Part shown: positions 1 to 64,000 of the stretch, piece by piece
Layout of the letters: every line of letters begins with the position of its first letter
How positions within the stretch are numbered: the first letter of the stretch is position 1
From: Bordetella pseudohinzii
GTDB lineage: Bacteria > Pseudomonadota > Gammaproteobacteria > Burkholderiales > Burkholderiaceae_B
NCBI RefSeq assembly: GCF_000657795.2
Contig: NZ_JHEP02000004.1
Location: 124,001-188,000 of the forward strand
Length of the DNA stretch: 64,000 bases
Direction: 5' to 3'
Notes under the pieces: generated by a model
Seen by the model: only the letters and a program-made list of their open reading frames with translations
What the model was told of the DNA's origin: nothing
The model's database searches: none
Program-made: the position numbers and the translations under genes

Positions 1-171
1 GGACGCGACGGTGATGCAGTGCTTGGCTCCGGTGTAGGCCGACAGCGCCGTCTCCAGTTCCTTGACTTCGGGGCCCATGATGTATTGCCCGTGGTCGAGG
101 ACTTGCTGGATGCGCGTATTGATCGGATCGCGCAGGGCCTGGTATTGCTTCTTCAGGTCGATGAATTGCAT
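1..171 (-). CDS. wlbC: Sugar aminotransferase WlbC, 5' part only (runs off left edge)
   Basis: Only the first 57 codons are present; the gene continues beyond the left edge. The N-terminus (MQFIDLKKQYQ, then GQYIMGPEV and AYTGAKHC) is the typical start of the DegT/DnrJ/EryC1/StrS family of PLP-dependent nucleotide-sugar aminotransferases. It starts 7 bp after the wlbB stop, in the order wlbA-wlbB-wlbC known from Bordetella (wbpB-wbpD-wbpE in Pseudomonas). There the enzyme transaminates the 3-keto UDP-GlcNAc uronate made by WlbA, using glutamate. The PLP lysine lies outside the window, so integrity cannot be judged. Confidence 0.88.
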   Translation of the reverse strand, partial: MQFIDLKKQYQALRDPINTRIQQVLDHGQYIMGPEVKELETALSAYTGAKHCITVAS

Positions 172-178
172 AGCTGAC

Positions 179-748
179 TCAAGCCAATTGGCAGATGCCG
201 TTTTTGAGGAGGTAGCGGTCGCCGGTGTGCGGGCAGGTGGTTTCGCCGTCGCCGGTCAGGGGCAGGTCGAGCTGTTCGCCGTGGCGGCTCATCCAGCCGA
301 TCTGCCGGGCGGGCACGCCCACCATGAGCGCGAAGTCGGGGACGTCCTTGTTGACCACCGCGCCGGCGCCGATGAAGGCATAGCGGCCGATGGTGGCGCC
401 GCAGACGATGGTGCAATTCGCGCCCAGCGTGGCGCCCTGCTTGACCAGGGTGTCGCGGTATTCGTTCTTGCGTTCGATGGCCGCGCGCGGGTTGTAGACG
501 TTGGTGAACACCATGCTCGGGCCGCAGAAGACGTCGTCTTCGATGAAGACGTTGTCGTAGACCGAGACGTTGTTCTGGATCTTGACGCGGTTGCCTATGC
601 GCACGCGGTTGCCCACGAAGACGTTCTGGCCGAGCGAGCAGTTGTCGCCGATCTCGGCGCCGCCGCAGACATGGACCCAATGCCAGACGCGGGTACCTGG
701 GCCGATGCGGGCGCCCTCGTCGACGATTGCGCTGGAATGAATGCTCAT
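179..748 (-). CDS. wlbB: UDP-sugar N-acetyltransferase WlbB (left-handed beta-helix)
   Basis: A 189-residue protein made almost entirely of hexapeptide repeats ([30 protein letters not shown]), the signature of left-handed beta-helix acyltransferases. The conserved stretch around [14 protein letters not shown] fits the WbpD/WlbB group. In the known pathway it uses acetyl-CoA to acetylate the 3-amino group of UDP-GlcNAc(3NH2)A, giving UDP-GlcNAc3NAcA for LPS. The ATG at 748 reads [12 protein letters not shown]; the frame stays open upstream into wlbA, but that part is shadow. It lies 8 bp after wlbA and 7 bp before wlbC, one operon. Cytoplasmic; the trimer expected from the family is not visible here. 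Confidence 0.92.
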
Positions 749-756
749 CGCGGGCC

Positions 757-1803
757 TCAGTCCAGGGGCAGGGGAACGCGCACGCCGTCGCGCGCCGAAC
801 GGTACATGGCGGTCAGCAGCGCCAGCGATTGCAGGCCTTCGCGCCCGTCGGTTTCTGGCTCGCATTCGCCGCGCAGGGTGCGGATGACGTTGTCGTAGTA
901 GAGCGGATGGCCGAAACCGTAGACCGAGGTGGTCTCGTAGCTGGCTTCGCGCACCTTGTCGTCGTCCGGATGCGGTTCGGCGAATTTCCATTCGTCGATG
1001 CGATTGACCGCCACGCCGCCGACCCGGGCCGTGCCTTTCTCGCCCAGGATGGTGATGGAGCCTTCGAGATTCTGGGGATAGGTCAGCATCGTGACGTTGA
1101 TGGAGCCCATGGCGCCATGGCGCCAGCGCAGGGCGGCCACGCCCGTGTCCTCGGCCTCGATGCGGCGGGCCAGGGTGGCGGTGTAGGAATAAACGCTCTC
1201 GACCGGGCCGATGAGCCAGTCCAGCAGGTCCACGTAGTGGCTGGCCTGGTTCATGAAGGCGCCGCCGTCCCATTCCCATTTGCCGCGCCAGCGCGCCGCG
1301 TCGTAGTACTCCTGCGGACGGGTCCAGAACACATTGACCGTCACCATGTAGATGCGGCCGAAGCGGTTTTCCTGGACGGCGCGCTTGAGCAATTGCAGGG
1401 TGGCGTTGCGGCGGTTCTGCTTGACCACGAAGAGGCGGACGCCGGCGTCGTCGCAGGCCTTGACCATGCGCTTGCCGTCTTCCCAGCGGGTGGCCATGGG
1501 CTTTTCGCTCACGACGTGGCGGCCAGCCTGGGCGACTTCGATCGCCTGCCAGGGGTGCAGGCCGGAGGGCGTGGCGAGGATGACGGCATCGGCGGTGCTG
1601 TTGGCCAGCAGTTCCGTGAGCGAGGCATAGGGCTTGGCGCCCGTTGCGTCGGCGGCTGCCTTCAGGGCTGCCGGATCGATGTCGCACACTTCCACCAGTT
1701 CGGCGCGATCATTGTGTTGGGCGATGGCGGCGATGTGGTTCTTGGAAATTCGCCCACAGCCTACTAAGGCAAAACGGATTTTGCGATCGGAAATAGGGGT
1801 CAT
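757..1803 (-). CDS. wlbA: UDP-GlcNAc-uronate 3-dehydrogenase WlbA (Gfo/Idh/MocA family)
   Basis: A 348-residue oxidoreductase. Its Rossmann N-terminus carries GxGxxS-like LVGCGRIS at residues 13-20, and the family's catalytic EKP lies at 100-102 (Lys101). The second domain has the family pattern [15 protein letters not shown]. This matches WlbA/WbpB, which oxidises C3 of UDP-N-acetylglucosaminuronate with NAD+ in the route to the 2,3-diacetamido uronic acid of Bordetella LPS. It is first in the wlbA-B-C operon, transcribed towards the left edge. A plausible minus-strand promoter lies about 85 bp upstream. The family is broad, so the exact substrate rests mainly on the neighbouring wlbB and wlbC. 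Confidence 0.9.
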
Positions 1804-2178
1804 TTTTGTGCGAGTTGGCGCGCGTTGATTGTTGTAGGTTTAATCCGGCGCATCATTGCTGAGATATTGCACGGAATAGCGCTGAATATTACCGTGAATC
1901 CAGCGATTGTCCCAAGGATTGAGGCCTTTTTCCTACGAATGGGCCCGCCGTGGAAAGGCGAATGTTGCGCAAGTGATATCAATATCGCGCGCGATCGAAG
2001 CTGGAAGCTCGATCAGATTATTCCGCGCCAATGAGACCTATTGTTATTAGCTGTGTCTATTTTTTGTTTTTTTGAAGGTTTTGCCCGGGAGCAAAAAGCC
2101 GTGCTGACATCGTCGGTATCATAGAGACGAGTTCGCCCCGGGGGCGGCTTTCTCCATTCAAGAGGTGTCAGATATCCA
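1804..2178. other. Divergent intergenic region, relatively AT-rich, no gene seen
   Basis: 375 bp separate wlbA (minus) from the cation ATPase (plus). No reading frame here looks like a protein. The stretch from about 1850 to 2100 is much richer in A+T than its surroundings, including poly-T runs near 2058-2078. It should hold the promoters of both divergent units. A candidate for wlbA is listed separately; I could not identify a convincing one for the ATPase. Confidence 0.5.
1886..1915 (-). promoter_or_regulatory. Candidate sigma70-type promoter for the wlb operon
   Basis: On the minus strand TTGGGA (1910-1915) and TAATAT (1886-1891) are separated by 18 bp, each matching the consensus hexamer at four of six positions. 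The pair sits about 85 bp upstream of the wlbA start in the AT-rich divergent region. It is plausible but unproven. Confidence 0.35.
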
Positions 2179-4917
2179 ATGACCGACCGTCGCGATGGTT
2201 CCGAATCCCAGCCCGTCCTGCCTTGGCATAGCTTGTCGCCGCGGGCGGCCGAAGAAGCATTGCAGGCCCGGCCTGGCGGCCTGACCAGCGACGAAGCCGC
2301 CGCCCGACTAGCCGAGTTCGGCCCCAACCGCCTGGCCCAGGCGCGCCGGCGCGGCGTTCTGATGCGTTTCCTGCATCAGTTCCACAACATCCTGCTCTAC
2401 GTCATGATGGGCGCGGCCGTCGTGACGGCCGTGCTGGGTCACTGGATAGACACCTGCGTGCTGTTTGCCGCCGTGGTCATCAACGCCGTGATCGGCTTTG
2501 TGCAGGAGGGCAAGGCCGAAAGCGCGCTGGACGCCATCCGCGCCATGCTGTCGCCCCGGGCGGTGGTGGTGCGCGACGGCCTGCGCCAGGAGATCGATGC
2601 CGCCGACCTGGTGCCGGGCGACCAGGTCATCCTGGTGTCCGGCGACCGTGTGCCGGCCGACCTGCGGCTGGTCGAGGTCAAGGAGCTGCGCCTGGACGAG
2701 GCGGCCCTGACCGGGGAGTCGCTGCCGGTGGAGAAACAGCTCGCGCCGGTGGCCGAGGACGCGCCCCTGGGCGACCGTTATGGCATGGCGTATTCCGGCA
2801 CGGTGGTGGTCTTTGGCCAGGCCCGGGGCCTGGTGGTGGCCACGGGCATGCAGACCGAGCTGGGGCGGATCAACCAGTTGCTGGCCGGCATCGACAATAT
2901 GACCACGCCGCTGTTGCGGCAGGTGGACCATTTCGGCCGTGTGCTGGCCCTGGTCATCCTGGCCATGTCGGCCTTGCTGTTTGCCGTCGGGGTCTGGTGG
3001 CTGGGCCATCCGCCGGCGGAGATGTTCATGATGGTGGTCGCCCTGGCCGCTTCGGCCATTCCCGAGGGCCTGCCCGCCATCATGACGGTGACGCTGGCCC
3101 TGGGCGTGCAGCGCATGGCCCGGCGCAAGGCCATCGTGCGCCGTCTGCCGGCGGTCGAGGCCCTGGGCTCGGTGACCGTCATCTGTTCCGACAAGACCGG
3201 CACGCTCACGCGCAATGAGATGACGGTGCAGCGGGTGGTCTGCGCCAGCCTGTGCGTCGATGTCCAGGGCGTGGGCTATGCGCCCGAGGGCTATTGCGAA
3301 GTCGATGCGCGCCGCATCGATCCCGCCGCCTATCCCGCGCTCGCCCTGAGCGTGCGCGCGGGGGTGCTTTGCAATGACGCGGTCCTGCGCCAGGACGAGG
3401 GGCAGTGGCGGGTGGAGGGGGATCCCACCGAGGGCGCCTTGCTGGTGCTGGGCGAGAAGGCGGGTTTCTCCGCCCAGGCCGGCCGCCAGGACTGGCCGCG
3501 CCTGGATGTGATCCCTTTTGAGTCCGAGCACCGCTTCATGGCGACGTTTCATGAGCCCGTGCCGGGCGAACCTTGGATCTTCGTGAAGGGAGCGCCCGAG
3601 CGGGTGCTGGAAATGTGCCGGGCCCAGATGGGCCTGGACGGCGTGGAGCAGGCCCTGGATGTCGATTACTGGCGCCGCATGGCCACCGACACGGCCGCCA
3701 AGGGCCTGCGCCTGCTGGCGCTGGCCTGCAAGCGGGCGCGCCCGGCCGGCGCGCAGCTGGCGTTTGCCGACACGGAGTCGGATTTCCTGCTGCTGGCCCT
3801 GGTGGGCATGATGGATCCGCCGCGCGGCGAGGCGATTGCCGCCGTGGCCGATTGCCACCGCGCCGGCATCCAGGTCAAGATGATCACCGGCGATCATGCC
3901 GAGACCGCGCGCGCCATCGGCGCGCAGCTCGCTATCGGGGTGGGCAGGCCGGTGGTCACGGGCTCGGAGGTGGCGCTGATGGACGATCGCGCGCTGCGCG
4001 AGATGGTGATGAGCGTGGAGGTGTTCGCGCGCGCCAGCCCCGAGCACAAGCTGCGGCTGGTGCAGGCCATGCAGTCGCAGGGCCAGGTGGTGTCCATGAC
4101 CGGCGACGGCGTCAACGATGCGCCGGCGCTCAAGCGCGCGGATGTGGGCGTGGCCATGGGCAACAAGGGCACGGAGGCCGCCAAGGAGGCTTCCGACATG
4201 GTGTTGGCCGATGACAACTTCGCCACCATCGCCGCCGCCGTGCGCGAGGGGCGGGCCGTCTATGACAACCTGAAGAAGTTCGTGCTTTTCATGCTGCCCA
4301 CCAATGGCGGCGAAGCGCTGCTGGTGATCGCGGCCATCCTGTTCCAGCTGACGCTGCCGCTGACGCCGGCGCAGGTGCTGTGGATCAATCTGGTGACGTC
4401 CAGCACCCTGGGCCTGGCCCTGGCTTTCGAGCCGGCCGAGCCCGGCATCATGCGCCAGCGGCCGCGCCCGCCCGGGTCTCCCTTGCTTTCGGGCTTTTTC
4501 ATCTGGCGGGTCTTCTTTGTGTCCGTGCTGATGATGGCCGGCGCCTTGGGCTTGTTTCTGTGGGAGCTGAACGACGGCGTGGACATCGAGCGGGCGCGCA
4601 CGATGGCGGTCAATGCCGTGGTCATGGCCGAGATGTTCTATCTCATCAACAGCCGCCATATCTTCGATTCGGTGCTCAGTCGCGAAGGCTTGTTCGGCAA
4701 CCGCTATGTCTGGCTGGCCATCGGCGCTTGCATGCTGCTGCAGCTGATGTATACCTATACGCCTTTCATGCATGCGGTGTTCGGCTCGGCGCCCCTGGGC
4801 AGGCGAGAATGGCTGGATGTCATAGGCGCCGGCCTGCTGGTTTTCCTGGGAGCCGAGCTCGAAAAGGCCGTGATCCGCCATACGCCGCTGGGCCGGCGCC
4901 TGCGCGGCGAAAAATGA
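2179..4917 (+). CDS. P2A-like cation-transporting P-type ATPase
   Basis: A 912-residue inner-membrane pump with the full P-type set: actuator TGES at 178-181, phosphorylation site DKTGTLT at 338, hinge motif GDGVNDAP around 643, and an N-terminal cation-ATPase domain. Of the SERCA ion ligands, TM4 Glu (PEGLPA, E296), TM5 Asn and Glu (N709, E712), TM6 Asn (N737) and TM8 Glu (E818) are kept. The TM6 aspartate equivalent to SERCA Asp800 is Ser741. It therefore belongs to the PacL/SERCA-like group, but the ion (Ca2+, Na+, Mn2+ or another) cannot be assigned. ATG at 2179 follows GAGGTG. It stands alone between the wlb operon and a two-component system. Confidence 0.88.
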   Translation: MTDRRDGSESQPVLPWHSLSPRAAEEALQARPGGLTSDEAAARLAEFGPNRLAQARRRGVLMRFLHQFHNILLYVMMGAAVVTAVLGHWIDTCVLFAAVVINAVIGFVQEGKAESALDAIRAMLSPRAVVVRDGLRQEIDAADLVPGDQVILVSGDRVPADLRLVEVKELRLDEAALTGESLPVEKQLAPVAEDAPLGDRYGMAYSGTVVVFGQARGLVVATGMQTELGRINQLLAGIDNMTTPLLRQVDHFGRVLALVILAMSALLFAVGVWWLGHPPAEMFMMVVALAASAIPEGLPAIMTVTLALGVQRMARRKAIVRRLPAVEALGSVTVICSDKTGTLTRNEMTVQRVVCASLCVDVQGVGYAPEGYCEVDARRIDPAAYPALALSVRAGVLCNDAVLRQDEGQWRVEGDPTEGALLVLGEKAGFSAQAGRQDWPRLDVIPFESEHRFMATFHEPVPGEPWIFVKGAPERVLEMCRAQMGLDGVEQALDVDYWRRMATDTAAKGLRLLALACKRARPAGAQLAFADTESDFLLLALVGMMDPPRGEAIAAVADCHRAGIQVKMITGDHAETARAIGAQLAIGVGRPVVTGSEVALMDDRALREMVMSVEVFARASPEHKLRLVQAMQSQGQVVSMTGDGVNDAPALKRADVGVAMGNKGTEAAKEASDMVLADDNFATIAAAVREGRAVYDNLKKFVLFMLPTNGGEALLVIAAILFQLTLPLTPAQVLWINLVTSSTLGLALAFEPAEPGIMRQRPRPPGSPLLSGFFIWRVFFVSVLMMAGALGLFLWELNDGVDIERARTMAVNAVVMAEMFYLINSRHIFDSVLSREGLFGNRYVWLAIGACMLLQLMYTYTPFMHAVFGSAPLGRREWLDVIGAGLLVFLGAELEKAVIRHTPLGRRLRGEK

Positions 4918-4983
4918 AGGCTGGTTGAAAGCGGCCGCGAGCTACACTGCGCCCGCGGAAAGCCATGACATAAGAGGGGAGAC

Positions 4984-5655
4984 ATGCGCATTTTGCTGGT
5001 CGAGGACAATCCTGACCTGGGCGATGCGGTGGAGAGCAAGCTGCGCAATGCCGGCCATAGCGTGCAGTGGGCGCGCGACGGGCTGGCGGCCGTCCAGTGG
5101 GGGCGCGCCGAGCCCTGGGACGCCCTGGTGCTGGACATCACGCTGCCGGGCAAGGACGGCTATGCCGTGCTGCGCGAATTGCGCGCCGCCGGCCTGGAGG
5201 CGCCCGTGCTCGTCATGACGGCGCGCGCCGAGATCGAGGACAAGGTCGATATGCTGGATCTGGGCGCCGACGACTATCTGGTCAAGCCTTTCGATTTGCG
5301 CGAGCTGGAGGCGCGGCTGCGCGCCCTGATGCGCCGGCCGGGCGGGCAGACCTCCAGCGTGACGGTCTTCGGCAACCTGACCCTGGATACCGCCGGCCGG
5401 GCCGTGAAGCTCGACGGGCAGCTGCTGGAACTGGGCCGGCGGGAGTTCCGCTTGCTGGAGATCCTGCTGGCCCGTCAGGGCCAGACGGTGGCCAAGGAGC
5501 GCCTGATGGCGCAGCTCTTTGACGCCGACGATGTGTCGCTCAATGCCCTGGAGCTCTTGATCTCGCGCTTGCGCAAGAAGCTCGCGGGGGCTTCCATCGA
5601 TATCGTCACTGTGCGTGGCGTCGGCTATCAGGCGCGTCCAGATGCGTCCTCATGA
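4984..5655 (+). CDS. OmpR-family response regulator
   Basis: 223 residues. The receiver domain (1-115) has the acidic pair E7/D8, phospho-acceptor D51 in LVLDITLP, a conserved T in VMTARA and K in LVKPFD. A C-terminal winged helix follows (about 125-220, ending GVGYQARP). It resembles TctD/QseB-type regulators. ATG at 4984 follows an AGGGGAG ribosome site. Its stop lies inside the start of the sensor kinase gene (14-bp overlap), so the two are translationally coupled. The probable target is the ABC importer downstream, because the kinase contains a binding-protein domain of the same family. Confidence 0.93.
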   Translation: MRILLVEDNPDLGDAVESKLRNAGHSVQWARDGLAAVQWGRAEPWDALVLDITLPGKDGYAVLRELRAAGLEAPVLVMTARAEIEDKVDMLDLGADDYLVKPFDLRELEARLRALMRRPGGQTSSVTVFGNLTLDTAGRAVKLDGQLLELGRREFRLLEILLARQGQTVAKERLMAQLFDADDVSLNALELLISRLRKKLAGASIDIVTVRGVGYQARPDASS

Positions 5656-8125
5656 CGGCTTCTCCATCCGCCGGCGGGTGTTCATGCTGGCGCTGCTGTC
5701 GCTGGCCTGCGCCTCGGTGGCGCTGTTTTTCTTCCTGCGCGCCTATGGGCATCGCGCGGCCGAGCAGGCTTTCGACCGCCTGCTGGCCGCCTCGGCCCTG
5801 ACCATTGCCGGCTCGGTGCAGATCGACGACAGCGGCGTGACCGTCGAGCCGCCGTTTTCTTCGCTGGCCATGCTGCCCGGCAGCGAGCGGGTTTTCTACC
5901 AAGTGCTCAATGGCAGCGGCCGGGCCATCACCGGTTATGCCGACCTGGCACCCGCCTTGCCGCTGGCGGATTCCGCCGTGCCGCGTTTTGCCTATGAGCG
6001 CTATCACGACGAAGCCATACGGGTGGCCACGGTGGGCCGGCTGGTATCGGCCAGCCAGCATGCGGGCTGGGTGACCGTGCGCGTGGCCGAGACGCTGGGC
6101 TCGCGCCAGGCCCTGGCCGCCGAGATCCTCAATCGCAGCCTGTGGCCGCTCCTGGTCGTGGTGGGCGTGGCCCTGGCCTTGCTGTGGTTTGGCATCCAGC
6201 GCGCTTTCGCGCCCCTGGCCGTGGTCGAGCGCGAACTGCGCCATCGCGAGCCGGACGACCTGGCGCCCTTGCGCGCGCCAGTGCCGCGCGAAGTCCGGCG
6301 CCTGTCGGAGGCCTTGAACGCTTTCATGCAGCGTCTGTCGGTCATGATGGACAGCCTCAATACGTTGGTGGCCGATGCCGCCCACCAGGTGCGCACGCCC
6401 CTGGCCTCGCTGCGGGCGCAGGCGGAGGTGGCGTTGGAAGAGCAGGATCCGCGGCGCCTGCGCGAGCGCGTGGCGCGCATTCACCAGAACGCCACCCAGG
6501 CCAGCCAGCTGATCAACCAGTTGTTGATGGATGCCACCATCGCGCATCGCCTGGGGCGCGGCGAGCGCGCGGCCGTGGGTGTGGCCGAGACGGTCAACGA
6601 GACGCGCCGGCGCATCGGTCCGCTGGACGCGCGGCGGCTGCGCATCACCATCGCGCCGCAGCTGCGGCGCGCGCGCGTCATGGGCGATCGGGTGGCTTTG
6701 CGCGAGATGCTGCGCAATCTCGTGGACAATGCCTTGCGCTACGCGCCCGATTCATGGGTGGAGATCCAGGTCACGCCGGTAGCCGGTTATCGCCTTGCCT
6801 TGACGGTCTCGGATCGCGGGCCGGGTATTCCGGAGGCCGACAGGGAGCGGGTGCAGCAGCGCTTCGAGCGCGGCGCCAGCGACCTGCCCGGCTCGGGCCT
6901 GGGCCTGGCCATCGTGCGTTCGGTGGCTCAGGCCCATGGCGGCTCCTTGTGGCTGCAGGACCGGCCGGGCGGCGGCCTGATGGCGCGCGTTGTGCTGCCG
7001 CTGGCACAAGGGCGGGCGCGCCTGGCCGTGGCCTTGCTGGCCGTCTGCTGCCTTTTGCCCGGCCTCTGGCCGGCGCCGGTCCAGGCGGCCAAGGTCATCC
7101 AGGAAAGCCGCTACCCGGCGCCGCGTCCGTCGGGCCGCGTGCTGACCGTGGCCGGGCCCACCGACACGCCGGTCATCGCGCCCTTGGTCGCGGGCTTTCA
7201 GTCGGAGCGTCCCGATGTGACCGTGGTGTACCGCGAGATGAACAGCCGCGAACTCTACGAGGAAGCCGTGGCCGGCCGGCTCAAGGACGTCGATGTGCTG
7301 ATCAGTTCGGCGCCCGATCTGCAGATACGGCTGGCCAATGATGGCTATGCCCTCAGCTACGCCTCGCCCTATGCGCGTGGCCTGCCGTCCTGGGCGGTCT
7401 GGCGCGATGAAGTCTATGGTTTCACCTTCGAGCCGGCCGTCATCGTCTACAACCCGCGCCGCTTCAGCGAAGCGACCGCGCCGCGCTCGCGCCAGGCGCT
7501 GTTGCGCCTTTTGGAGCAGGAGGGCGCCAGCCTGCGCGGCCGTGTGGGCACCTACGACATCGCCGCCAGCAATGTGGGCTATGTGCTGGCGGAGCAGGAT
7601 GAGCTGGTGTCGTCCAATTTCTGGGGTCTGGCCAATGCGCTGGGGCAGGTCGGCGTGCGCCTGGCGACCAACAGCGGCGAGCTGCTCGACGCCATCGAGC
7701 GCGGCGAGCTCGACCTGGGCTACAACCTCCTGGGCTCCTATGCGCTGGCGCGGCAGGCCGCGGGCGAGGCCATCGGCGTGATCCTGCCCCAGGACTATAT
7801 GCTGGTGCTGGCGCGCTCGGTGCTCATCGCCCGGCGCGCGCCCAATCCGGACTTGGGGCGCGCCATGGTGGATTGGCTGCTGTCGCCGGCGGGGCAGCAA
7901 GTGGCCGCCAACCATGCGGCCCTGGGCGCGCTGGTGCCGGGCACGCCCGGCCCCTGGACGGCCGATGCGCTGCAGGCGCGGGCGCGCGGCATCGTGCAGC
8001 CCATCGTGCTCAGTCCGGCGCTGCTGGTCGGACTGGACCAGCAGCGGCAATCCCGCTTTGTGCAGAACTGGATGCGGCTGGTGACGGATACGCCGGAAGC
8101 GCCGGCTCAGGCCAGACGGCCCTAG
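5642..8125 (+). CDS. Sensor histidine kinase fused to a periplasmic solute-binding domain
   Basis: One uninterrupted frame of 827 codons. Residues 1-450 are a TctE-type kinase: TM1 near 11-33, a periplasmic segment, TM2 near 165-185, then H-box HQVRTPLA with His248, an N-box and G-boxes (DRGPGIPEAD, GSGLGLAIVR). A hydrophobic stretch (about 460-480) then ends in a signal-peptidase-like PVQA-AKV, and residues 485-800 form an AfuA/FbpA-type binding domain. That domain is colinear with the next gene's product (shared PSWAVW/PAWAVW, FEPAV/YEPAV, TYDI, GYN-LGSYA). In-frame ATG 6980 and GTG 6992 could instead start a separate secreted protein, but neither has a clear ribosome site. Salmonella PgtB/PgtC is the nearest split analogue known to me. 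The start at 5642 is preferred over an upstream alternative at 5615. Confidence 0.85.
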   Translation: MRPHDGFSIRRRVFMLALLSLACASVALFFFLRAYGHRAAEQAFDRLLAASALTIAGSVQIDDSGVTVEPPFSSLAMLPGSERVFYQVLNGSGRAITGYADLAPALPLADSAVPRFAYERYHDEAIRVATVGRLVSASQHAGWVTVRVAETLGSRQALAAEILNRSLWPLLVVVGVALALLWFGIQRAFAPLAVVERELRHREPDDLAPLRAPVPREVRRLSEALNAFMQRLSVMMDSLNTLVADAAHQVRTPLASLRAQAEVALEEQDPRRLRERVARIHQNATQASQLINQLLMDATIAHRLGRGERAAVGVAETVNETRRRIGPLDARRLRITIAPQLRRARVMGDRVALREMLRNLVDNALRYAPDSWVEIQVTPVAGYRLALTVSDRGPGIPEADRERVQQRFERGASDLPGSGLGLAIVRSVAQAHGGSLWLQDRPGGGLMARVVLPLAQGRARLAVALLAVCCLLPGLWPAPVQAAKVIQESRYPAPRPSGRVLTVAGPTDTPVIAPLVAGFQSERPDVTVVYREMNSRELYEEAVAGRLKDVDVLISSAPDLQIRLANDGYALSYASPYARGLPSWAVWRDEVYGFTFEPAVIVYNPRRFSEATAPRSRQALLRLLEQEGASLRGRVGTYDIAASNVGYVLAEQDELVSSNFWGLANALGQVGVRLATNSGELLDAIERGELDLGYNLLGSYALARQAAGEAIGVILPQDYMLVLARSVLIARRAPNPDLGRAMVDWLLSPAGQQVAANHAALGALVPGTPGPWTADALQARARGIVQPIVLSPALLVGLDQQRQSRFVQNWMRLVTDTPEAPAQARRP

Positions 8126-8153
8126 GGGTTTCCCCGATGCGAATGCGGGCGCG

Positions 8154-8171
8154 ATGACAGGACGCCGACAG
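8154..8171 (-). promoter_or_regulatory. 11-bp-spaced direct repeat, possible response-regulator site
   Basis: ATGACAG (8154-8160) and CCGACAG (8165-8171) are spaced exactly 11 bp apart. Read on the minus strand this is CTGTCGG-N4-CTGTCAT, close to the Pho-box layout of two CTGTCAT-type repeats. OmpR/PhoB-family regulators typically bind repeats with one-turn spacing. The site lies 70-90 bp upstream of the binding-protein gene. A separate dyad GCTGGT-N6-ACCAGC lies at 8197-8214. Confidence 0.4.
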
Positions 8172-8241
8172 ACTGCGAAACCTAAGATGCGCCCAGGCTG
8201 GTCCGAGAACCAGCTTCATCATTCCAATGGAGAAGACAGCC

Positions 8242-9336
8242 ATGTTCGCCAAATCCTGCCTGGCCGCCACGCTGGCGGCCGCCTTCACCTTGGCCGCCGG
8301 CAGCGCCGGCGCCCAGGTGCCCCAGGGCTACCCGGCCGACTACCAGAAGATCCTCGACGGCGCCAAGAAAGAAGGCAAGGTCGTAATCTATTCGACCACC
8401 GACACCAAGGCCGCCGCGCCCATCATCGCGGGTTTCGAGGCCGCCTTCCCGGGTGTGAAGGTCGAGTACAACGACATGAACAGCACCGAGCTGTACAACC
8501 GCTATATCAGCGAGCAGGCTTCGGGCAGCACCAGCGGCGACGTGGTCTGGAGCTCGTCCATGGACTCGGCGCTCAAGCTGGCCACGGACTATGCCCTGCA
8601 ATACCGTTCGGCCGAGGCGGGCAAGCTGCCGGCCTGGGCCGTGTGGAAGGATTCGGCTTATGGCACCACGTATGAGCCGGCGGTCTTCATCTACAACAAG
8701 CGCCTGATCCCGCAGAACGAAGTGCCGACCACGCACACGGCGCTGGCCAAGCTGATCGCCGGCCAGCCGGACAAGTTCAAGAACAAGGTGACGACCTACG
8801 ACATCGAGAAATCGGCCGTGGGTTTCATGCTGGCCGTGCAGGACAAGGCCAATGATGCGCATTACTTCGACACCTTGCGCGACACGGCCAAGGGCGGCCT
8901 GATCGTGCAGTCCTCGACCGGCACGATGATGGAGCGCGTGTCCTCGGGCGAAAACCTGGTGGGCTACAACATCCTCGGTTCCTACGCCGAGGCGCGCGCC
9001 AAGAACGATCCTTCGCTGGGCATCGCCTATCCGACCGACTACGCGCTGGTGCTCTCGCGCGTGGCCTTCATCAGCAAGAAGGCCAAGAACAAGAACGCCG
9101 CCAAGCTGTGGATGGATTACCTGCTGTCCAAGAAGGGCCAGGACATCGTGGCCAACCGCGCCGACATGGCGTCGATCCGCGATGACATCGACGGCGACAA
9201 CGACGTCGACGGCATGACCAAGAAGCTGGGAGCGGCGCTCAAGCCCATCCCCGTCAACGAAAGCCTGCTCGAGTACCTCGAGCAGAACAAGCGCCTCGAG
9301 TTCATCAAGCAGTGGCGCGCTGCCGCGGGCAAGTAA
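8242..9336 (+). CDS. ABC transporter substrate-binding protein (AfuA/FbpA type)
   Basis: 364 residues with a clear signal peptide (MFAKSCLAATLAAAF, cleavage near AGA-Q at about 24) and a type-2 periplasmic binding fold of the Fe(III)/sugar-phosphate/2-aminoethylphosphonate class. The ATG at 8242 is chosen because GGAG at 8229 sits at ribosome-site distance; the ATG at 8227 has none. It delivers substrate to the permease and ATPase encoded next. Its close paralogue is the C-terminal domain of the preceding kinase. Substrate is not determined: iron, hexose phosphate, phosphoglycerate and phosphonates are all family possibilities. Confidence 0.9.
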   Translation: MFAKSCLAATLAAAFTLAAGSAGAQVPQGYPADYQKILDGAKKEGKVVIYSTTDTKAAAPIIAGFEAAFPGVKVEYNDMNSTELYNRYISEQASGSTSGDVVWSSSMDSALKLATDYALQYRSAEAGKLPAWAVWKDSAYGTTYEPAVFIYNKRLIPQNEVPTTHTALAKLIAGQPDKFKNKVTTYDIEKSAVGFMLAVQDKANDAHYFDTLRDTAKGGLIVQSSTGTMMERVSSGENLVGYNILGSYAEARAKNDPSLGIAYPTDYALVLSRVAFISKKAKNKNAAKLWMDYLLSKKGQDIVANRADMASIRDDIDGDNDVDGMTKKLGAALKPIPVNESLLEYLEQNKRLEFIKQWRAAAGK

Positions 9337-9420
9337 GTCCGCGCGGCCGGGGCGGGCGCGCGCGTCCGCCCCCAGGCCCGCAGAGCGCGGGCCGCTCATC
9401 ATTCGAAGACAGGATTTTCC

Positions 9421-11190
9421 ATGCAGTCATTGCGCAGAAAATGGCAATCCCTGCCGCGCGGCGTCGTCGTGCTGCTTACGGCATTGGCGATCTATGTGCC
9501 GTTGTCGTTCATCATCGTCCAGAGTTTTCTGTCGGCGCCTTTTTTCGCGCCCAGCAAGCATTTCAGCCTGGATGCCTTTCATTTCATCTTTGACGATCCG
9601 GATTTCTACAAGGCCCTCAAGAGCGGTTTCATTCTCGCCTTCGGCCTGGCGGCCATCGCGATCCCGCTGGGCGGGATGTTGGCCTTTCTCATGATACGCA
9701 CGGACCTGCCGGGGCGGCGCTGGATCGAGCCGCTCATCCTGGTGCCGGTCTTTGTCTCGCCCATGGTGCTGGGCTTCGGCTATGTGGTGGCCGCCGGGCC
9801 GGTGGGATTTTTCTCGATGTGGGCGCAGCAGTTGCTGGGCTTCATCCCCTGGAACATCTATTCGCTGACCAGCATCGTCATCATCGCCGGCCTGACGCAC
9901 GTGCCGCATGCCTATCTCTACATCTCGTCGGCCCTGCGCAGCATGGGCTCGGATGTGGAGGAGGCGGCGCGTGTCTCCGGCGCCTCGCCGCTGCGCGTGA
10001 TGATGTCGGTGAGCCTGCCCATGGTGCGCCCGGCCATGCTCTACGCCACGGTGCTGCTTTTTTTCCTGGGGTTGGAGGTCTTTGGCCTGGTCCTGGTGCT
10101 GGGCGACCCCGAGGGCAACCTGGTGCTGGCGACCTATCTGTACAAGCTCACCAATAAGCTGGGCATTCCTTCCTATCACCTGATGGCCGCCGTGGCCGTG
10201 GTGCTGATCGCCATGACCATCCCCCTGGTGATGCTGCAGCGCCGCCTGATGCGCACGGCCAACCGCTTCGTGACCATGAAGGGCAAGGCCTCGCGCGCGC
10301 GTCCGCTGCCGCTGGGCCGCTGGCGCTGGGCGGCCGGGGGCGTGGTGGCCTTCTGGCTGCTGGTGACCATCGTCGTGCCCTTGATCGGCGTGCTGCTGCG
10401 GGCCTTTGTCTCCAACTGGGGCATGGGCGTGTCGCTGTTCGATGTGCTGTCGCTGGACGCCTTCCGCACGGTGTTCTCGCAGCCCAACCTGATCCGCGCC
10501 ATCATCAATTCTATTGCCATCGGCGTGTTCGGCGGCGCGCTGGCGGTGTTCTGCTATCTCTTCATCGGCCTGGCCATGCATCGCAAGCCGGATAACGTCA
10601 CCCGCTTTCTGGACTACAGCGTGCTGGTGCCGCGCGCGGTCCCCGGGCTGCTGGCGGGCCTGGCCTTTCTCTGGGTTTTTCTCTTCGTGCCGATGTGGCT
10701 GGACAACTCGCTCGAAGACGGCTGGCTGTCGGCCTTGCCTTTCGCCGAATGGCTGCGCGAGCACTTCGTCGAGTGGCTGCGCGCCATGCGCAGCACCATC
10801 TTCAGCGTCTGGCTGGCTTATACCGTGGTCTGGATGGCCTATGGCCTGCGCCTGATTTCTTCCACCCTGCTGCAGGTCGGGCCCGAGCTGGAAGAGGCCG
10901 CGCGCAGCACGGGCGCATCGCGCGCGCAGGTCACCCGCCACGTGACGGTGCCGCTGGCCAAGTACGGCCTGATCGGCTCCTGGCTGCTGATGTTCCTGAT
11001 TTTCGAGCGCGAGTATTCGACCGGCGTCTATCTGCTGTCGCCCGGCACCGAGACCATCGGTTCGATGCTGGTGTCGCTCTGGGCCTCGGGCGCCATCGAC
11101 ATCGTGGCCGCGCTTTCCTTTATCAATATTGTCCTGGTCGTGGTCGGCCTGGGCATCGCGCTGCGTTTCGGAGTCAAACTTCATGATTGA
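9421..11190 (+). CDS. ABC transporter permease, two fused permease halves
   Basis: 589 residues with about 12 membrane segments. Two BPD-type permease domains each carry an EAA loop (EEAARVSGASPLRV near 180; EEAARSTGASRAQV near 500). Such double-length permeases are standard in FbpB/AfuB-like importers. It follows the binding-protein gene by 84 bp and overlaps the ATPase gene by 8 bp, so both products are probably made together. Inner membrane; pairs with two copies of the ATPase. Confidence 0.92.
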   Translation: MQSLRRKWQSLPRGVVVLLTALAIYVPLSFIIVQSFLSAPFFAPSKHFSLDAFHFIFDDPDFYKALKSGFILAFGLAAIAIPLGGMLAFLMIRTDLPGRRWIEPLILVPVFVSPMVLGFGYVVAAGPVGFFSMWAQQLLGFIPWNIYSLTSIVIIAGLTHVPHAYLYISSALRSMGSDVEEAARVSGASPLRVMMSVSLPMVRPAMLYATVLLFFLGLEVFGLVLVLGDPEGNLVLATYLYKLTNKLGIPSYHLMAAVAVVLIAMTIPLVMLQRRLMRTANRFVTMKGKASRARPLPLGRWRWAAGGVVAFWLLVTIVVPLIGVLLRAFVSNWGMGVSLFDVLSLDAFRTVFSQPNLIRAIINSIAIGVFGGALAVFCYLFIGLAMHRKPDNVTRFLDYSVLVPRAVPGLLAGLAFLWVFLFVPMWLDNSLEDGWLSALPFAEWLREHFVEWLRAMRSTIFSVWLAYTVVWMAYGLRLISSTLLQVGPELEEAARSTGASRAQVTRHVTVPLAKYGLIGSWLLMFLIFEREYSTGVYLLSPGTETIGSMLVSLWASGAIDIVAALSFINIVLVVVGLGIALRFGVKLHD

Positions 11191-12256
11191 GCTTTCCGTC
11201 GAAGACCTGCACCTGGACTACGGAGACAACCCCGTCCTCAAGGGCGTTTCCATGGACTTGCGCCAGGGCGAGGTGGTGTCCTTGCTGGGTCCCTCCGGCA
11301 GCGGCAAGACGACCTTGCTGCGCGCGGTCGCCGGCCTCGAAGGCCCCAAGGCCGGGCGCATCCGCATCGGCGAGCGCGTGGTATACGACGGCGCGGCGGG
11401 CAAGGAAGTGCCGGCCGAGGACCGCAATCTGGGCCTGGTATTCCAGTCGTATGCCCTCTGGCCGCACAAGACCGTGTTCGATAACGTGGCCTATCCGCTG
11501 AAGCTGCGCGGCGTGGCCGGCGGCGAGGTGCGCCAGCGCGTCCAGGACGTGCTGGATCAGCTGGGCCTGGGCAAGCTGGGGCAGCGTCATCCGCATCAGC
11601 TCTCCGGCGGCCAACAGCAGCGCGTGGCCATCGGCCGCGCCCTGGTCTACAGCCCGCCCGTCATTCTGCTGGACGAGCCGTTGTCCAACCTGGACGCCAA
11701 GCTGCGCGAAGAAGCGCGGGCCTTCCTGCGCGAGCTGATCGTGCGCCTGGGGCTGTCGGCGCTGATGGTCACCCATGACCAGAGCGAGGCCATGGCGATC
11801 TCAGACCGCATCCTGTTGCTGAACAACGGCAAGATCGAGCAACAGGGCACGCCGCAGGAAATGTACGGCTCGCCGGCGACCCTGTTCACGGCCGAGTTCA
11901 TGGGCAGCAACAACCGCCTGGACGGCCGCGTGACCGAGGTGCGCGACGGGCGCGCCCGCATCGAGGGCCAGGGCTGGGCGCTGTGGGGCCATGCCGCCGA
12001 GGGCGCGGCCGCGGGCAAGGATGCCACCGCCGTCATCCGCGTCGAACAGGTGCGTCTGCAGGATGATCCCGAGGGCAACCATCTGGATCTGCTGCTGATC
12101 ACCAGCATGTATCTGGGCGACCGTTGGGAGTATCTCTTTCGCGCGGGCGGGCAGGATGGCCTCTCCCTGCGCGCTTACGGCCCGCAAGGCCGCGAGGCCG
12201 GCCCCTGCCGTCTGGCCCTGCCGGCCGCAAGTGTCTGGATTTTCCCGCGAGGATAG
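11183..12256 (+). CDS. ABC transporter ATP-binding protein (FbpC/AfuC type)
   Basis: 357 residues with Walker A GPSGSGKTT, Q-loop VFQSYALWPH, signature LSGGQQQRVAIGRAL, Walker B VILLDEPLSNLD and H-loop VTHDQSEA. A C-terminal TOBE-like regulatory region follows (about 250-357). The ATG at 11183 overlaps the permease stop by 8 bp; the frame is open further upstream, but only inside the permease gene. Last gene of the importer unit, followed at once by a strong terminator. Confidence 0.93.
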   Translation: MIELSVEDLHLDYGDNPVLKGVSMDLRQGEVVSLLGPSGSGKTTLLRAVAGLEGPKAGRIRIGERVVYDGAAGKEVPAEDRNLGLVFQSYALWPHKTVFDNVAYPLKLRGVAGGEVRQRVQDVLDQLGLGKLGQRHPHQLSGGQQQRVAIGRALVYSPPVILLDEPLSNLDAKLREEARAFLRELIVRLGLSALMVTHDQSEAMAISDRILLLNNGKIEQQGTPQEMYGSPATLFTAEFMGSNNRLDGRVTEVRDGRARIEGQGWALWGHAAEGAAAGKDATAVIRVEQVRLQDDPEGNHLDLLLITSMYLGDRWEYLFRAGGQDGLSLRAYGPQGREAGPCRLALPAASVWIFPRG

Positions 12257-12261
12257 GCGCT

Positions 12262-12307
12262 AAAAAAGCCGCCCGGCCGTCGCAAGACGGCCGGGCGGCT
12301 TTTTTTT
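12262..12307. terminator. Strong bidirectional rho-independent terminator
   Basis: A perfect 14-bp GC-rich stem (12268-12281 with 12286-12299) closes a GCAA loop. It is flanked by an A-run on the left and a run of eight T on the right. It sits between the importer ATPase (plus) and glcB (minus), whose stops converge on it, so it should end both transcripts. Confidence 0.92.
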
Positions 12308-12318
12308 GCCCGTTGGCC

Positions 12319-14490
12319 TCAGGCGCCGTGGGCCGCTTTGAAGGCCAGGCGGGCCTTGTGCAGCAGCGGCTCGGTATAGCCATTGGGTTGCTCCAGGCCT
12401 TCGAAGACCAGGGCCGTGGCGGCCCGGTAGGCGTAGGAGCTGTCGAAATGGCCGGCCATGGGCAGATAGTTGGGGTCGCCGGCATTCTGCTGGTCCACCA
12501 CTGCCGCCATGCGCTCGAAGGTCTGCCGGACCTGATCATGGCTGACCACGCCATGCAGCAGCCAGTTGGCGATGTGCTGGCTGGAGATGCGCAGCGTGGC
12601 GCGGTCTTCCATCAGGCCGATGTTGTTGATGTCGGGCACCTTGGAGCAGCCCACGCCCTGGTCGACCCAGCGCACGACATAGCCGAGGATGCCCTGGGCA
12701 TTGTTGTCGAGTTCGCGCTGGATATCCGACGCGCTCCAGGCGGTGGGGTCGCCCACCGGAATGGTGAGCAGGCCGGCGAGCAGCTCATCGGCCACATCGG
12801 CCAGGCGCGTTTTTTCCAGCGTTTGCTGCACGGCCTGCACATCGACCTGGTGGTAATGCAGCGCATGCAGGGTCGCCGCCGTGGGCGAGGGCACCCAGGC
12901 GGTGTTGGCGCCCGCCTTGGGATGGGCGATCTTCTGTTCCAGCATGGCGGCCATCAGATCGGGCATGGCCCACATGCCCTTGCCGATCTGGGCGCGTCCG
13001 CGCAGGCCGCAATCCAGGCCCACCAGCACATTGCTGCGCTCATAGGCGGCGATCCAGGCGCTGGACTTCATATCGCCCTTGCGCATCATGGGGCCGGCCT
13101 GCATCACCGAGTGCATTTCGTCGCCCGTGCGGTCCAGGAAGCCCGTGTTGATGAAGGCCACGCGATCGGCCGCCTGGGCGATGCAGGCCTTCAGGTTGAC
13201 GCTGGTGCGCCGCTCCTCGTCCATGATGCCCATCTTGAGGGTGTTGCGCGGCAGCTTGAGCAGGTCTTCGACGCGGGCAAAGAGCGTGTCGGCGAAGGCG
13301 GCCTCGGCCGGCCCGTGCATCTTGGGCTTGACGATATAGATCGAGCCCTTGCGCGAATTGCGCTTCTGGGTGAGATCGATGCGGGCGGCCAGGGAGGTGA
13401 TGACCGCGTCCATGATGCCCTCGGGCACTTCGTGGCCGTCGCGGTCCAGGATGGCCGGATTGGTCATCAGGTGGCCCACATTGCGCACAAAGAGCAGGGA
13501 GCGGCCCGGCAGCGTGAAGGCGCTGCCGTCGGGCGCGAGATAATCGCGGTCGGGGTTCATGCGGCGCGTGAAGGTCTTGCCGTTTTTGGTGACCGACTCG
13601 GTCAGGTCGCCGCGCATCAGGCCCAGCCAGTTGCGGTAGAGATGGGTTTTGTCTTCGGCGTCGACCGCGGCCACGGAGTCTTCGCAGTCCATGATGGTGG
13701 TGAGCGCCGCTTCCATGAGCACGTCTTTCACGCCGGCCGTGTCCGTGGCGCCTATGGTGTGCTGGCGATCGATCTGGATCTCGAAGTGCAGCCCGTTGTG
13801 CGCCAGCAGGATGGCCGAGGGCGCGGCGGCCTCGCCGCGATAGCCCTGGAACTGGGCGGGGTTCTTCAGCGTCGTGTCGCCTTGCGCCGTGGTGACGATG
13901 AGCTGGGCGCCGCGCAGCACATAGCCGGTGGCTTCGCGATGCGAGCCGCGCGCCAGCGGGGCCGCGCCGTCCAGGAAGTCGCGCGCGCGTTCGATCACGG
14001 CCTGGCCGCGCCGCGGGTTGTAGGCCGGGCCGGCCGCGCCGGCGCTGTCCGGGATGGCATCGGTGCCATAGAGGGCGTCATACAGGCTGCCCCAGCGGGC
14101 GTTGGCGGCGTTCAGGGCATAGCGCGCATTGGACATCGGCACCACCAGCTGCGGGCCGGCCTGGCGGGCGATTTCGTCGTCGACGTTTTCGGTGCGCGCG
14201 CGCACCGAGGCGGGCACGGGCTGGAGATAGCCGATCTTCTCCAGAAAGGCGCGATAGGCGGCGGGGTCGCGCACCGGGCCGGGGTGGCTGCGATGCCATT
14301 GATCCAATTCGGCCTGCAGGCGGTCGCGCTCGGCCAGCAGCTTGCGGTTTTGCGGCGCCAGGTCGTGGATGAGGGCGGCAAAGCCCGCCCAGAAGGCCTG
14401 GCTGTCCAGGCCGGAGCCGGGCAGGGCCTCTTTTTCGATGAACTGATACAGGGAGGCCGCCACCTGCAGGCCTGCGATGCGTTCGGTCAT
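12319..14490 (-). CDS. glcB: Malate synthase G
   Basis: A 723-residue enzyme condensing glyoxylate with acetyl-CoA to malate. The length and motifs fit isoform [21 protein letters not shown]-like [39 protein letters not shown] and [20 protein letters not shown]. The ATG at 14490 (MTERIAGLQ) is preferred; a TTG at 14511 would add seven residues but has no ribosome site. It is divergent from glcC, as expected for glycolate/glyoxylate control. No glcDEF genes are nearby. A regulator operator lies about 77 bp upstream of the start. Confidence 0.96.
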
Positions 14491-14566
14491 GGTGTCGCTC
14501 TGCAAAGTCAAAAAGGGATAGCGGGATCATCGGTCCTGCGGCCGCGGCTGTCCATATCCCAGGCCG

Positions 14567-14579
14567 CTGGTCATACCAG
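14567..14579. promoter_or_regulatory. GlcC/FadR-type operator, copy 1
   Basis: The 13-mer CTGGTCATACCAG is a perfect CTGGT-N3-ACCAG dyad, matching the GntR/FadR-subfamily pattern GT-N(2-4)-AC. An identical copy occurs at 14675-14687. It lies in the glcB-glcC divergent region. Confidence 0.72.
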
Positions 14580-14674
14580 TTTGTGCACTGCCGTATTGGC
14601 GGACAAACGTTTTTTATGGTTTTATTTCAGGTACTTGAACGTATATGGAGTCCTTGCCCGGCAGCGGGCGGGAA

Positions 14675-14687
14675 CTGGTCATACCAG
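14675..14687. promoter_or_regulatory. GlcC/FadR-type operator, copy 2
   Basis: Exact repeat of CTGGTCATACCAG, 108 bp from copy 1. It ends 14 bp before the preferred glcC start at 14702, so binding here would cover the start region of glcC. This suggests autoregulation. Confidence 0.7.
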
Positions 14688-14701
14688 TGGCAAATCTGCA
14701 G

Positions 14702-15460
14702 ATGGACGAGGCCGGCAAGCGCGGCCAGGTGGCCGAAGGGGTCGCGCAACGGATAGAGCAGCTGATCGTCGACGGCGTGCTCAAGGCCGGGCAGCCGCTG
14801 CCTTCGGAGCGGCGCCTGACCGAAAAACTGGGCGTGTCGCGCAGCGCCCTGCGCGAGGGGCTGCAATTGCTGCGGGCGCGCCAGATCATCCGCACCGAGC
14901 AGGGGCGCGGCTCCTTCGTGTCGCAGATCGCCAAGGTCGATGCCGGCCCGCTGGTGCATCTGTTCCATTCGCAGCCGCGCACGCTGTATGACTTGCTGGA
15001 GGTGCGCGCCCTCCTGGAGGGCGAGTCGGCCAGGCTGGCCGCCATCCGCGGCACCGAGGCGGACTTCATCCTGATCCGGCGCCGCTACGAGGCCATGGTG
15101 GCCGCCCACCTGAAGCCGGCCGACAGCGCCACGCACGCCCATCTCGACCATGCTTTCCATCTGGCGATCTGCGAGGCTTCGCATAATCCCGTGCTGGTCC
15201 ACACCCTGCAGTCATTGACCGACCTGATGCTGGGGTCGGTCTTTGCCTGCGTGAACAATCTCTATCACCGCGAGCCGCACAAGCGCCAGATCGACCGGCA
15301 GCATACGCGGCTGTTCAATGCGGTGATGGCGCGCCAGCCCGACCAGGCGCACCGGGCCGCGACCGAGCACGTCGACAGCGTGCGCCAGAGCCTGAATGAA
15401 ATCGAGCAGGAGGGCGAGCGCCTGGTGCGCGCCACCCTGCGCCTGGAAGGCTGGACCTGA
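14702..15460 (+). CDS. glcC: GlcC-like GntR-family transcriptional regulator
   Basis: 252 residues: an N-terminal winged helix (PLPSERRLTEKLGVSRSALR) and a C-terminal FCD ligand domain (HLDHAFHLAICEASHN). It aligns almost end to end with my recollection of E. coli GlcC (shared PRTLYDLLEVRALLEGESARL, LQSLTDLM and NNLYHR). I prefer ATG 14702, giving a length close to GlcC's 254, over ATG 14645, which would put an operator inside the coding region. GlcC responds to glycolate and activates the glycolate/malate synthase genes. Here it is divergent from glcB. Confidence 0.9.
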   Translation: MDEAGKRGQVAEGVAQRIEQLIVDGVLKAGQPLPSERRLTEKLGVSRSALREGLQLLRARQIIRTEQGRGSFVSQIAKVDAGPLVHLFHSQPRTLYDLLEVRALLEGESARLAAIRGTEADFILIRRRYEAMVAAHLKPADSATHAHLDHAFHLAICEASHNPVLVHTLQSLTDLMLGSVFACVNNLYHREPHKRQIDRQHTRLFNAVMARQPDQAHRAATEHVDSVRQSLNEIEQEGERLVRATLRLEGWT

Positions 15461-15497
15461 GCGGGACCCGCCGCAAAACAGACGGCCAGAAAGGCCT

Positions 15498-15540
15498 ACG
15501 CCCGCCAGGGGGCTGCTTGCGCAGCCCACGAGGCGGGCGT
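15498..15540. terminator. Hairpin between glcC and the DUF4148 gene (convergent), no T-run
   Basis: A long imperfect hairpin: outer 9-bp arms (15498-15506 with 15532-15540) and inner 7-bp arms (15510-15516 with 15521-15527) around a TTGC loop. The flanking genes converge on it, so a bidirectional terminator or mRNA-end stabiliser is likely. No poly-T follows. Confidence 0.5.
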
Positions 15541-15590
15541 CGACCTTGGGAAATCAGTGCGCCGGGGCGGGGGGGAACCGGCGCGGCCGA

Positions 15591-15971
15591 TCAACCGTTC
15601 TGGGGCGGATAGTCCAGGTTGCCGAAAGTGACGATGCCGTCGGCCTTGGCCTGGGCCAGGTCGGAGCGCACTTGCGCGCGGCTCACATGGCTATCGACCG
15701 TGGCGGCCACGGGCGGGTAATCCAGGTTGGCGGTGGTCACCAGGCCGGCGTGTTGCGCCTGGGCCAGTTCGTCACGGACTTGAGCCGAGGACAGGGTGGC
15801 GGTTTGCGCGAAGGCGGCGGGATAGGCTTGTTCGCCGAAGGTGTATTGACCCGAAGCCTTGGCCTGGGCGAGTTCCGCCTGGACCTGGGCGCGGCTGGGT
15901 TCGACATCGGCGGCCTGGGCGCCGGCCATCACGGCCATGGACAGCATTGCAGCAGTAGCGAGCGACTTCAT
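15591..15971 (-). CDS. DUF4148 family secreted protein with three tandem repeats
   Basis: 126 residues with a signal peptide (MKSLATAAMLSMAVMAGAQA, cut near 20). Three repeats of about 27-37 residues follow, each of the form S-x-AQV-x-x-(E/D)LAQA-x-x-x-G-x-x-x-(F/T)-x-x-x-x-YP. DUF4148 proteins are abundant in Burkholderiales and have no assigned biochemical role. The start at 15971 is fixed by a perfect GGAGGA site; an open extension upstream is untranslated. The product should be periplasmic. It is monocistronic, with a long upstream region. Confidence 0.85.
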   Translation of the reverse strand: MKSLATAAMLSMAVMAGAQAADVEPSRAQVQAELAQAKASGQYTFGEQAYPAAFAQTATLSSAQVRDELAQAQHAGLVTTANLDYPPVAATVDSHVSRAQVRSDLAQAKADGIVTFGNLDYPPQNG

Positions 15972-16342
15972 GGTGAATCCTCCGTAATGAGTGAGGATGC
16001 AAACTGGGCGGCATCCATCAGCGCCTCGGTTTGTGTCCCGGTGAAGCCATTCTGTGCCTATCAAGACCTGGGATAAACCCTAGGTAGCAGAAAACATTAT
16101 TCCAAATTTGTCGCTAATCGAAGTTATCCAGCAATAACAATTCCATCAGTGGGGATATGGGGGCGGACAGGCGGCGCCTAGCCCCGCGCACCCTTGGCGG
16201 CCGGCAGCGTCGCGCCGGCCGGATGAGCCGATAACGCCGCGCTCGTCTATTCAAAGTTGTCGAAGTGACCGTTCACCAATAAATAAGTCCCGCCCGGGGT
16301 GGATGGACTTATAAGAATGCACAAAAACCTGGAGGACGGAAC
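15972..16342. other. Divergent intergenic region, no gene seen
   Basis: 371 bp between the DUF4148 gene and the sugar ABC operon. An AT-rich patch at about 16080-16150 is the likely promoter area for one or both units. The right part holds an inverted repeat listed separately. No convincing coding frame, tRNA or known riboswitch was seen. Confidence 0.5.
16283..16312. promoter_or_regulatory. Inverted repeat ATAAGTCC-N14-GGACTTAT upstream of sugar ABC operon
   Basis: Perfect 8-bp arms at 16283-16290 and 16305-16312 lie 30 bp before the GTG start of the first permease. The spacing would fit an operator or a leader hairpin. A smaller dyad GTGA-N4-TCAC lies at 16265-16276. Confidence 0.4.
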
Positions 16343-17365
16343 GTGGCGCAAGGCAGTCATCCCGATCTACCGCAGGCCGGCCGGCGCCTGGACCTGACTC
16401 GCTATCTCAACCAGGAACGCATCGTCTTCCTGCTGACGCTTCTGCTGTTCGGCGTCTTTGTCCTCGCCCTGCCCAACTTTCTGTCCACCGCCAACATGTT
16501 GTCGCTGCTGCGCAGCGTCGCCGTGCTGGGCATTCTCGGCGTGGGCATGCTGATCGTGGTGCTGGGCCGGGGCATCGATCTGTCCATGGTCGCCATCATG
16601 GCCATCTCGGTCGCCTGGGCCTTGCAGTTGCAGGCCACGGGCAGCCCGCTGGGCCTGGCCTTGGCGCTGGGCCTGGGCTTCGCGGTCCTGATGAGCCTGA
16701 TCAGCGGCATCCTGATCGCCTACGCGGAGATTCCGCCGCTGTTCGCCACCCTGGCCATGGGCACGGTGGTCTATGGCTACGGCCGCTCGCAGCTCATCAC
16801 CGCCACGGACGTGGTCTACATGCCGCAGAACATCGGCTGGATCAAGTCTCTCGGCCAGGGCTATGTGCTGGGCATCCCCGCGCCGGTCATCGTGGCCCTG
16901 ATCGTGTCCATCGCCGTCTGGGCCTTCCTGCGCTATACCAAGCCGGGCCGCTTCATCTACGCCATCGGCGATAACGCCGCGGCCGCGCGCCTGAGCGCCA
17001 TTCCCGTGCGGCCCGTGCTGGTCATGCAGTACGTGATTTCGGGCGCCATCGCCTTCCTGGCCGGCATCATCACCGCGACCTCGGTGGCGGCCATGAATAC
17101 CCGCGTCGTCAACTCCAACATGATCTACGACGTCATCCTGGTCGTGGTGCTGGGCGGCGTGGGCCTGTCGGGCGGGCGGGGCAATGTGCGCAATGTGCTG
17201 GTGGGCACCCTGCTGATCGGCGTGCTCATGAATGGCATGACCATCATGGACATCCAGTACACGGTGCAGAACGTCATCAAGAGCCTGATCCTGCTGCTGG
17301 CGATTGTCGTCGACAGCCTGCTGAACCCGCGCGATGAGCAGACGGGACAGCAGGGTGATATTTGA
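16343..17365 (+). CDS. Ribose-type sugar ABC transporter permease
   Basis: 340 residues, about nine or ten membrane helices, RbsC/BPD_transp_2 family (GVGMLIVVLGRGIDLSM; the family's GGVGLSGGRG near the C-terminus). It starts with GTG at 16343 behind a good GGAGGA site. First gene of a seven-gene run for uptake and probable oxidation of a sugar-like substrate. It should pair with the second permease at 18513 and the double ATPase at 21682. Confidence 0.9.
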   Translation: MAQGSHPDLPQAGRRLDLTRYLNQERIVFLLTLLLFGVFVLALPNFLSTANMLSLLRSVAVLGILGVGMLIVVLGRGIDLSMVAIMAISVAWALQLQATGSPLGLALALGLGFAVLMSLISGILIAYAEIPPLFATLAMGTVVYGYGRSQLITATDVVYMPQNIGWIKSLGQGYVLGIPAPVIVALIVSIAVWAFLRYTKPGRFIYAIGDNAAAARLSAIPVRPVLVMQYVISGAIAFLAGIITATSVAAMNTRVVNSNMIYDVILVVVLGGVGLSGGRGNVRNVLVGTLLIGVLMNGMTIMDIQYTVQNVIKSLILLLAIVVDSLLNPRDEQTGQQGDI

Positions 17366-17373
17366 ACCTGATT

Positions 17374-17387
17374 TTGAAGCGCTTCAA
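17374..17387. promoter_or_regulatory. Perfect 14-bp palindrome, LacI-family operator type
   Basis: TTGAAGCGCTTCAA is fully self-complementary with a central CG, the shape of LacI/GalR-family operators. It lies in the 52-bp gap between the permease gene and the binding-protein gene, 30 bp before the start codon. No LacI-family gene is in the window. Confidence 0.5.
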
Positions 17388-17417
17388 TTCAATAAGTAGA
17401 ACGTCAAGGAGACAGAG

Positions 17418-18440
17418 ATGGGAATCATCAAGCGCGTGCGTGTCGGGCTGGCGGTATCGGCGATCCTGTTCGGAAGCGGCGCGGTTGCGCAGGAGGTCAT
17501 GAACGACCCCTTCCGCGCGCCGGCGTTGGAGGCGCTGAAGGACAAGAAGATCGCCTATCTTCCGATCTCCATCGGCTTCGACCTGGCCCAGGCCTGGGGC
17601 GGCGTGGTCAAGCAGCAGGCCCAGGTCTATGGCATGAAGTTCACCTCCCAGGATCCGAACTGGAACACGGGCGCCATGGTGCAGGGCTTTACGGCCCTGC
17701 TGGCCGAGCGTCCCGATGTCATCCTGACGCAGAACCCGGACATGCAATCGCTGGCGCGCCTCATGAAGCAGGCCAACCAGCAGGGCATCGTGGTGGTGCA
17801 GATGAATATGGCGGGCGCGGTGCAGACCGATGCGGTCGTCGCGCCGGATTTCATCGGCATGGGCGAGGCCATCGCCAACAAGGTGGTCGAGAAATGCGGG
17901 GCGGGGACCAATACCTCGCACAAGGTCTCCATTGTGCAGGGCGTGCTGACCGGCGGCGTGAGCTTCTATCAGGTCCAGGGCTTTAACAAGGTGTTCGCCA
18001 AGCATCCGGATATCAAGATTGTCTCCAGCCAGGCCGCCGATTGGGATGCTTCCAAGGCCCGCTCCATCACCGAAACGGTGCTGCAGCAAAACCCCGATAT
18101 CTGCGCCGTCATCGACGTCTGGGACGGGCAGGGCGTGGGCACGGGCGCGGCGATCAAGCAGGCCGGTCTGGCCGACAAGGTGTTCTTCATCACCTCGGGC
18201 GGCGGCGCGCAATCCATGTGCGACAAGCTCAAGGACGGCACCTTCTCGGCGGTCTACAACTATGACGCCGTCGGCATGGGCCGCGATGCCTGGACGGCCA
18301 TCATGGTGGCCTTGCAGAACAAGAAGGGCGGCGGCGCCATCAAGACCCAGATGTATTCGCCCTACCGCTATATGACCAAGGCCGACGTCCGGGACGGGAC
18401 CTGCTTCAACCCCGAGGAATACGCCAAGATTCTGCGCTGA
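17418..18440 (+). CDS. Sugar ABC transporter periplasmic binding protein
   Basis: 340 residues with an N-terminal signal peptide (cut near GAVAQ, about 25) and a type-1 periplasmic binding fold (KKIAYLPISIGFDLAQAWGG; VILTQNPDMQSLARLMKQA; ICAVIDVWDGQGVGTGAAI). The last stretch corresponds to the family's hinge and ligand region. The start follows AAGGAGACAGAG. It delivers substrate to the two RbsC-like permeases. The ligand cannot be named; the downstream lactonase-like propellers and dehydrogenase hint at a sugar, polyol or lactone. Confidence 0.9.
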   Translation: MGIIKRVRVGLAVSAILFGSGAVAQEVMNDPFRAPALEALKDKKIAYLPISIGFDLAQAWGGVVKQQAQVYGMKFTSQDPNWNTGAMVQGFTALLAERPDVILTQNPDMQSLARLMKQANQQGIVVVQMNMAGAVQTDAVVAPDFIGMGEAIANKVVEKCGAGTNTSHKVSIVQGVLTGGVSFYQVQGFNKVFAKHPDIKIVSSQAADWDASKARSITETVLQQNPDICAVIDVWDGQGVGTGAAIKQAGLADKVFFITSGGGAQSMCDKLKDGTFSAVYNYDAVGMGRDAWTAIMVALQNKKGGGAIKTQMYSPYRYMTKADVRDGTCFNPEEYAKILR

Positions 18441-18478
18441 CGCGGCTGGCTTGAGCAAACGGCTTCGCTTTCGCTTGG

Positions 18479-18501
18479 TCCGCCGCCGTCGCGGCGGCGG
18501 A
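18479..18501 (+). terminator. GC hairpin downstream of binding-protein gene
   Basis: A perfect 9-bp stem (18479-18487 with 18493-18501) and 5-nt loop, without a T-run, between the binding-protein gene and the next permease. Such intercistronic hairpins often stabilise the upstream binding-protein mRNA or cause partial termination, giving excess binding protein. Confidence 0.5.
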
Positions 18502-18512
18502 ACACCTATTGC

Positions 18513-20639
18513 ATGAGGTACGCAGTGGCTCAGGTAGGTACGCTCAAAAAGCTGAGATATCGCTTCATCCCCGATCATGTGATCGGCGAGATTCTCTCGA
18601 AAAAATGGATAGACAACGCCATCCCCTTCCTGGTGCTGGTGGCGGTGATCGTGGTCTTCGGCCTGCTGCTGCCGAATTTCTTTTCGGCCGGCAATCTCTC
18701 GATGATGTCGCGCCAGCTCGGAGAGTTCGGGCTCATCTGCCTGGCGATGATGGTGGTGATCATTGTCGGCGGCATCGATCTATCGGTGGGGTCGAACTTC
18801 GCGCTGGGCAATTTCACGGCGCTGGCGCTGCTGAACCTGGCGCACTGGCCGCTATGGGCCGCCATTCCCGCCACGGTGCTGGTCTGCGGCGCCGTCGGCC
18901 TGGTCAATGGCCTGCTGATCGGCTATCTGCGGTTGCGCGCCTTCCTGACCACCTTGGTCACGCTCATCATCGTGCGCGCCATCGTCGACATGCTGCTGCT
19001 GAAGTATGTGCAGGCGATGTCCATGAGTTTTTTCTCCGATGAGGTCTGGGACCTGATCGGCATGGGCGACGTGCTGGGCATGCCTTTCGCGTTCGTGCTG
19101 CTGATCGTGGTGTCGCTGATCGGGCATGTGCTCATCACGCGCTCGCGGCCCGGCTGGCGCGCCATGGCGGTGGGCGGCTCGCGCCGGTCGGCGCACAACA
19201 TCGGCCTGCCAGTGCGCGGCATCGTCTGCTCGGCCTATACGCTGTCTGGCATGCTTTGCGGCCTGTCCGGCGTGCTTTACGCGGCCCGTCTGTCGGGCGC
19301 CGGCTCGGATACCGGCATGGGCCTGGAGATCATGGCGCTCACGGCGGCCATCATCGGCGGCAACTCGCTGGGCGGCGGGCGCGGCTCGGTCGTCAAGGCC
19401 CTGATCGGCGCGGTCATCGTCTTCGTGATGACCAATGGCGTGCTGCGCCTGGGCCTGAACTCCGGGTCCGGCCCCATGGTCCTGGGTCTGACGCTGATCT
19501 TCGCCGTTTTCATCGATGTGCGCTGGCTGAAGAACCGCGACAAGCTGCTCAACAAGGTCTATGTCTCGCCGACGCTGATCGAGCTGCCCGAGCCGCGCAG
19601 CACCCAGGAAGGGCCGCTGGCGCCCAATGATAGGCTGGCCGATGTCGAAATCATCGGCCTGGGCGAAGTGGAAAGCCCCGAAGATGTGATCCTGGACGAG
19701 GACGATGTGCTGTATTGCGGCACGCGCCATGGCGACATCGTGCGCTTCTTCCCGCCCGACTACACGCGCCATGAAGTTTTTGCCCATATCGGCGGTTCGC
19801 CCCTGGGCATGAGCCTGGACCGCGAGCGCAACCTGGTGGTCTGCATCGGCGGCATGGGTTTGTACAAGGTCACGCAGCAAGGCGAGGTGTCCAAGCTGAC
19901 GGACGAGACCAACCGTTCGCCCTTGTCCATCGTGGACGACAGCCGCCTGCGCTTGGCCGACGACTGCGATATCGCGCCCGACGGCAAGATCTACTTCTCC
20001 GAGGCCACGGTGCGCTACGAGATGCACGACTGGCCGGTGGATGCGCTGGAGAGCCGCGGCAATGGGCGGATCATCTGCCACGACCCGGCCACGGGCAAGA
20101 CGCATACGGCGGTGCGCAAGCTGGTGTTCCCCAATGGGGTGTGCACGGCGCGCGACGGGCAGTCCATCCTGTTTGCCGAAAGCTGGGCCTGCCGCATCAG
20201 CCGCCTGTGGATCAGCGGCCCGCGCGCCGGCAAGGTGGACATCGTGGTCGACAGGCTGCCGGGCTACCCCGACAACATCAACCGCGCCTCGGACGGCACA
20301 TACTGGTGCGCCATCATGGGCATGCGCTCGCCGGCGCTGGACGTGGCCTTGCGCATGCCGGACTTCCGGCGGCGGATGTCGCGCCGCATCGCCTTCGACC
20401 AGTGGCTCTACCCCAATCTGAACATCGGTTGCGTCATCCGCTTCAACGAGGCGGGCGAGGTGCTGGAATCCTTGTGGGACCGGGGAGCCAAGAACCACCC
20501 GATGATCACGTCGATGCGCGAGCACAAAGGCTGGCTCTATCTGGGCGGCATCACCAATAACCGGATCGGCCGCGTGCGCCTGCCCAATGCCGATCCGAAC
20601 TGGTCGGCGTGGTCGGACTATTGGGGGAAGACGGCATGA
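18513..20639 (+). CDS. Sugar ABC permease fused to strictosidine-synthase-like propeller
   Basis: 708 residues. Residues 1-350 are an RbsC-type permease (IIVGGIDLSVGSNFAL; IIGGNSLGGGRGS). Residues about 375-700 are an SMP-30/strictosidine-synthase (APMAP-like) beta-propeller: VESPEDVILDEDDVLYCGT, VFPNGVCTARDGQSILFAES, DRLPGYPDNINRASDGTYW. No stop, frameshift or ribosome site separates the parts. With RbsC topology the propeller would face the cytoplasm and could act on the incoming substrate, for example hydrolysing a lactone. ATG 18513 is given; GTG 18525, behind GAGGTA, is a good alternative. The next gene encodes a second, shorter propeller. Confidence 0.87.
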   Translation: MRYAVAQVGTLKKLRYRFIPDHVIGEILSKKWIDNAIPFLVLVAVIVVFGLLLPNFFSAGNLSMMSRQLGEFGLICLAMMVVIIVGGIDLSVGSNFALGNFTALALLNLAHWPLWAAIPATVLVCGAVGLVNGLLIGYLRLRAFLTTLVTLIIVRAIVDMLLLKYVQAMSMSFFSDEVWDLIGMGDVLGMPFAFVLLIVVSLIGHVLITRSRPGWRAMAVGGSRRSAHNIGLPVRGIVCSAYTLSGMLCGLSGVLYAARLSGAGSDTGMGLEIMALTAAIIGGNSLGGGRGSVVKALIGAVIVFVMTNGVLRLGLNSGSGPMVLGLTLIFAVFIDVRWLKNRDKLLNKVYVSPTLIELPEPRSTQEGPLAPNDRLADVEIIGLGEVESPEDVILDEDDVLYCGTRHGDIVRFFPPDYTRHEVFAHIGGSPLGMSLDRERNLVVCIGGMGLYKVTQQGEVSKLTDETNRSPLSIVDDSRLRLADDCDIAPDGKIYFSEATVRYEMHDWPVDALESRGNGRIICHDPATGKTHTAVRKLVFPNGVCTARDGQSILFAESWACRISRLWISGPRAGKVDIVVDRLPGYPDNINRASDGTYWCAIMGMRSPALDVALRMPDFRRRMSRRIAFDQWLYPNLNIGCVIRFNEAGEVLESLWDRGAKNHPMITSMREHKGWLYLGGITNNRIGRVRLPNADPNWSAWSDYWGKTA

Positions 20640-21682
20640 TGGGCCTGTTGAAGTCGGTTTCAGATCGCCTCCTGGGCCGGGGCAGCGCGGCCTTGACCGT
20701 GCCGCCGCTGGATGGGGCGCTCAAACCCAATAACCGCCTTGAAGACGCGCCCGCCGGCCTGCCCGCCAGGCAGCCGGGATCCTTGGCGCTCAGGCAAGGC
20801 CAGGTGTTATGGGCCGAAGGCGACGCGCTGATGTCGCCTTCGGGCGAGCAGGCCCGGATGCCGGGGACGATCACGGCGATGGCGGCCGCGCCGTCCGGAT
20901 CCCTGGCGGTGGCCATCGATGGCGGCGGCATCCGCGTCGATGGCGAGTCGCCGCCGGCCCTGGCCGGGCTGTCCTGCGTGACGGCGCTGGCCTATGCGTC
21001 GGAGCAGGTCTTGTGGATCGCGGTGGGCTCCACGGTCCATCCCATGGCCGACTGGTCGCGCGATTTCCTGGAAATGCGCCGCAGCGGGCAGGTGTTGCGC
21101 TACGACATCCCGGCGGGGCGTCTGCAGCTTATGGCGGACAAGCTGGGCTTTCCCTTCGGCCTGCTGCCCCAACCCCAGGGCGTGGTCGTCAGCGAGAGCT
21201 GGACGCGGCGGCTGCTGCGGATCGACGGCGCGGGCAAGCGGGTCCAGTTGAGCGAGAACCTGCCCGGCTATCCGGCGGGCCTGGCGCCGGCCGCGGGCGG
21301 CGGCGCATGGCTGGCGCTTTTCGCGCCCTGCAATCCCCTCTTGGAACTGGTCCTGCGCGAACCGGTCTACCGCCAGGCCATGATGGCCGAGGTGGCGCCG
21401 CCGTACTGGATCGCGCCGGCCTTGCGCTCGGGCGACTCCTTTCTTGAGCCCATGCAGGGCGGCGCGCTCAAGCAGATGGGCATCTTGAAGCCCTGGTCGC
21501 CCACGCTGTCCTATGGGTTGGTGGTGGAGCTCGATGCCCGTTTCGTGGCTGTGCGCAGCTTGCACAGCCGCGCCGGCGGACGCAGGCATGGCGTGACCTC
21601 GGTGCTCGAACACGAGGGCCGGCTGTGGGTCGCCTCCAAGGGCGGCAACGAAGTGCTGTGGCTGGACGCGGGGAGAGACTGA
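20636..21682 (+). CDS. SMP-30/strictosidine-synthase-like propeller protein
   Basis: 348 residues, homologous to the propeller half of the preceding fusion: GFPFGLLPQPQGVVVSESWT and LSENLPGYPAGLAPAAGGGAW correspond to the APMAP-like motifs. No signal peptide is seen, so it is probably cytoplasmic. The start codon overlaps the preceding stop (ATGATG at 20636-20641 over TGA) and its stop overlaps the ATPase start, so it is inside one translationally coupled operon. Family members are lactonases or related hydrolases, but many lack activity. Catalytic metal ligands were not verified. Confidence 0.82.
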   Translation: MMGLLKSVSDRLLGRGSAALTVPPLDGALKPNNRLEDAPAGLPARQPGSLALRQGQVLWAEGDALMSPSGEQARMPGTITAMAAAPSGSLAVAIDGGGIRVDGESPPALAGLSCVTALAYASEQVLWIAVGSTVHPMADWSRDFLEMRRSGQVLRYDIPAGRLQLMADKLGFPFGLLPQPQGVVVSESWTRRLLRIDGAGKRVQLSENLPGYPAGLAPAAGGGAWLALFAPCNPLLELVLREPVYRQAMMAEVAPPYWIAPALRSGDSFLEPMQGGALKQMGILKPWSPTLSYGLVVELDARFVAVRSLHSRAGGRRHGVTSVLEHEGRLWVASKGGNEVLWLDAGRD

Positions 21683-23175
21683 TGGAAGCGATCGTCGAGT
21701 TGCGCAAGGTCACCAAGGAGTTCCATGGCGTGGCGGCCTTGCGCGAAGTGGACTTTGACCTGAGGCCGGGCGAGATCCATGCCCTCTTGGGAGAAAACGG
21801 CGCGGGCAAGTCCACGCTGACCAAGATCATCGCCGGGGTGCACAGCCCGACCCAGGGCGAGGTCTTGTTCAAGGGCGCGCGCCTGACCTTCTCCAAGCCT
21901 GTCGACGCCTTGCGCAACGGCATTGCCATGGTGTTCCAGGAGACCTCGCTGGTGCCCTCGTTGACCGTGGCGCAGAACATCTATCTGGGCAATGAAAAGC
22001 TGTTCAATCGCCTGCGCGGCATCTATATATCGGCCCAGCAGTTCCTGCAGTCGCTGAACTTCAATGTCGATCCGACCAAGTACGTCAGCCAGCTGGGCGC
22101 GGCGCAGAAACAGATGGTGGAAATCGCGCGCGCCGTGCATCACAAGGCGCGCGTCATCATCTTCGACGAACCGACCGCCACCCTCACGCCCGAGGAGAAG
22201 TATCACTTCTTTGGCCTGGTCAATCGCCTGAAGGCCGATGGCGTGTCCATTATCTTCATCAGCCATGCTCTCGAAGAGGCGCTGGCGATCTCCGACCGCA
22301 TCACCATCCTGCGCGACGGCCAGCAGATCGTCACCGATCGCGCCAGCGCCTTTGACCGCGACCGCATCATCTCCCATATGGTCGGCCGCAAGCTCACCGA
22401 AGAAATCTATCAAAAGACGGCACGCAAGGCGCGGCCCTACGGGCCCAAGGTCCTGAGCGTGCAGAACCTGTCCATGGGGCGCATGGTGCGCAACACCTCG
22501 TTCTCGGTCTATGGCGGGCAGATCACGGGCATTTTCGGCCTGATCGGCTCGGGCCGCACCGAGACGGCCAAGATCATCGCCGGCGCCGTCAAGCGCGATT
22601 TCTTCCATGGCGGCGAGCTGCGGCTCGAAGGGCGCTCGGTGCGCTACCGCACGCCCCGGCCGGCGGTCAAGGACGGCATTGTCTACGTCACCGAGGACCG
22701 CAAGCTGGAGGGCTTTTTCGAGACCAAGTCCATCGCCGAGAATATCTACACCGGCCTGCTGGGCGCGGACCTGAACCGCTCGCCTCTGGTGTCGCACAGC
22801 GAGATGATGGCCCTGTCCAAGGTCTGGACCCAGCGCCTGAATATCCGCGCCATCGACGACAACGCCAAGGTGATCGAACTGTCGGGCGGCAACCAGCAGA
22901 AAGTCGTCATCGCCAAGTCGCTGGTCCAGCGGCCCAAGCTCGTGATCCTGGACGAGCCCACCCGCGGGGTGGACGTGGGCGCGATCGCCGAGCTGCATGC
23001 GGTGATCAACGAGCTTGCCGACAGCGGTCTCGCCGTGGTGGTGATCTCTTCTTATCTGCCCGAAATCATGAACCTGGCCGACCGCGTGCTGGTGGCCCGG
23101 CAAGGGCGGGTGGTCGAGGAGTTCGGCATCGAAGAGGCCACCGAAGAAAAAATCATGTATGCGGCCGTGCATTGA
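21682..23175 (+). CDS. Sugar ABC transporter ATP-binding protein (double NBD, RbsA type)
   Basis: 497 residues with two nucleotide-binding domains. The first has Walker A GENGAGKST near 37 and Walker B VIIFDEPTATLT. The second has the degenerate Walker A typical of RbsA (GLIGSGRTE), a canonical signature (ELSGGNQQKVVIAKSL) and Walker B VILDEPTRGVDVG. The ATG at 21682 overlaps the upstream stop (TGATG). It energises the two permeases of this operon. In the first domain the signature region reads LGAAQKQMVEIARA, as is usual for this family. Confidence 0.93.
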   Translation: MEAIVELRKVTKEFHGVAALREVDFDLRPGEIHALLGENGAGKSTLTKIIAGVHSPTQGEVLFKGARLTFSKPVDALRNGIAMVFQETSLVPSLTVAQNIYLGNEKLFNRLRGIYISAQQFLQSLNFNVDPTKYVSQLGAAQKQMVEIARAVHHKARVIIFDEPTATLTPEEKYHFFGLVNRLKADGVSIIFISHALEEALAISDRITILRDGQQIVTDRASAFDRDRIISHMVGRKLTEEIYQKTARKARPYGPKVLSVQNLSMGRMVRNTSFSVYGGQITGIFGLIGSGRTETAKIIAGAVKRDFFHGGELRLEGRSVRYRTPRPAVKDGIVYVTEDRKLEGFFETKSIAENIYTGLLGADLNRSPLVSHSEMMALSKVWTQRLNIRAIDDNAKVIELSGGNQQKVVIAKSLVQRPKLVILDEPTRGVDVGAIAELHAVINELADSGLAVVVISSYLPEIMNLADRVLVARQGRVVEEFGIEEATEEKIMYAAVH

Positions 23176-23199
23176 CGCGCCGCCACCGAAGGAGACGTC

Positions 23200-24330
23200 A
23201 TGAAGATCACCGCTGCAGTGCTGGAAGAAATCGGCCGGCCCGGCCCCTATGCCCAGACCCGGCCCTTGAACGTGTGCGAAATCGATCTGGCCGAGCCGCG
23301 CCATGGCGAGGTGCTGGTGCGGGTGGCCGCCGCCGGCCTGTGCCATTCCGATCTGTCGGTCATCAACGGTGACCGGCCCCGTCCCGTGCCCATGGTGCTG
23401 GGCCACGAGGGCGCGGGCATCGTCGAGCGTGTGGGCGAAGGCGTCGGCGATCTCGCGCCGGGCGATCATGTGGTGTTCGTGTTTGTGCCGTCCTGCGGCC
23501 ATTGCGTGCCTTGCCAGGCGGGACGGCCGGCCTTGTGCGAGCCGGGCGCGGCGGCCAATGGGCGGGGCGAAATGCTGGGCGGCGGCTCGCGGCTGTCGCG
23601 CGATGGCCAGCGGGTCTATCACCTGACGGGCGTGTCCAGCTACGCCACCCATGCCGTGCTGTCGCGCAACAGCCTGGTGAAGATAGACCGCGAAGTGCCC
23701 TTGAGCATTGCCGCTTTGATGGGCTGCGCGGTGCTGACGGGCGCCGGCGCGGTGTTCAACACCGGCGCGGTTGCGCCGGGCGGCCGCGCGGCCGTGGTGG
23801 GGCTGGGGGGCGTGGGCCTGGCCGCCGTGCTGGGCGCGGCCGCCGCGGGCGCCGAGACCATCGTGGCGGTCGACACACTGCCGGCCAAGCTGGAGATGGC
23901 GCGCGACCTGGGCGCCACGCATTGTTTCGAGGCCGGCGATCCGGATCTGACCGGCAAGATCAAGGAAGCCACGCAGGGTGGCGTGGACGCCGCCCTGGAG
24001 TTCGCCGGCTCGGCGCGCGCGCTGGAAAGCGCTTTTTCGTTTACCCGCCGAGGCGGCACCACCATCACCGCCGGCCTGCCCAATCCCAAGGCGGTCCTCA
24101 ATATCTCGCCGCTGACCCTGGTCGCCGAAGAAAGATCGCTGCGCGGCAGCTATCTCGGCTCGGGCGTGCCCTCGCGCGATATCCCGCGTTTCCTGGGGCT
24201 GTTCCGGCGCGGCAAGCTGGCCGTGGACAAGCTGCTGACGCATCGCATCGCGTTGCAGGACGTCAATGCCGGCTTCGACCGGCTGCACCGCGGCGAGGCG
24301 ATCCGGCAGGTCATCGAGTTCGAGGGATAG
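23200..24330 (+). CDS. Zinc-dependent alcohol dehydrogenase (class III-like MDR)
   Basis: 376 residues. Catalytic zinc ligands are visible in AGLCHSDLS and LGHEGAG. All four structural-zinc cysteines are present (PSCGHCVPC ... LCEPG), as is the NAD-binding VGLGGVGLAAVLGA. It sits 24 bp after the ATPase gene with a strong GAAGGAGACG site, so it is probably the last gene of the sugar operon, oxidising an alcohol group of the imported compound or its product. Class III enzymes can act on S-hydroxymethyl-glutathione, but the context favours a carbohydrate or polyol. Confidence 0.9.
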   Translation: MKITAAVLEEIGRPGPYAQTRPLNVCEIDLAEPRHGEVLVRVAAAGLCHSDLSVINGDRPRPVPMVLGHEGAGIVERVGEGVGDLAPGDHVVFVFVPSCGHCVPCQAGRPALCEPGAAANGRGEMLGGGSRLSRDGQRVYHLTGVSSYATHAVLSRNSLVKIDREVPLSIAALMGCAVLTGAGAVFNTGAVAPGGRAAVVGLGGVGLAAVLGAAAAGAETIVAVDTLPAKLEMARDLGATHCFEAGDPDLTGKIKEATQGGVDAALEFAGSARALESAFSFTRRGGTTITAGLPNPKAVLNISPLTLVAEERSLRGSYLGSGVPSRDIPRFLGLFRRGKLAVDKLLTHRIALQDVNAGFDRLHRGEAIRQVIEFEG

Positions 24331-24347
24331 GCGCTTGCGCCGCGTGC

Positions 24348-24366
24348 GGCCCGGGCATGCCGGGCC
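24348..24366. terminator. Hairpin between convergent ADH gene and ubiA
   Basis: 7-bp arms GGCCCGG and CCGGGCC around GCATG lie between two converging genes only 44 bp apart. There is no T-run on either side, so intrinsic termination would be weak. Confidence 0.4.
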
Positions 24367-24374
24367 GGCCGGCG

Positions 24375-25301
24375 CTAGAGCAGGGTGCCGGCCAGGGCCG
24401 AGGCGATCAGCAGCGCGCCTGTCCAGAGGTTGGCGCGAAACAGCATGAAGTTGCGGTCGGGGCGCTGCAGGTCAAAGACGGCCAGCTGCCAGCCCAGGTG
24501 CAGGGCGACCACGGCCATGCCTGCGAAATAGCCCCAGCCCAGCCCCATGTCGTAGCCGGCCCAGGTCCACAGCAGGGCCGAGGCCAGGTAGAAGCCGCCG
24601 ATCCAGAGCTTGCCCTGTTCGCCGAAGCGCATGGCCGTGGAATGCAGGCCCAGCTTGCGGTCGTCGCGCACATCGACATAGGCGTAGATGCTGTCGTAGC
24701 CGATCTGCCAGAGCACCGCGCCCAGCCACATCGCCACGCCGGCCAGCGGCAGGTGATTCTGTGTGTCGGTCCAGGCCATCAGCATGCCCCAGTTGAAGCA
24801 CACGCCCAGCACGGCCTGCGGCCAGTAGGTCACGCGCTTGCAAAAGGGATAGATGAAGACGAAGGGCAGCACGCCCAGCGCCCACCAGCGGCTCAGGTCA
24901 TTGATGAAGAACAGCAGCGAGGCGCAGACCAGCAGCTGGCCCAGCAGGAACCACACCGCCTGGCGCATGCCGAGCTGGCCGCTGGTCAGCGGCCGGAAGC
25001 GCGTGCGCTCGACATGCTTGTCGATATCGTGGTCCCACATATCGTTGACCGTGCAGCCGATGCCGCGCATGAGCAGCGCGCCCAGCGAGAAGACGATCAG
25101 CCTTTGCAGATCGGGCCAGCCGCCGGCGGCCTGCACCAGCGCCGCGATGCAGGGCAGCAGGGTGAGCCAGGTGCCGATCGGGCGGTCCAGGCGGCAAAGG
25201 CGGGCATACGGCCGCCAGGAACGAGGGAGCCAGCGCTCGACCCAGTCGTCAAAGACGATGTCGCTCAGGTCGGTCGTTTGGGGGGTGTTCACGGTGGGCA
25301 C
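24375..25301 (-). CDS. ubiA: 4-hydroxybenzoate polyprenyltransferase
   Basis: About 308 residues, eight to nine membrane helices, UbiA family. The first aspartate-rich motif reads NDMWDHDIDKHVERTRFRPL and the second YVDVRDDRKLGLHSTA, both chelating Mg-diphosphate. It prenylates 4-hydroxybenzoate in ubiquinone synthesis. Start uncertain: the frame is open to a TTG at 25313, with GTG codons at 25301 and 25292, and none has a clear ribosome site. About 30 residues precede the region matching the usual N-terminus. Convergent with the dehydrogenase. Confidence 0.93.
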   Translation of the reverse strand: MPTVNTPQTTDLSDIVFDDWVERWLPRSWRPYARLCRLDRPIGTWLTLLPCIAALVQAAGGWPDLQRLIVFSLGALLMRGIGCTVNDMWDHDIDKHVERTRFRPLTSGQLGMRQAVWFLLGQLLVCASLLFFINDLSRWWALGVLPFVFIYPFCKRVTYWPQAVLGVCFNWGMLMAWTDTQNHLPLAGVAMWLGAVLWQIGYDSIYAYVDVRDDRKLGLHSTAMRFGEQGKLWIGGFYLASALLWTWAGYDMGLGWGYFAGMAVVALHLGWQLAVFDLQRPDRNFMLFRANLWTGALLIASALAGTLL

Positions 25302-25369
25302 TATCGATAGCAAAAAGAAGGGCGCGGCGGGATGGACCGCCGCGCCCGACTATAACGCATGCCTGGGGC

Positions 25370-26569
25370 TCAGACGTATTGGCGCAGCAGCTTGCCCAGG
25401 ATGGCGATGCCCGTGTTGATCTTGTCTTCGGGCACCGTGGCAAAGCTCAGGCGCAGCGTGTTGGCGCGCGGCGTGCCGGCATAGAAGGGCGCGCCGGGGA
25501 CGAAGGCGACGTTCTGTTCGACCGCCTCGGCCAGCAGCTTGGCGCTGTCGATGTGCTCGGGCAGCGTCACCCACAGGAACATGCCGCCCTCGGGCTTGGT
25601 CCAGCTCACGCCGGCCGGGAACTCGCGCGCGACGGCGTCGAGCATGCAGCGGCCCTGCTTGCGATAGATCTCGCGCACATTGGGCAGGTGCTCCTGCAGG
25701 AAGCCGTCCTTGACGATTTCGTAGACGGCCATTTGCGTCAGGGTCGGGGTATGCAGGTCGGTGGCCTGCTTGGCCTGCACCAGTTTGTGGATGATGGCGC
25801 GCGGGGCGGCGATATAGCCCAGGCGCAGTCCGGGCGCCAGCACCTTGGAGAAGGTGCCCAGGCGGATCACCGTGGCGCCGGCCTCGGCGCCCAGGGCCAG
25901 CAGGCCGGGCTGCGGCTCGCCGGCATAGCGCAGTTCGCCATAGGGATCGTCCTCGATGATGGGCAGGCCCATCTCGGCGGCGCGCTGCACCAGCGCCACG
26001 CGGCGGGCGCGGTCCAGCGTGCGGCCCGTGGGATTCTGGAAATTGGGCAGGGCGTACAGAAAGCGCGCGCCGGCGGCCAGTTCGGGGGTGATGGCTTCGG
26101 GGATCAGGCCGCCGTCATCGGTGGGCACCGGCACATAGCGCGGCTGGTAGAGGCTGAAGGATTGCAGCGCGCCCAGATAGCTGGGGTCTTCGACCAGCAC
26201 CTTGCTGTCTTTGTCGATCAGGACCTTGCCCAGCAGGTCCAGGGCCTGCTGCGAACCCGACACGATGAGGATCTGGTCGGCGTCGACATTGGCGCCGGCG
26301 CTGTTCAGGTCGTCGGCGACCCATTGGCGCAAGGGGGCGTAGCCCTCGGTCGGGCCATATTGCAGGGCGGCGCGGCCATTGGTGGCCAGGACCTTGTCGA
26401 ACGCCGCGCGCACCACTTCCACCGGGAAGCCGCCGGGCGCCGGCAGGCCGCCTGCAAAGGAAATGACCTCGGGCCGTTCAGTGACCTTGAGGATTTCGCG
26501 GATGGCGGAGCTGGTCAGTTGCTGGGCGCGTTCCGAGAAGGAACACGCGGGTTCGAAAGGCTTGTCCAT
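25370..26569 (-). CDS. PLP-dependent aminotransferase (class I/II, LysN/2-aminoadipate type)
   Basis: 399 residues. Fold type I aminotransferase with ISFAGGLPAP near the N-terminus, VSGSQQALDLLGKVL, LYALPNFQNPTGRTL, IEDDPYGELRY, and the PLP lysine in GTFSKVLAPGLRLGY. This pattern is shared by 2-aminoadipate/aromatic aminotransferases (LysN, and the C-terminal half of MocR regulators). Here there is no N-terminal DNA-binding domain. The ATG at 26569 (MDKPFEP) is chosen; the frame is open upstream without supporting motifs. Amino-donor specificity is unknown. Monocistronic and divergent from msrC. Confidence 0.87.
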   Translation of the reverse strand: MDKPFEPACSFSERAQQLTSSAIREILKVTERPEVISFAGGLPAPGGFPVEVVRAAFDKVLATNGRAALQYGPTEGYAPLRQWVADDLNSAGANVDADQILIVSGSQQALDLLGKVLIDKDSKVLVEDPSYLGALQSFSLYQPRYVPVPTDDGGLIPEAITPELAAGARFLYALPNFQNPTGRTLDRARRVALVQRAAEMGLPIIEDDPYGELRYAGEPQPGLLALGAEAGATVIRLGTFSKVLAPGLRLGYIAAPRAIIHKLVQAKQATDLHTPTLTQMAVYEIVKDGFLQEHLPNVREIYRKQGRCMLDAVAREFPAGVSWTKPEGGMFLWVTLPEHIDSAKLLAEAVEQNVAFVPGAPFYAGTPRANTLRLSFATVPEDKINTGIAILGKLLRQYV

Positions 26570-26704
26570 GGGGAGCTTGTAGAAAAGAAGGAAACGTGCT
26601 TGCGTGGTTTTATTGTTGCACAACGCGAGGGCCTGCCCGGGAGCGGGTCTAAAATCACCGGGCACGATTTCTTCCGGTACAGTTAATTTTAGTAACATTC
26701 AGCC

Positions 26705-27214
26705 ATGTTCCAGGCCGCCGCGCTCTCGACCGAATCCAAATCCCAGTTCTACCGCGAGCTGGCCGCGCAGGCGCGGGCCCTGCTCGAGGGCGAGCACGAC
26801 CGCGTCGCCAATGCCGCCAATTTCGCGGCCCTGGCCTGGCAGGCCCTGCCGCAGATCAATTGGGCGGGCTTTTACTTCTACGATGGCCAGGAATTGGTGC
26901 TGGGGCCCTTCCAGGGCAAGCCGGCCTGCGTGCGCATCGCCCTGTCGCGCGGGGTCTGCGGCGCGGCGGCCAGCCAGCGGCGCACGCAGTTGGTGCCCGA
27001 TGTGCATGCCTTTCCCGGTCATATCGCCTGCGATGCCGCGTCGCGCTCGGAAATCGTCGTGCCGCTGGTGCACGACGGTGAGCTGCTGGGGGTGTGGGAT
27101 GTGGACAGCCCCTTGCCGGGCCGTTTCGATGAAGAAGACCGGCAGGGCATGGAGGCCTTGTGCCAGGTGTTTCTCGCCAGCCTGCGCGTTGACAAGGTCC
27201 AGGGCGCCGCGTAG
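26705..27214 (+). CDS. msrC: Free methionine-(R)-sulfoxide reductase (GAF domain)
   Basis: A 169-residue single GAF-domain protein of the fRMsr family. The three redox cysteines are C75 (GKPACVRI), C85 (GVCG) and C109 (HIACD), with the same 10- and 24-residue spacings as Cys84, 94 and 118 of E. coli fRMsr. Other family marks are WAGFYFYDG, LVLGPFQGK and DVHAFPGHI. It reduces free Met-R-sulfoxide with thioredoxin-type electrons in the cytoplasm. Monocistronic, followed by 253 bp containing a structured element. Confidence 0.93.
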   Translation: MFQAAALSTESKSQFYRELAAQARALLEGEHDRVANAANFAALAWQALPQINWAGFYFYDGQELVLGPFQGKPACVRIALSRGVCGAAASQRRTQLVPDVHAFPGHIACDAASRSEIVVPLVHDGELLGVWDVDSPLPGRFDEEDRQGMEALCQVFLASLRVDKVQGAA

Positions 27215-27289
27215 ATTTAGCGCCGCATCTTTCATTTTTCCTGTTTTCATGAACCAGGCCCGAATCTCCGCTACCGTCAGCCACGCCTC

Positions 27290-27408
27290 GCGCGTGGGGG
27301 TTGCGTTCGGCCTGAAATCCAAAAAACAGCCGCTCATCTGACCGGAGCGTGCTGTTCCGTCAGATGGGCGACGGAACAGCGGCAGATCCGGCTGCGCGGC
27401 CCACGCGC
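27290..27408 (+). ncRNA. Candidate structured RNA or leader with alternative hairpins
   Basis: A 9-bp long-range helix can pair 27290-27298 (GCGCGTGGG) with 27400-27408 (CCCACGCGC). Inside it two strong hairpins exclude each other. One pairs 27331-27342 with 27359-27370 (12 bp, one wobble). The other pairs 27351-27361 with 27370-27380 (11 bp perfect). Mutually exclusive stems 60-100 nt before a start codon are typical of cis-regulatory leaders. The strand is inferred from the downstream gene. It resembles no riboswitch consensus I know. Confidence 0.4.
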
Positions 27409-27467
27409 AATCCAGTCTCTCACTCGACATCGCACTTCTGCACGGGCTCAACCTGAAGGAGTGACCT

Positions 27468-28394
27468 GTGTCGACCCTAGTTCAAGCTGAAACCGCCACC
27501 CCCGTGGCGGCTCCCGTGTCCTTTCATGGCGTCTGGGTTCCCCTGGTGACGCCGTTCGACGAGGACGGCCCCGACCTGTTTTCCCTGCGCCGCCTGATGC
27601 GGCAGTATCGCCAGGCCGGCGTGGACGGCGTGGTGGTCTGCGGCAGCACCGGCGAGGCCGCCGCCATGGACGAGTATGAGCAATTGGTGGTGCTGGACAC
27701 CGTGCTCGACGAGGCCGGCCGCATGCCGGTGGTCATGGGCCTGGCCGGCAATCACCAGCGCGACGTGCTGCGCCGCCAGGCGGTGTTCACCTCGCGTCCG
27801 CTGGCCGGCCTGCTCGCGCCGGCGCCCTATTACGTGCGTCCCGGCCAGGCCGGCCTGGCGGATTATTTCCGCGCCTTGGCCGATGCCTCTTCCGTGCCGC
27901 TCATCATCTACGACATCCCCTATCGCACGGGCGTGCAGATCGAGACGGCCACCATGCTGGCGCTGGCCGGGCATCCGAATATCCGCGCCGTGAAGGACTG
28001 CGGCGCTTCGCTGGACAAGACCCAGGCCGTGATCGCGCATGGCGGGCTGCAGGTGCTGGCCGGCGAGGACATGCAGGTGCTGGCCACCCTGGCCATGGGC
28101 GGCAGCGGCCTGATCGCGGCCGCCGCCCATGTGCGTCCCGATCTTTTCGTGGCCATGTACCAGGCCATGCAGGCCCAGCAGGGAGTCCTGGCCCGCCAGC
28201 TTTATCACGCGCTGGCGCCCGTGATTCGCCTGCTCTTCGCCGAACCCAACCCGGCGCCGCTGAAGGGCCTGCTGGCGCGCCAGGGTTTGTTGCGCGAGCA
28301 ACTGCGCGCGCCCATGGCGCCGGCCAGCCTGGCGCTGATCAGCCAGCTGGAGGCGGCCGTGGCCGAGCTGGACCGGCGCTACCCGCGCGCCTGA
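27468..28394 (+). CDS. DapA-family aldolase/dihydrodipicolinate synthase homologue
   Basis: 308 residues, TIM-barrel class I aldolase. It keeps the family's GSTGE loop, the tyrosine of LIIYDIPYRTG (with the DapA arginine in YRTG) and the Schiff-base lysine in IRAVKDCG. This agrees with 4-hydroxy-tetrahydrodipicolinate synthase (pyruvate plus aspartate semialdehyde), though paralogues acting on other keto-acids look alike. GTG start behind AAGGAG. The 3' end overlaps the convergent permease gene by 16 bp. Possible leader control by the upstream structured element. Confidence 0.85.
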   Translation: MSTLVQAETATPVAAPVSFHGVWVPLVTPFDEDGPDLFSLRRLMRQYRQAGVDGVVVCGSTGEAAAMDEYEQLVVLDTVLDEAGRMPVVMGLAGNHQRDVLRRQAVFTSRPLAGLLAPAPYYVRPGQAGLADYFRALADASSVPLIIYDIPYRTGVQIETATMLALAGHPNIRAVKDCGASLDKTQAVIAHGGLQVLAGEDMQVLATLAMGGSGLIAAAAHVRPDLFVAMYQAMQAQQGVLARQLYHALAPVIRLLFAEPNPAPLKGLLARQGLLREQLRAPMAPASLALISQLEAAVAELDRRYPRA

Positions 28395-29695
28395 ACGGGC
28401 GCCAGCCGCAACAGGGGCAGGCCGGCGGCCAGCACGGCCAGCCCCAGCAGCGCGCCCGCGCCTGCGTAGACCGCGCTGGAGTAGACCAGGCCGGCGCAGG
28501 TCAGCGCCAGCAGCAGGGGCGGCAGGGGATAGCAGGGCACGCGGAACGGGCGCGGCCGGTCCGGGTCCAGCCGGCGCAGGCGCGCCACCGACAGCGCCAC
28601 CAGCAGCATGAAAAGCCAGAAGACCGGCGCGGTGTAGGCCACCAGGGTCTGCACGCTGTTCTGGCTGACCGCGCCGATGCCGATGAGCAACAGCGTGATG
28701 CCGCCTTGCGCGAGCAAGGCGCGCACGGGTGTCTGGCCGCGCGCGCTCCAGCTGGCCAGCACGGCCAGCCGCGGCACGTCGCGGCCCAGCGCATAGTAGA
28801 GCCGCGCGCCGGTCATGATGGTGCCGTTGATGGTGGACAGGGCGGTGGCGCAGACCAGCAGGCTCAGGGAGGCCGCCGCATAGGGCCCGGCGGCCAGCTG
28901 CATCACGGCCGCGCCCACCGCCTGGGTGTCGCGCAGCCCTTGCAGGCCGAAAATCTCCAGCAGGGCCAGGTTGATGAGCAGATAGGCGCCCGCGACCACG
29001 GCCGTGCCCGTGAGCAGCACGCGGCTCATATTGCGCGCCGGGTCGCGCAGCTCGCCGCTCAGATAGGCGGCTTCGTTCCAGCCGCCGTACGTCAGCAGCA
29101 CGAAGACCATGCCCATGCCCAGCAGGCCGGCCGGATGGCCGCTCAAGGGAGCGGGAGCGGCGGTGGCGCTTGCCTGTGGGGCCGATAGCAGGCTGGCGAT
29201 GATGACGGCGGCCAGGGCGGCCAGCGTCAGCAGCGTGAAGATCCATTGCAGCCGCTTGGAGGGCTGGGTGCCGACGATGTTCAGCGCGGTCAGCACGATC
29301 ACCGACAGGGCGCCATGCAGGGCCGCGCCATGCTCGCCCAGCGGCAGCAGCTGTTGGGCGTAATCGCCGTAGATGAAGGCCACGACGGCGATCGCGCCGG
29401 TCTGGATCACGGTGCAGCGCGCCCAGGCGAACAGCAGACCCAGCCGAGCGCCCCAGGCCCGCGCGAGATAGAGGTATTCGCCGCCGGCGCCGGGATAGGC
29501 CGCGCCCAGTTCGGCGTAGCACAGGGCGCCCACCAGCATGACCAGGCCGCCCGCGCCCCAGAGCGCGATATACATGGCCGGCGAGCTGGCGTGCTGGGCC
29601 ACCAGCGGCGGAAAACCGAAGATGCCTATGCCTATCACCACGCCGACCAGCACGGCGACGGCATCCAGGACCGACAGGCGGGGAGCGGCCTTCAT
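28379..29695 (-). CDS. APC-family amino acid permease
   Basis: 438 residues with about 12 membrane helices. The APC/AA_permease_2 hallmark VGVVIGIGIFGFPP is in TM1, with the family's LCYAELGAAYPGAGGEYLYL after it. ATG 29695 reads MKAAPRLSVLD; upstream in-frame codons lack membrane or signal features. The substrate, an amino acid or polyamine, is unknown. It ends tail-to-tail with the DapA homologue, overlapping 16 bp, so the two mRNAs share complementary 3' ends. Confidence 0.88.
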   Translation of the reverse strand: MKAAPRLSVLDAVAVLVGVVIGIGIFGFPPLVAQHASSPAMYIALWGAGGLVMLVGALCYAELGAAYPGAGGEYLYLARAWGARLGLLFAWARCTVIQTGAIAVVAFIYGDYAQQLLPLGEHGAALHGALSVIVLTALNIVGTQPSKRLQWIFTLLTLAALAAVIIASLLSAPQASATAAPAPLSGHPAGLLGMGMVFVLLTYGGWNEAAYLSGELRDPARNMSRVLLTGTAVVAGAYLLINLALLEIFGLQGLRDTQAVGAAVMQLAAGPYAAASLSLLVCATALSTINGTIMTGARLYYALGRDVPRLAVLASWSARGQTPVRALLAQGGITLLLIGIGAVSQNSVQTLVAYTAPVFWLFMLLVALSVARLRRLDPDRPRPFRVPCYPLPPLLLALTCAGLVYSSAVYAGAGALLGLAVLAAGLPLLRLAPVQARG

Positions 29696-29911
29696 GGCGC
29701 AAGGCGCGGCGCGCGCCAACCGGCCTCGCCCGCCGCGAGGAAAAACCAGGCTTTCTTGCGGGATGGAACGTGAGTAAGCACTTGCATTCAATTCTCCCCG
29801 GAGGCCGGCGCCGGCATGCCGGCACGGCGATTGCGGCGCTTGCTGACGCAAAGCTGAATACGGGCTGACCGTCAGATTAAATGAAGGTTCCGAAGTTGGG
29901 GACGATACGGG

Positions 29912-29940
29912 TTGGCAGCGGGGGCGGGCTGGTCTACAAC
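29912..29940 (+). promoter_or_regulatory. Sigma70-type promoter for the GMC oxidoreductase gene
   Basis: TTGGCA (29912-29917), 17-bp spacer, TACAAC (29935-29940): five and four of six consensus matches. Transcription would begin near 29947, which supports the ATG at 29989 over the upstream ATG at 29881. Two small dyads, CTGAC-C-GTCAG (29865-29875) and TTGC-N4-GCAA (29840-29851), lie upstream. Confidence 0.55.
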
Positions 29941-29988
29941 TGCCGCACGATGACGCTTGCGTTACAACAACACGGAGACAAATCCCTT

Positions 29989-31611
29989 ATGACCGCGCCC
30001 GCCGGCACGCCCGACCTGGTTTTCGACTACATCATCGTGGGAGCGGGGTCGGCGGGATGCCTGCTTGCCAACCGGCTTTCGGCGGATCCCTCGGTCAAGG
30101 TCCTGCTGCTGGAGGCCGGCGGCAAGGACAATTGGCACTGGATACACATCCCCGTCGGCTACTTGTATTGCATCGGCAATCCGCGCACCGATTGGTGCTA
30201 CCGCACCCAGGCCGATCCTGGCCTGGCGGGACGCAGCCTGGGCTATCCGCGCGGCCGGGTGCTGGGCGGCAGTTCCGCCATCAACGGCATGATCTATATG
30301 CGCGGGCAGCAGGCCGATTACGACGGCTGGGCCGCCATGGGCAACAGCGGCTGGAGCTGGGATGAGGTGCTGCCCTATTTCAAGTCCTGCGAGGACCATC
30401 ATGCCGGCGCCAGCGCTTTCCACGGGGCGGGCGGCGAATGGCGGGTCGAGCGTCAGAGGCTGTCCTGGGAGCTGCTCGATGCCTTCCGCGAGGCCGCCGC
30501 CCAGGCGGGCATCGCGCCCATCCAGGATTTCAACCAGGGCGACAACGAGGGCTGCGATTATTTCGAGGTCAATCAGCGCGGCGGGGTGCGCTGGACCTCG
30601 GCCAAGGCTTTTCTGCGGCCGGCGCGTCAGCGCCCCAATCTGCATGTGATGACGGGCGCGCGCGCCGAGCGCATCGTCTTCGAGCAAAAGCGCGCCTGCG
30701 GCGTGCAGTTCCTGGATGAGGGCGGCCAGCGCCGCCTGGCCCAGGCGCGGGCCGAGGTCCTGCTGGCGGCCGGCTCGATCGGATCGGCGCAACTGCTGCA
30801 GGTTTCCGGCGTGGGGCCGGGCGCGCATCTGCAGGCGCTGGGCTTGCCCGTGGTGCATGATGCGCCGGGGGTGGGCGGCAATCTGCAGGATCATCTGCAG
30901 CTGCGGCTGGTCTATCGCGTCTCCAATGCCAAGACGCTGAACGCCATGGTGGGCCATTGGTGGGGCAAGGCGCTGATGGCCGCGCAATACGCCTGGTCGC
31001 GCAGCGGCCCCTTGAGCATGGCGCCCTCGCAGCTGGGGGCGTTTGCGCGCTCCAGCGCCGCGCAGACGCGCGCCAATGTGCAATACCATGTGCAGCCGCT
31101 GTCGCTGGAGCGTTTTGGCGAGCCCCTGCATCCCTTTGCCGCCTTCACCGCCTCGGTCTGCAATCTGCGCCCCAGCAGCCGCGGCCATGTGCGCATCGTC
31201 TCGCCCGACGCCCAGGTGGCGCCCGAGATTCTCTGCAACTACCTGTCGACCGAAGAGGACAGGCAGGTGGCCATCGACAGCATCCGCCTGACGCGGCGCA
31301 TCGTCGCCCAGCCCGCCCTGGCCCGCTACCGGCCGGAAGAGTACAAGCCCGGCCCGCAGGCGCAAAGCGCCGAGGACCTGGCGCGCGCGGCCAGCGAGAT
31401 CGGCACCACCATCTTCCATCCGGTGGGCACCTGCCGGATGGGCAGCGATGAGGCCGCCGTCGTCGACCCCCAGCTGCGGGTCCGAGGCGTCAGCGGGCTG
31501 CGCGTGATCGATGCCTCCATCATGCCCACCATCACCTCGGGCAATACCAATTCGCCCACCATCATGATTGCCGAGAAAGGCGCGGACATGGTGCGCCGCG
31601 CGCGGGCCTGA
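29989..31611 (+). CDS. GMC-family FAD oxidoreductase (choline/alcohol dehydrogenase-like)
   Basis: 540 residues. The FAD-binding dinucleotide fold [18 protein letters not shown] starts near residue 12, GMC signature 1 is in [21 protein letters not shown] and signature 2 in [16 protein letters not shown]. The active-site His is in [11 protein letters not shown], and the C-terminus has [16 protein letters not shown]. Such enzymes oxidise choline, aliphatic or polyethylene-glycol alcohols. No betaine genes are adjacent, so choline is not supported. ATG 29989 is preceded by GGAG. Cytoplasmic or membrane-associated; no signal peptide. Confidence 0.92.
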
Positions 31612-31752
31612 CACCGGCCGCCGCGGGCCGTTCTACGGGAAAACGCCGAGACCCGCGCGCGCGGGCGGGCGCGGGCCGTGCGTTATATTTCGCGGCTTAT
31701 CCAATGTGCGCCGGACCTGCCGCCAGGCAGGCCGGCGGTCGGCAGATTCCGC

Positions 31753-33033
31753 ATGACCCAGCCTATCGAGATTGTCGCCACCGTGCTTTTCGCCGTGGCT
31801 GTCCTGCATACGTTTTCCGTCCCGGTGTTCGCCCGGCTGGCGCACCGCAACGGCCCTCATGCCGGCGTCTGGCACCTGCTGTCCGAAGTCGAGGCGGTCT
31901 TCGGCGTCTGGGCCTTCGTGCTCATCGTGGCCATGGCCGCGATGCAGGGCAGCGAAGCCGCCGTGCGCTACATGGACACGCGCAACTTCACCGAGCCGTT
32001 GTTCGTGTTCGTGATCATGGTGGTGGCTTCCAGCCGCCCCATTCTTGAACTGGTGAACATGCTGGTGCGCGCCCTGGCGCGCCTGCTGCCGCTGCGCCGC
32101 GAGCTGGCGACCTTCTTCGTGGTGATGTCGGTGGTGCCGCTGGGCGGCTCCTTTGTCACCGAGCCCGCAGCCATGACGCTGGCCGCGCTGTTGCTGCGCG
32201 ATGGCTATTTCCGCGTGCATGGCCACGCGGGCTTCAAATACCTGGCCCTGGGCGTGTTGTTCGTCAATGTGTCCATTGGCGGGGTGCTCACGTCCTATGC
32301 CGCGCCGCCCGTGCTCATGGTCGCCTCGACCTTCGGCTGGGATACCGCTTTCATGGCCACGCATTTCGGCTGGCGCGCCGCGCTTGCCGTCTGCCTGAAC
32401 GCCGGCGTGCTGACGCTGCTTTGTCGCCAGGCCCTGCTGGCCAGCAGCCAGGCCTCGGGCGGCAGCGCCGCCTCCGAGGTCGAGCACGCGCGCCCGGCCG
32501 TGCCGGGGGTGGTGATCTTCGTTCATGTGCTCTTCCTGGTGGGCGTGGTGCTCACGGCCCACCATCCGGCGGTCTTTCTCGGCCTGCTGATGATGTTCAT
32601 CGGCTTTGCCGAAGCCTACAAGCGCCACCAGAACCGCCTGCTCATCAAGGAAGGCCTGATGGTGGGCTTTTTCCTGGCCGGCCTGGTGGTCCTGGGCGGT
32701 CTGCAGAAGTGGTGGCTGCAGGATCTGCTGGGCGGCTTGCAGCCCGCGGTGCTGTTCTGGGGCGCCACCGCGCTGACCGCCATCACCGACAATGCGGCCC
32801 TGACCTACCTGGGTTCGCTGGTCGAGGGCACCAGCGAAGCCTGGCGCTATATGCTGGTGGCCGGAGCCGTGACCGGCGGCGGCCTGACCGTCATCGCCAA
32901 CGCGCCCAATCCGGCCGGCTTCGCCCTGCTGAAAAATCACTTCCCCGACGGCAGCATTTCCTCCGGAAAACTGTTTCTGGCCGCCCTGGTGCCCACCCTG
33001 GTCGCGGCCGGGATGTTTCTTTTGCCGACATAA
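31753..33033 (+). CDS. Putative Na+/H+ antiporter (Na_H_antiport_3-like membrane protein)
   Basis: 426 residues with about 11-12 membrane segments and conserved polar motifs inside them (PLGGSFVTEPAAMTLAALLL; ITDNAALTYLGSLVEG; VIANAPNPAGFALL). This arrangement resembles the ArsB/NhaD superfamily and the family annotated as putative Na+/H+ antiporters. ATG at 31753; a longer open frame from 31678 has no supporting signal. Monocistronic between the GMC gene and the fmdB-aspS unit. Ion specificity is unproven. Confidence 0.78.
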   Translation: MTQPIEIVATVLFAVAVLHTFSVPVFARLAHRNGPHAGVWHLLSEVEAVFGVWAFVLIVAMAAMQGSEAAVRYMDTRNFTEPLFVFVIMVVASSRPILELVNMLVRALARLLPLRRELATFFVVMSVVPLGGSFVTEPAAMTLAALLLRDGYFRVHGHAGFKYLALGVLFVNVSIGGVLTSYAAPPVLMVASTFGWDTAFMATHFGWRAALAVCLNAGVLTLLCRQALLASSQASGGSAASEVEHARPAVPGVVIFVHVLFLVGVVLTAHHPAVFLGLLMMFIGFAEAYKRHQNRLLIKEGLMVGFFLAGLVVLGGLQKWWLQDLLGGLQPAVLFWGATALTAITDNAALTYLGSLVEGTSEAWRYMLVAGAVTGGGLTVIANAPNPAGFALLKNHFPDGSISSGKLFLAALVPTLVAAGMFLLPT

Positions 33034-33206
33034 AAGGGGTCGTATCAATGGCGGACGCGGATGGCGCCGCCGGATGCATCCGCAAAACCCGCTAAAATTC
33101 AAGACTTTCCCGTATTTTTTCGGCTGGGCCCGGATGGTTCCTCGCGCTTGACGGAGGGCTGCCCGGGCCGGACTCATTTGCCGGTGAGGCCAGGAGCCCT
33201 CATTTC

Positions 33207-33524
33207 ATGCCTATTTACGCTTACAAGTGCAGCAGCTGTGGCTACGCGAAAGACGTGCTGCAGAAGATTTCCGATGCGCCGCTGACGGATTGCCCGGAGT
33301 GCGGCAAAAGCAGTTTTGCCAAACAGGTGACCGCCGCGGGTTTTCAGCTCAAAGGCTCGGGCTGGTATGTGACCGATTTTCGCAATAACAGCGCCGGCAA
33401 TTCGGCCACGGGCAAGGCCGCGCCTTCCGAGAGCAGCAGCGCGGGAGGCGGTGAAAGCGCCGCTTCGGCCAGCGCGCCCGCCAGCGCGCCGGCGGCCCCG
33501 GCCACGTCCAGCACGCCGACCTGA
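33207..33524 (+). CDS. FmdB-family zinc-ribbon protein
   Basis: 105 residues. The N-terminal zinc ribbon has CSSCGY and CPECGK (two C-x2-C pairs) in MPIYAYKCSSCG, the standard FmdB/CxxC_CxxC_SSSS start. The C-terminal 45 residues are low-complexity Ala/Ser/Pro. It heads a unit with the DUF502 gene 2 bp downstream and aspS 40 bp after that, an order common in betaproteobacteria. Its role is unclear; the family was linked to regulation of formamidase genes. A TAAAAT at 33093-33098 could be its -10 element, but no good -35 is seen. Confidence 0.87.
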   Translation: MPIYAYKCSSCGYAKDVLQKISDAPLTDCPECGKSSFAKQVTAAGFQLKGSGWYVTDFRNNSAGNSATGKAAPSESSSAGGGESAASASAPASAPAAPATSSTPT

Positions 33525-33526
33525 TC

Positions 33527-34162
33527 GTGTTCAAGAAGTACTTCATCGCCGGCCTGCTGATCTGGGTGCCCCTGGCCATCACGGTCTGGGTCCTGGGCCT
33601 GCTGGTGGCCACCCTCGAAGGTTTCGTGCCTGGGTTTCTGTCGTCCGAATCCCTGTTCGGCGTCGAGATCCCGGGTTTCCGCTTCGTGCTGGTGATCGCG
33701 GTGGTGCTTCTGACGGGCGTGCTGGCCGCCAATCTGCTCGGGCGCAGCCTGTTCGACCAATGGGAGCGTATCCTTGGACGCATTCCGCTGGTACGCTCGA
33801 TCTACAACTCGGTCAAACAGGTCAGCGACACCATCCTGGCGCCCAATGGCCGGGCGTTCCGGCAGGCCGTGCTGATCCAGTATCCGCGCGCCGGCTCCTG
33901 GACCATCGCTTTCCTGACGGGTGTGCCCAGCGGCGAGGTCGCCTCCTACCTGCCGGGCGAGCATCTGAGTGTGTATGTGCCGACGACGCCCAATCCGACG
34001 TCGGGCTTTTTTCTCATGATGCCGCGCGATCAGGTGATCGATCTGGATATGTCGGTCGACGCGGCATTGAAGTACATCGTTTCCATGGGTGTGGTGGCGC
34101 CGCCCGACCTCTCCGGCAGGCATCCGCTTACCCCGGCAGAGGCGCCTCGCGCCGAACCTTGA
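33527..34162 (+). CDS. DUF502 membrane protein
   Basis: 211 residues; two membrane helices (about 5-28 and 47-72) followed by a soluble domain with the DUF502 motifs [23 protein letters not shown] and [16 protein letters not shown]. Starts with GTG two bases after the fmdB stop. Membrane-anchored with unknown function. The tight link to fmdB and aspS suggests cotranscription. Confidence 0.87.
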
Positions 34163-34202
34163 TTTTTTTACGCTCACAAGCCTATCAACGGAGTTATCCC
34201 GC

Positions 34203-35993
34203 ATGCGTACCTGCTATACCGGCCAGGTTTGCCGTGACCATCTCGGCCAGACTGTCACCCTGTACGGCTGGGTGAACCGCCGCCGCGACCACGGCGGGGT
34301 GATCTTTATCGACTTGCGCGATCGCGCCGGCCTGGCCCAGATCGTGTTCGATCCGGACAATGCCGAAGCCTTCGGCACGGCCGAGCGTCTGCGCAACGAG
34401 TTCTGCGTGCGCGTGACCGGCCTGGTGCGCGAACGTCCCGAGGGCACGACCAATGCCGAGCTGGCCTCCGGCGAGATCGAAGTGCTGTGCCGCGAAGTCG
34501 AGATCCTCAATCCTTCGGTGACGCCGCCCTTCCAGCTCGACGACGACAACCTCTCCGAAACCACCCGCCTGACGCACCGCGTGCTCGATCTGCGCCGCCC
34601 GCAGATGCAGCGCAACCTGATGCTGCGCTATCGCGTCTCCATTGAGGTCCGCAAGTTCCTGGATCAGCTCGGCTTCATCGACATCGAAACGCCGATGCTG
34701 ACCAAGAGCACGCCGGAAGGCGCGCGCGACTACCTCGTGCCCTCGCGCGTGAACGCCGGCCATTTCTTCGCGCTGCCGCAGTCGCCCCAGCTGTTCAAGC
34801 AGATGCTGATGGTGTCGGGCTTCGACCGCTACTACCAGATCACCAAGTGCTTCCGCGACGAAGACCTGCGCGCTGACCGTCAGCCGGAATTCACCCAGAT
34901 CGATTGCGAAACCTCCTTCCTGAGCGAGACCGAGATCCGTGCTGTCTTCGAGAGCATGATCCGCCACGTCTTCAAGGTGGTGCAGAACGTCGACCTGCCG
35001 GATCCCTTCCCCATCATGAGCTGGACCGAAGCCATGGCGCGCTATGGCTCGGACAAGCCGGATCTGCGCGTGAACCTGGAGTTCACCGACGTGACCGATG
35101 TCATGCGCGACGTGGACTTCAAGGTCTTCGCCTCGGCCGCCACGACGGCCGGCAGCCGCGTGGTCGCGCTGCGCGTGCCCGGCGGCGCGGAACTCTCGCG
35201 CAGCGAGATCGACGCCTACACCCAGTTCGTCGGCATCTATGGCGCCAAGGGCCTGGCCTATATCAAGGTCAATGAAGTGGCCAAGGGCCGCGACGGCCTG
35301 CAATCGCCCATCGTCAAGAACCTGCACGATGCCGCGCTGGCCGAGCTGCTCAAGCGCAGCGGCGCCCAGGACGGCGACATCATCTTCTTCGGCGCCGACC
35401 GCGCCAAGGTCGTCAACGACGCCATCGGCGCGCTGCGCGTGAAGATCGGCCACAGCGAGTTCGGCAAGAAGACCGGCCTGTTCACCGGCGGCTGGCGTCC
35501 GCTGTGGGTGGTGGACTTCCCGATGTTCGAGTACGACGAAGAAGAAGGCCGCTACACCGCCGCCCACCATCCTTTCACCAGCCCCAAGGACGGGCACGAG
35601 GATTTCCTCGAGACCGACCCGGGCAAGGCCTTCGCCAAGGCCTACGACATGGTGCTCAACGGTTGGGAAATCGGCGGCGGCTCGGTGCGTATCCATCGCG
35701 AGGAAGTGCAGAGCAAGGTGTTCCGCGCCCTCAAGATCGGCGCCGAAGAGGCCCGCGAGAAGTTCGGCTTCCTGCTGGACGCGCTGCAATACGGCGCGCC
35801 CCCGCATGGCGGCATCGCCTTCGGCCTGGACCGCATCGTCACCATGATGACGGGCGCCGAGTCCATCCGCGACGTGATCGCTTTCCCCAAGACGCAGCGC
35901 GCGCAGGACCTGCTGACGCAAGCGCCTTCGGCGGTCGATGACAAGCAATTGCGCGAGCTGCATATCCGCCTGCGCAATACCGAAGTGAAATGA
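34203..35993 (+). CDS. aspS: Aspartyl-tRNA synthetase, probably non-discriminating
   Basis: 596 residues, bacterial-type class II synthetase: N-terminal OB fold ([19 protein letters not shown]), motif 2 [21 protein letters not shown] insertion, and motif 3 [14 protein letters not shown]. His30 and Gly81 match Pseudomonas AspRS His31 and Gly82, residues linked to charging both tRNA-Asp and tRNA-Asn; discriminating E. coli AspRS has Leu and Lys there. Asn-tRNA would then be completed by GatCAB (not in this window). ATG 34203 follows ACGGAG. Third gene of the fmdB unit. Confidence 0.96.
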
Positions 35994-36006
35994 AGTAAGC
36001 TTGTAG

Positions 36007-36064
36007 GCGGCGCCGCGTGACGCGGCGCCGCGACGGCCCGCGGCCTCAGGAGGGTCCGGGCCGT
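36007..36064 (+). terminator. Two consecutive GC stem-loops after aspS
   Basis: Arms 36007-36018 and 36020-36031 are perfect 12-bp complements. A second stem pairs 36033-36040 with 36057-36064 (8 bp). No T-runs follow, so rho-independent termination is doubtful; they may protect the aspS 3' end or attenuate read-through into the next gene. Confidence 0.45.
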
Positions 36065-36104
36065 GCTTGCCGATACTCCTGACAGATGAGGCGTCATACG
36101 GTTT

Positions 36105-36965
36105 ATGTCGCTTATTCGCGTCGTCAGCTACAACATCCACAAGGGACGCTCGTCTCTTGGGCGCTATGAGTCATTGAACGACCTGCGCCTGGGTCTGTAT
36201 GGCCTGCGTCCCGACCTGGTGTTTCTCCAGGAGGTCCAGGGCCGCAATGAAGCCTCCTCCTTCCTGCATGCGCAGCACGAATCGCTCGCGGCCGCGTTGC
36301 GCCTGAATGTCGCCTATGGCCGCAACGCCGTGCGCGATGCGACCGACCATGGCAATGCGCTCTTGTCGCGTTACCACATCCTTGACCACTTCAACCAGGA
36401 CATCTCCGATCACAAGCTGGAGCAGCGCGGCCTGCTGCACGCGCGCATCGACGTGGGCGGCACCGAGGTGCACTGCCTGGTGGTGCACCTGGGCCTGTTC
36501 GCCAGCAGCCGCCAGCGCCAGATCCAGGCCCTGATCGAGCGCATACGCGCCGAAGTGCCCGATGGCGCGCCCCTGCTCATCGCGGGCGATTTCAACGACT
36601 GGGGCGACAAGCTGGCGCCGCAGTTCGTGCAGCAGCTGGGCCTGTACGAGGTGTTTTCGCACGCGCCGCGCAGCTCGGGCGGCGAGCTGCCGCGCCTGCG
36701 CGATTCGATGCGCCGCCTGACCGACGTCTTGCGCGGCGTGCCGGGCAACAATGCGGTGATCGAGCGCAGCAACCAGCTGGGCATGGGCGGGGCTTATTGC
36801 CCGCTACCGCCGCCGCGCACCTTTCCGGCGGTGTTTCCGTGGTTCCGTCTCGACCGCATCTACCAGCGCGGGTTTGCCGTGCGCAGCGCCCGCGTGCTGC
36901 GCGGACGACAATGGGCGCGCCTGTCCGATCATGCGCCCCTGCTGACGGAGCTTGAGCTGCCGTGA
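36105..36965 (+). CDS. Endonuclease/exonuclease/phosphatase family protein (YbhP-like)
   Basis: 286 residues with the EEP fold: N-terminal VVSYNIHKG, metal-binding glutamate in LVFLQEVQGR, VHLGLF, LIAGDFNDW and C-terminal LSDHAPLLTELEL. It overlaps clsB by 4 bp. The same pair ybhP-clsB occurs in E. coli, which suggests a role in membrane phospholipid metabolism rather than DNA repair. The substrate is not known. No signal peptide is visible. Confidence 0.88.
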   Translation: MSLIRVVSYNIHKGRSSLGRYESLNDLRLGLYGLRPDLVFLQEVQGRNEASSFLHAQHESLAAALRLNVAYGRNAVRDATDHGNALLSRYHILDHFNQDISDHKLEQRGLLHARIDVGGTEVHCLVVHLGLFASSRQRQIQALIERIRAEVPDGAPLLIAGDFNDWGDKLAPQFVQQLGLYEVFSHAPRSSGGELPRLRDSMRRLTDVLRGVPGNNAVIERSNQLGMGGAYCPLPPPRTFPAVFPWFRLDRIYQRGFAVRSARVLRGRQWARLSDHAPLLTELELP

Positions 36966-38173
36966 GGGCCGACATCGTCCGCCTGTCATGGACAGACGGC
37001 AATGCGATACGCCTGCTGCAAAACGGCGCCGATTTTTTCCCCGCCCTGTGCGCGGCCATCGACCAGGCCAGCGTCAGCGTCCACCTGGAAACCTATATCT
37101 TCACCCTGGACCGCACCGGCCGGCAGGTGCTGGACTGCCTGGAGCGCGCCGCGGAGCGCGGCGTGAAGGTCAGGGTGGTGCTCGACGGTTTCGGCAGCGC
37201 GGCCACGGCGCCGGAAGTGATGCGGCGCATCAACGAGGCCGGCGGCCATTGCCGCGTGTTCCGTCCCGAGCCGCACTGGCTGGGACGGCTGAAATTCTCG
37301 CGCAGCCGGCTGCGCCGCCTGCACCGCAAAGTGACCGTCATCGACGCGGCCATCGCCTTCGTGGGCGGCATCAATATCGTCGACGACTACGATGATCTCG
37401 ATCCGACGGACGGGATTGCCGCGCCGCGCTTCGATTTCGCCGTGCGCATCGAGGGGCCGTTGGTGCCGCAGATCGTCTATGCCCAGGATCTGCTCTGGGT
37501 CAGGCTGAATTGGAGCCGTCTGCGCCATCATCCCTCGGATTGGCGGCGTTTGCGGCTGCGCCGGCCGCATCCGCACCATGCCCAGCCCCGCGGCAAGCTG
37601 CGGGCCGCGCTGGTGCTGCGCGACAACCTGCGTTTCCGCCAGACCTTCGAGCGGGCCTATCTCTATGGCATCGCGCATGCCCGGCGCGACGTGCTCATCG
37701 CCAACGCCTATTTTTTTCCGGGCCGGCAGTTCCGCCGCGCGCTGGCGCAGGCCGCGGCCAGGGGCGTGCGGGTGCGCCTGCTCCTGCAAGGCAAGCCCGA
37801 GTACCGCCTGCAGTATTTCGCCACGCGCTCGCTCTATGACCAGCTGCTGCGCGACGGCATCGAAATCTACGAGTACATGCCGGCCTATCTGCATGCCAAG
37901 GTGGCGGTGATCGACAATATGGCCACCGTGGGCTCGTCCAATCTGGATCCCTTCAGCCTGCTGCTGGCGCGCGAGGCCAATGTCGTGGTCGATGACCAGC
38001 CCTTTGCCTGGGATCTGCAAGAGCGGCTGGAGCGGGCCATCGACGAGGGCGGGCAGTTCATCCGCCCCCTGGATTATCAGCGCCGGGGCTGGCTGCGGCG
38101 CGCCATCGACGTCATGGCCTATACGGCCTTGCGCATCGGCGTGGCGCTGACCGGGCGTTCCGACACGTACTGA
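36962..38173 (+). CDS. clsB: Cardiolipin synthase B-type phospholipase D protein
   Basis: 403 residues with two HKD catalytic motifs: LHRKVTVIDAAIAFVGGIN near 120 and LHAKVAVIDNMATVGSSNLD near 300. No N-terminal transmembrane pair is present, as in ClsB (YbhO) rather than ClsA. It transfers phosphatidyl groups to make cardiolipin. Starts with GTG at 36962, overlapping the YbhP-like stop (GTGA). The C-terminal hydrophobic stretch (VMAYTALRIGVAL) may anchor it to the inner membrane. Confidence 0.9.
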   Translation: MRADIVRLSWTDGNAIRLLQNGADFFPALCAAIDQASVSVHLETYIFTLDRTGRQVLDCLERAAERGVKVRVVLDGFGSAATAPEVMRRINEAGGHCRVFRPEPHWLGRLKFSRSRLRRLHRKVTVIDAAIAFVGGINIVDDYDDLDPTDGIAAPRFDFAVRIEGPLVPQIVYAQDLLWVRLNWSRLRHHPSDWRRLRLRRPHPHHAQPRGKLRAALVLRDNLRFRQTFERAYLYGIAHARRDVLIANAYFFPGRQFRRALAQAAARGVRVRLLLQGKPEYRLQYFATRSLYDQLLRDGIEIYEYMPAYLHAKVAVIDNMATVGSSNLDPFSLLLAREANVVVDDQPFAWDLQERLERAIDEGGQFIRPLDYQRRGWLRRAIDVMAYTALRIGVALTGRSDTY

Positions 38174-38179
38174 CGGCGT

Positions 38180-39046
38180 TCAGCGCGGGCGCAGCAGGCC
38201 CAGGACCAGGGCCGTGCCCACGAGAATGACGCCGGCGCCGGCAAGCATGCTGGAGGTGAGCGCTTCGTCCAGCAGCGTGACGCCCCAGAAGACCCCGAAG
38301 ACCGGCACCAGGAAGGTGACGCTGACGGCCGCCGTGGGGCCCAGCACCGCGATCAGGCGGAAAAACACCACATAGGCCGCGCCCGTGCAGAGCACGGCGA
38401 GCAGGACGGTGGCGACCCAGGCCTGCACGGAGACGGGCTGTCCGGGCCAATGGGCGATGGCCAGCGGCAGCAGCACCAGGGCGGCGCTGAGCATGCTGCC
38501 CGTCGCGTTCGCCAAGGCGTCCACGCCGCTCAGAAAGCGTTTGGTCCAGTTGGCGGCGATGCCATAGAAGAAGGGCGCGGCCAGGGCCGCCAGGACGGCG
38601 GGACCCGTGCCGCCCTGTTGGAATTCCAGCTTGTCCCAGACCAGCACCACGATGCCCAGGAAGGCGATCGCCAGGCCCAGCACGCGCAGGGCCGGCAGGC
38701 GGTCGCGCAGCCAGAGCCAGCCGATCACCGCGCCCCAGACCGGGGTGACGGCATTGGCCACCGACAGAAAGCCCGCGCCCAGGGAGAGGGAGGCGTAGGC
38801 ATAGAGGAGAAAGGGCAGGGCGGCGTTGAACACCCCGACCATGAAAATGGCTTTCCAGTGGCGCGCCATGATGCCCAGGCGGCCGCGCAGAATGGCCAGG
38901 GGCAGCAGCACCAGCGCGCCCAGGCCGACGCGCAGCTCGATCAGGGGCGCCGGCCCGAATTCCGGCACCGCGACCCGCATGAACAGGAAAGATCCGCCCC
39001 AGACGGCAGCCAGGGCGATCAGTTCTAAGAGGTCTCGGCGTTGCAT
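38180..39046 (-). CDS. EamA/DMT-family transporter
   Basis: 288 residues, ten predicted membrane helices as two EamA repeats (LIALAAVWGGSFLFMRVAV; PFFYGIAANWTKRF). Typical of metabolite or amino-acid exporters of the drug/metabolite transporter superfamily. ATG at 39046 (MQRRDLLEL); a longer frame upstream lies in the MFS gene's 3' end. It is 11 bp downstream of the MFS exporter gene on the same strand, so probably cotranscribed. Substrate unknown. Confidence 0.88.
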   Translation of the reverse strand: MQRRDLLELIALAAVWGGSFLFMRVAVPEFGPAPLIELRVGLGALVLLPLAILRGRLGIMARHWKAIFMVGVFNAALPFLLYAYASLSLGAGFLSVANAVTPVWGAVIGWLWLRDRLPALRVLGLAIAFLGIVVLVWDKLEFQQGGTGPAVLAALAAPFFYGIAANWTKRFLSGVDALANATGSMLSAALVLLPLAIAHWPGQPVSVQAWVATVLLAVLCTGAAYVVFFRLIAVLGPTAAVSVTFLVPVFGVFWGVTLLDEALTSSMLAGAGVILVGTALVLGLLRPR

Positions 39047-39057
39047 GAAAATCGGGA

Positions 39058-40467
39058 TCAGGAGCGGCGGGTGATGACGTTCTTCATCTTGACGCGATGC
39101 GCGATCACGGCCGCGAGCAGGGAGAGGGCAACGCATAGTGTAAGACCAATCCGCACTCCGACCAGGACGGATGTGTGCGAAATCGCGATGCCCACCAGCG
39201 CGGTGCCGGCCGCGCTGCCGATGGCCCGCGTGGTCTGCACCAGGGCCGAGGCCACGCCCACGTCGCGGCGCTCGCTCAGCATCTGCATGAACAGCGTCAG
39301 GTTGGGCAGGAGAAAGCCCAGCGCCGTGCCGTTGACGGCAAAGGCGGCGATGATCCACCAGGTCGAGGTGCCGGGCCCGATGGCCAGCACCATGGCCGAC
39401 CCCGCCGCCAGCAGAAGACCGCCGAAGACCATCAGGCGCTGCGGTTCGGACTGTTTGGGAAAGAGCCGGCCGTTGATGATGCTGCCCAGCGAGATGGCCG
39501 CCACCAGGGGCGTGAGCAGCAGGCCGGCCTCGCTGGGGCTGTAGCGCAGTTCCTGTTGCAGCAGCAGCGGGCTGTAGAACACCAGAATGAACATGGTCGC
39601 GCCGACCGCCACCGCAGCCAGGTTGAGCAGGCGCGGCTCGGGGCCGGACAGGATGCGCAGCGGGAAGATGGGCGAGGCGACGCGCCGCTCATAAGGGATG
39701 AGGCAACAGGCGGCCGCCACGCCGGCGATGGCCAGGCCGGCGGCCAGCATGGGGCGCGCGCTGTCGCCCGGGGCGAAGGCCAGTTCCATGGCGGCCAGCG
39801 GCGCGCCCACCACGATGATGAGCAGCAGCCCGCCCAGCCAGTCGATCCGGCCTCCCTGGGCATGGGTCTGGCGGATGCGCGGGAAATAGCGCGCCAGCAG
39901 GAAGAGGGCGATCACGGCCGCGATGGGCGCGATGAAAAAGGCGGCGCGCCAGCCCAGGGCCTGGGTCGCCGCGCCGCCCAGCACCGGCCCGATGCCGCTG
40001 GCCATGGCGAAGGCGGCCGAGACCAGGGCCATCCAGCGCACGCGCTCGCGCGCATCGGGAAAAAGATCGGCCGGCGCCGCGAAGGCGGTGGCGATCATCA
40101 TGCCGCCGCCCACCCCCTGCAGGGTGCGGAAGGCGATCAGCTGCTCCATGGATTGCGACAGGCCGCAGGCAATGGAACCCAGGGCGACCAGGGACACCGA
40201 GACCAGCATGAGCGGCTTGCGCCCGAACATATCGCCCAGGCGGCCGAAGATGAGGATGGAAGCGGCCGTGGCCAGCAGATAGCCGGTGCCCACCCAGGCG
40301 TACAGGGCCATGCCGTTGAGGGCTTCGGCCACGCGGGGCAGGGTGGTGCTGACGATGGTGGAGTCAAAGGCCACCAGGACGACGGTGGCCGACACGCCGG
40401 CCATGGCCATGAGCAGATCATGGCGGGAGTGCGGCGACGTTTCTGAAGGGTTGGCGGGAGCAGTCAT
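39058..40467 (-). CDS. MFS efflux transporter (DHA2/EmrB type)
   Basis: 469 residues with around 13-14 membrane segments. Family motifs: VAFDSTIVSTTLPRVAEAL (motif D1), GRLGDMFGRKPLM (motif A) and ASGIGPVLGGA (antiporter motif C). DHA2 proteins export drugs or small organic compounds using protons. No membrane-fusion partner gene is adjacent. Overlaps no gene; the EamA transporter follows. Confidence 0.9.
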   Translation of the reverse strand: MTAPANPSETSPHSRHDLLMAMAGVSATVVLVAFDSTIVSTTLPRVAEALNGMALYAWVGTGYLLATAASILIFGRLGDMFGRKPLMLVSVSLVALGSIACGLSQSMEQLIAFRTLQGVGGGMMIATAFAAPADLFPDARERVRWMALVSAAFAMASGIGPVLGGAATQALGWRAAFFIAPIAAVIALFLLARYFPRIRQTHAQGGRIDWLGGLLLIIVVGAPLAAMELAFAPGDSARPMLAAGLAIAGVAAACCLIPYERRVASPIFPLRILSGPEPRLLNLAAVAVGATMFILVFYSPLLLQQELRYSPSEAGLLLTPLVAAISLGSIINGRLFPKQSEPQRLMVFGGLLLAAGSAMVLAIGPGTSTWWIIAAFAVNGTALGFLLPNLTLFMQMLSERRDVGVASALVQTTRAIGSAAGTALVGIAISHTSVLVGVRIGLTLCVALSLLAAVIAHRVKMKNVITRRS

Positions 40468-40497
40468 GCCGGCAAGAATATCACCGGCCGCCGCGGC

Positions 40498-41067
40498 CTA
40501 TTTGAACAGGGTGTGATACCCCACCAGCACGATGACCACCGCCAGGGCCACCGCCCAGGACCAGCGCGAAGCGGCCAGCCCGCGCGGCTCGGGTTCGGGC
40601 GGCGGGGGCGGGGGCGCGATGCGGGGCTGGGCGGCCATGTGGTCGATAAAGCCGCTGAAGAATTTGTCGACGATCTTGCCGCCCGCTTTCATGATGGCCG
40701 GCTCGCCCAGCGCGGCCAGCTTGCCGCCGGCCATGGCCGCGACAGTGTAGGAAATACGGGTGCCGTTGTCCTTGGGGCTCAGGTGCACCTGAGCGGTGCC
40801 GATGGCCAGGCCCGCGGCGGCACCTTTGCCGTCGAAGGCCAGGGAACAGCTTTCAGGGGGGGTGAGATCCGAGACGAGGACCTCGCCTTCGTATTCGGCG
40901 TCTATGCCGCCGACCTTGGCCCGGACCGTGAATTCGTACTCCGTGTCGGTCAGGCGGGAAACACGGATACATCCCGGCAGGCAACGCTGCAGGACCTCGG
41001 GATCGAAAAGCGCATCCCAGGTCTGGTGCGGCGTGGAGGGTATCCATTGGGCATCGGCTATGCGCAT
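40498..41067 (-). CDS. CoxG/SRPBCC-family protein with C-terminal membrane anchor
   Basis: 189 residues. Residues 1-145 are an SRPBCC/CoxG fold (WDALFDPEVLQRCLPGC, VGGIDAEYEGEV, GTRISYTVAAMAGGKLA, KIVDKFFSGF). A proline-rich linker and one hydrophobic helix (WSWAVALAVVIVLVGYHTLF) follow. CoxG proteins anchor to membranes and assist carbon-monoxide-dehydrogenase-like molybdenum enzymes, but no cox genes are near. Start 41067 has an AAGGAGACAG site. A role in recruiting a membrane partner is inference. Confidence 0.85.
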   Translation of the reverse strand: MRIADAQWIPSTPHQTWDALFDPEVLQRCLPGCIRVSRLTDTEYEFTVRAKVGGIDAEYEGEVLVSDLTPPESCSLAFDGKGAAAGLAIGTAQVHLSPKDNGTRISYTVAAMAGGKLAALGEPAIMKAGGKIVDKFFSGFIDHMAAQPRIAPPPPPPEPEPRGLAASRWSWAVALAVVIVLVGYHTLFK

Positions 41068-41161
41068 GGCTGTCTCCTTGCTGTGTTGTGATCCCAGCAT
41101 CCGGGCCCGGCTTGGAGCCCGGGTCTTTGAGACTTATTGTGCTACCAATCGCCGCCGGGCG

Positions 41162-42412
41162 CTATGCCTGGCATTGCCGCCGGGGATGGCGCGCCGGATC
41201 GGACAGCACGGCGAACAGGGCGACCAACATGGCATAGAAGCCCAGGGTGCGCATGCCGCGGAACATGAGTTCGGTCATGCCGAAGAGGGCAAAGCCCAGG
41301 CAGACGGCCGCGCCCATGGCCGCCGCCGCGCGCGCGGCCTGCGGCCGGTCGCGGCCCAGGCGGCGCAGGAAGAGGATGGCCGGCACCGCATAGAGCAGCA
41401 GCAGGGCCAGGCCGCCCGGAATGCCATAAAGGGCCAGCGCGTCCAGGAGGTCGTTATGGGGTTCGCCAAAGCCCCCGGCCACAAAGGGGGACACCCGGCC
41501 CTGGGCCGCCAGCTCACTCAGGCCGCGCGTGAAGCCCGATGGGCCCACACCCTTGAGGGGGTTGTCCAGCATCATGCCCCAGGCCGCGCGCCAAAGCTGC
41601 AGGCGGATGCAGACGGAGGTGTCGCTGGTGGGGGCGGTCTTGCATTCGTGGTACTGCACCAAGCCCTGGTCGACGCGGTCGCGCAGCGACGGGCTTAGCG
41701 AGCCCAGCGCCACCAGCACGGCGAGCGTGCCCACCGCGGCCGCCAGCAGGCGCAGGGGATGCCGGATGCGGGCAAAGACCCACAGGGCCAGCGCCACGAA
41801 GACGGGCATGGCGATCCAGCCGCTGCGCGTCTGGGTCAGGATGAAGCCGGCAAAGGTCACCGCCAGCGTCAGCAGCTTGATGGCGGTTTCGAGGCGCGCA
41901 TGGCGCGTGAGCTTCCAGGCCAGCGAGAACAGGCTGATGACCGCGAACAGCAGCAGCAGGTTGCCATAGCCCACGGCGTTGTACTCATCGGTCAGCGGGC
42001 GCTGGGCCAGATCGCCGCGGACCAGGGCCAGCAGGGTGGCGGTGCCGGCCCAGCCGGCCGCCAGCATGCCCCACAGGGCATGCTTGAGGCGCTGCGGCCC
42101 GATGGCCTGCATGGCGGCCAGCAGCAAGGGCAGGCCCAGGGCCAGGCGCAGGCCGCGCTCCAGGGCGGCATTGCTCCAGGCGCCGTGCAGGGCGCTGCTC
42201 AACAGCGCCACGGCCAGGGGGGCGCAGGCGGCCAGGCAGAGCTTGCGGTAGTCGCGCAGGTCGGGCCGCTGTCCGGCGCTGGCCAGCACGGCCAGGCAAA
42301 GCAGGATCGCCAGATAGAAGGCCGCACTGCCGCCGCTGGAGGTGGTCAACAGCAGGACGGGTGTCGCGGTGATCGTGGCGAGCAGCAGCCAGGGGGACAA
42401 GCGGTTGAGCAT
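41162..42412 (-). CDS. O-antigen ligase/polymerase family membrane protein
   Basis: 416 residues with about 10-12 membrane helices and a large periplasmic loop (about 225-320). The Wzy_C/WaaL hallmark [10 protein letters not shown] is in a central helix, and [19 protein letters not shown] is the conserved histidine region. It either ligates O-antigen to lipid A-core or polymerises repeats; sequence alone does not decide. ATG 42412 is chosen; a TTG at 42430 would add six residues. Divergent from rmlBDAC and close to waaC-waaA, consistent with LPS assembly. Confidence 0.87.
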
Positions 42413-42483
42413 CGGGATGGTGAGGGACAATGCCCGGCAGGGGCAGGGGGTTGCGCGGCGCTTGCGCAGCGCAAGGCCGGCGA

Positions 42484-42489
42484 ATTATA
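42484..42489 (-). promoter_or_regulatory. Possible -10 element for the O-antigen ligase gene
   Basis: A perfect TATAAT on the minus strand, 72 bp upstream of the ligase start. No good -35 hexamer lies at the right distance. On the plus strand a TACAAT at 42581-42586 could serve the rml operon. Confidence 0.33.
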
Positions 42490-42512
42490 GGGAATCGCAC
42501 CTCGAATTTTCG

Positions 42513-42537
42513 TCAGACGTTCTCGGAGTATGTCTGA
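42513..42537. repeat. Inverted repeat TCAGAC-N13-GTCTGA in ligase/rml divergent region
   Basis: Perfect 6-bp arms at 42513-42518 and 42532-42537 in the 220-bp spacer between the ligase gene and rmlB. It could be an operator or a leader hairpin. No JUMPstart or ops element was found in this spacer. Confidence 0.35.
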
Positions 42538-42632
42538 TTTATGAATCTGGGGACATAGGGATACCCGCAAGGCCTCTGGCTACAATGACCGGCGGCGGCC
42601 GGTCCGGCCGCGGCCTTGCGGCACATGCATTC

Positions 42633-43691
42633 ATGAAAATCCTGATTACCGGCGGCGCCGGTTTCATCGGTTCGGCCTTGGTGAGGCACATCGTCCGTAA
42701 CACGCCGGATAGCGTGGTCAACGTCGACAAACTCACCTATGCCGGCAATATCGCGTCCCTGGAAGAGTGCGGGACGCACCCCCGGCATACCCTGGAACAC
42801 ATCGATATCTGCGATGGCGCGGCCCTGCGGGCCGTGTTCGAGCGCCATCGTCCCGAGGCGGTCGTGCATCTGGCCGCGGAATCGCATGTCGACCGTTCCA
42901 TCGACGGTCCGGGCGATTTCGTCCAGACCAACCTGGTGGGCAGCTATGTCCTGCTGGAGACGGCCAGGGCCTATTGGGCCGGCCTGACGGGCCCGGCGCG
43001 TGACAACTTCCGCTTTCTCCAGGTATCGACCGACGAGGTCTTTGGCGATCTGGGCGACCGGGCAGGGCGTTTCATCGAAACCAGCCCTTACGCGCCCAGT
43101 TCCCCTTATGCGGCCAGCAAGGCGGGCGCCGATCATCTGGCGCGCGCCTGGCATCGCACCTATGGCCTGCCGGTGCTGCTGACCCATGCCTCGAACAACT
43201 ACGGACCCTGCCAGTTCCCCGAGAAACTGATCCCGCTCATGTTGCTGTCGGCGCTGCGCGGCTGGCCGCTGACGATTTATGGCGCGGGCGATCAGGTGCG
43301 CGACTGGATCTATGTGGAAGACCATGCGCGGGCGCTGTGCGCGGTCCTGCGTCATGGCCGGCCGGGCCAGACCTACAACATCGGCGGCTCCTGCGAGCTG
43401 CGCAATCTGGACGTGGTGCACCGCCTGTGCGATTTGCTGCAGGCGCTGCGCCCGCCGGCCGCGGGACATTATCGCGATCTCATCGCGCATGTCCCCGACC
43501 GTCCGGGACATGACCGGCGCTATGCGCTCGACAGCGGCAAGGCGGCCGCCGAGCTGGGCTGGACGCCCGCGGAGGATTTCGCCAGCGGCCTGGCCAAGAC
43601 CGTGGCCTGGTATCTCGAGCATCCCCAATGGGTGGCCGATGTCGAAAGCGGCGCCTATCGCGCCCGCTGGATAGACAAGGAAGGTCCATGA
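42633..43691 (+). CDS. rmlB: dTDP-glucose 4,6-dehydratase
   Basis: 352 residues, extended short-chain dehydrogenase: NAD fold [13 protein letters not shown] at 7-19, STDEVFGDL with the catalytic Asp-Glu pair, and [10 protein letters not shown] with the Tyr-Lys pair. It makes dTDP-4-keto-6-deoxyglucose, the second step of dTDP-L-rhamnose synthesis. First of four tightly coupled genes rmlB-D-A-C (each start overlaps the previous stop). The start ATG 42633 reads [10 protein letters not shown]. Confidence 0.96.
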
Positions 43692-44587
43692 AGATCCTGC
43701 TGCTGGGCAAGGATGGGCAGTTGGGCCGGGCGCTGGGCCGCTCGCTGGCTCCCCTGGGCGAGCTGCTGGCCCTGGGCCGCGATTCGGGGCTGGACCTGGC
43801 CGATCCGGCGTCGCTGCAGCGGGCCGTGCGCCAGGCCGATCCCGATGTCATCGTCAATGCCGCCGCGTTCACGGACGTGGACCGCGCCGAAGCCGAGCCC
43901 GGGCTGGCCATGCGCGTCAATGCCGAGGCCCCCGGCCTGCTGGCCCGGGAGATGCGCGCGCGCCGCGGCTGGCTGGTGCATTACTCAAGCGACTATGTCT
44001 ACGATGGCGCCGGCCAGGCGTTTCGCGCCGAAGACAGCCCCGCCGCGCCGCTGAACCGCTATGGGCAGAGCAAGCTGGCCGGCGATGAGGCGGTGGGCCG
44101 CAGCGGGGCGCATCATCTTCTGCTGCGCACGTCCTGGGTCTATGGCCCGCATGGCGGGAATTTTGCGCGCGGCGTGCTGCGCCTGGCCGCCAGGCATGAG
44201 GTCTTGCGCATGGTCGATGACCAGGTCGGCGCGCCGACCAGCGCGGACCTGGTCGCCGATGTCACCGCGCTGGCCTTGCGCCAGGCGCGCGAGCAGCCTT
44301 CGGTCTCGGGTCTTTATCATCTGGCCGCCGCGGGACAGGTCTCGCGCCATGGCTATGCCCAATACCTGATCGACCAGGCCCGCCGCCTGGGCTGGCCGCT
44401 GGCGGTGCGCGCCGTGCACGCCATCTCCAGCGCCGACTACCCGCTGCCGGCCGCCCGGCCGCTGAATTCACGGCTCGATTGCGAGCGCCTGCAGGCCGTC
44501 TTCCGCCTGCGCCTGCCGGACTGGCGCGCGGGCGTGGACCGCCTGCTGTCCGATTGGCGCGCCAGTCCCTGGGGGCCCGAGGCATGA
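43688..44587 (+). CDS. rmlD: dTDP-4-dehydrorhamnose reductase
   Basis: 299 residues. [14 protein letters not shown] is the dinucleotide-binding start typical of Rml[16 protein letters not shown] the conserved core and [11 protein letters not shown] the catalytic Tyr-Lys. It reduces dTDP-4-keto-rhamnose to dTDP-L-rhamnose. ATG overlaps the rmlB stop (ATGA) and its stop overlaps rmlA. Confidence 0.95.
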
Positions 44588-45465
44588 TCAAGAAAGGCAT
44601 CGTGCTGGCCGGCGGCACCGGCAGCCGCCTGTATCCGGCCACATTGGGCCTGTCCAAGCAGCTGCTGCCGGTCTATGACAAGCCCATGATCTATTACCCC
44701 CTGTCGGTGCTCATGCTGGCGGGGATACGCGACATCCTGCTCATCAGCACCGGCGCCGACCTGCCCAGCTTCCGCAAGCTGCTGGGTGATGGCTCGGCCT
44801 TCGGCCTGCGCCTGAGCTATGCGGTCCAGGCCGCGCCCGAGGGGCTGGCCCAGGCCTTTCTCATCGGCGAGGACTTCATCGGCGAGGATCCGGTCTGCCT
44901 CATCCTGGGCGACAACATCTTCTACGGCCAGCATTTCACGCCGCTGCTGCAGGCGGCCGCGGCGCGCGCGTCCGGCGCCACCGTGTTCGGCTACCATGTG
45001 CGCGACCCCCAGCGCTACGGCGTGGTGGCCTTCGATGAGCACCGGCGCGCCGCCAGCATCGAAGAAAAACCCGCGCAGCCGCGCTCCAACTATGCCGTCA
45101 CGGGCCTGTACTTCTATGACCATGATGTCATCGACATGGCGCGCCGCCTCAAACCCTCGGCGCGCGACGAGCTGGAAATCACCGACATCAACCGCCAATA
45201 CCTGGCGCGCGGCGACCTGCGCGTCGAACTGCTGGGGCGGGGCTTTGCCTGGCTGGATACCGGCACCCCCGAGGCCCTGATGGAGGCCGCGCATTTCGTC
45301 AGCACGATAGAACAGCGCCAGGGCCTGAAGATCGCCTGCCTCGAAGAAATCGCCTATCACGCTGGCTGGATCGATGCCGGACAGATGGCCGCCCAGGCCC
45401 GCCGCATGGGGTCCAATGGCTATGGCCAGTATCTGTTGCGCGTCTTGCAGGAGGGCCGGCCATGA
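44584..45465 (+). CDS. rmlA: Glucose-1-phosphate thymidylyltransferase
   Basis: 293 residues. Nucleotidyltransferase signature [40 protein letters not shown] (two parts) and LGDNIFYG with the metal-binding Asp. It makes dTDP-glucose from glucose-1-phosphate and dTTP, the first and feedback-regulated step of dTDP-rhamnose synthesis. ATG 44584 overlaps rmlD stop; stop overlaps rmlC start. Confidence 0.96.
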
Positions 45466-46034
45466 AAATCACGCCCACCGCGCTGCACGGAGTGGTCTTG
45501 ATCGAACCCGAGGTGCTGGCCGACGGCCGCGGCTGGTTCGCCGAGCGCTTTCGCCAGGATGTCTTCGAGGCGGGGCTGCGCGAACTGGGCCTGCCCGTGC
45601 CCGCGCCTTTTGTGCAGGAGAACCAGTCTTCATCCGGCCTGGGGGTGCTGCGCGGCCTGCATTATCAGCTGGCGCCGCATGCCCAGGGCAAGCTGATCAG
45701 CGTGGTCGCCGGCGAGGTGTTCGACGTGGCGGTCGATATCCGCGGCGGCTCGCCCACCTTTGGCCAATGGCTGGGGGTCAGGCTCTCGGCCGCCAATCGC
45801 CGCAGCCTCTGGATCCCCGAAGGCTTTGCCCATGGCCTGCTGTCCCTGGCCGAGGGCAGCGAAGTCCAGTACAAGGTCACCGCCTACTATGCGGCCTCGC
45901 ATGAGCGGACCCTGCGCTGGGATGACCCGGCCATCGGCATCCAATGGCCAGCCCGGCCCGCGCGGCTGTCGGCGCGCGACCGGCAGGCGCCCGGGCTGCA
46001 GGAGGCCGGCCGGGCGGGGCAACTGCCCGCCTGA
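45462..46034 (+). CDS. rmlC: dTDP-4-dehydrorhamnose 3,5-epimerase
   Basis: 190 residues, cupin fold. RGLHYQ carries the catalytic histidine; [25 protein letters not shown] and [12 protein letters not shown] are RmlC hallmarks. It epimerises C3 and C5 of the 4-keto intermediate before RmlD acts. Overlaps the rmlA stop by 4 bp. Last gene of the rhamnose operon; 78 bp separate it from waaC. Confidence 0.95.
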
Positions 46035-46053
46035 CCAGCCCGCTGGCTAATTG

Positions 46054-46101
46054 TTGTAAATTCCGAGGGTTTACAAGATCCAGCGCCCGCTTTCCGGGCG
46101 C
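46054..46101. promoter_or_regulatory. Symmetric element and hairpin between rmlC and waaC
   Basis: TTGTAAA (46054-46060) and TTTACAA (46070-46076) are perfect 7-bp inverted arms spaced 9 bp, like a regulator site. Just after it GCGCCCG (46083-46089) pairs with CGGGCGC (46095-46101) around a CTTTC loop. The pair sits in the 5' region of waaC and suggests separate control of waaC-waaA from rmlBDAC. Confidence 0.45.
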
Positions 46102-46112
46102 GCCTAGCGTTG

Positions 46113-47117
46113 ATGCCTACCCGCATATTGATCGTTCGCACGTCGTCTTTGGGCGATCTGGTGCACATGCTGCCCGCAATTTCCGACATTGCGCGCCATG
46201 TGCCCGATGCCCAGATAGATTGGATAGCGGAAGAAGCATTCGCCGAGATTCCGGGATGGCATCCGGCCGTCAGCAACGTCATCAAGGTTGCCCATCGGCG
46301 CTGGCGCAAGGCCTGGTGGTCGGAGCAGGTGCGCGCCGAACGCCGCGCCCTGGCCGAACGCCTGCGCGGCGAACCCTATGACATCGTGCTGGACATGCAG
46401 GGCCTGCTCAAATCGGCCTGGCTGGTGCGCCAGACCCGCGGCATCCGTCATGGCCTGGATTGGCGCTCGGCGCGCGAGCCCCTGGCTTCGCTGTTCTACA
46501 ACGTGCGGCACCGCGTGGAATTCTGGCAGCCGGCCGTCATCCGCCAGCGCAAACTGGCGGCACAGACCTTCGGCTATACCTACAGCGGCGCGCCGGACTT
46601 CGGCCTGCAGGCGTTTTTTTCGCGGCCGGCCGATCCTCCGCAGCTCGAAGAAGGGCGCCGCCTGCACCACCTGAACAACGATCGCGGTTATGCGGTCATC
46701 ATGCCCTCGGCCAGTCGCGAGGACAAACTCTGGCCCGAGGACGATTGGCGCGCCGTCTTCCGCCGCCTGCAGGACGCCGGCTGCGCCTTGCGCCTGCTGG
46801 CCGGCAATGAGCAGGAGGCCGAACGCGCCCGCCTGCTGGTCGCCGGCATGGAGGGCGTGGAAGTGCTGCCGCGCATGGACCTGACCTCGGTGGCCCGCGT
46901 GCTGGCGGGCTCGCGCCTCATGGTGGGCCTGGACAGCGGCCTGACCCATTTGTCGGCGGCGCTGGGCCGGCCGACCATAGGCATTTACCGCGCCTCCACG
47001 CCGGTGCGCACGCCGCTGGTGGGCGCCAACTACACCGCCAGCCTGGGCGACCGCGGCGCTTCGCCCTCGCGCGAGGCCGTGATGGCCGCGGTAGAGCAGG
47101 CGCTGGCGGCGCACTGA
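46113..47117 (+). CDS. waaC: LPS heptosyltransferase I
   Basis: 334 residues, GT-B glycosyltransferase family 9: ILIVRTSSLGDLVHMLPA at 5-22, DIVLDMQGLLKSAW and a late GLDSGLTHLSAALGRPTIGIY. It transfers the first L-glycero-D-manno-heptose to Kdo of the inner core. ATG 46113 is used; the adjacent TTG at 46110 is unlikely. Followed 12 bp later by waaA. Confidence 0.94.
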   Translation: MPTRILIVRTSSLGDLVHMLPAISDIARHVPDAQIDWIAEEAFAEIPGWHPAVSNVIKVAHRRWRKAWWSEQVRAERRALAERLRGEPYDIVLDMQGLLKSAWLVRQTRGIRHGLDWRSAREPLASLFYNVRHRVEFWQPAVIRQRKLAAQTFGYTYSGAPDFGLQAFFSRPADPPQLEEGRRLHHLNNDRGYAVIMPSASREDKLWPEDDWRAVFRRLQDAGCALRLLAGNEQEAERARLLVAGMEGVEVLPRMDLTSVARVLAGSRLMVGLDSGLTHLSAALGRPTIGIYRASTPVRTPLVGANYTASLGDRGASPSREAVMAAVEQALAAH

Positions 47118-47129
47118 GCGGGAGCAGAC

Positions 47130-48404
47130 TTGCGCCGCCGCCTCTATACCTGCCTGTTTCGCCTGGCGGTGCCGCTGCTCTGGCTGGGGATGTGGCGCCG
47201 CTCGCGGCGCGTGCCCGGGCAATGGGATGTGCTGGCGCGCACGCGCTTCGGCCATCCCGAGACGGACGCCCTGCCGGGCGCGGTCTGGGTGCATGCGGTC
47301 AGCCTGGGCGAGACCCGCGCCGCCCAGCCGCTGGTGGCGGCGCTGCTGGCGCGCGGCCTGCCCGTGCTGTTGACCCATATGACGGCAACCGGCCGCGCCG
47401 AAGGCGCGCGGCTGTTCGGCCAGGCCATCGCCGCCGGGCAGTTGCGGCAGGCCTGGCTGCCCTATGACTTCCCGGGCCCCGCCGGGCGTTTTCTCGACCA
47501 CTACGCCCCGCGCTGCGGCCTGATCATCGAACGCGAAATCTGGCCCAATCTTTTGGCCGCCGCGCGGGCCCGGCGCCTGCCCATGGCCCTGGTCAGCGCC
47601 CGGTTCTCGGCGCGCTCGCTGCGCACGACCCGGCGTCTGGGCGCGGTCATGCGCGAGGCCATCGCCAGCCTGGACCAGGTGTTGGCCCAGACCGAGGAGG
47701 ACGCCCAGCGGCTGCGCGAGGCGGGCGCGCGGGCGGTCTCGGTGACCGGCAACCTGAAGTTCGACGTCGAACTGCCGCCCGAGCAATTGCGCGACGGCCA
47801 TACCTGGCGCGATGCCGTCGGCAGGCCGGTGGTGGCCATCGCCAGCACGCGCGAAGGCGAAGATGCGCTCTTTCTGCAGGCCATGCGCGCATTGCCCGAA
47901 CCGCGTCCGCTCTATCTGCTGATTCCGCGCCATCCCCAGCGTTTCGACCAGGCTTGGGCGCAGGCCGAGGCGGCCGGCCTGAGGGCCGTGCGGCGTTCGG
48001 TATCGCAGGCCCCGCCCGAGGCCGGGGTCGATCTCGTGGTGGGCGACACCCTGGGCGAGATGGCCTTCTACTACGCCGCGGCCGACGTGGCCATCATCGG
48101 CGGCAGCTTCGCCGCCCTGGGCGGGCAGAACCTGATCGAGGCTTGCGTGGCAGGCACGCCGGTGATCACCGGCCCGCATACCTTCAATTTCAAGCAGGCC
48201 ACGCGCGATGCCATCGAGGCCGGCGCGGCCGAGCGCGTCCATGATGCGCGCCAGGCGTTGCAATTGGCCGCTCAGTGGCTGGCCGATCCGGCCTTGTTGC
48301 AGCGCCGCGCCCGCGCCGCGCGCGACTGGACGGCGGCCCACACGGGCGCCGTGGCGCGCAGCCTGGAAGTCCTGCGGGACATGCTGGGCGGCGCCAGGGG
48401 CTAG
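47130..48404 (+). CDS. waaA: 3-deoxy-D-manno-octulosonic acid transferase
   Basis: 424 residues; an N-terminal membrane anchor (LYTCLFRLAVPLLWLGMW) then the GT-B Kdo-transferase body (WVHAVSLGETRAAQPL with the catalytic Glu, LIIEREIWPN, PRHPQRFDQ, GGSFAALGGQNLIEA). It adds Kdo to lipid IVA at the inner membrane. The start is a TTG behind GGGAGCAG. Bordetella WaaA is known to add one Kdo; whether this one is mono- or bifunctional cannot be read here. Confidence 0.94.
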   Translation: MRRRLYTCLFRLAVPLLWLGMWRRSRRVPGQWDVLARTRFGHPETDALPGAVWVHAVSLGETRAAQPLVAALLARGLPVLLTHMTATGRAEGARLFGQAIAAGQLRQAWLPYDFPGPAGRFLDHYAPRCGLIIEREIWPNLLAAARARRLPMALVSARFSARSLRTTRRLGAVMREAIASLDQVLAQTEEDAQRLREAGARAVSVTGNLKFDVELPPEQLRDGHTWRDAVGRPVVAIASTREGEDALFLQAMRALPEPRPLYLLIPRHPQRFDQAWAQAEAAGLRAVRRSVSQAPPEAGVDLVVGDTLGEMAFYYAAADVAIIGGSFAALGGQNLIEACVAGTPVITGPHTFNFKQATRDAIEAGAAERVHDARQALQLAAQWLADPALLQRRARAARDWTAAHTGAVARSLEVLRDMLGGARG

Positions 48405-48408
48405 CGCT

Positions 48409-48573
48409 TCAGCCCGGGCGCTTGGACGTCAGGCTGATCTGGTCGGCGTTCAGTTCCTGGTTCAGGCGGCGGGGATCGCGGCCTTCGTCATCGGGGCGGG
48501 GCCCCAGCCAACCTTGTCCCAGGCCGTAGGCCCAGAGATTGGCCAGCAGGATCACCAGAAACAGGATGCGCAT
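48409..48573 (-). CDS. Small membrane peptide of 54 residues downstream of coaX
   Basis: Reads MRILFLVILLANLWAYGLGQG, a single membrane helix, then a polar tail rich in Asp, Arg and Pro ending in TSKRPG. It starts 14 bp after the coaX stop with AGGGGCCT before the ATG, and ends 4 bp before the convergent waaA stop. The layout birA-coaX-this gene argues for real translation. No family recognised; it could be a shortened relative of the larger membrane proteins often found after coaX in Burkholderiales, but that is inference. Confidence 0.72.
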   Translation of the reverse strand: MRILFLVILLANLWAYGLGQGWLGPRPDDEGRDPRRLNQELNADQISLTSKRPG

Positions 48574-48587
48574 AGGCCCCTCGTCTA

Positions 48588-49373
48588 TCAGGTTGAGCCG
48601 TCGGCGGCCAGGGCGGCCAGGCCGTCGAGCACGGGCGCCTGGAGAATGACGGGCTTGGGCGCCGCGCCGCGGCTGGCGCCGACCAGCAGCAGCAGGCGTT
48701 CTATCTCGGGCCGGACCTCGGCCCAGCCGCCGCCGGCGACATAGACTTCCGGCGCCTGGCCGTAGCGGTCATGGCCGGCCAGCCATTGGCGCACCAGCGC
48801 GCCGGCCTGCGCCGCGGCGATGCCGGTGGCGATGGCCTCATGGGTTTCGGTCGGGTAGGGGGTGACAGGCCCCTCGGCCAGCGGCAGATTGGCCGTGCCA
48901 TGCACCAGCGAGCCGCGCATCATGGCCGGGCCGGGCAGGATGAGGCCGCCGGCGAATTCATTGTCCGGGCCCAGGGTGTCCAGCGTGGTCGCCGTGCCGA
49001 AGGACGCCAGCAGGGCGGGCGGGTGGCCTTCGGGCAGGCGCATCCGCAGGCCCAGCATGGCGGCCCAGCGATCCGCGCCCAATTGGGCCTGGTTGCGATA
49101 GGCGTTGGTCATGCCCAGGGCCTCGCGGCGCGGCCGCATCCACGTCACGCCGCAGCCCGCCAGGGCCGCGGCGATCGCCTCGCCCCGGGCGGGGCCCGCG
49201 ACATTGACGCCGATGGCGCGCGCGGGCTTGCGCGCCTGCTTCCGCAGCCAGGCGCCCAGGGCGTCCAGGTCCAGGTTGTCGAAGGCCACGGGCTCCGGTT
49301 CGCGCGCGCCGGTCCGAGGGTCCAGCCAGCCCAGCTTCAGGCGGCTGTTGCCGGAATCGATCAGCAGGATCAT
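48588..49373 (-). CDS. coaX: Type III pantothenate kinase (Baf homologue)
   Basis: 261 residues, ASKHA fold: [14 protein letters not shown] (phosphate-1 loop), [12 protein letters not shown], and [11 protein letters not shown] with the following GGLILPG. It phosphorylates pantothenate, first step of coenzyme A synthesis, and unlike type I and II enzymes is insensitive to CoA. In Bordetella pertussis this gene is the Bvg accessory factor Baf, found because it raises pertussis-toxin promoter activity. The ATG overlaps the birA stop (ATGA), so the two are coupled. Confidence 0.94.
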
Positions 49374-50197
49374 GGCTGGGCTCGCACGGAGATTTCGCCG
49401 GCCGACACGCTGACCAGGCCGGCGTCGCATCGCACCCGCAGCCGTCCCATGACATCCACGCCGGCGGCCTGGCCGGCATGAAGGACTTCGCCGCGGTCGA
49501 TCACATTGACGGCGCGGCCGGCCAGCGCGTCAGCACTGGCGTAGCGCTCGACAAAGGCCGCGAAGCCCTGCTGTTCAAGATCGGCCACGGCCTGCTGCCA
49601 GGCCAGGGCCGCCGCCTGCACGATGTCGGCGGCTTCGGTGACGCGGCCGCCGCCTTCGACCTGGGTCCAGTCGGCGATGGCGCGCCCCAGGCTGGCCGAC
49701 AGCGTGTCGGCGTCGCGCAGGTTCACGCCCATGCCGATGACGACGGTATAGCCGTCGCCGTCCGGGTTGCGGGTGGTTTCGGCCAGCACGCCGGCCAGCT
49801 TGGCGTCATGCCATTGCACATCGTTGGGCCATTTCACGCAGACCCCGGCATGGCCGCTCAGGCGGCGCAGGGCTTCGCAGGCCGCCAGTCCCGCCAGGGG
49901 CGAGAGCGCGGGCAGCTGGGCGGGGGGCAGGCGCACATCGAAGGCGCAGGAGAACATCAGCGTGGCGCCGCTGCGGTTTTGCCAGGGGCGGCCAGCGCGG
50001 CCTCGGCCGGCCTCCTGCAGATGGGCGCCCAGCAGCCAGGGCTTGAGGCCGCGGCCATGGCGCGCGCGCGCCAGCAGGTCGGCATTGGTCGAACCGGTGC
50101 TGGCCACCCATTGCACATGGGCGAAACCGGGCAGGCGCGCCTGGACGGCGCGTTGCAGCGCGTCGGGGGCGGGCAGGTCGAGGGCTTGAACAGGCAT
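49370..50197 (-). CDS. birA: Biotin-[acetyl-CoA carboxylase] ligase
   Basis: 275 residues. [13 protein letters not shown], the biotin loop [26 protein letters not shown] and GMGVNL are the BirA catalytic motifs, and a C-terminal SH3-like domain follows. No N-terminal helix-turn-helix is present, so this is the monofunctional form that biotinylates but does not repress bio genes. First gene of birA-coaX-small peptide, divergent from the Mla-type transporter operon. Confidence 0.94.
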
Positions 50198-50281
50198 GAT
50201 GGGCCGAATTGTAGGGCAACGCGATCTTTCGCCTGGACGTTATATGATGTGTAACGGCCAGAATCACTTTTTCGCGACGCT

Positions 50282-51415
50282 ATGCACCAGCAACGACTGC
50301 CCGACCGCGATTGCCAGGCGCCGCCCATGCGCAGGGACGGCGCCGTGATTTATCTGGGGGGCGATTGGAGCCTGCAGGCCCTGGCCGCCCGCGGCCAGGT
50401 GCAGTCCCGCCGCGAAGCCCTGGCGCAGGCCAATGAAAACACCCGCTGGGACCTGCGCGGCATCGAACGCCTGGACACCATCGGGGCCAACCTGCTGTGG
50501 CGGGCCTGGGGCGAGCGCCTGCCCGAGCGGCTGCGCCTGACCGACGGCCAGCGCGAGGTCTTCGACGCCCTGGCCGCCAATCCGGGGGGCGCGGCGCCGC
50601 AAGCCCCCGAGCCCGACCGGCTGGGCTGGCTGGCGGCCATCGGCCAGGCCGTGTTCGACGCCGTGGGCAACGGCCTGACACTGATACGCATGCTGGGCCA
50701 GCTGGTGATCGACTTCGGCGGCCTGCTGCTGCGGCCTTCACGCGGCCCCTGGCGCGAAATCTCCGCCCAGGTCTATCGCACCGGCGCCCAGGCCCTGGGC
50801 ATCACGGCCCTGGTCGGCTTTCTGATCGGCGTGGTGCTCTCCTACCTGTCGGCGCAGCAATTGCAGATCTTCGGCGCCGACCGCTTCATCGTGCGGCTGC
50901 TGGGCGTGTCCATCGTGCGCGAGCTGGGTCCGGTGCTGGCGGCCATCCTGGTGGCCGGCCGTTCCGGTTCGGCCATCACGGCCCAGATCGGCGTGATGCG
51001 CGTCACGCAGGAGCTCGACGCCATGAGCGTGATGGGCATTTCGCGCAGCCAGCGCCTCATCCTGCCGCGCGTGATCGCCCTGGCCATCACCATGCCCCTG
51101 CTGGTGCTGTGGACCGACGCCATGGCGCTCATGGGCGGCATGCTGGCCGCCCAGATGCAGCTGGGCATCTCGGCGCAGTGGTTCATCGAATCGCTGCCCG
51201 GCGCCATCACCATCACCAACTACTGGATAGGCCTCTTCAAGGGCGTGTCCTTCGGCGTGCTGATCGCCCTGGTGGCCTGCCACTTCGGCCTGCGCATCAA
51301 GCCCAACACCGAAAGCCTGGGCCGCGGCACGACCACATCGGTGGTGACGTCCATCACCGGCGTCATCCTGGTCGATGCGCTGTATGCGGTCATCTTCAGC
51401 AAGATGGGCATCTGA
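50282..51415 (+). CDS. MlaE-type lipid ABC permease with N-terminal STAS domain
   Basis: 377 residues. Residues about 18-95 resemble a STAS domain (AVIYLGGDWSL; WDLRGIERLDTIGANLLW), the role played by separate MlaB in E. coli. Residues 120-377 are an MlaE/YrbE permease (VGFLIGVVLSYLSAQQLQ; IVRELGPVLAAILVAGRSGSA; DAMALMGGML). Inner membrane; starts a four-gene unit with an ATPase, an MCE protein and a lipoprotein. It probably moves phospholipid between membranes. Direction and partner are unproven. Confidence 0.9.
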   Translation: MHQQRLPDRDCQAPPMRRDGAVIYLGGDWSLQALAARGQVQSRREALAQANENTRWDLRGIERLDTIGANLLWRAWGERLPERLRLTDGQREVFDALAANPGGAAPQAPEPDRLGWLAAIGQAVFDAVGNGLTLIRMLGQLVIDFGGLLLRPSRGPWREISAQVYRTGAQALGITALVGFLIGVVLSYLSAQQLQIFGADRFIVRLLGVSIVRELGPVLAAILVAGRSGSAITAQIGVMRVTQELDAMSVMGISRSQRLILPRVIALAITMPLLVLWTDAMALMGGMLAAQMQLGISAQWFIESLPGAITITNYWIGLFKGVSFGVLIALVACHFGLRIKPNTESLGRGTTTSVVTSITGVILVDALYAVIFSKMGI

Positions 51416-52242
51416 TGGATACGCCGGCCATCCCCGCGGACTGCCTGACGCTCACGCCGGTCATTTCGGTCACCGGCCTGCGCACGGCCTTCGGCGACCA
51501 TGTCGTGCACGAGAATCTCAACCTGACGGTCTATCCGGGCGAGATACTCGTCCTGGTGGGCGGTTCGGGTTCCGGCAAGACCGTGCTGCTGCGGCAGATC
51601 ATCGGGCTGGCCCAGCCGGCCCGGGGCGAGGTGCGCATCCTGGGGCGGGACATTTCCACGCTGAGCACGCGGGAGCGCCGCCGCCTGTCGGAGCGCTGGG
51701 GCATGCTGTTCCAGGCGGGCGCGCTGTTTTCGGCGCTGTCGGTGTTCGATAATGTGGCGTTGCCCCTGCGCGAATTGCGCACCCTGCCCGAAGATCTCAT
51801 CCAGGACGTGGTGATGTGCCGCCTGGACATGGTCGGGCTCAATGCCAAGGATGCGCTCAAGAGCCCTTCGGATCTTTCGGGCGGCATGATCAAGCGGGTC
51901 GGCCTGGCGCGGGCGCTGGCGCTGGACCCGGAACTGCTCTTCCTGGACGAGCCGACCGCCGGCCTGGACCCCGTGCGCTCCGACGAGTTCGTCGACCTGG
52001 TGCGCAGCCTGCACCGGCAGCTCGGCTTTACGGTGGTGATGGTCACCCACGACCTCGACACCCTGCTGGAACTGGCCACGCGCGTGGCGGTGCTGGCCGA
52101 CAAACGTGTCATCGCCTGCGACAAGGTGTCCGAGATCCTGAAGATCCACCACCCTTTCATCCAAAGTTTCTTCCTGGGCGAACGCGGCAGGCGCGCGCTC
52201 GGGGATCTTGCACCAAAGGACGCAGGCAATGGAAAACCGTAG
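51415..52242 (+). CDS. MlaF-type ABC ATPase
   Basis: 275 residues with Walker A GGSGSGKTVLLRQI, Q-loop MLFQAGALFSALSVFDN, signature LSGGMIKRVGLARAL, Walker B LLFLDEPTAGLDPV and H-loop VTHDLDT. FQAGALFSALSVFDNV and MIKRV mark the Mla/Ttg2A group. ATG overlaps the permease stop (TGATG). The C-terminal tail (HHPFIQSFFLGERG) resembles the region by which MlaF contacts its partner subunit. Confidence 0.92.
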   Translation: MDTPAIPADCLTLTPVISVTGLRTAFGDHVVHENLNLTVYPGEILVLVGGSGSGKTVLLRQIIGLAQPARGEVRILGRDISTLSTRERRRLSERWGMLFQAGALFSALSVFDNVALPLRELRTLPEDLIQDVVMCRLDMVGLNAKDALKSPSDLSGGMIKRVGLARALALDPELLFLDEPTAGLDPVRSDEFVDLVRSLHRQLGFTVVMVTHDLDTLLELATRVAVLADKRVIACDKVSEILKIHHPFIQSFFLGERGRRALGDLAPKDAGNGKP

Positions 52243-53155
52243 TCATGCCTTGCTGGCGGGGATATTCACCCTGGTGTTGCTGGCCGCCGCCGCGCTGGTG
52301 GCCGTGTGGGTCGGCCGCGACCGCTCGACGGTCAAGCTCTACGACATCGTTTCCTCGGCGCCGGTCAGCGGGCTGACCGCGCAATCGACGGTGCGTTATC
52401 AGGGTGTGCCGGTGGGCAAGGTGCAATCGCTGATGCTCAATGTCAACCGGCCGGGCGAGGTGCGCATCCGCATCGGCGTCTCGCCGAATACGCCCATCAC
52501 CGCCTCGACCTGGGCCGAAGTGGGCGTGCAGGGCGTGACCGGCCAGGCCACGATCGAACTGCGCGACAACGGCGGTTCGACGGAGCTGCTGGCGGCCCAG
52601 GGCAAGCAGCCGCCCGACATCCCCTTGCGGCCAGGGCTGTTCGACCGCCTGGAGCACCGCGGCGCGGCGCTGCTGACCAAGATCGAGGACACCGCCGAAG
52701 AACTGCGGCAGCTCCTGAGCCCGTCCAATATCGAAGCCCTCAGCCTCACGCTCAAGAACACGGCGGAAATCAGCACCCAGCTCAAGGAGGCCAGCCGCGA
52801 CCTCGCGCCGGCGCTGCGCAGGGTGGGGCCGATGGTGGATTCCCTGGGCAAGGCCGCGACCGATGCCTCCGCGCTGATGCAATCGGCCAGTCAGTCGCTG
52901 GCGCGCCTGAATGCCCCCGACGGTCCCTTGTCGACCGCCGGCCGCAGCCTGCAGGAGATCGCGCGCGCCGCGGCGCGCCTGGATCGTGAAACCCTGCCGG
53001 CCGTCACCGATATGGCGCACTCGGTCAATGGCGCGGCGCGCAGCGCCCAGTCGGCCCTGCGCCGCGTGGGCGATACGCCGCAATCCATCCTGTTCGGGCC
53101 CGCGCCTGTCGAGCCCGGCCCCGGCGAACCCGGTTTTGCCGGCTTTAGGAGATGA
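52229..53155 (+). CDS. MCE/MlaD-domain protein
   Basis: 308 residues; one N-terminal membrane anchor (LLAGIFTLVLLAAAALVAVWV) then a single MCE domain (about 40-120: VSGLTAQSTVRYQGVPVGKVQ; GVTGQATIELRD). A long helical tail follows (about 140-280), more like PqiB/LetB or Mce helices than the short E. coli MlaD. Periplasmic, presumed hexameric lipid channel. The start at 52229 overlaps the ATPase gene by 14 bp. Confidence 0.9.
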   Translation: MENRSHALLAGIFTLVLLAAAALVAVWVGRDRSTVKLYDIVSSAPVSGLTAQSTVRYQGVPVGKVQSLMLNVNRPGEVRIRIGVSPNTPITASTWAEVGVQGVTGQATIELRDNGGSTELLAAQGKQPPDIPLRPGLFDRLEHRGAALLTKIEDTAEELRQLLSPSNIEALSLTLKNTAEISTQLKEASRDLAPALRRVGPMVDSLGKAATDASALMQSASQSLARLNAPDGPLSTAGRSLQEIARAAARLDRETLPAVTDMAHSVNGAARSAQSALRRVGDTPQSILFGPAPVEPGPGEPGFAGFRR

Positions 53156-53159
53156 ACGC

Positions 53160-53750
53160 ATGAACAAGATCTGCCTGGCCGCGGTGCTGGCCCTGGCGTT
53201 GAGCGGCTGCGGCGTGGGCCGCGTGGCGCCCCAGGCCTCGCTGTTCGATCTCGGGCCCGAAGCGCCGGCGGCCGTCCAGCTGCCGTCGCGCTCGGCCATC
53301 GTGCTGGCCTATTCGGCCGCCGCCGCGCTGGGCGATACCGGCGTGATCTGGCGCGTGGGCGACAGCACCACGCCCAAGGCCTACGCCGGTTTCCGCTGGA
53401 CCGAGCCGCCGTCCAGCCTGGTGCGCCAGCGCCTGCAGGAGCGGCTCTCGCGTGAAGGCGCGGTCCTCGCCGACAGCGCCGGCACCGGCGCGCCGCAGCT
53501 GCGCGTCACCTTGATGCGCTTCGAGCAGGTCTTCGCGCCGGACGGCGCCTCCAGCCAAGGCCAGGTCGTCCTGCAGGCGGTCTTGCTGCAAGACGGCAAG
53601 CTCCTGGGCCAGCGGCGTTTCGCCCGCCAGGCCGCCGCACCGACGCAGGACGCCGCGGGCGGCGTGGCGGCGCTGCGCCAGGCCACCGACGCCGCCGCCG
53701 ATGACCTGGCCGCCTGGCTGGCTTCGGTCTTGCCGCCGAGGGCCGGTTAA
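53160..53750 (+). CDS. ABC-type transport auxiliary lipoprotein (PqiC-like)
   Basis: 196 residues with a lipoprotein signal (lipobox LSGC, Cys at about 17) and an ABC_trans_aux/PqiC fold (YSAAAALGDTGVIWRVGD; LVRQRLQERLSREG; LRVTLMRFEQVF). Outer-membrane partner of MCE systems. It follows the MCE gene by 4 bp and ends the unit. Its presence, with the STAS-permease fusion and no MlaC, makes this a Pqi/Mce-like system rather than canonical MlaFEDCB. Confidence 0.88.
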   Translation: MNKICLAAVLALALSGCGVGRVAPQASLFDLGPEAPAAVQLPSRSAIVLAYSAAAALGDTGVIWRVGDSTTPKAYAGFRWTEPPSSLVRQRLQERLSREGAVLADSAGTGAPQLRVTLMRFEQVFAPDGASSQGQVVLQAVLLQDGKLLGQRRFARQAAAPTQDAAGGVAALRQATDAAADDLAAWLASVLPPRAG

Positions 53751-53782
53751 CATCGCGGTTTTGCGTTTCTGCGGATTGGCCC

Positions 53783-54430
53783 ATGTTTGCACATACCGAC
53801 ATCCTCGCTTTCACCGGCGCCGCCGGGCGTATTGAATGCGCGGTGGATTATCCCGACGGCGATCCGCGGGGATGGGCGCTGGTGCTGCATCCGCATCCGC
53901 TGCACGGCGGGGCGCGCGACAACAAGGTCGTGACCACGATCGGGCGCGCCTGCACGAACGCGGGCCTGGTCGTGGTGCGGCCCAACTTCCGCGGCGTGGG
54001 CGCATCCGAGGGCGAGTTCGACCGCGCTGTCGGCGAGACCGAGGACATGCTGGGCCTGATCCCGCAGATCCGCCAGGCCCTGCCCGAGCTGGCCGACGCG
54101 CCCTGGGTGCTGGGCGGCTTTTCCTTCGGCACGGCCGTGGCCGCGCAGGTCTATGCCACGCTGGCCGAGCAGGGCGCGCAGCCCGGCGCGCTCATGCTGA
54201 TGGGGCCCGCCGTGGGGCGCTTTCAATTCCGCGAGGTCGACTTGCCCGAAGACACGCTGCTGGTGCACGGCGAAAACGACGAGGTGGTGCCGCTGGGCGA
54301 GGCCATGGATTGGGCGCGGCCGCGCAACCTGCCCATCGTGGTGATCCCCGGCGCCTCGCATTTCTTCCACGGCAAACTCATCACACTGCGCAACCTGGTC
54401 GCACAGCGCCTGAAACTGGCATTGGGCTGA
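53783..54430 (+). CDS. Alpha/beta hydrolase, small serine-hydrolase type
   Basis: 215 residues. The motif LVLHPHPLHGGARDNKV, a nucleophile elbow GGFSFGTAVA, acid in GENDEVVPLG and histidine in ASHFFHGK give a full Ser-Asp-His triad. Related proteins are annotated as CocE/NonD-like or YfbR-type esterases. Cytoplasmic, no signal peptide. It lies 32 bp after the lipoprotein gene and may be read through from it. The substrate is unknown. Confidence 0.87.
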   Translation: MFAHTDILAFTGAAGRIECAVDYPDGDPRGWALVLHPHPLHGGARDNKVVTTIGRACTNAGLVVVRPNFRGVGASEGEFDRAVGETEDMLGLIPQIRQALPELADAPWVLGGFSFGTAVAAQVYATLAEQGAQPGALMLMGPAVGRFQFREVDLPEDTLLVHGENDEVVPLGEAMDWARPRNLPIVVIPGASHFFHGKLITLRNLVAQRLKLALG

Positions 54431-54485
54431 ATGCCGCGGCGTTGCATCGCGTTGCATGTTTGCGGCACGCCGGGAACGTTTGGCG

Positions 54486-54515
54486 TTCGGGCGTGTCGGA
54501 TACGCTGCCTATAAT
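54486..54515 (+). promoter_or_regulatory. Promoter candidate for the DD-carboxypeptidase gene
   Basis: A perfect -10 TATAAT (54510-54515) lies 47 bp before the start codon, with a weak TTCGGG (54486-54491) 18 bp upstream as possible -35. Confidence 0.5.
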
Positions 54516-54562
54516 GTTGTGCCGCCGTGACCGCGGCCGGCCCTCTTTGAACCTCCTAGCCG

Positions 54563-55834
54563 ATGAAGACCTTGTCCCAATCTGCCCTTGCTCCTACCGT
54601 ATTCTCCCGTCGCGTGATCCCGAGTGCCGTGCTGGCCGTCATGCTGGCCGCCTCGCTGCCGGCCGCCGCCCAGCAGCAGACCCCCGCCGCCGTGTCGCCC
54701 GCGACGTCCGTGGCCACGCCGGCCACGGCGGCACCGGCGGGCACGGCGGTGCCCGTGGGCGAGCTGGCCTCGGTGCCCGCGCCCACCGTCGCCGCGCGCG
54801 CCTGGATCACGGTTGATGTCAACAGCGGCCAAGTGCTGGCCGCCTCCAATCCCGACCAGAAGGTCGAGCCCGCCTCGCTCACCAAGATCATGACGGCCTA
54901 CGTCGTGTTCAACGCCCTCGATGAAAAACGCCTGACGCTGGAGCAGCAGGTGCCCGTGTCCGAGCACGCCTGGCGCACGGGCGGCTCGCGCATGTTCATC
55001 GAGCCGCGCAAGCCCGTGACCGCCGACGAGCTCATCCAGGGCATGATCGTGCAATCCGGCAATGACGCCTCGGTGGCGCTGGCCGAAGCCGTGGGCGGCA
55101 GCGAGTCCGCCTTCGCCGCGCTCATGAACGAACAGGCCGCGCGCCTGGGCATGAAGGGCACGCATTTCATGAATGCCACCGGCCTGCCCGACCCGCAGCA
55201 CATCACCACGGTGCGCGACCTGGCTACGCTGGCCACGCACCTGGTGGCCGATCATCCCGAGCACTACCACTACTACAAGCAAAAGAGCTACACCTACAAC
55301 AAGATCACGCAGCCCAACCGCAACCGCCTGCTGTGGGCCGATCCTTCGGTCGACGGCATGAAAACCGGCCATACCGATTCGGCCGGCTACTGCCTGGTGT
55401 CCACCGCCATGCGCGGCGACCGCCGCGTGCTCACCGTGCTGGTGGGCGCCGACAGCGAATCCACCCGCGCCGAAGAAAGCCTCAAGCTGCTGAACTGGAG
55501 CTTCCAGAACTTCGACACGGTCAAGCTCTACGACCAGAGCCAGCCCGGCCTGGAGGCGCGCGTCTGGGAAGGCAAGGCCGAAAACGTCAAGCTCGGCCCG
55601 CCCAACCCCATCTGGCTGGCCGTGCCGCGCGGCAAGGGCAGCGAGATCAAGCCCGTCGCCCAGCGCACCGACCCGCTGGTCGCGCCCTTGGCCAAGGGCC
55701 AGCAAGTGGGCACGCTGCAGCTCACCCTGGATGGCAAGGTCCTGCGGGTCGAACCCCTGGTCGTCCAGGAGGACGTCGAGCGCGCCGGTTTCTTTGGCCG
55801 CATGGCCGACACCGTCAGGCGCTGGTTCCAGTAA
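54563..55834 (+). CDS. D-alanyl-D-alanine carboxypeptidase (PBP5/6 family)
   Basis: 423 residues with a signal peptide (cut near ASLPAAAQ, about 37) and a low-complexity Ala/Thr/Pro linker. The transpeptidase-fold domain carries SxxK (SLTKIM), SxN (SGNDAS) and KTG (KTGHTD), and a C-terminal PBP5-like domain ends in an amphipathic anchor (RMADTVRRWFQ). It trims the terminal D-Ala of peptidoglycan side chains in the periplasm. The gene is followed by a D-amino acid aminotransferase and ybeD-lipB-lipA, recalling E. coli dacA-ybeD-lipB-lipA. Confidence 0.93.
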   Translation: MKTLSQSALAPTVFSRRVIPSAVLAVMLAASLPAAAQQQTPAAVSPATSVATPATAAPAGTAVPVGELASVPAPTVAARAWITVDVNSGQVLAASNPDQKVEPASLTKIMTAYVVFNALDEKRLTLEQQVPVSEHAWRTGGSRMFIEPRKPVTADELIQGMIVQSGNDASVALAEAVGGSESAFAALMNEQAARLGMKGTHFMNATGLPDPQHITTVRDLATLATHLVADHPEHYHYYKQKSYTYNKITQPNRNRLLWADPSVDGMKTGHTDSAGYCLVSTAMRGDRRVLTVLVGADSESTRAEESLKLLNWSFQNFDTVKLYDQSQPGLEARVWEGKAENVKLGPPNPIWLAVPRGKGSEIKPVAQRTDPLVAPLAKGQQVGTLQLTLDGKVLRVEPLVVQEDVERAGFFGRMADTVRRWFQ

Positions 55835-55937
55835 GCCCGCGCGCGCGGGTGTAAGCTATGTCCGGCATGTGAGCGGCGAACGGAAACCTCCGTTCGCCTC
55901 ATGGCCCAAGCGGTCACTTTCCTTCTAGGAGCTGTTC

Positions 55938-56804
55938 ATGATTCCGGGCATGCCGGGCGATAGCCTGGTGTATCTCAATGGCGAATTCACCCGCGCCGAC
56001 CAGGCCAAGATTTCGGTCCTGGATCGCGGTTTCATCTTTGGCGATGGCATCTACGAGGTCGTGCCGGCCTATCATGGCAAGGCCTTCCGCATGGCCGAGC
56101 ACCTCAACCGGCTCGAGCGCAGCCTGGCGGCCATCAGCATTCCCATGCCGATGGACCGCGCGGCCCTGACCGCCGTGATCGAGAAGCTCATCGCGGGCGC
56201 CGCCACCAAGGACTGCATCGTCTATCTGCAGATCACGCGCGGCGTCTACAAGCGCGATCATGCCTTTCCGGCCCAGGCCATCACGCCCACGGTCTTCGGC
56301 ATGGTCACGCCCTTGGTCGTGCCCTCGGCCCAGCAGCGCGAACAGGGCGTGGCGGTCGTGTCCATCAAGGACGAGCGCTGGCTGCATTGCGAAATCAAAT
56401 CGGTGTCGCTGCTGGGCAATGTGCTGGCCCGCCAGCAGGCCGTGGAGGCCGGCGTCGACGAAGTCATCCAATACCGCGACGGCTTTCTCACCGAAGGCTC
56501 GTCCAGCAATATCTGGGTCGTGCGCGGCGGCAAGCTCCTGGCGCCGCCCAAGAACAACCTTATCCTTGAAGGCATCCGCTACGGGCTCATGGCCGAATTG
56601 GCCGAGCAGGCCGGCGTGCCCTTCGAGGCGCGGCCTATCCCGCGCGCCGAAGTCGAAAGCGCCGACGAGGTGCTGGTGACGTCGGCCACCAAGGAAGTGC
56701 TGCCCGTGACGCGGATCGACGGCAAGCCGGTTGGGGATGGCAAGCCCGGCCCCGTTTATCGCCTATTGCGCGCGGGTTATGATGCCCGTATCGCCGCGCT
56801 CTGA
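55938..56804 (+). CDS. D-amino acid aminotransferase (fold type IV)
   Basis: 288 residues. Branched-chain/D-amino acid aminotransferase class: VYLNGEFTRADQAKISVLDRGFIFGDGIYEVV (read in two parts), RGVYKRDHAFP, the PLP lysine in EIKSVSLLGNVLARQ and EGSSSNIWVV. It could supply or degrade D-alanine and D-glutamate, fitting its place next to a DD-carboxypeptidase. Start behind CTAGGAGCTG. The 104-bp gap to the carboxypeptidase may hold a promoter. Confidence 0.9.
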   Translation: MIPGMPGDSLVYLNGEFTRADQAKISVLDRGFIFGDGIYEVVPAYHGKAFRMAEHLNRLERSLAAISIPMPMDRAALTAVIEKLIAGAATKDCIVYLQITRGVYKRDHAFPAQAITPTVFGMVTPLVVPSAQQREQGVAVVSIKDERWLHCEIKSVSLLGNVLARQQAVEAGVDEVIQYRDGFLTEGSSSNIWVVRGGKLLAPPKNNLILEGIRYGLMAELAEQAGVPFEARPIPRAEVESADEVLVTSATKEVLPVTRIDGKPVGDGKPGPVYRLLRAGYDARIAAL

Positions 56805-56858
56805 CCGCGGCCCCAGGCCGGATGGCCGGCGTGCCATCCGGCGGCGAGGCAAACGCTT

Positions 56859-57131
56859 ATGCATATTTCCCCCGAAGACTCCCTCATCGAATATCCGTCC
56901 GACTTTCCCATCAAGGTGATGGGCAAGCAGCACCCGGATTTCGCCCAGACCCTGACCGACGTCGTCCTGCAGTTCGACCCTGAGTTCGATCCGGCTTCGG
57001 TCGAGATGCGGCCCAGCAAGGGCGGCAATTATCTTGGCCTGACCTTCACCGTGCGGGCCGTCTCGCGCGAACAGCTCGACGCGCTGTACCGCGCGCTGCA
57101 CGGCCACCCCATGGTGTCCATCGTTCTGTAA
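56859..57131 (+). CDS. ybeD: YbeD-like DUF493 protein
   Basis: 90 residues, DUF493 (YbeD) fold: EYPSDFPIKVMG, KGGNYLGLTFTVRA and ALYRALHGHPMVSIVL at the C-terminus. It resembles small ACT-like regulatory domains. It lies 3 bp before lipB, as in E. coli, suggesting a link with lipoate metabolism, though its action is unknown. Confidence 0.93.
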   Translation: MHISPEDSLIEYPSDFPIKVMGKQHPDFAQTLTDVVLQFDPEFDPASVEMRPSKGGNYLGLTFTVRAVSREQLDALYRALHGHPMVSIVL

Positions 57132-57134
57132 GCC

Positions 57135-57800
57135 GTGGGCATGGATGTCAAGGTCGCCTGGCTCGCGCCCGGCGCCGGCTATGCGGATGTCTGGCAGGCC
57201 ATGCAGGCCTTCACGGCCAGCCGCGGGCCCGCGACGCGCGACGAGATCTGGCTGTGCGAGCATGCGCCCGTCTATACCCTCGGGCAGGCCGGGTTGGCCG
57301 AACATATCCTCAATCCCGCCGGCATCGAGGTGGTGCGCTGCGACCGCGGCGGCCAGGTGACCTATCATGGCCCGGGCCAGGTCGTGGCCTATAGCCTGTT
57401 CGACCTGCGCCGCGCCGGCCTGTATGTGCGCGACTATGTCGCGCTGCTCGAAGACGCCGCCATCGCCGTGCTGGACCAGGCCGGCATCGCGGCGCGGCGC
57501 AAGCCCGGAGCGCCGGGCGTCTATGTCGCGCAGCCCGGCGGCGAGCTGGCCAAGATTGCCGCGCTGGGCATCAAGATACGCAATGGATGCGCCTATCACG
57601 GCCTGGCCCTGAACGTGGCCATGGACCTGGCGCCTTTTTCCGGTATCAACCCCTGCGGGTACGAGGGCCTGCGCACCACGGACATGGCGTCCTGCGGCGC
57701 ATCCTGTAGCCTGCGCGATGCGGGCCAGGCCCTGGCGGATGAACTCGCCAGGCGGCTGGGCCAGCGGGCACGGGCGGCGGGCGCGCCGGTGCCGGGGTAG
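57135..57800 (+). CDS. lipB: Octanoyl-[ACP]:protein N-octanoyltransferase
   Basis: 221 residues. [23 protein letters not shown] is the LipB signature; the catalytic Cys is in [10 protein letters not shown] and Lys in KIAALGIKI. It moves octanoate from acyl carrier protein to lipoyl domains for LipA. GTG at 57135 or ATG two codons later is the start. Followed 56 bp later by lipA. Confidence 0.95.
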
Positions 57801-57856
57801 TAAAATGCCGTTTTTGTTTCCGGCCGCCGCGTCCGAGGCGGTCCAGAAGGTGTCCC

Positions 57857-58852
57857 ATGTCCACGCCGCTTGATGCCCCCTCGAACGACACCAGCGCCAG
57901 CGCTGTGTCCGCCTACGATCCGACGCAAAAGCAGAAATCGCAGGCCAAGACGGCGCGCATTCCCATCAAGGTGATTCCGGCCGAGCGCCTGAAGAAACCC
58001 GAGTGGATCCGCGTGCGCGCCGCGGCGCCGGGCTCGCGCTTCTATGACATCAAGCGCATCCTGCGCGAGCACAACCTGCACACGGTGTGCGAAGAAGCCT
58101 CCTGCCCCAATATCGGCGAGTGCTTCGGCAAGGGCACGGCTACGTTCATGATCATGGGCGACAAGTGCACGCGCCGCTGCCCCTTCTGTGATGTGGGTCA
58201 TGGCCGCCCCGATCCGCTGGACGCGCAAGAGCCGGAGAACCTCGCGCGCACCATCGCCGCGCTCAAGCTTTCCTACGTCGTCATCACCTCGGTGGACCGC
58301 GACGACCTGCGCGATGGCGGCGCGGCGCATTTCGTCGAATGCATCACCAAGATCCGCGAACTCTCTCCCGCGACCCGCATCGAGGTGCTGGTGCCGGACT
58401 TCCGCGGCCGCCTGGATCGCGCGCTGGGCATACTCAATGCCGGCCCGCCCGACGTGATGAACCACAACCTCGAAACCGTGCCCCGCCTGTACAAGCAGGC
58501 GCGCCCGGGGTCGGATTACCTGCATTCGCTCAAGCTGCTGGCCGAGTTCAAGGCCCTGCATCCTGATGTGCCGACCAAGTCCGGCCTCATGCTGGGCCTG
58601 GGCGAGACCGACGAAGAAATCCTCGAGGTCATGCGCGATATGCGCGCGCACAACGTGGACATGATCACCATCGGCCAATATCTGCAGCCGTCCGAGCACC
58701 ATCTGCCGGTGCTGCGCTATGTGCACCCGGACACCTTTGCCATGTTCGAGCGCGAAGCCTATGCCATGGGCTTCAGCCACGCGGCCGTGGGCGCCATGGT
58801 GCGTTCTTCCTACCATGCCGATGAACAGGCGCACGCCGCGGGCGTGAACTGA
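57857..58852 (+). CDS. lipA: Lipoyl synthase
   Basis: 331 residues. The auxiliary 4Fe-4S cluster uses [12 protein letters not shown], the radical-SAM cluster [10 protein letters not shown], and the terminal serine ligand is in RSSYHADEQ. It inserts two sulfurs into octanoyl-lipoyl domains. The Lys- and Gln-rich N-terminus before residue 45 is an extension over the conserved core. Last gene of the ybeD-lipB-lipA run, followed by a short hairpin terminator. Confidence 0.96.
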
Positions 58853-58856
58853 CCCG

Positions 58857-58876
58857 CGCCCCGCAAGGGGCGTTTT
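58857..58876 (+). terminator. Short terminator after lipA
   Basis: CGCCCC (58857-58862), loop GCAA, GGGGCG (58867-58872), then TTTT. The stem is only 6 bp and the T-run short, so termination is likely partial; it lies 4 bp after the lipA stop. Confidence 0.6.
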
Positions 58877-58881
58877 GCATT

Positions 58882-59445
58882 TCAGTCGGCGGTTTTGCGC
58901 GAGTGGCGGCTGCTCCAATAGACATCGGATTGGCCTGCCGCCTGGTTGAGGTAGCGGGCCAGCACAAACATCAGGTCGGAGCTGCGGTTCAGGTACTGGC
59001 GCAGCGGCGCGTTGACCTCGGCCTGGGCGGCCAGCGTGATCACCGAGCGTTCGGCGCGGCGGGCCGCCGTGCGGGCCAGGTGCGCCAGCGCCGAGGCGCG
59101 CGAGCCGCCGGGCAGGATGAATTCGCGCAGGGCGGGCAGGGCGGCGTTGTAGAAGGCCAGGCGCGCATCCAGGAAGGCGACCTGGTCTTCGGCGAGCGCG
59201 ACGTGCCCGGGGATGCAGAGTTCGGCGCCCATGTCGAAAAGATCATGCTGCATGGTCAGCAGATCGGACGACACAACATCGGGCAGCGCTTCGCAGCGCA
59301 GCAGACCCAGCGCGCTATTGAATTCATCCACATCGCCCAGCGCGATGATGCGGGCGTCATCCTTGGCGACGCGGCTGCCGTCGCCCAGTCCGGTGGTGCC
59401 ATCATCCCCGGTGCGGGTGGCGATGACGGAGAGGCGGTTGGCCAT
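58882..59445 (-). CDS. Cob(I)alamin adenosyltransferase (PduO type)
   Basis: 187 residues, PduO-type ATP:corrinoid adenosyltransferase: TRTGDDGTTGLGDGSRVAKDD at the N-terminus, GDVDEFNSALGLLR, QHDLFDMGAELC, FILPGGSRASALAHLARTAARRAER and LNRSSDLMFVLARYLN. It makes adenosylcobalamin. Monocistronic; no cobalamin riboswitch or other cob gene is adjacent. Converges with lipA across 29 bp. Confidence 0.93.
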   Translation of the reverse strand: MANRLSVIATRTGDDGTTGLGDGSRVAKDDARIIALGDVDEFNSALGLLRCEALPDVVSSDLLTMQHDLFDMGAELCIPGHVALAEDQVAFLDARLAFYNAALPALREFILPGGSRASALAHLARTAARRAERSVITLAAQAEVNAPLRQYLNRSSDLMFVLARYLNQAAGQSDVYWSSRHSRKTAD

Positions 59446-59618
59446 GGCGGAGTCCTTGTGAATGCGGGGGCGGGGCCCGCTATTCTAGGGCACGCAGCGG
59501 ATTGTCATGAATGTTGCGAATCGCAGTGCTTGGCTGCGTTTGGTGCGGATCGAAGGCGCCCTGATCGCGGTATTCTTGAGCTGCGGGCCCCAGTCCGGGC
59601 CCGGCAGGAGATTTTATT

Positions 59619-59924
59619 ATGGCGTTTTCGCGCAAACACACCATGTCCATGGCCATGACGACGGCCATGGCCTTCGTCAGCCTGGCCAGCCCCCAGGTCC
59701 TGGCGCAGTCCGCCCAGGCCAGCGGCGAGGTCAGGCGGGTCGACGCTTCGGCGGGCACGGTCACGCTCAAGCATGACGCGATCGCCGCCCTGGACCTGCC
59801 CGCCATGACCCTGGTCTACCAGGCCGCGCCGGCGCTCTTGAACAATATCAAGCCTGGCGACAAAGTCCGGTTCACCGCGACCCGCAAGGACGGCAAGTAC
59901 GTGGTGACCGAGATTTCGAAGTAA
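59619..59924 (+). CDS. CusF-like periplasmic copper-binding protein with altered ligands
   Basis: 101 residues with a signal peptide (cut near VLAQ, about 30) and a CusF_Ec-type OB fold (SGEVRRVDASAGTVTLKHD; LPAMTLVYQA; IKPGDKVRF). Against the E. coli CusF ligands His36, Trp44, Met47 and Met49, this protein has H52, L60, M63 and L65, so Trp and one Met are replaced. Copper handling is therefore uncertain. Start behind CAGGAGATTTT. Not next to a cus efflux gene. Confidence 0.82.
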   Translation: MAFSRKHTMSMAMTTAMAFVSLASPQVLAQSAQASGEVRRVDASAGTVTLKHDAIAALDLPAMTLVYQAAPALLNNIKPGDKVRFTATRKDGKYVVTEISK

Positions 59925-59937
59925 GCAGCGTTCGGGC

Positions 59938-59967
59938 AAAAAAAACCCGGCCGGGCGGCCGGGGTTT
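59938..59967 (-). terminator. Rho-independent terminator of hslVU
   Basis: On the minus strand a 7-bp GC stem (59946-59952 with 59957-59963), extended by A-T pairs, is followed by eight T. It lies 18 bp past the hslU stop. Read on the plus strand it may also slow transcription from the CusF-like gene. Confidence 0.82.
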
Positions 59968-59984
59968 GGCGGCGGCGCGTGCTG

Positions 59985-61319
59985 TCAGAGCACGTAGCGC
60001 GCCAGGTCCTGGCTGGCCGCGGCTTCGGAGAGCTGCGACTCCACATAGGCCGCATCGATCTTCACGCTGCGGCCGCTGCTGGCGGTGGCGTCGAAGGACA
60101 ACTCTTCGAGCAGCTTTTCCATCACGGTGTACAGGCGGCGGGCGCCGATGTTCTCGGTGCGCTCGTTGACCGAGAAGGCCAGCTCGGCCAGGCGCTTGAT
60201 GCCCTCCTCGGTGAACTCCAGGTGCACGTCTTCGGTGGCCAGCAGGGCCGAATACTGCTTGACCAGCGAGGCATCGGTTTCCGACAGGATGCGCACGAAA
60301 TCCTCGGCCGACAGCGAGTCCAGCTCGACGCGGATCGGGAAACGGCCCTGCAGCTCGGGGATCAGGTCCGAGGGGCGCGACAGATGGAAGGCGCCCGAGG
60401 CAATGAAGAGGATGTGGTCGGTGCGCACCATGCCGTAGCGGGTGTTGACCGTGGTGCCTTCGACCAGCGGCAGCAGGTCGCGCTGCACGCCCTGGCGCGA
60501 CACATCGGCGCCGCCGCTTTCCTGGCGGGCGGCGATCTTGTCGATCTCATCCAGAAAAACGATGCCGTTCTGCTCCACATTGGCGATGGCCGCGGCGCGC
60601 AGATCGTCTTCGTTGACGCGCTTGCCCGCTTCTTCCTCGACGATGAGCTTGAAGGCTTCCTTGACCTTGATCTTCTTGGGCTTGGTCTTGTCGCGCGACA
60701 GGCCGGCGAACATGCCGCGCAGCTGCTCGGCCATTTCTTCCATGCCGGGCGGCGTCATGACATCGAGCTGAGGCATGGGCTGGGCGATCTCGATTTCGAT
60801 CTCGAGATCATCCAACGAGCCCTCGCGCAGGCGCTTGCGGAAAGTCTGGCGCGTGGTGTTGCCGTCGTCGCGCTGCGGTTCGCCCATGGCATTGCGGGCC
60901 GGCGGCACCAGCGCATCCAGGATGCGGTCTTCGGCGGCGTCTTCGGCATGGCTGCGCACGCGGCGCATTTCGAGTTCGCGCGTCTGCTTGATCGAATATT
61001 CGGTCAGGTCGCGGATGATGGTGTCGACGTCGCGGCCCACATAGCCCACTTCGGTGAACTTGGTGGCCTCAATCTTGATGAAGGGCGCATTGGCCAGCTT
61101 GGCCAGGCGGCGGGCGATCTCGGTCTTGCCCACGCCGGTCGGGCCGATCATCAGGATGTTCTTGGGATGGATTTCGTGGCGCAGGGGTTCGGCGACCTGC
61201 TGGCGGCGCCAGCGGTTGCGCAAGGCCACGGCCACCGCGCGCTTGGCGCGGTTCTGGCCGATGATGTATTTGTCGAGTTCGGAGACGATCTCTCCGGGCG
61301 TCATGGTCGATGCGGACAT
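59985..61319 (-). CDS. hslU: ATP-dependent protease ATPase subunit HslU
   Basis: 444 residues, AAA+ unfoldase: Walker [10 protein letters not shown], pore motif EVGYVGRDV, Walker [11 protein letters not shown], and a C-terminus ending in LARYVL that docks into HslV. The I-domain (about 110-240) is of usual length. Forms a hexamer on HslV. 26 bp after hslV; one operon under a heat-shock promoter. Confidence 0.97.
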
Positions 61320-61345
61320 GGCTTGGGTCCTCGGGCCGTGCGGCG

Positions 61346-61885
61346 TCAGCCGCCCAGCGTTTCAATCACGTGATTCTGATTCGTGTAGATGCACAGGTCG
61401 CCGGCGATCTCCAGCGACTGCTTGACGATGGCTTCCGGCGGCAGCTCCGTGTTGCGCAGCAGGGCCAGCGCGGCCGATTGCGCATAGGCGCCGCCCGAAC
61501 CGATGGCGGCCAGGCCATGCTCGGGCTCCAGCACGTCGCCGTTGCCGGTGAGCACCAGGGTGTGTTCGACGTCGGCCACGATCAGCATGGCTTCGAGACG
61601 GCGCAGCACGCGGTCGGTGCGCCAGTCGCGCGTGAGCTCGACGGCGGCGCGCATCAGGTGGCCTTGGTGTTTTTCCAGCTTGGCCTCGAAACGCTCTTGC
61701 AGCGTGAAGGCGTCGGCGGTGGCGCCGGCGAAGCCCGCGAGCACCTTGTCATGGTAGAGGCGGCGGATCTTGCGTGCCGTGCCCTTGATGACGATATTGC
61801 CCAGGGTCACCTGGCCGTCTCCGCCCAGTGCGACATGGTTGCCGCGGCGGACGCACACAATGGTGGTGGCGTGAAATTGTTCCAT
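61346..61885 (-). CDS. hslV: ATP-dependent protease peptidase subunit HslV
   Basis: 179 residues. Threonine peptidase: [12 protein letters not shown], where Thr7 should be the N-terminal nucleophile after removal of the six-residue MEQFHA propeptide; most HslV begin directly MTT. Other marks are [22 protein letters not shown] and [12 protein letters not shown]. Assembles as a double hexamer capped by HslU. Start at 61885 with AGGAAGG upstream. Confidence 0.97.
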
Positions 61886-61908
61886 GCTTTCCTTCCTTTG
61901 AAGGACGT

Positions 61909-61937
61909 ATCTGGGGGCGCCCGTCCTGCATTTCAAG
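61909..61937 (-). promoter_or_regulatory. Heat-shock (sigma32) promoter of hslVU
   Basis: Minus strand CTTGAAA (61931-61937), 14-bp spacer, CCCCAGAT (61909-61916). The RpoH consensus is CTTGAAA, 11-16 bp, CCCCATNT, so only one base of the fixed part differs. It lies 24 bp before hslV. Confidence 0.85.
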
Positions 61938-61977
61938 GCTGCGCCAGCAGCGGCCCTTTTTTTATCCAGGGGGCGCC

Positions 61978-62016
61978 AAAGAAAAAGGGCCATGCCGGTT
62001 TTCACCAGCATAGCCC
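61978..62016 (-). terminator. Rho-independent terminator of dksA
   Basis: Minus-strand 13-bp stem with two wobbles (61987-61999 with 62004-62016), GAAA loop, followed by TTTTTCTTT. It starts 22 bp after the dksA stop and insulates hslVU. Confidence 0.9.
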
Positions 62017-62037
62017 CTCGTCGGTCCTGCGGACAGC

Positions 62038-62502
62038 TTAGTCGCCGTAGAGTTTCTGGCGCATTTCGCGGCGCTCCTGGGCTTCCAGCGACAGCGTGGC
62101 GGTCGGGCGGGCCAGCAGACGCGGAATGCCGATGGGTTCGCCGGTTTCCTCACACCAGCCGTATTCGCCGCTATCGATGCGGGCGATGGCCTGCTGCACC
62201 TTTTTCAGGAGCTTGCGTTCGCGGTCGCGCGTGCGCAGTTCCAGGGCATGTTCTTCTTCGATGGTGGCGCGGTCGGCCGGATCGGGCACGAATTGCGTTT
62301 CGCGCAAGTGCTCGGTGGTCTCCCCGGCATTGGCCAGGATGTCCTGTTCGAGTTGTTTGAGCCGCTCTTTGAAGAACGCCAGCTGGCGTTCGTTCATATA
62401 GTCGGACTCGGGCATGGCCAGCAATTCTTCTTCGCTGGGCAGATCAATCGCCGTATCGCTCGTCGACTTGCTTGATTTCTTGGTTGCTGCCTTCGTAGCC
62501 AT
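62038..62502 (-). CDS. dksA: RNA polymerase-binding transcription factor DksA, zinc-poor form
   Basis: 154 residues. Coiled-coil with the tip motif DxxDxA (D74, D77, A79) intact, so function with ppGpp is expected. The zinc finger keeps only C117: the other three positions are T120, S138 and A141 ([20 protein letters not shown]). The globular fold must then hold without zinc, as reported for other low-cysteine DksA proteins. An N-terminal Lys/Ser-rich tail of 15 residues precedes the core. Start follows GGAGTG. Confidence 0.95.
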
Positions 62503-62531
62503 GAAAACACTCCACTATGAATCAATCCGCA

Positions 62532-62551
62532 GCGGCATCCTCGGATGCCGC
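62532..62551 (-). other. Leader hairpin upstream of dksA
   Basis: A perfect 8-bp stem (62532-62539 with 62544-62551) with a 4-nt loop begins 30 bp before the dksA start. It would form in the dksA 5' leader. Role unknown; no T-run follows. Confidence 0.4.
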
Positions 62552-62621
62552 CCGGCAGGCCTGTTGTGTACTGGCGCTAAGGTTTTCCTTGCAGTACGGT
62601 TCTACGGGTCCGGGACGGGCG

Positions 62622-63725
62622 TCAGCCCACCAGGCACTGTTCAAGGCCGCGGGTGAAAATCTCCTGCGGCAGTTTGCGGCCGATGAAGACCATCTTGGTG
62701 GACGGCTTCTCGGCGGCGGTCCAGGGTTTGCCGGGCTCGGCGCCCATCATCATGTGCACGCCCTGGAACAGCATGCGGCGGTTGATGCCCTTCATGTACA
62801 AGATACCCTTGTAGCGCATCAGGTCCGGGCCGTACACCTGCACCACGCCGCCCAGGAATTCTTCCAGGCGGGCCGGATCGAAGGGCTTGTTCGAGCGGAA
62901 CACGAAGGCGCCGATCTCGTCGTCGTGCTGGTGGTGATGATGGTGATGGCCGTGGCCGCAATGCGCGCCGCATTCGCCTTCGTGATCATGGTCATGGCCG
63001 TGATCATGGTCGTGGTGGTCGTGCGCATGCTTGGCATCCGGGTGCTCGTCGGCCAGGAAGTCCGGGTCGATGTCCAGGATGGAATTCAGGTTGAAGCCGC
63101 TGATGTCGATGATGGACTTCAGGTCGACCTCGCCGAAATGCACCGGCGTGATCGGCGCGCGCGGGTTGATGCGCAGCAGGCGGGCACGCAGGGCTTCATA
63201 GTCGGCGTCGTTGACCAGGTCGCGCTTGGAGACCAGGATGCGGTCGGCGAAACCGACCTGCTTCTGGGCTTCGGTCTGGGCGTCGAGCGTGGCCATGCCG
63301 TGCTTGGCGTCGACCACCGTCACCACCGCGTCCAGGCGGTAGTACTCGGCGATGTCGTCGTCCATGAAGAAGGTCTGGCACACCGGGCCGGGGTTGGCCA
63401 TGCCGGTGGTCTCGATGATGACGCGCTCGAAGGCAAGCTGGCCGGCCTCGCGCTTGACGCGCAGCTCGTTGAGCGTGCGCATCAGGTCGCCGCGCACCGT
63501 GCAGCAGACGCAGCCGTTGGACAGCTCGATGATTTCCTCATCGCGGTCCTGCACCAGCAGATCGTTGTCGATGCTCTCGGGCCCGAATTCGTTTTCGATG
63601 ACGGCGACGCGGCGGCCATGGAATTCGGTGAGGATGCGCTTGAGCAGGGTGGTCTTGCCTGCACCGAGAAAGCCGGTGAGGATCGTGACGGGAACCATTT
63701 TGTCCAAACTGCGCGGGGTGTTCAT
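62622..63725 (-). CDS. CobW/YjiA-family GTPase metallochaperone (COG0523)
   Basis: 367 residues. P-loop TGFLGAGKTT (18-26), metal-binding CxCC at 72-75 (NGCVCC), Walker B ETTGMANP and base motif SKRDL. A histidine-rich run lies near 230-270 (HDHHDHDHGHDHDHEG), then a CobW C-terminal domain. Such proteins deliver Zn, Co or other metals to enzymes. The His run favours zinc or cobalt/nickel storage. No Zur-like site or cobalamin riboswitch is visible in the 275 bp upstream. ATG 63725 is used; ATG ten codons in is possible. Confidence 0.92.
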   Translation of the reverse strand: MNTPRSLDKMVPVTILTGFLGAGKTTLLKRILTEFHGRRVAVIENEFGPESIDNDLLVQDRDEEIIELSNGCVCCTVRGDLMRTLNELRVKREAGQLAFERVIIETTGMANPGPVCQTFFMDDDIAEYYRLDAVVTVVDAKHGMATLDAQTEAQKQVGFADRILVSKRDLVNDADYEALRARLLRINPRAPITPVHFGEVDLKSIIDISGFNLNSILDIDPDFLADEHPDAKHAHDHHDHDHGHDHDHEGECGAHCGHGHHHHHHQHDDEIGAFVFRSNKPFDPARLEEFLGGVVQVYGPDLMRYKGILYMKGINRRMLFQGVHMMMGAEPGKPWTAAEKPSTKMVFIGRKLPQEIFTRGLEQCLVG

Positions 63726-64000
63726 GGCGATGCTGGATGCTTAAATCGGCTGCGGGGTGGGCAATGTGCTGGCCCGATAGGCGTCTGCCATATCGGTAGA
63801 GCTGCCGCCTGCGGCTGGCTTGCCGGGGAGTGAGCCCCGCGCGGTGCCAGCCCTCGCCTGCGACGTGAATGCGACAACTCGCGGCTTGAGTTGGGGCTGC
63901 CGAGATGGGTCTGCACTGGGCAGCCAATCGCGACCGGACGCAGGATTACAGCACAGTCGGCTGTCAGGGGCAAACCCCGTAACAGCCCTAGCGTCTCTTT
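63726..64000. other. Right-edge region with stem-loops, no assigned gene
   Basis: 275 bp upstream of the CobW gene with no clear protein. A nested hairpin pairs 63959-63964 with 63982-63987 and 63967-63970 with 63975-63978. A minus-strand frame ends in TAA about 20 bp before the CobW start and runs to the edge, but its composition is not protein-like. It probably contains the CobW promoter and part of a neighbour outside the window. Confidence 0.4.

Follow-up and report, generated by a model that had tools for sequence, protein, structure and literature searches.

Organization of the locus

The window analysed here is a 64,000-nucleotide stretch of Bordetella pseudohinzii DNA. At 4984..5655 (+) it carries the gene for an OmpR/PhoB-family response regulator (Pfam Response_reg and Trans_reg_C), for which the nearest NCBIfam model is TctD (NF012023; E=1.8e-61, with a score of 207.6 bits that is below the model's cut-off of 337). 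This TctD-like gene lies upstream of, and overlaps the start of, a gene at 5642..8125 (+), for which a GTG at 5615 is a possible earlier start. The 827-residue product joins a histidine kinase to a binding protein: a 2CSK_N periplasmic sensor domain (residues 22-162; 5705..6127 (+); PF08521, E=2.7e-32), HisKA with the H-box His248 (residues 239-300; 6356..6541 (+); PF00512) and HATPase_c (residues 348-455; 6683..7006 (+); PF02518, E=2.2e-25) are followed by a solute-binding domain (residues 501-756), all above the Pfam cut-offs. The kinase thus has the 2CSK_N, HisKA and HATPase_c domains used to recognize TctE/TctD systems. After HATPase_c comes an internal signal-peptide-like segment at approximately residues 458-482 (7013..7087 (+)), and the predicted mature binding protein would comprise residues 483-827 (345 aa; 7088..8122 (+)). 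In the window, the binding half follows the kinase in frame instead of being made on its own behind an N-terminal signal peptide.

Downstream, an operator-like TGACAGGACGCCGACAG at 8155..8171 (+), an 11-base direct repeat, precedes an ABC importer with its own binding protein (8242..9336 (+)), a permease with two BPD_transp_1 stretches (9421..11190 (+)) and an ATPase (11186..12256 (+); PF00005, E=2.1e-36). This putative citrate importer is adjoined by a gene for malate synthase G (NF002825) at 12319-14511 (-), and divergent from the latter is a GntR-type regulator gene, assigned by eye, at 14645-15460 (+). Further along, a single frame of 708 aa at 18513-20639 (+) appears, from its translation by eye, to unite an RbsC-like permease and an SMP-30/gluconolactonase-like domain.

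The kinase and binding protein form one conserved frame

The initial annotation had described a TctE-like kinase and a periplasmic-family binding domain in a single open frame. Both were confirmed: the frame is real and runs through the two halves with no stop. When 268 genomes of the window's family were searched, 77 had hits with E no higher than 1e-60, and 68 of these 77 carried the intact fused frame. The remainder were two matches that end at contig ends (G015 and G019), one fused gene with two frame changes (G176, locus L076) and six genomes (G033, G037, G079, G171, G198 and G226) with only more distant kinases of the 36-42% class. Both halves were present in 69 family loci, and the fused form was intact in 68 of them. 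When named genomes were scanned and the best 80 of 312 relatives kept, 78 of the 80 were fused (43/44 betaproteobacterial and 35/36 alphaproteobacterial loci), with one locus (L168) counted as fused on a partly covered kinase; the two others were a locus at a contig edge (L131) and a split one (L204). The betaproteobacterial loci came from Bordetella, Achromobacter, Alcaligenes and their kin, and the alphaproteobacterial loci mostly from Devosia, with Pelagibacterium, Aureimonas and others. The closest named locus was 95% identical in the binding half, the window's own record possibly being left out. The family and named sets overlap, as the betaproteobacterial loci are largely from the same genomes, and are not independent. 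Since sequences within genera are not independent either, changes on trees and separate fusions were counted rather than rows alone.

Beyond the family, a sample of 297 Hyphomicrobiales genomes gave 68 with matches, of which 15, the centre included, were full-length in one row; two of these 15 (G1525 and G1439) carry a stop, and in both the frame of the binding protein comes after this stop of the kinase. Under strict limits, samples of the order, class and phylum (399, 274 and 398 genomes) contained the full-length fused form only in the window's own family. Among the plasmid records listed, H1-H11 and H15 annotate the fused chain as 'extracellular solute-binding protein' and H12 is unannotated; such a product name may hide the kinase half from surveys by product name.

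The fused-versus-split count proposed with the initial annotation found no conserved stop between the halves in the family or named loci, and so left the single polypeptide unrefuted. That the split is the true state in close relatives was rejected as a candidate, as no clean split of the two halves was present among the 69 family loci and L076 is a frame-changed fusion. The same locus, with its two frame changes, is what could be cited for a decaying gene or a sequencing artefact joining two genes. We consider this explanation negligible, given that the frame is intact in the 68 other family loci and in named alpha- and betaproteobacteria, and that the kinase residues H248, N359, D391, G393, G395, G417, G419 and G421 are invariant in alignments of 18 and 61 rows.

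The junction resembles a signal peptide

A third hydrophobic segment was found after the kinase core, as had been annotated. It has an Arg-rich start, a hydrophobic core and a Val-Gln-Ala end, and a cut is predicted at V-Q-A|A, after Ala482 (the -1 site; codon 7085-7087). The junction was aligned for 103 distinct fusion proteins, of which 68 came from the family and 35 were alphaproteobacterial, and changes were counted on their tree. Ala482 was Ala in 102 of the 103, with one change, compared to 40, 29, 36 and 42 changes at -2, -3, -4 and -5. All four Ala codons are in use at this position. The sole exception, L014, has Tyr aligned at -1 with Ala right beside it; in the 61-row alignment, where column 482 is invariant, its named twin (L130) shows Ala. 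Of 234 low-change columns over the entire chain, position 482 was the most isolated among changing neighbours. Position -3 was Ala, Val or Thr in 97/103 and -6 was Pro in 80/103 (18 changes). The -1/-3 rule of signal peptidase and a Pro near -6 are textbook knowledge. The N-terminal signal peptide of the transporter's own binding protein displayed the same pattern less sharply (-1 Ala in 38 of 45 rows, four changes). Lys or Arg stands directly ahead of the uncharged stretch in 100/103, which fits an N-in/C-out orientation, although the measure by its construction begins at a charged residue, and 25/103 have Asp or Glu there too. By its column counts, the third segment resembles a signal peptide with a conserved -3/-1 site within one frame.

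The plain [AVS]-x-A rule was dropped, since it matched 65/68 junctions but also 60/68 second (TM2) and 18/68 first (TM1) helices. A home-made cleavage-site matrix was set aside after wrong registers at first and then poor separation. With four of its 43 training rows dropped, it recovered 34/39 positives on leave-one-out and placed 39/68 beta and 19/35 alpha junctions above the 95th percentile of 159 permease helices, compared to 21/68 TM1 and 1/68 TM2 helices of the same proteins. An AlphaFold model (mean pLDDT 80.4, pTM 0.61) had residues 457-485 below a pLDDT of 50 and thus no confident placing for them.

In another reading, translation of the binding protein would start within the frame and give it a signal peptide of its own, the full chain being a minor product. 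Split relatives achieve the same outcome with separate genes, and in the window an ATG at codon 447 (6980) and a GTG at codon 451 (6992) stand before the segment, the region in which initiation had been suggested as a check. However, the ATG occurs in only 7/103 fused proteins, and the more common GTGs, at codons 425 and 428 (66 and 67 of 103), lie inside HATPase_c and have no Shine-Dalgarno sequence. A start codon with a Shine-Dalgarno sequence anywhere in codons 425-466 was found in 22/103, within the range of 1 to 55 of 103 given by 12 control windows. At the sequence level, the 103 proteins thus share no start codon that is both conserved and preceded by a ribosome site, and the candidate was rejected. 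Internal initiation would also leave in-frame fusion over many junction lengths needing another reason, and we regard it as very unlikely.

Split relatives and the history of the fusion

Relatives in which the two halves are separate genes were also examined. A related kinase, 45% identical and present in four genomes from a single gammaproteobacterial genus, stops at the equivalent point, where a distinct gene begins for a binding protein whose N-terminus is signal-peptide-like by eye. Ten stretches of relatives included seven split paralogues from the window's own family, again with signal-peptide-like starts by eye; of the rest, L212 was without a binding-protein match and L213 and L214 had divergent kinases. 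Among 18 chosen Hyphomicrobiales stretches (mostly adjacent pairs), 17 were split, with signal-peptide-like starts by eye, and one was fused. In a Devosia metagenome-assembled genome (L204), the binding protein has its own gene, ahead of the kinase, likewise with a signal-peptide-like start by eye. Two of the split Hyphomicrobiales stretches have a lipobox-like end; in L232 and L233, the signal of the separate binding protein closes with a lipobox-like LAGC or LAAC immediately beyond the stop of the kinase, which may be a third solution with a membrane anchor.

These relatives bear on the model of the initial annotation, in which the kinase is uncut and the C-terminal binding domain, tethered by the third helix, is a built-in sensor. 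The one conserved frame and the Lys/Arg ahead of the uncharged stretch, right for N-in/C-out, would both suit such a tether. By contrast, a tether requires no Ala at an exact place, yet position 482 changes once among neighbours that change 29 to 42 times, and related split systems provide the binding protein with a signal-peptide-like start. The permanently tethered sensor was therefore not upheld: the conserved Ala482 at a signal peptidase I site and the split relatives displace it as first choice, and we now view it as improbable.

A quick tree was built from 52 selected rows, and the groups tested on it were named after it had been seen. It required at least four changes of the fused state, three of them forced by starred branches. 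Placement of all fused rows in one clade was rejected (p 1e-51 without L204 and p 1.3e-5 with it), and the main group plus Azospirillum as one clade was weakly rejected (p 0.027). Two gammaproteobacterial split rows joined the split paralogues instead of the fused main clade, and L231 and L251-L254 are fusions outside that clade. The Devosia split is nested inside the fused clade and is thus likely a return to separate genes. Six further fused junctions (L231 and L250-L254) end in small-x-Ala. The tree suggests that fusion took place at least twice, possibly with a third event in Azospirillum, and that the genes were parted again once. We think it fairly probable that sensor kinases and soluble co-sensors have repeatedly become signal-peptidase-processed polyproteins, in which the cut would fix a 1:1 dose and leave the signal peptide as a third kinase helix.

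Kinship and candidate ligand of the binding half

The fused binding half and the product of 8242-9336 are paralogues (35% over 319 aa), in agreement with the initial annotation. The fused half is closest, in shared fold and sequence kinship, to 3c9h and to the metal-citrate-binding MctA. Five of six mutated MctA positions are kept in it, one of them as Ser/Thr: across the 103 fused proteins, D508 was found in 103, S556 in 99, S643 in 103, S/T678 in 98 and Y700 in 99. The sixth, S26 of MctA, corresponds to Pro506 in the window, a position with Pro in 58/103 and Ser in 4/103. The MctA mutants titled apo are at four positions, equivalent to S556, S643, S678 and Y700 of the window. Genes next to relatives encode a tripartite tricarboxylate transporter, citrate lyase and aconitase. 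From this kinship and gene context, we infer that the ligand of the fused half may be citrate or a similar (metal-)tricarboxylate.

An operator-like repeat precedes the transporter

The TGACAGGACGCCGACAG repeat ahead of the importer is followed by a -10-like TAAGAT at 8183-8188, identified by eye; a consensus scan found no sigma-70 promoter. An exact GACAG-N6-GACAG stands 83-102 bases ahead of the start of the importer's binding protein in 44/44 betaproteobacterial loci (ABC type). The transporter's own binding protein in alphaproteobacterial loci is TctC, which is of another family, and in 24 of the 25 such loci with tctC found, the exact repeat lies ahead of tctC on the same strand at 75-87 bases (166 in L195). 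The lone miss is L204, where tctC runs past the locus edge, and in the locus DNA examined the 11 alphaproteobacterial loci with no detected tctC had no exact repeat either. Thus, the sensor module stays while the transporter is of the ABC type in betaproteobacterial loci and of the tripartite tricarboxylate type in alphaproteobacterial loci with tctC. Among the five fused plasmid loci, the exact repeat is before tctC in L250, occurs four times in L253 and is absent from L251, L252 and L254; split L255 and L256 have one each.

A longer form of the repeat pattern was found once in the 4.54-Mb genome of the window, and its reversed control not at all. By contrast, the loose GACAG-N6-GACAG with one mismatch occurs three times in the window compared to 3.13 expected by chance, with no excess; to be informative, a match has to be exact or of the longer form. 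Read on the opposite strand, the repeat is similar to a PhoB box, described in PMC4513871 as two (T)GTCAT boxes. Taken with its position, the operator-like repeat points to control of the neighbouring transporter, as the initial annotation had linked the sensor to this importer.

Additional boxes were observed in two loci. In 12.4 kb of an Azospirillum thermophilum plasmid (L253), exact boxes are at 2613, 4121, 7393 and 9886, some of them ahead of the regulator, of a malic enzyme and of a gene leading to citC/citD, a distribution suggestive of a broader citrate regulon. In Bordetella genomosp. 5 (L130), a second exact box at 2239 (+), about 100 bases ahead of the regulator gene, suggests self-control of the regulator there.

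A putative sensory polyprotein

Our preferred reading, to which we assign a probability of roughly 0.78, is that the gene encodes a sensory polyprotein, a TctE-type kinase plus a citrate-type binding protein, that is cut by signal peptidase I. It draws on the frame, the conservation of the site, the split relatives, the repeat and the fold, all of them features of the sequence. The third hydrophobic segment would enter the membrane N-in/C-out and signal peptidase I would cut after Ala482; this would free a soluble periplasmic binding protein at 1:1 with the kinase, and the segment would stay on the kinase as its third membrane helix. The freed protein may then capture citrate or a similar (metal-)tricarboxylate and, once loaded, dock on 2CSK_N by analogy to BctC on BctE. 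The kinase would in turn phosphorylate the regulator, and the phosphorylated regulator would bind the GACAG repeat and switch on the importer.

Parts of this scheme have counterparts in known systems. Citrate-loaded BctC stimulates BctE and hence the citrate transporter, as described in PMC5812351 and PMC9602780. BctE-BctD of Bordetella pertussis and TctE-TctD pair a TctE-type kinase with an OmpR-type regulator, as in the window. BctC, however, is encoded by a separate gene, belongs to the TctC family and is the transporter's own binding protein, whereas the MctA-like half in the window is fused to the kinase and distinct from the binding protein of the transporter. MctA (7f6e and its mutants) and Agrobacterium 3c9h are, by their titles, single ABC-transporter binding proteins, while the window half follows a kinase. 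In Salmonella, the PgtB kinase acts with a separate periplasmic protein, PgtC, which is not fused to it. The Pgt pair had been offered as the analogue of the window gene, for which TctE/BctE together with a binding protein of the citrate type is probably the better match.

FbcH of Bradyrhizobium, the cytochrome b/c1 polyprotein, has membrane and periplasmic proteins in one chain that are parted at an internal signal sequence. FbcH belongs to a respiratory complex and is not a sensor, but its one-chain layout of membrane and periplasmic proteins is like that of the window gene. BvgS and EvgS are single chains that combine Venus-flytrap domains with a histidine kinase; as described in PMC8534201, these domains lie in tandem in the kinase's periplasmic part and remain attached. 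Unlike this order, the binding domain of the window (501-756) is C-terminal to the catalytic core (HATPase_c, 348-455) and follows a cleavable-looking signal. Among the open-access papers that our searches listed, no title or abstract start described such a kinase-binding protein polyprotein or fusion.

Receptor stimulation by binding proteins is termed general and widespread, and their double role largely unexplored, in PMC9602780. If the signal peptide is left as a third kinase helix, maturation of the kinase may be tied to secretion of its ligand-binding partner. If the chain is cut, one kinase would be tied to one binding protein by translation, in a pair that is named here and for which a ligand and an operator are suggested. 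Such translational pairing would give a direct test of why stoichiometry matters.
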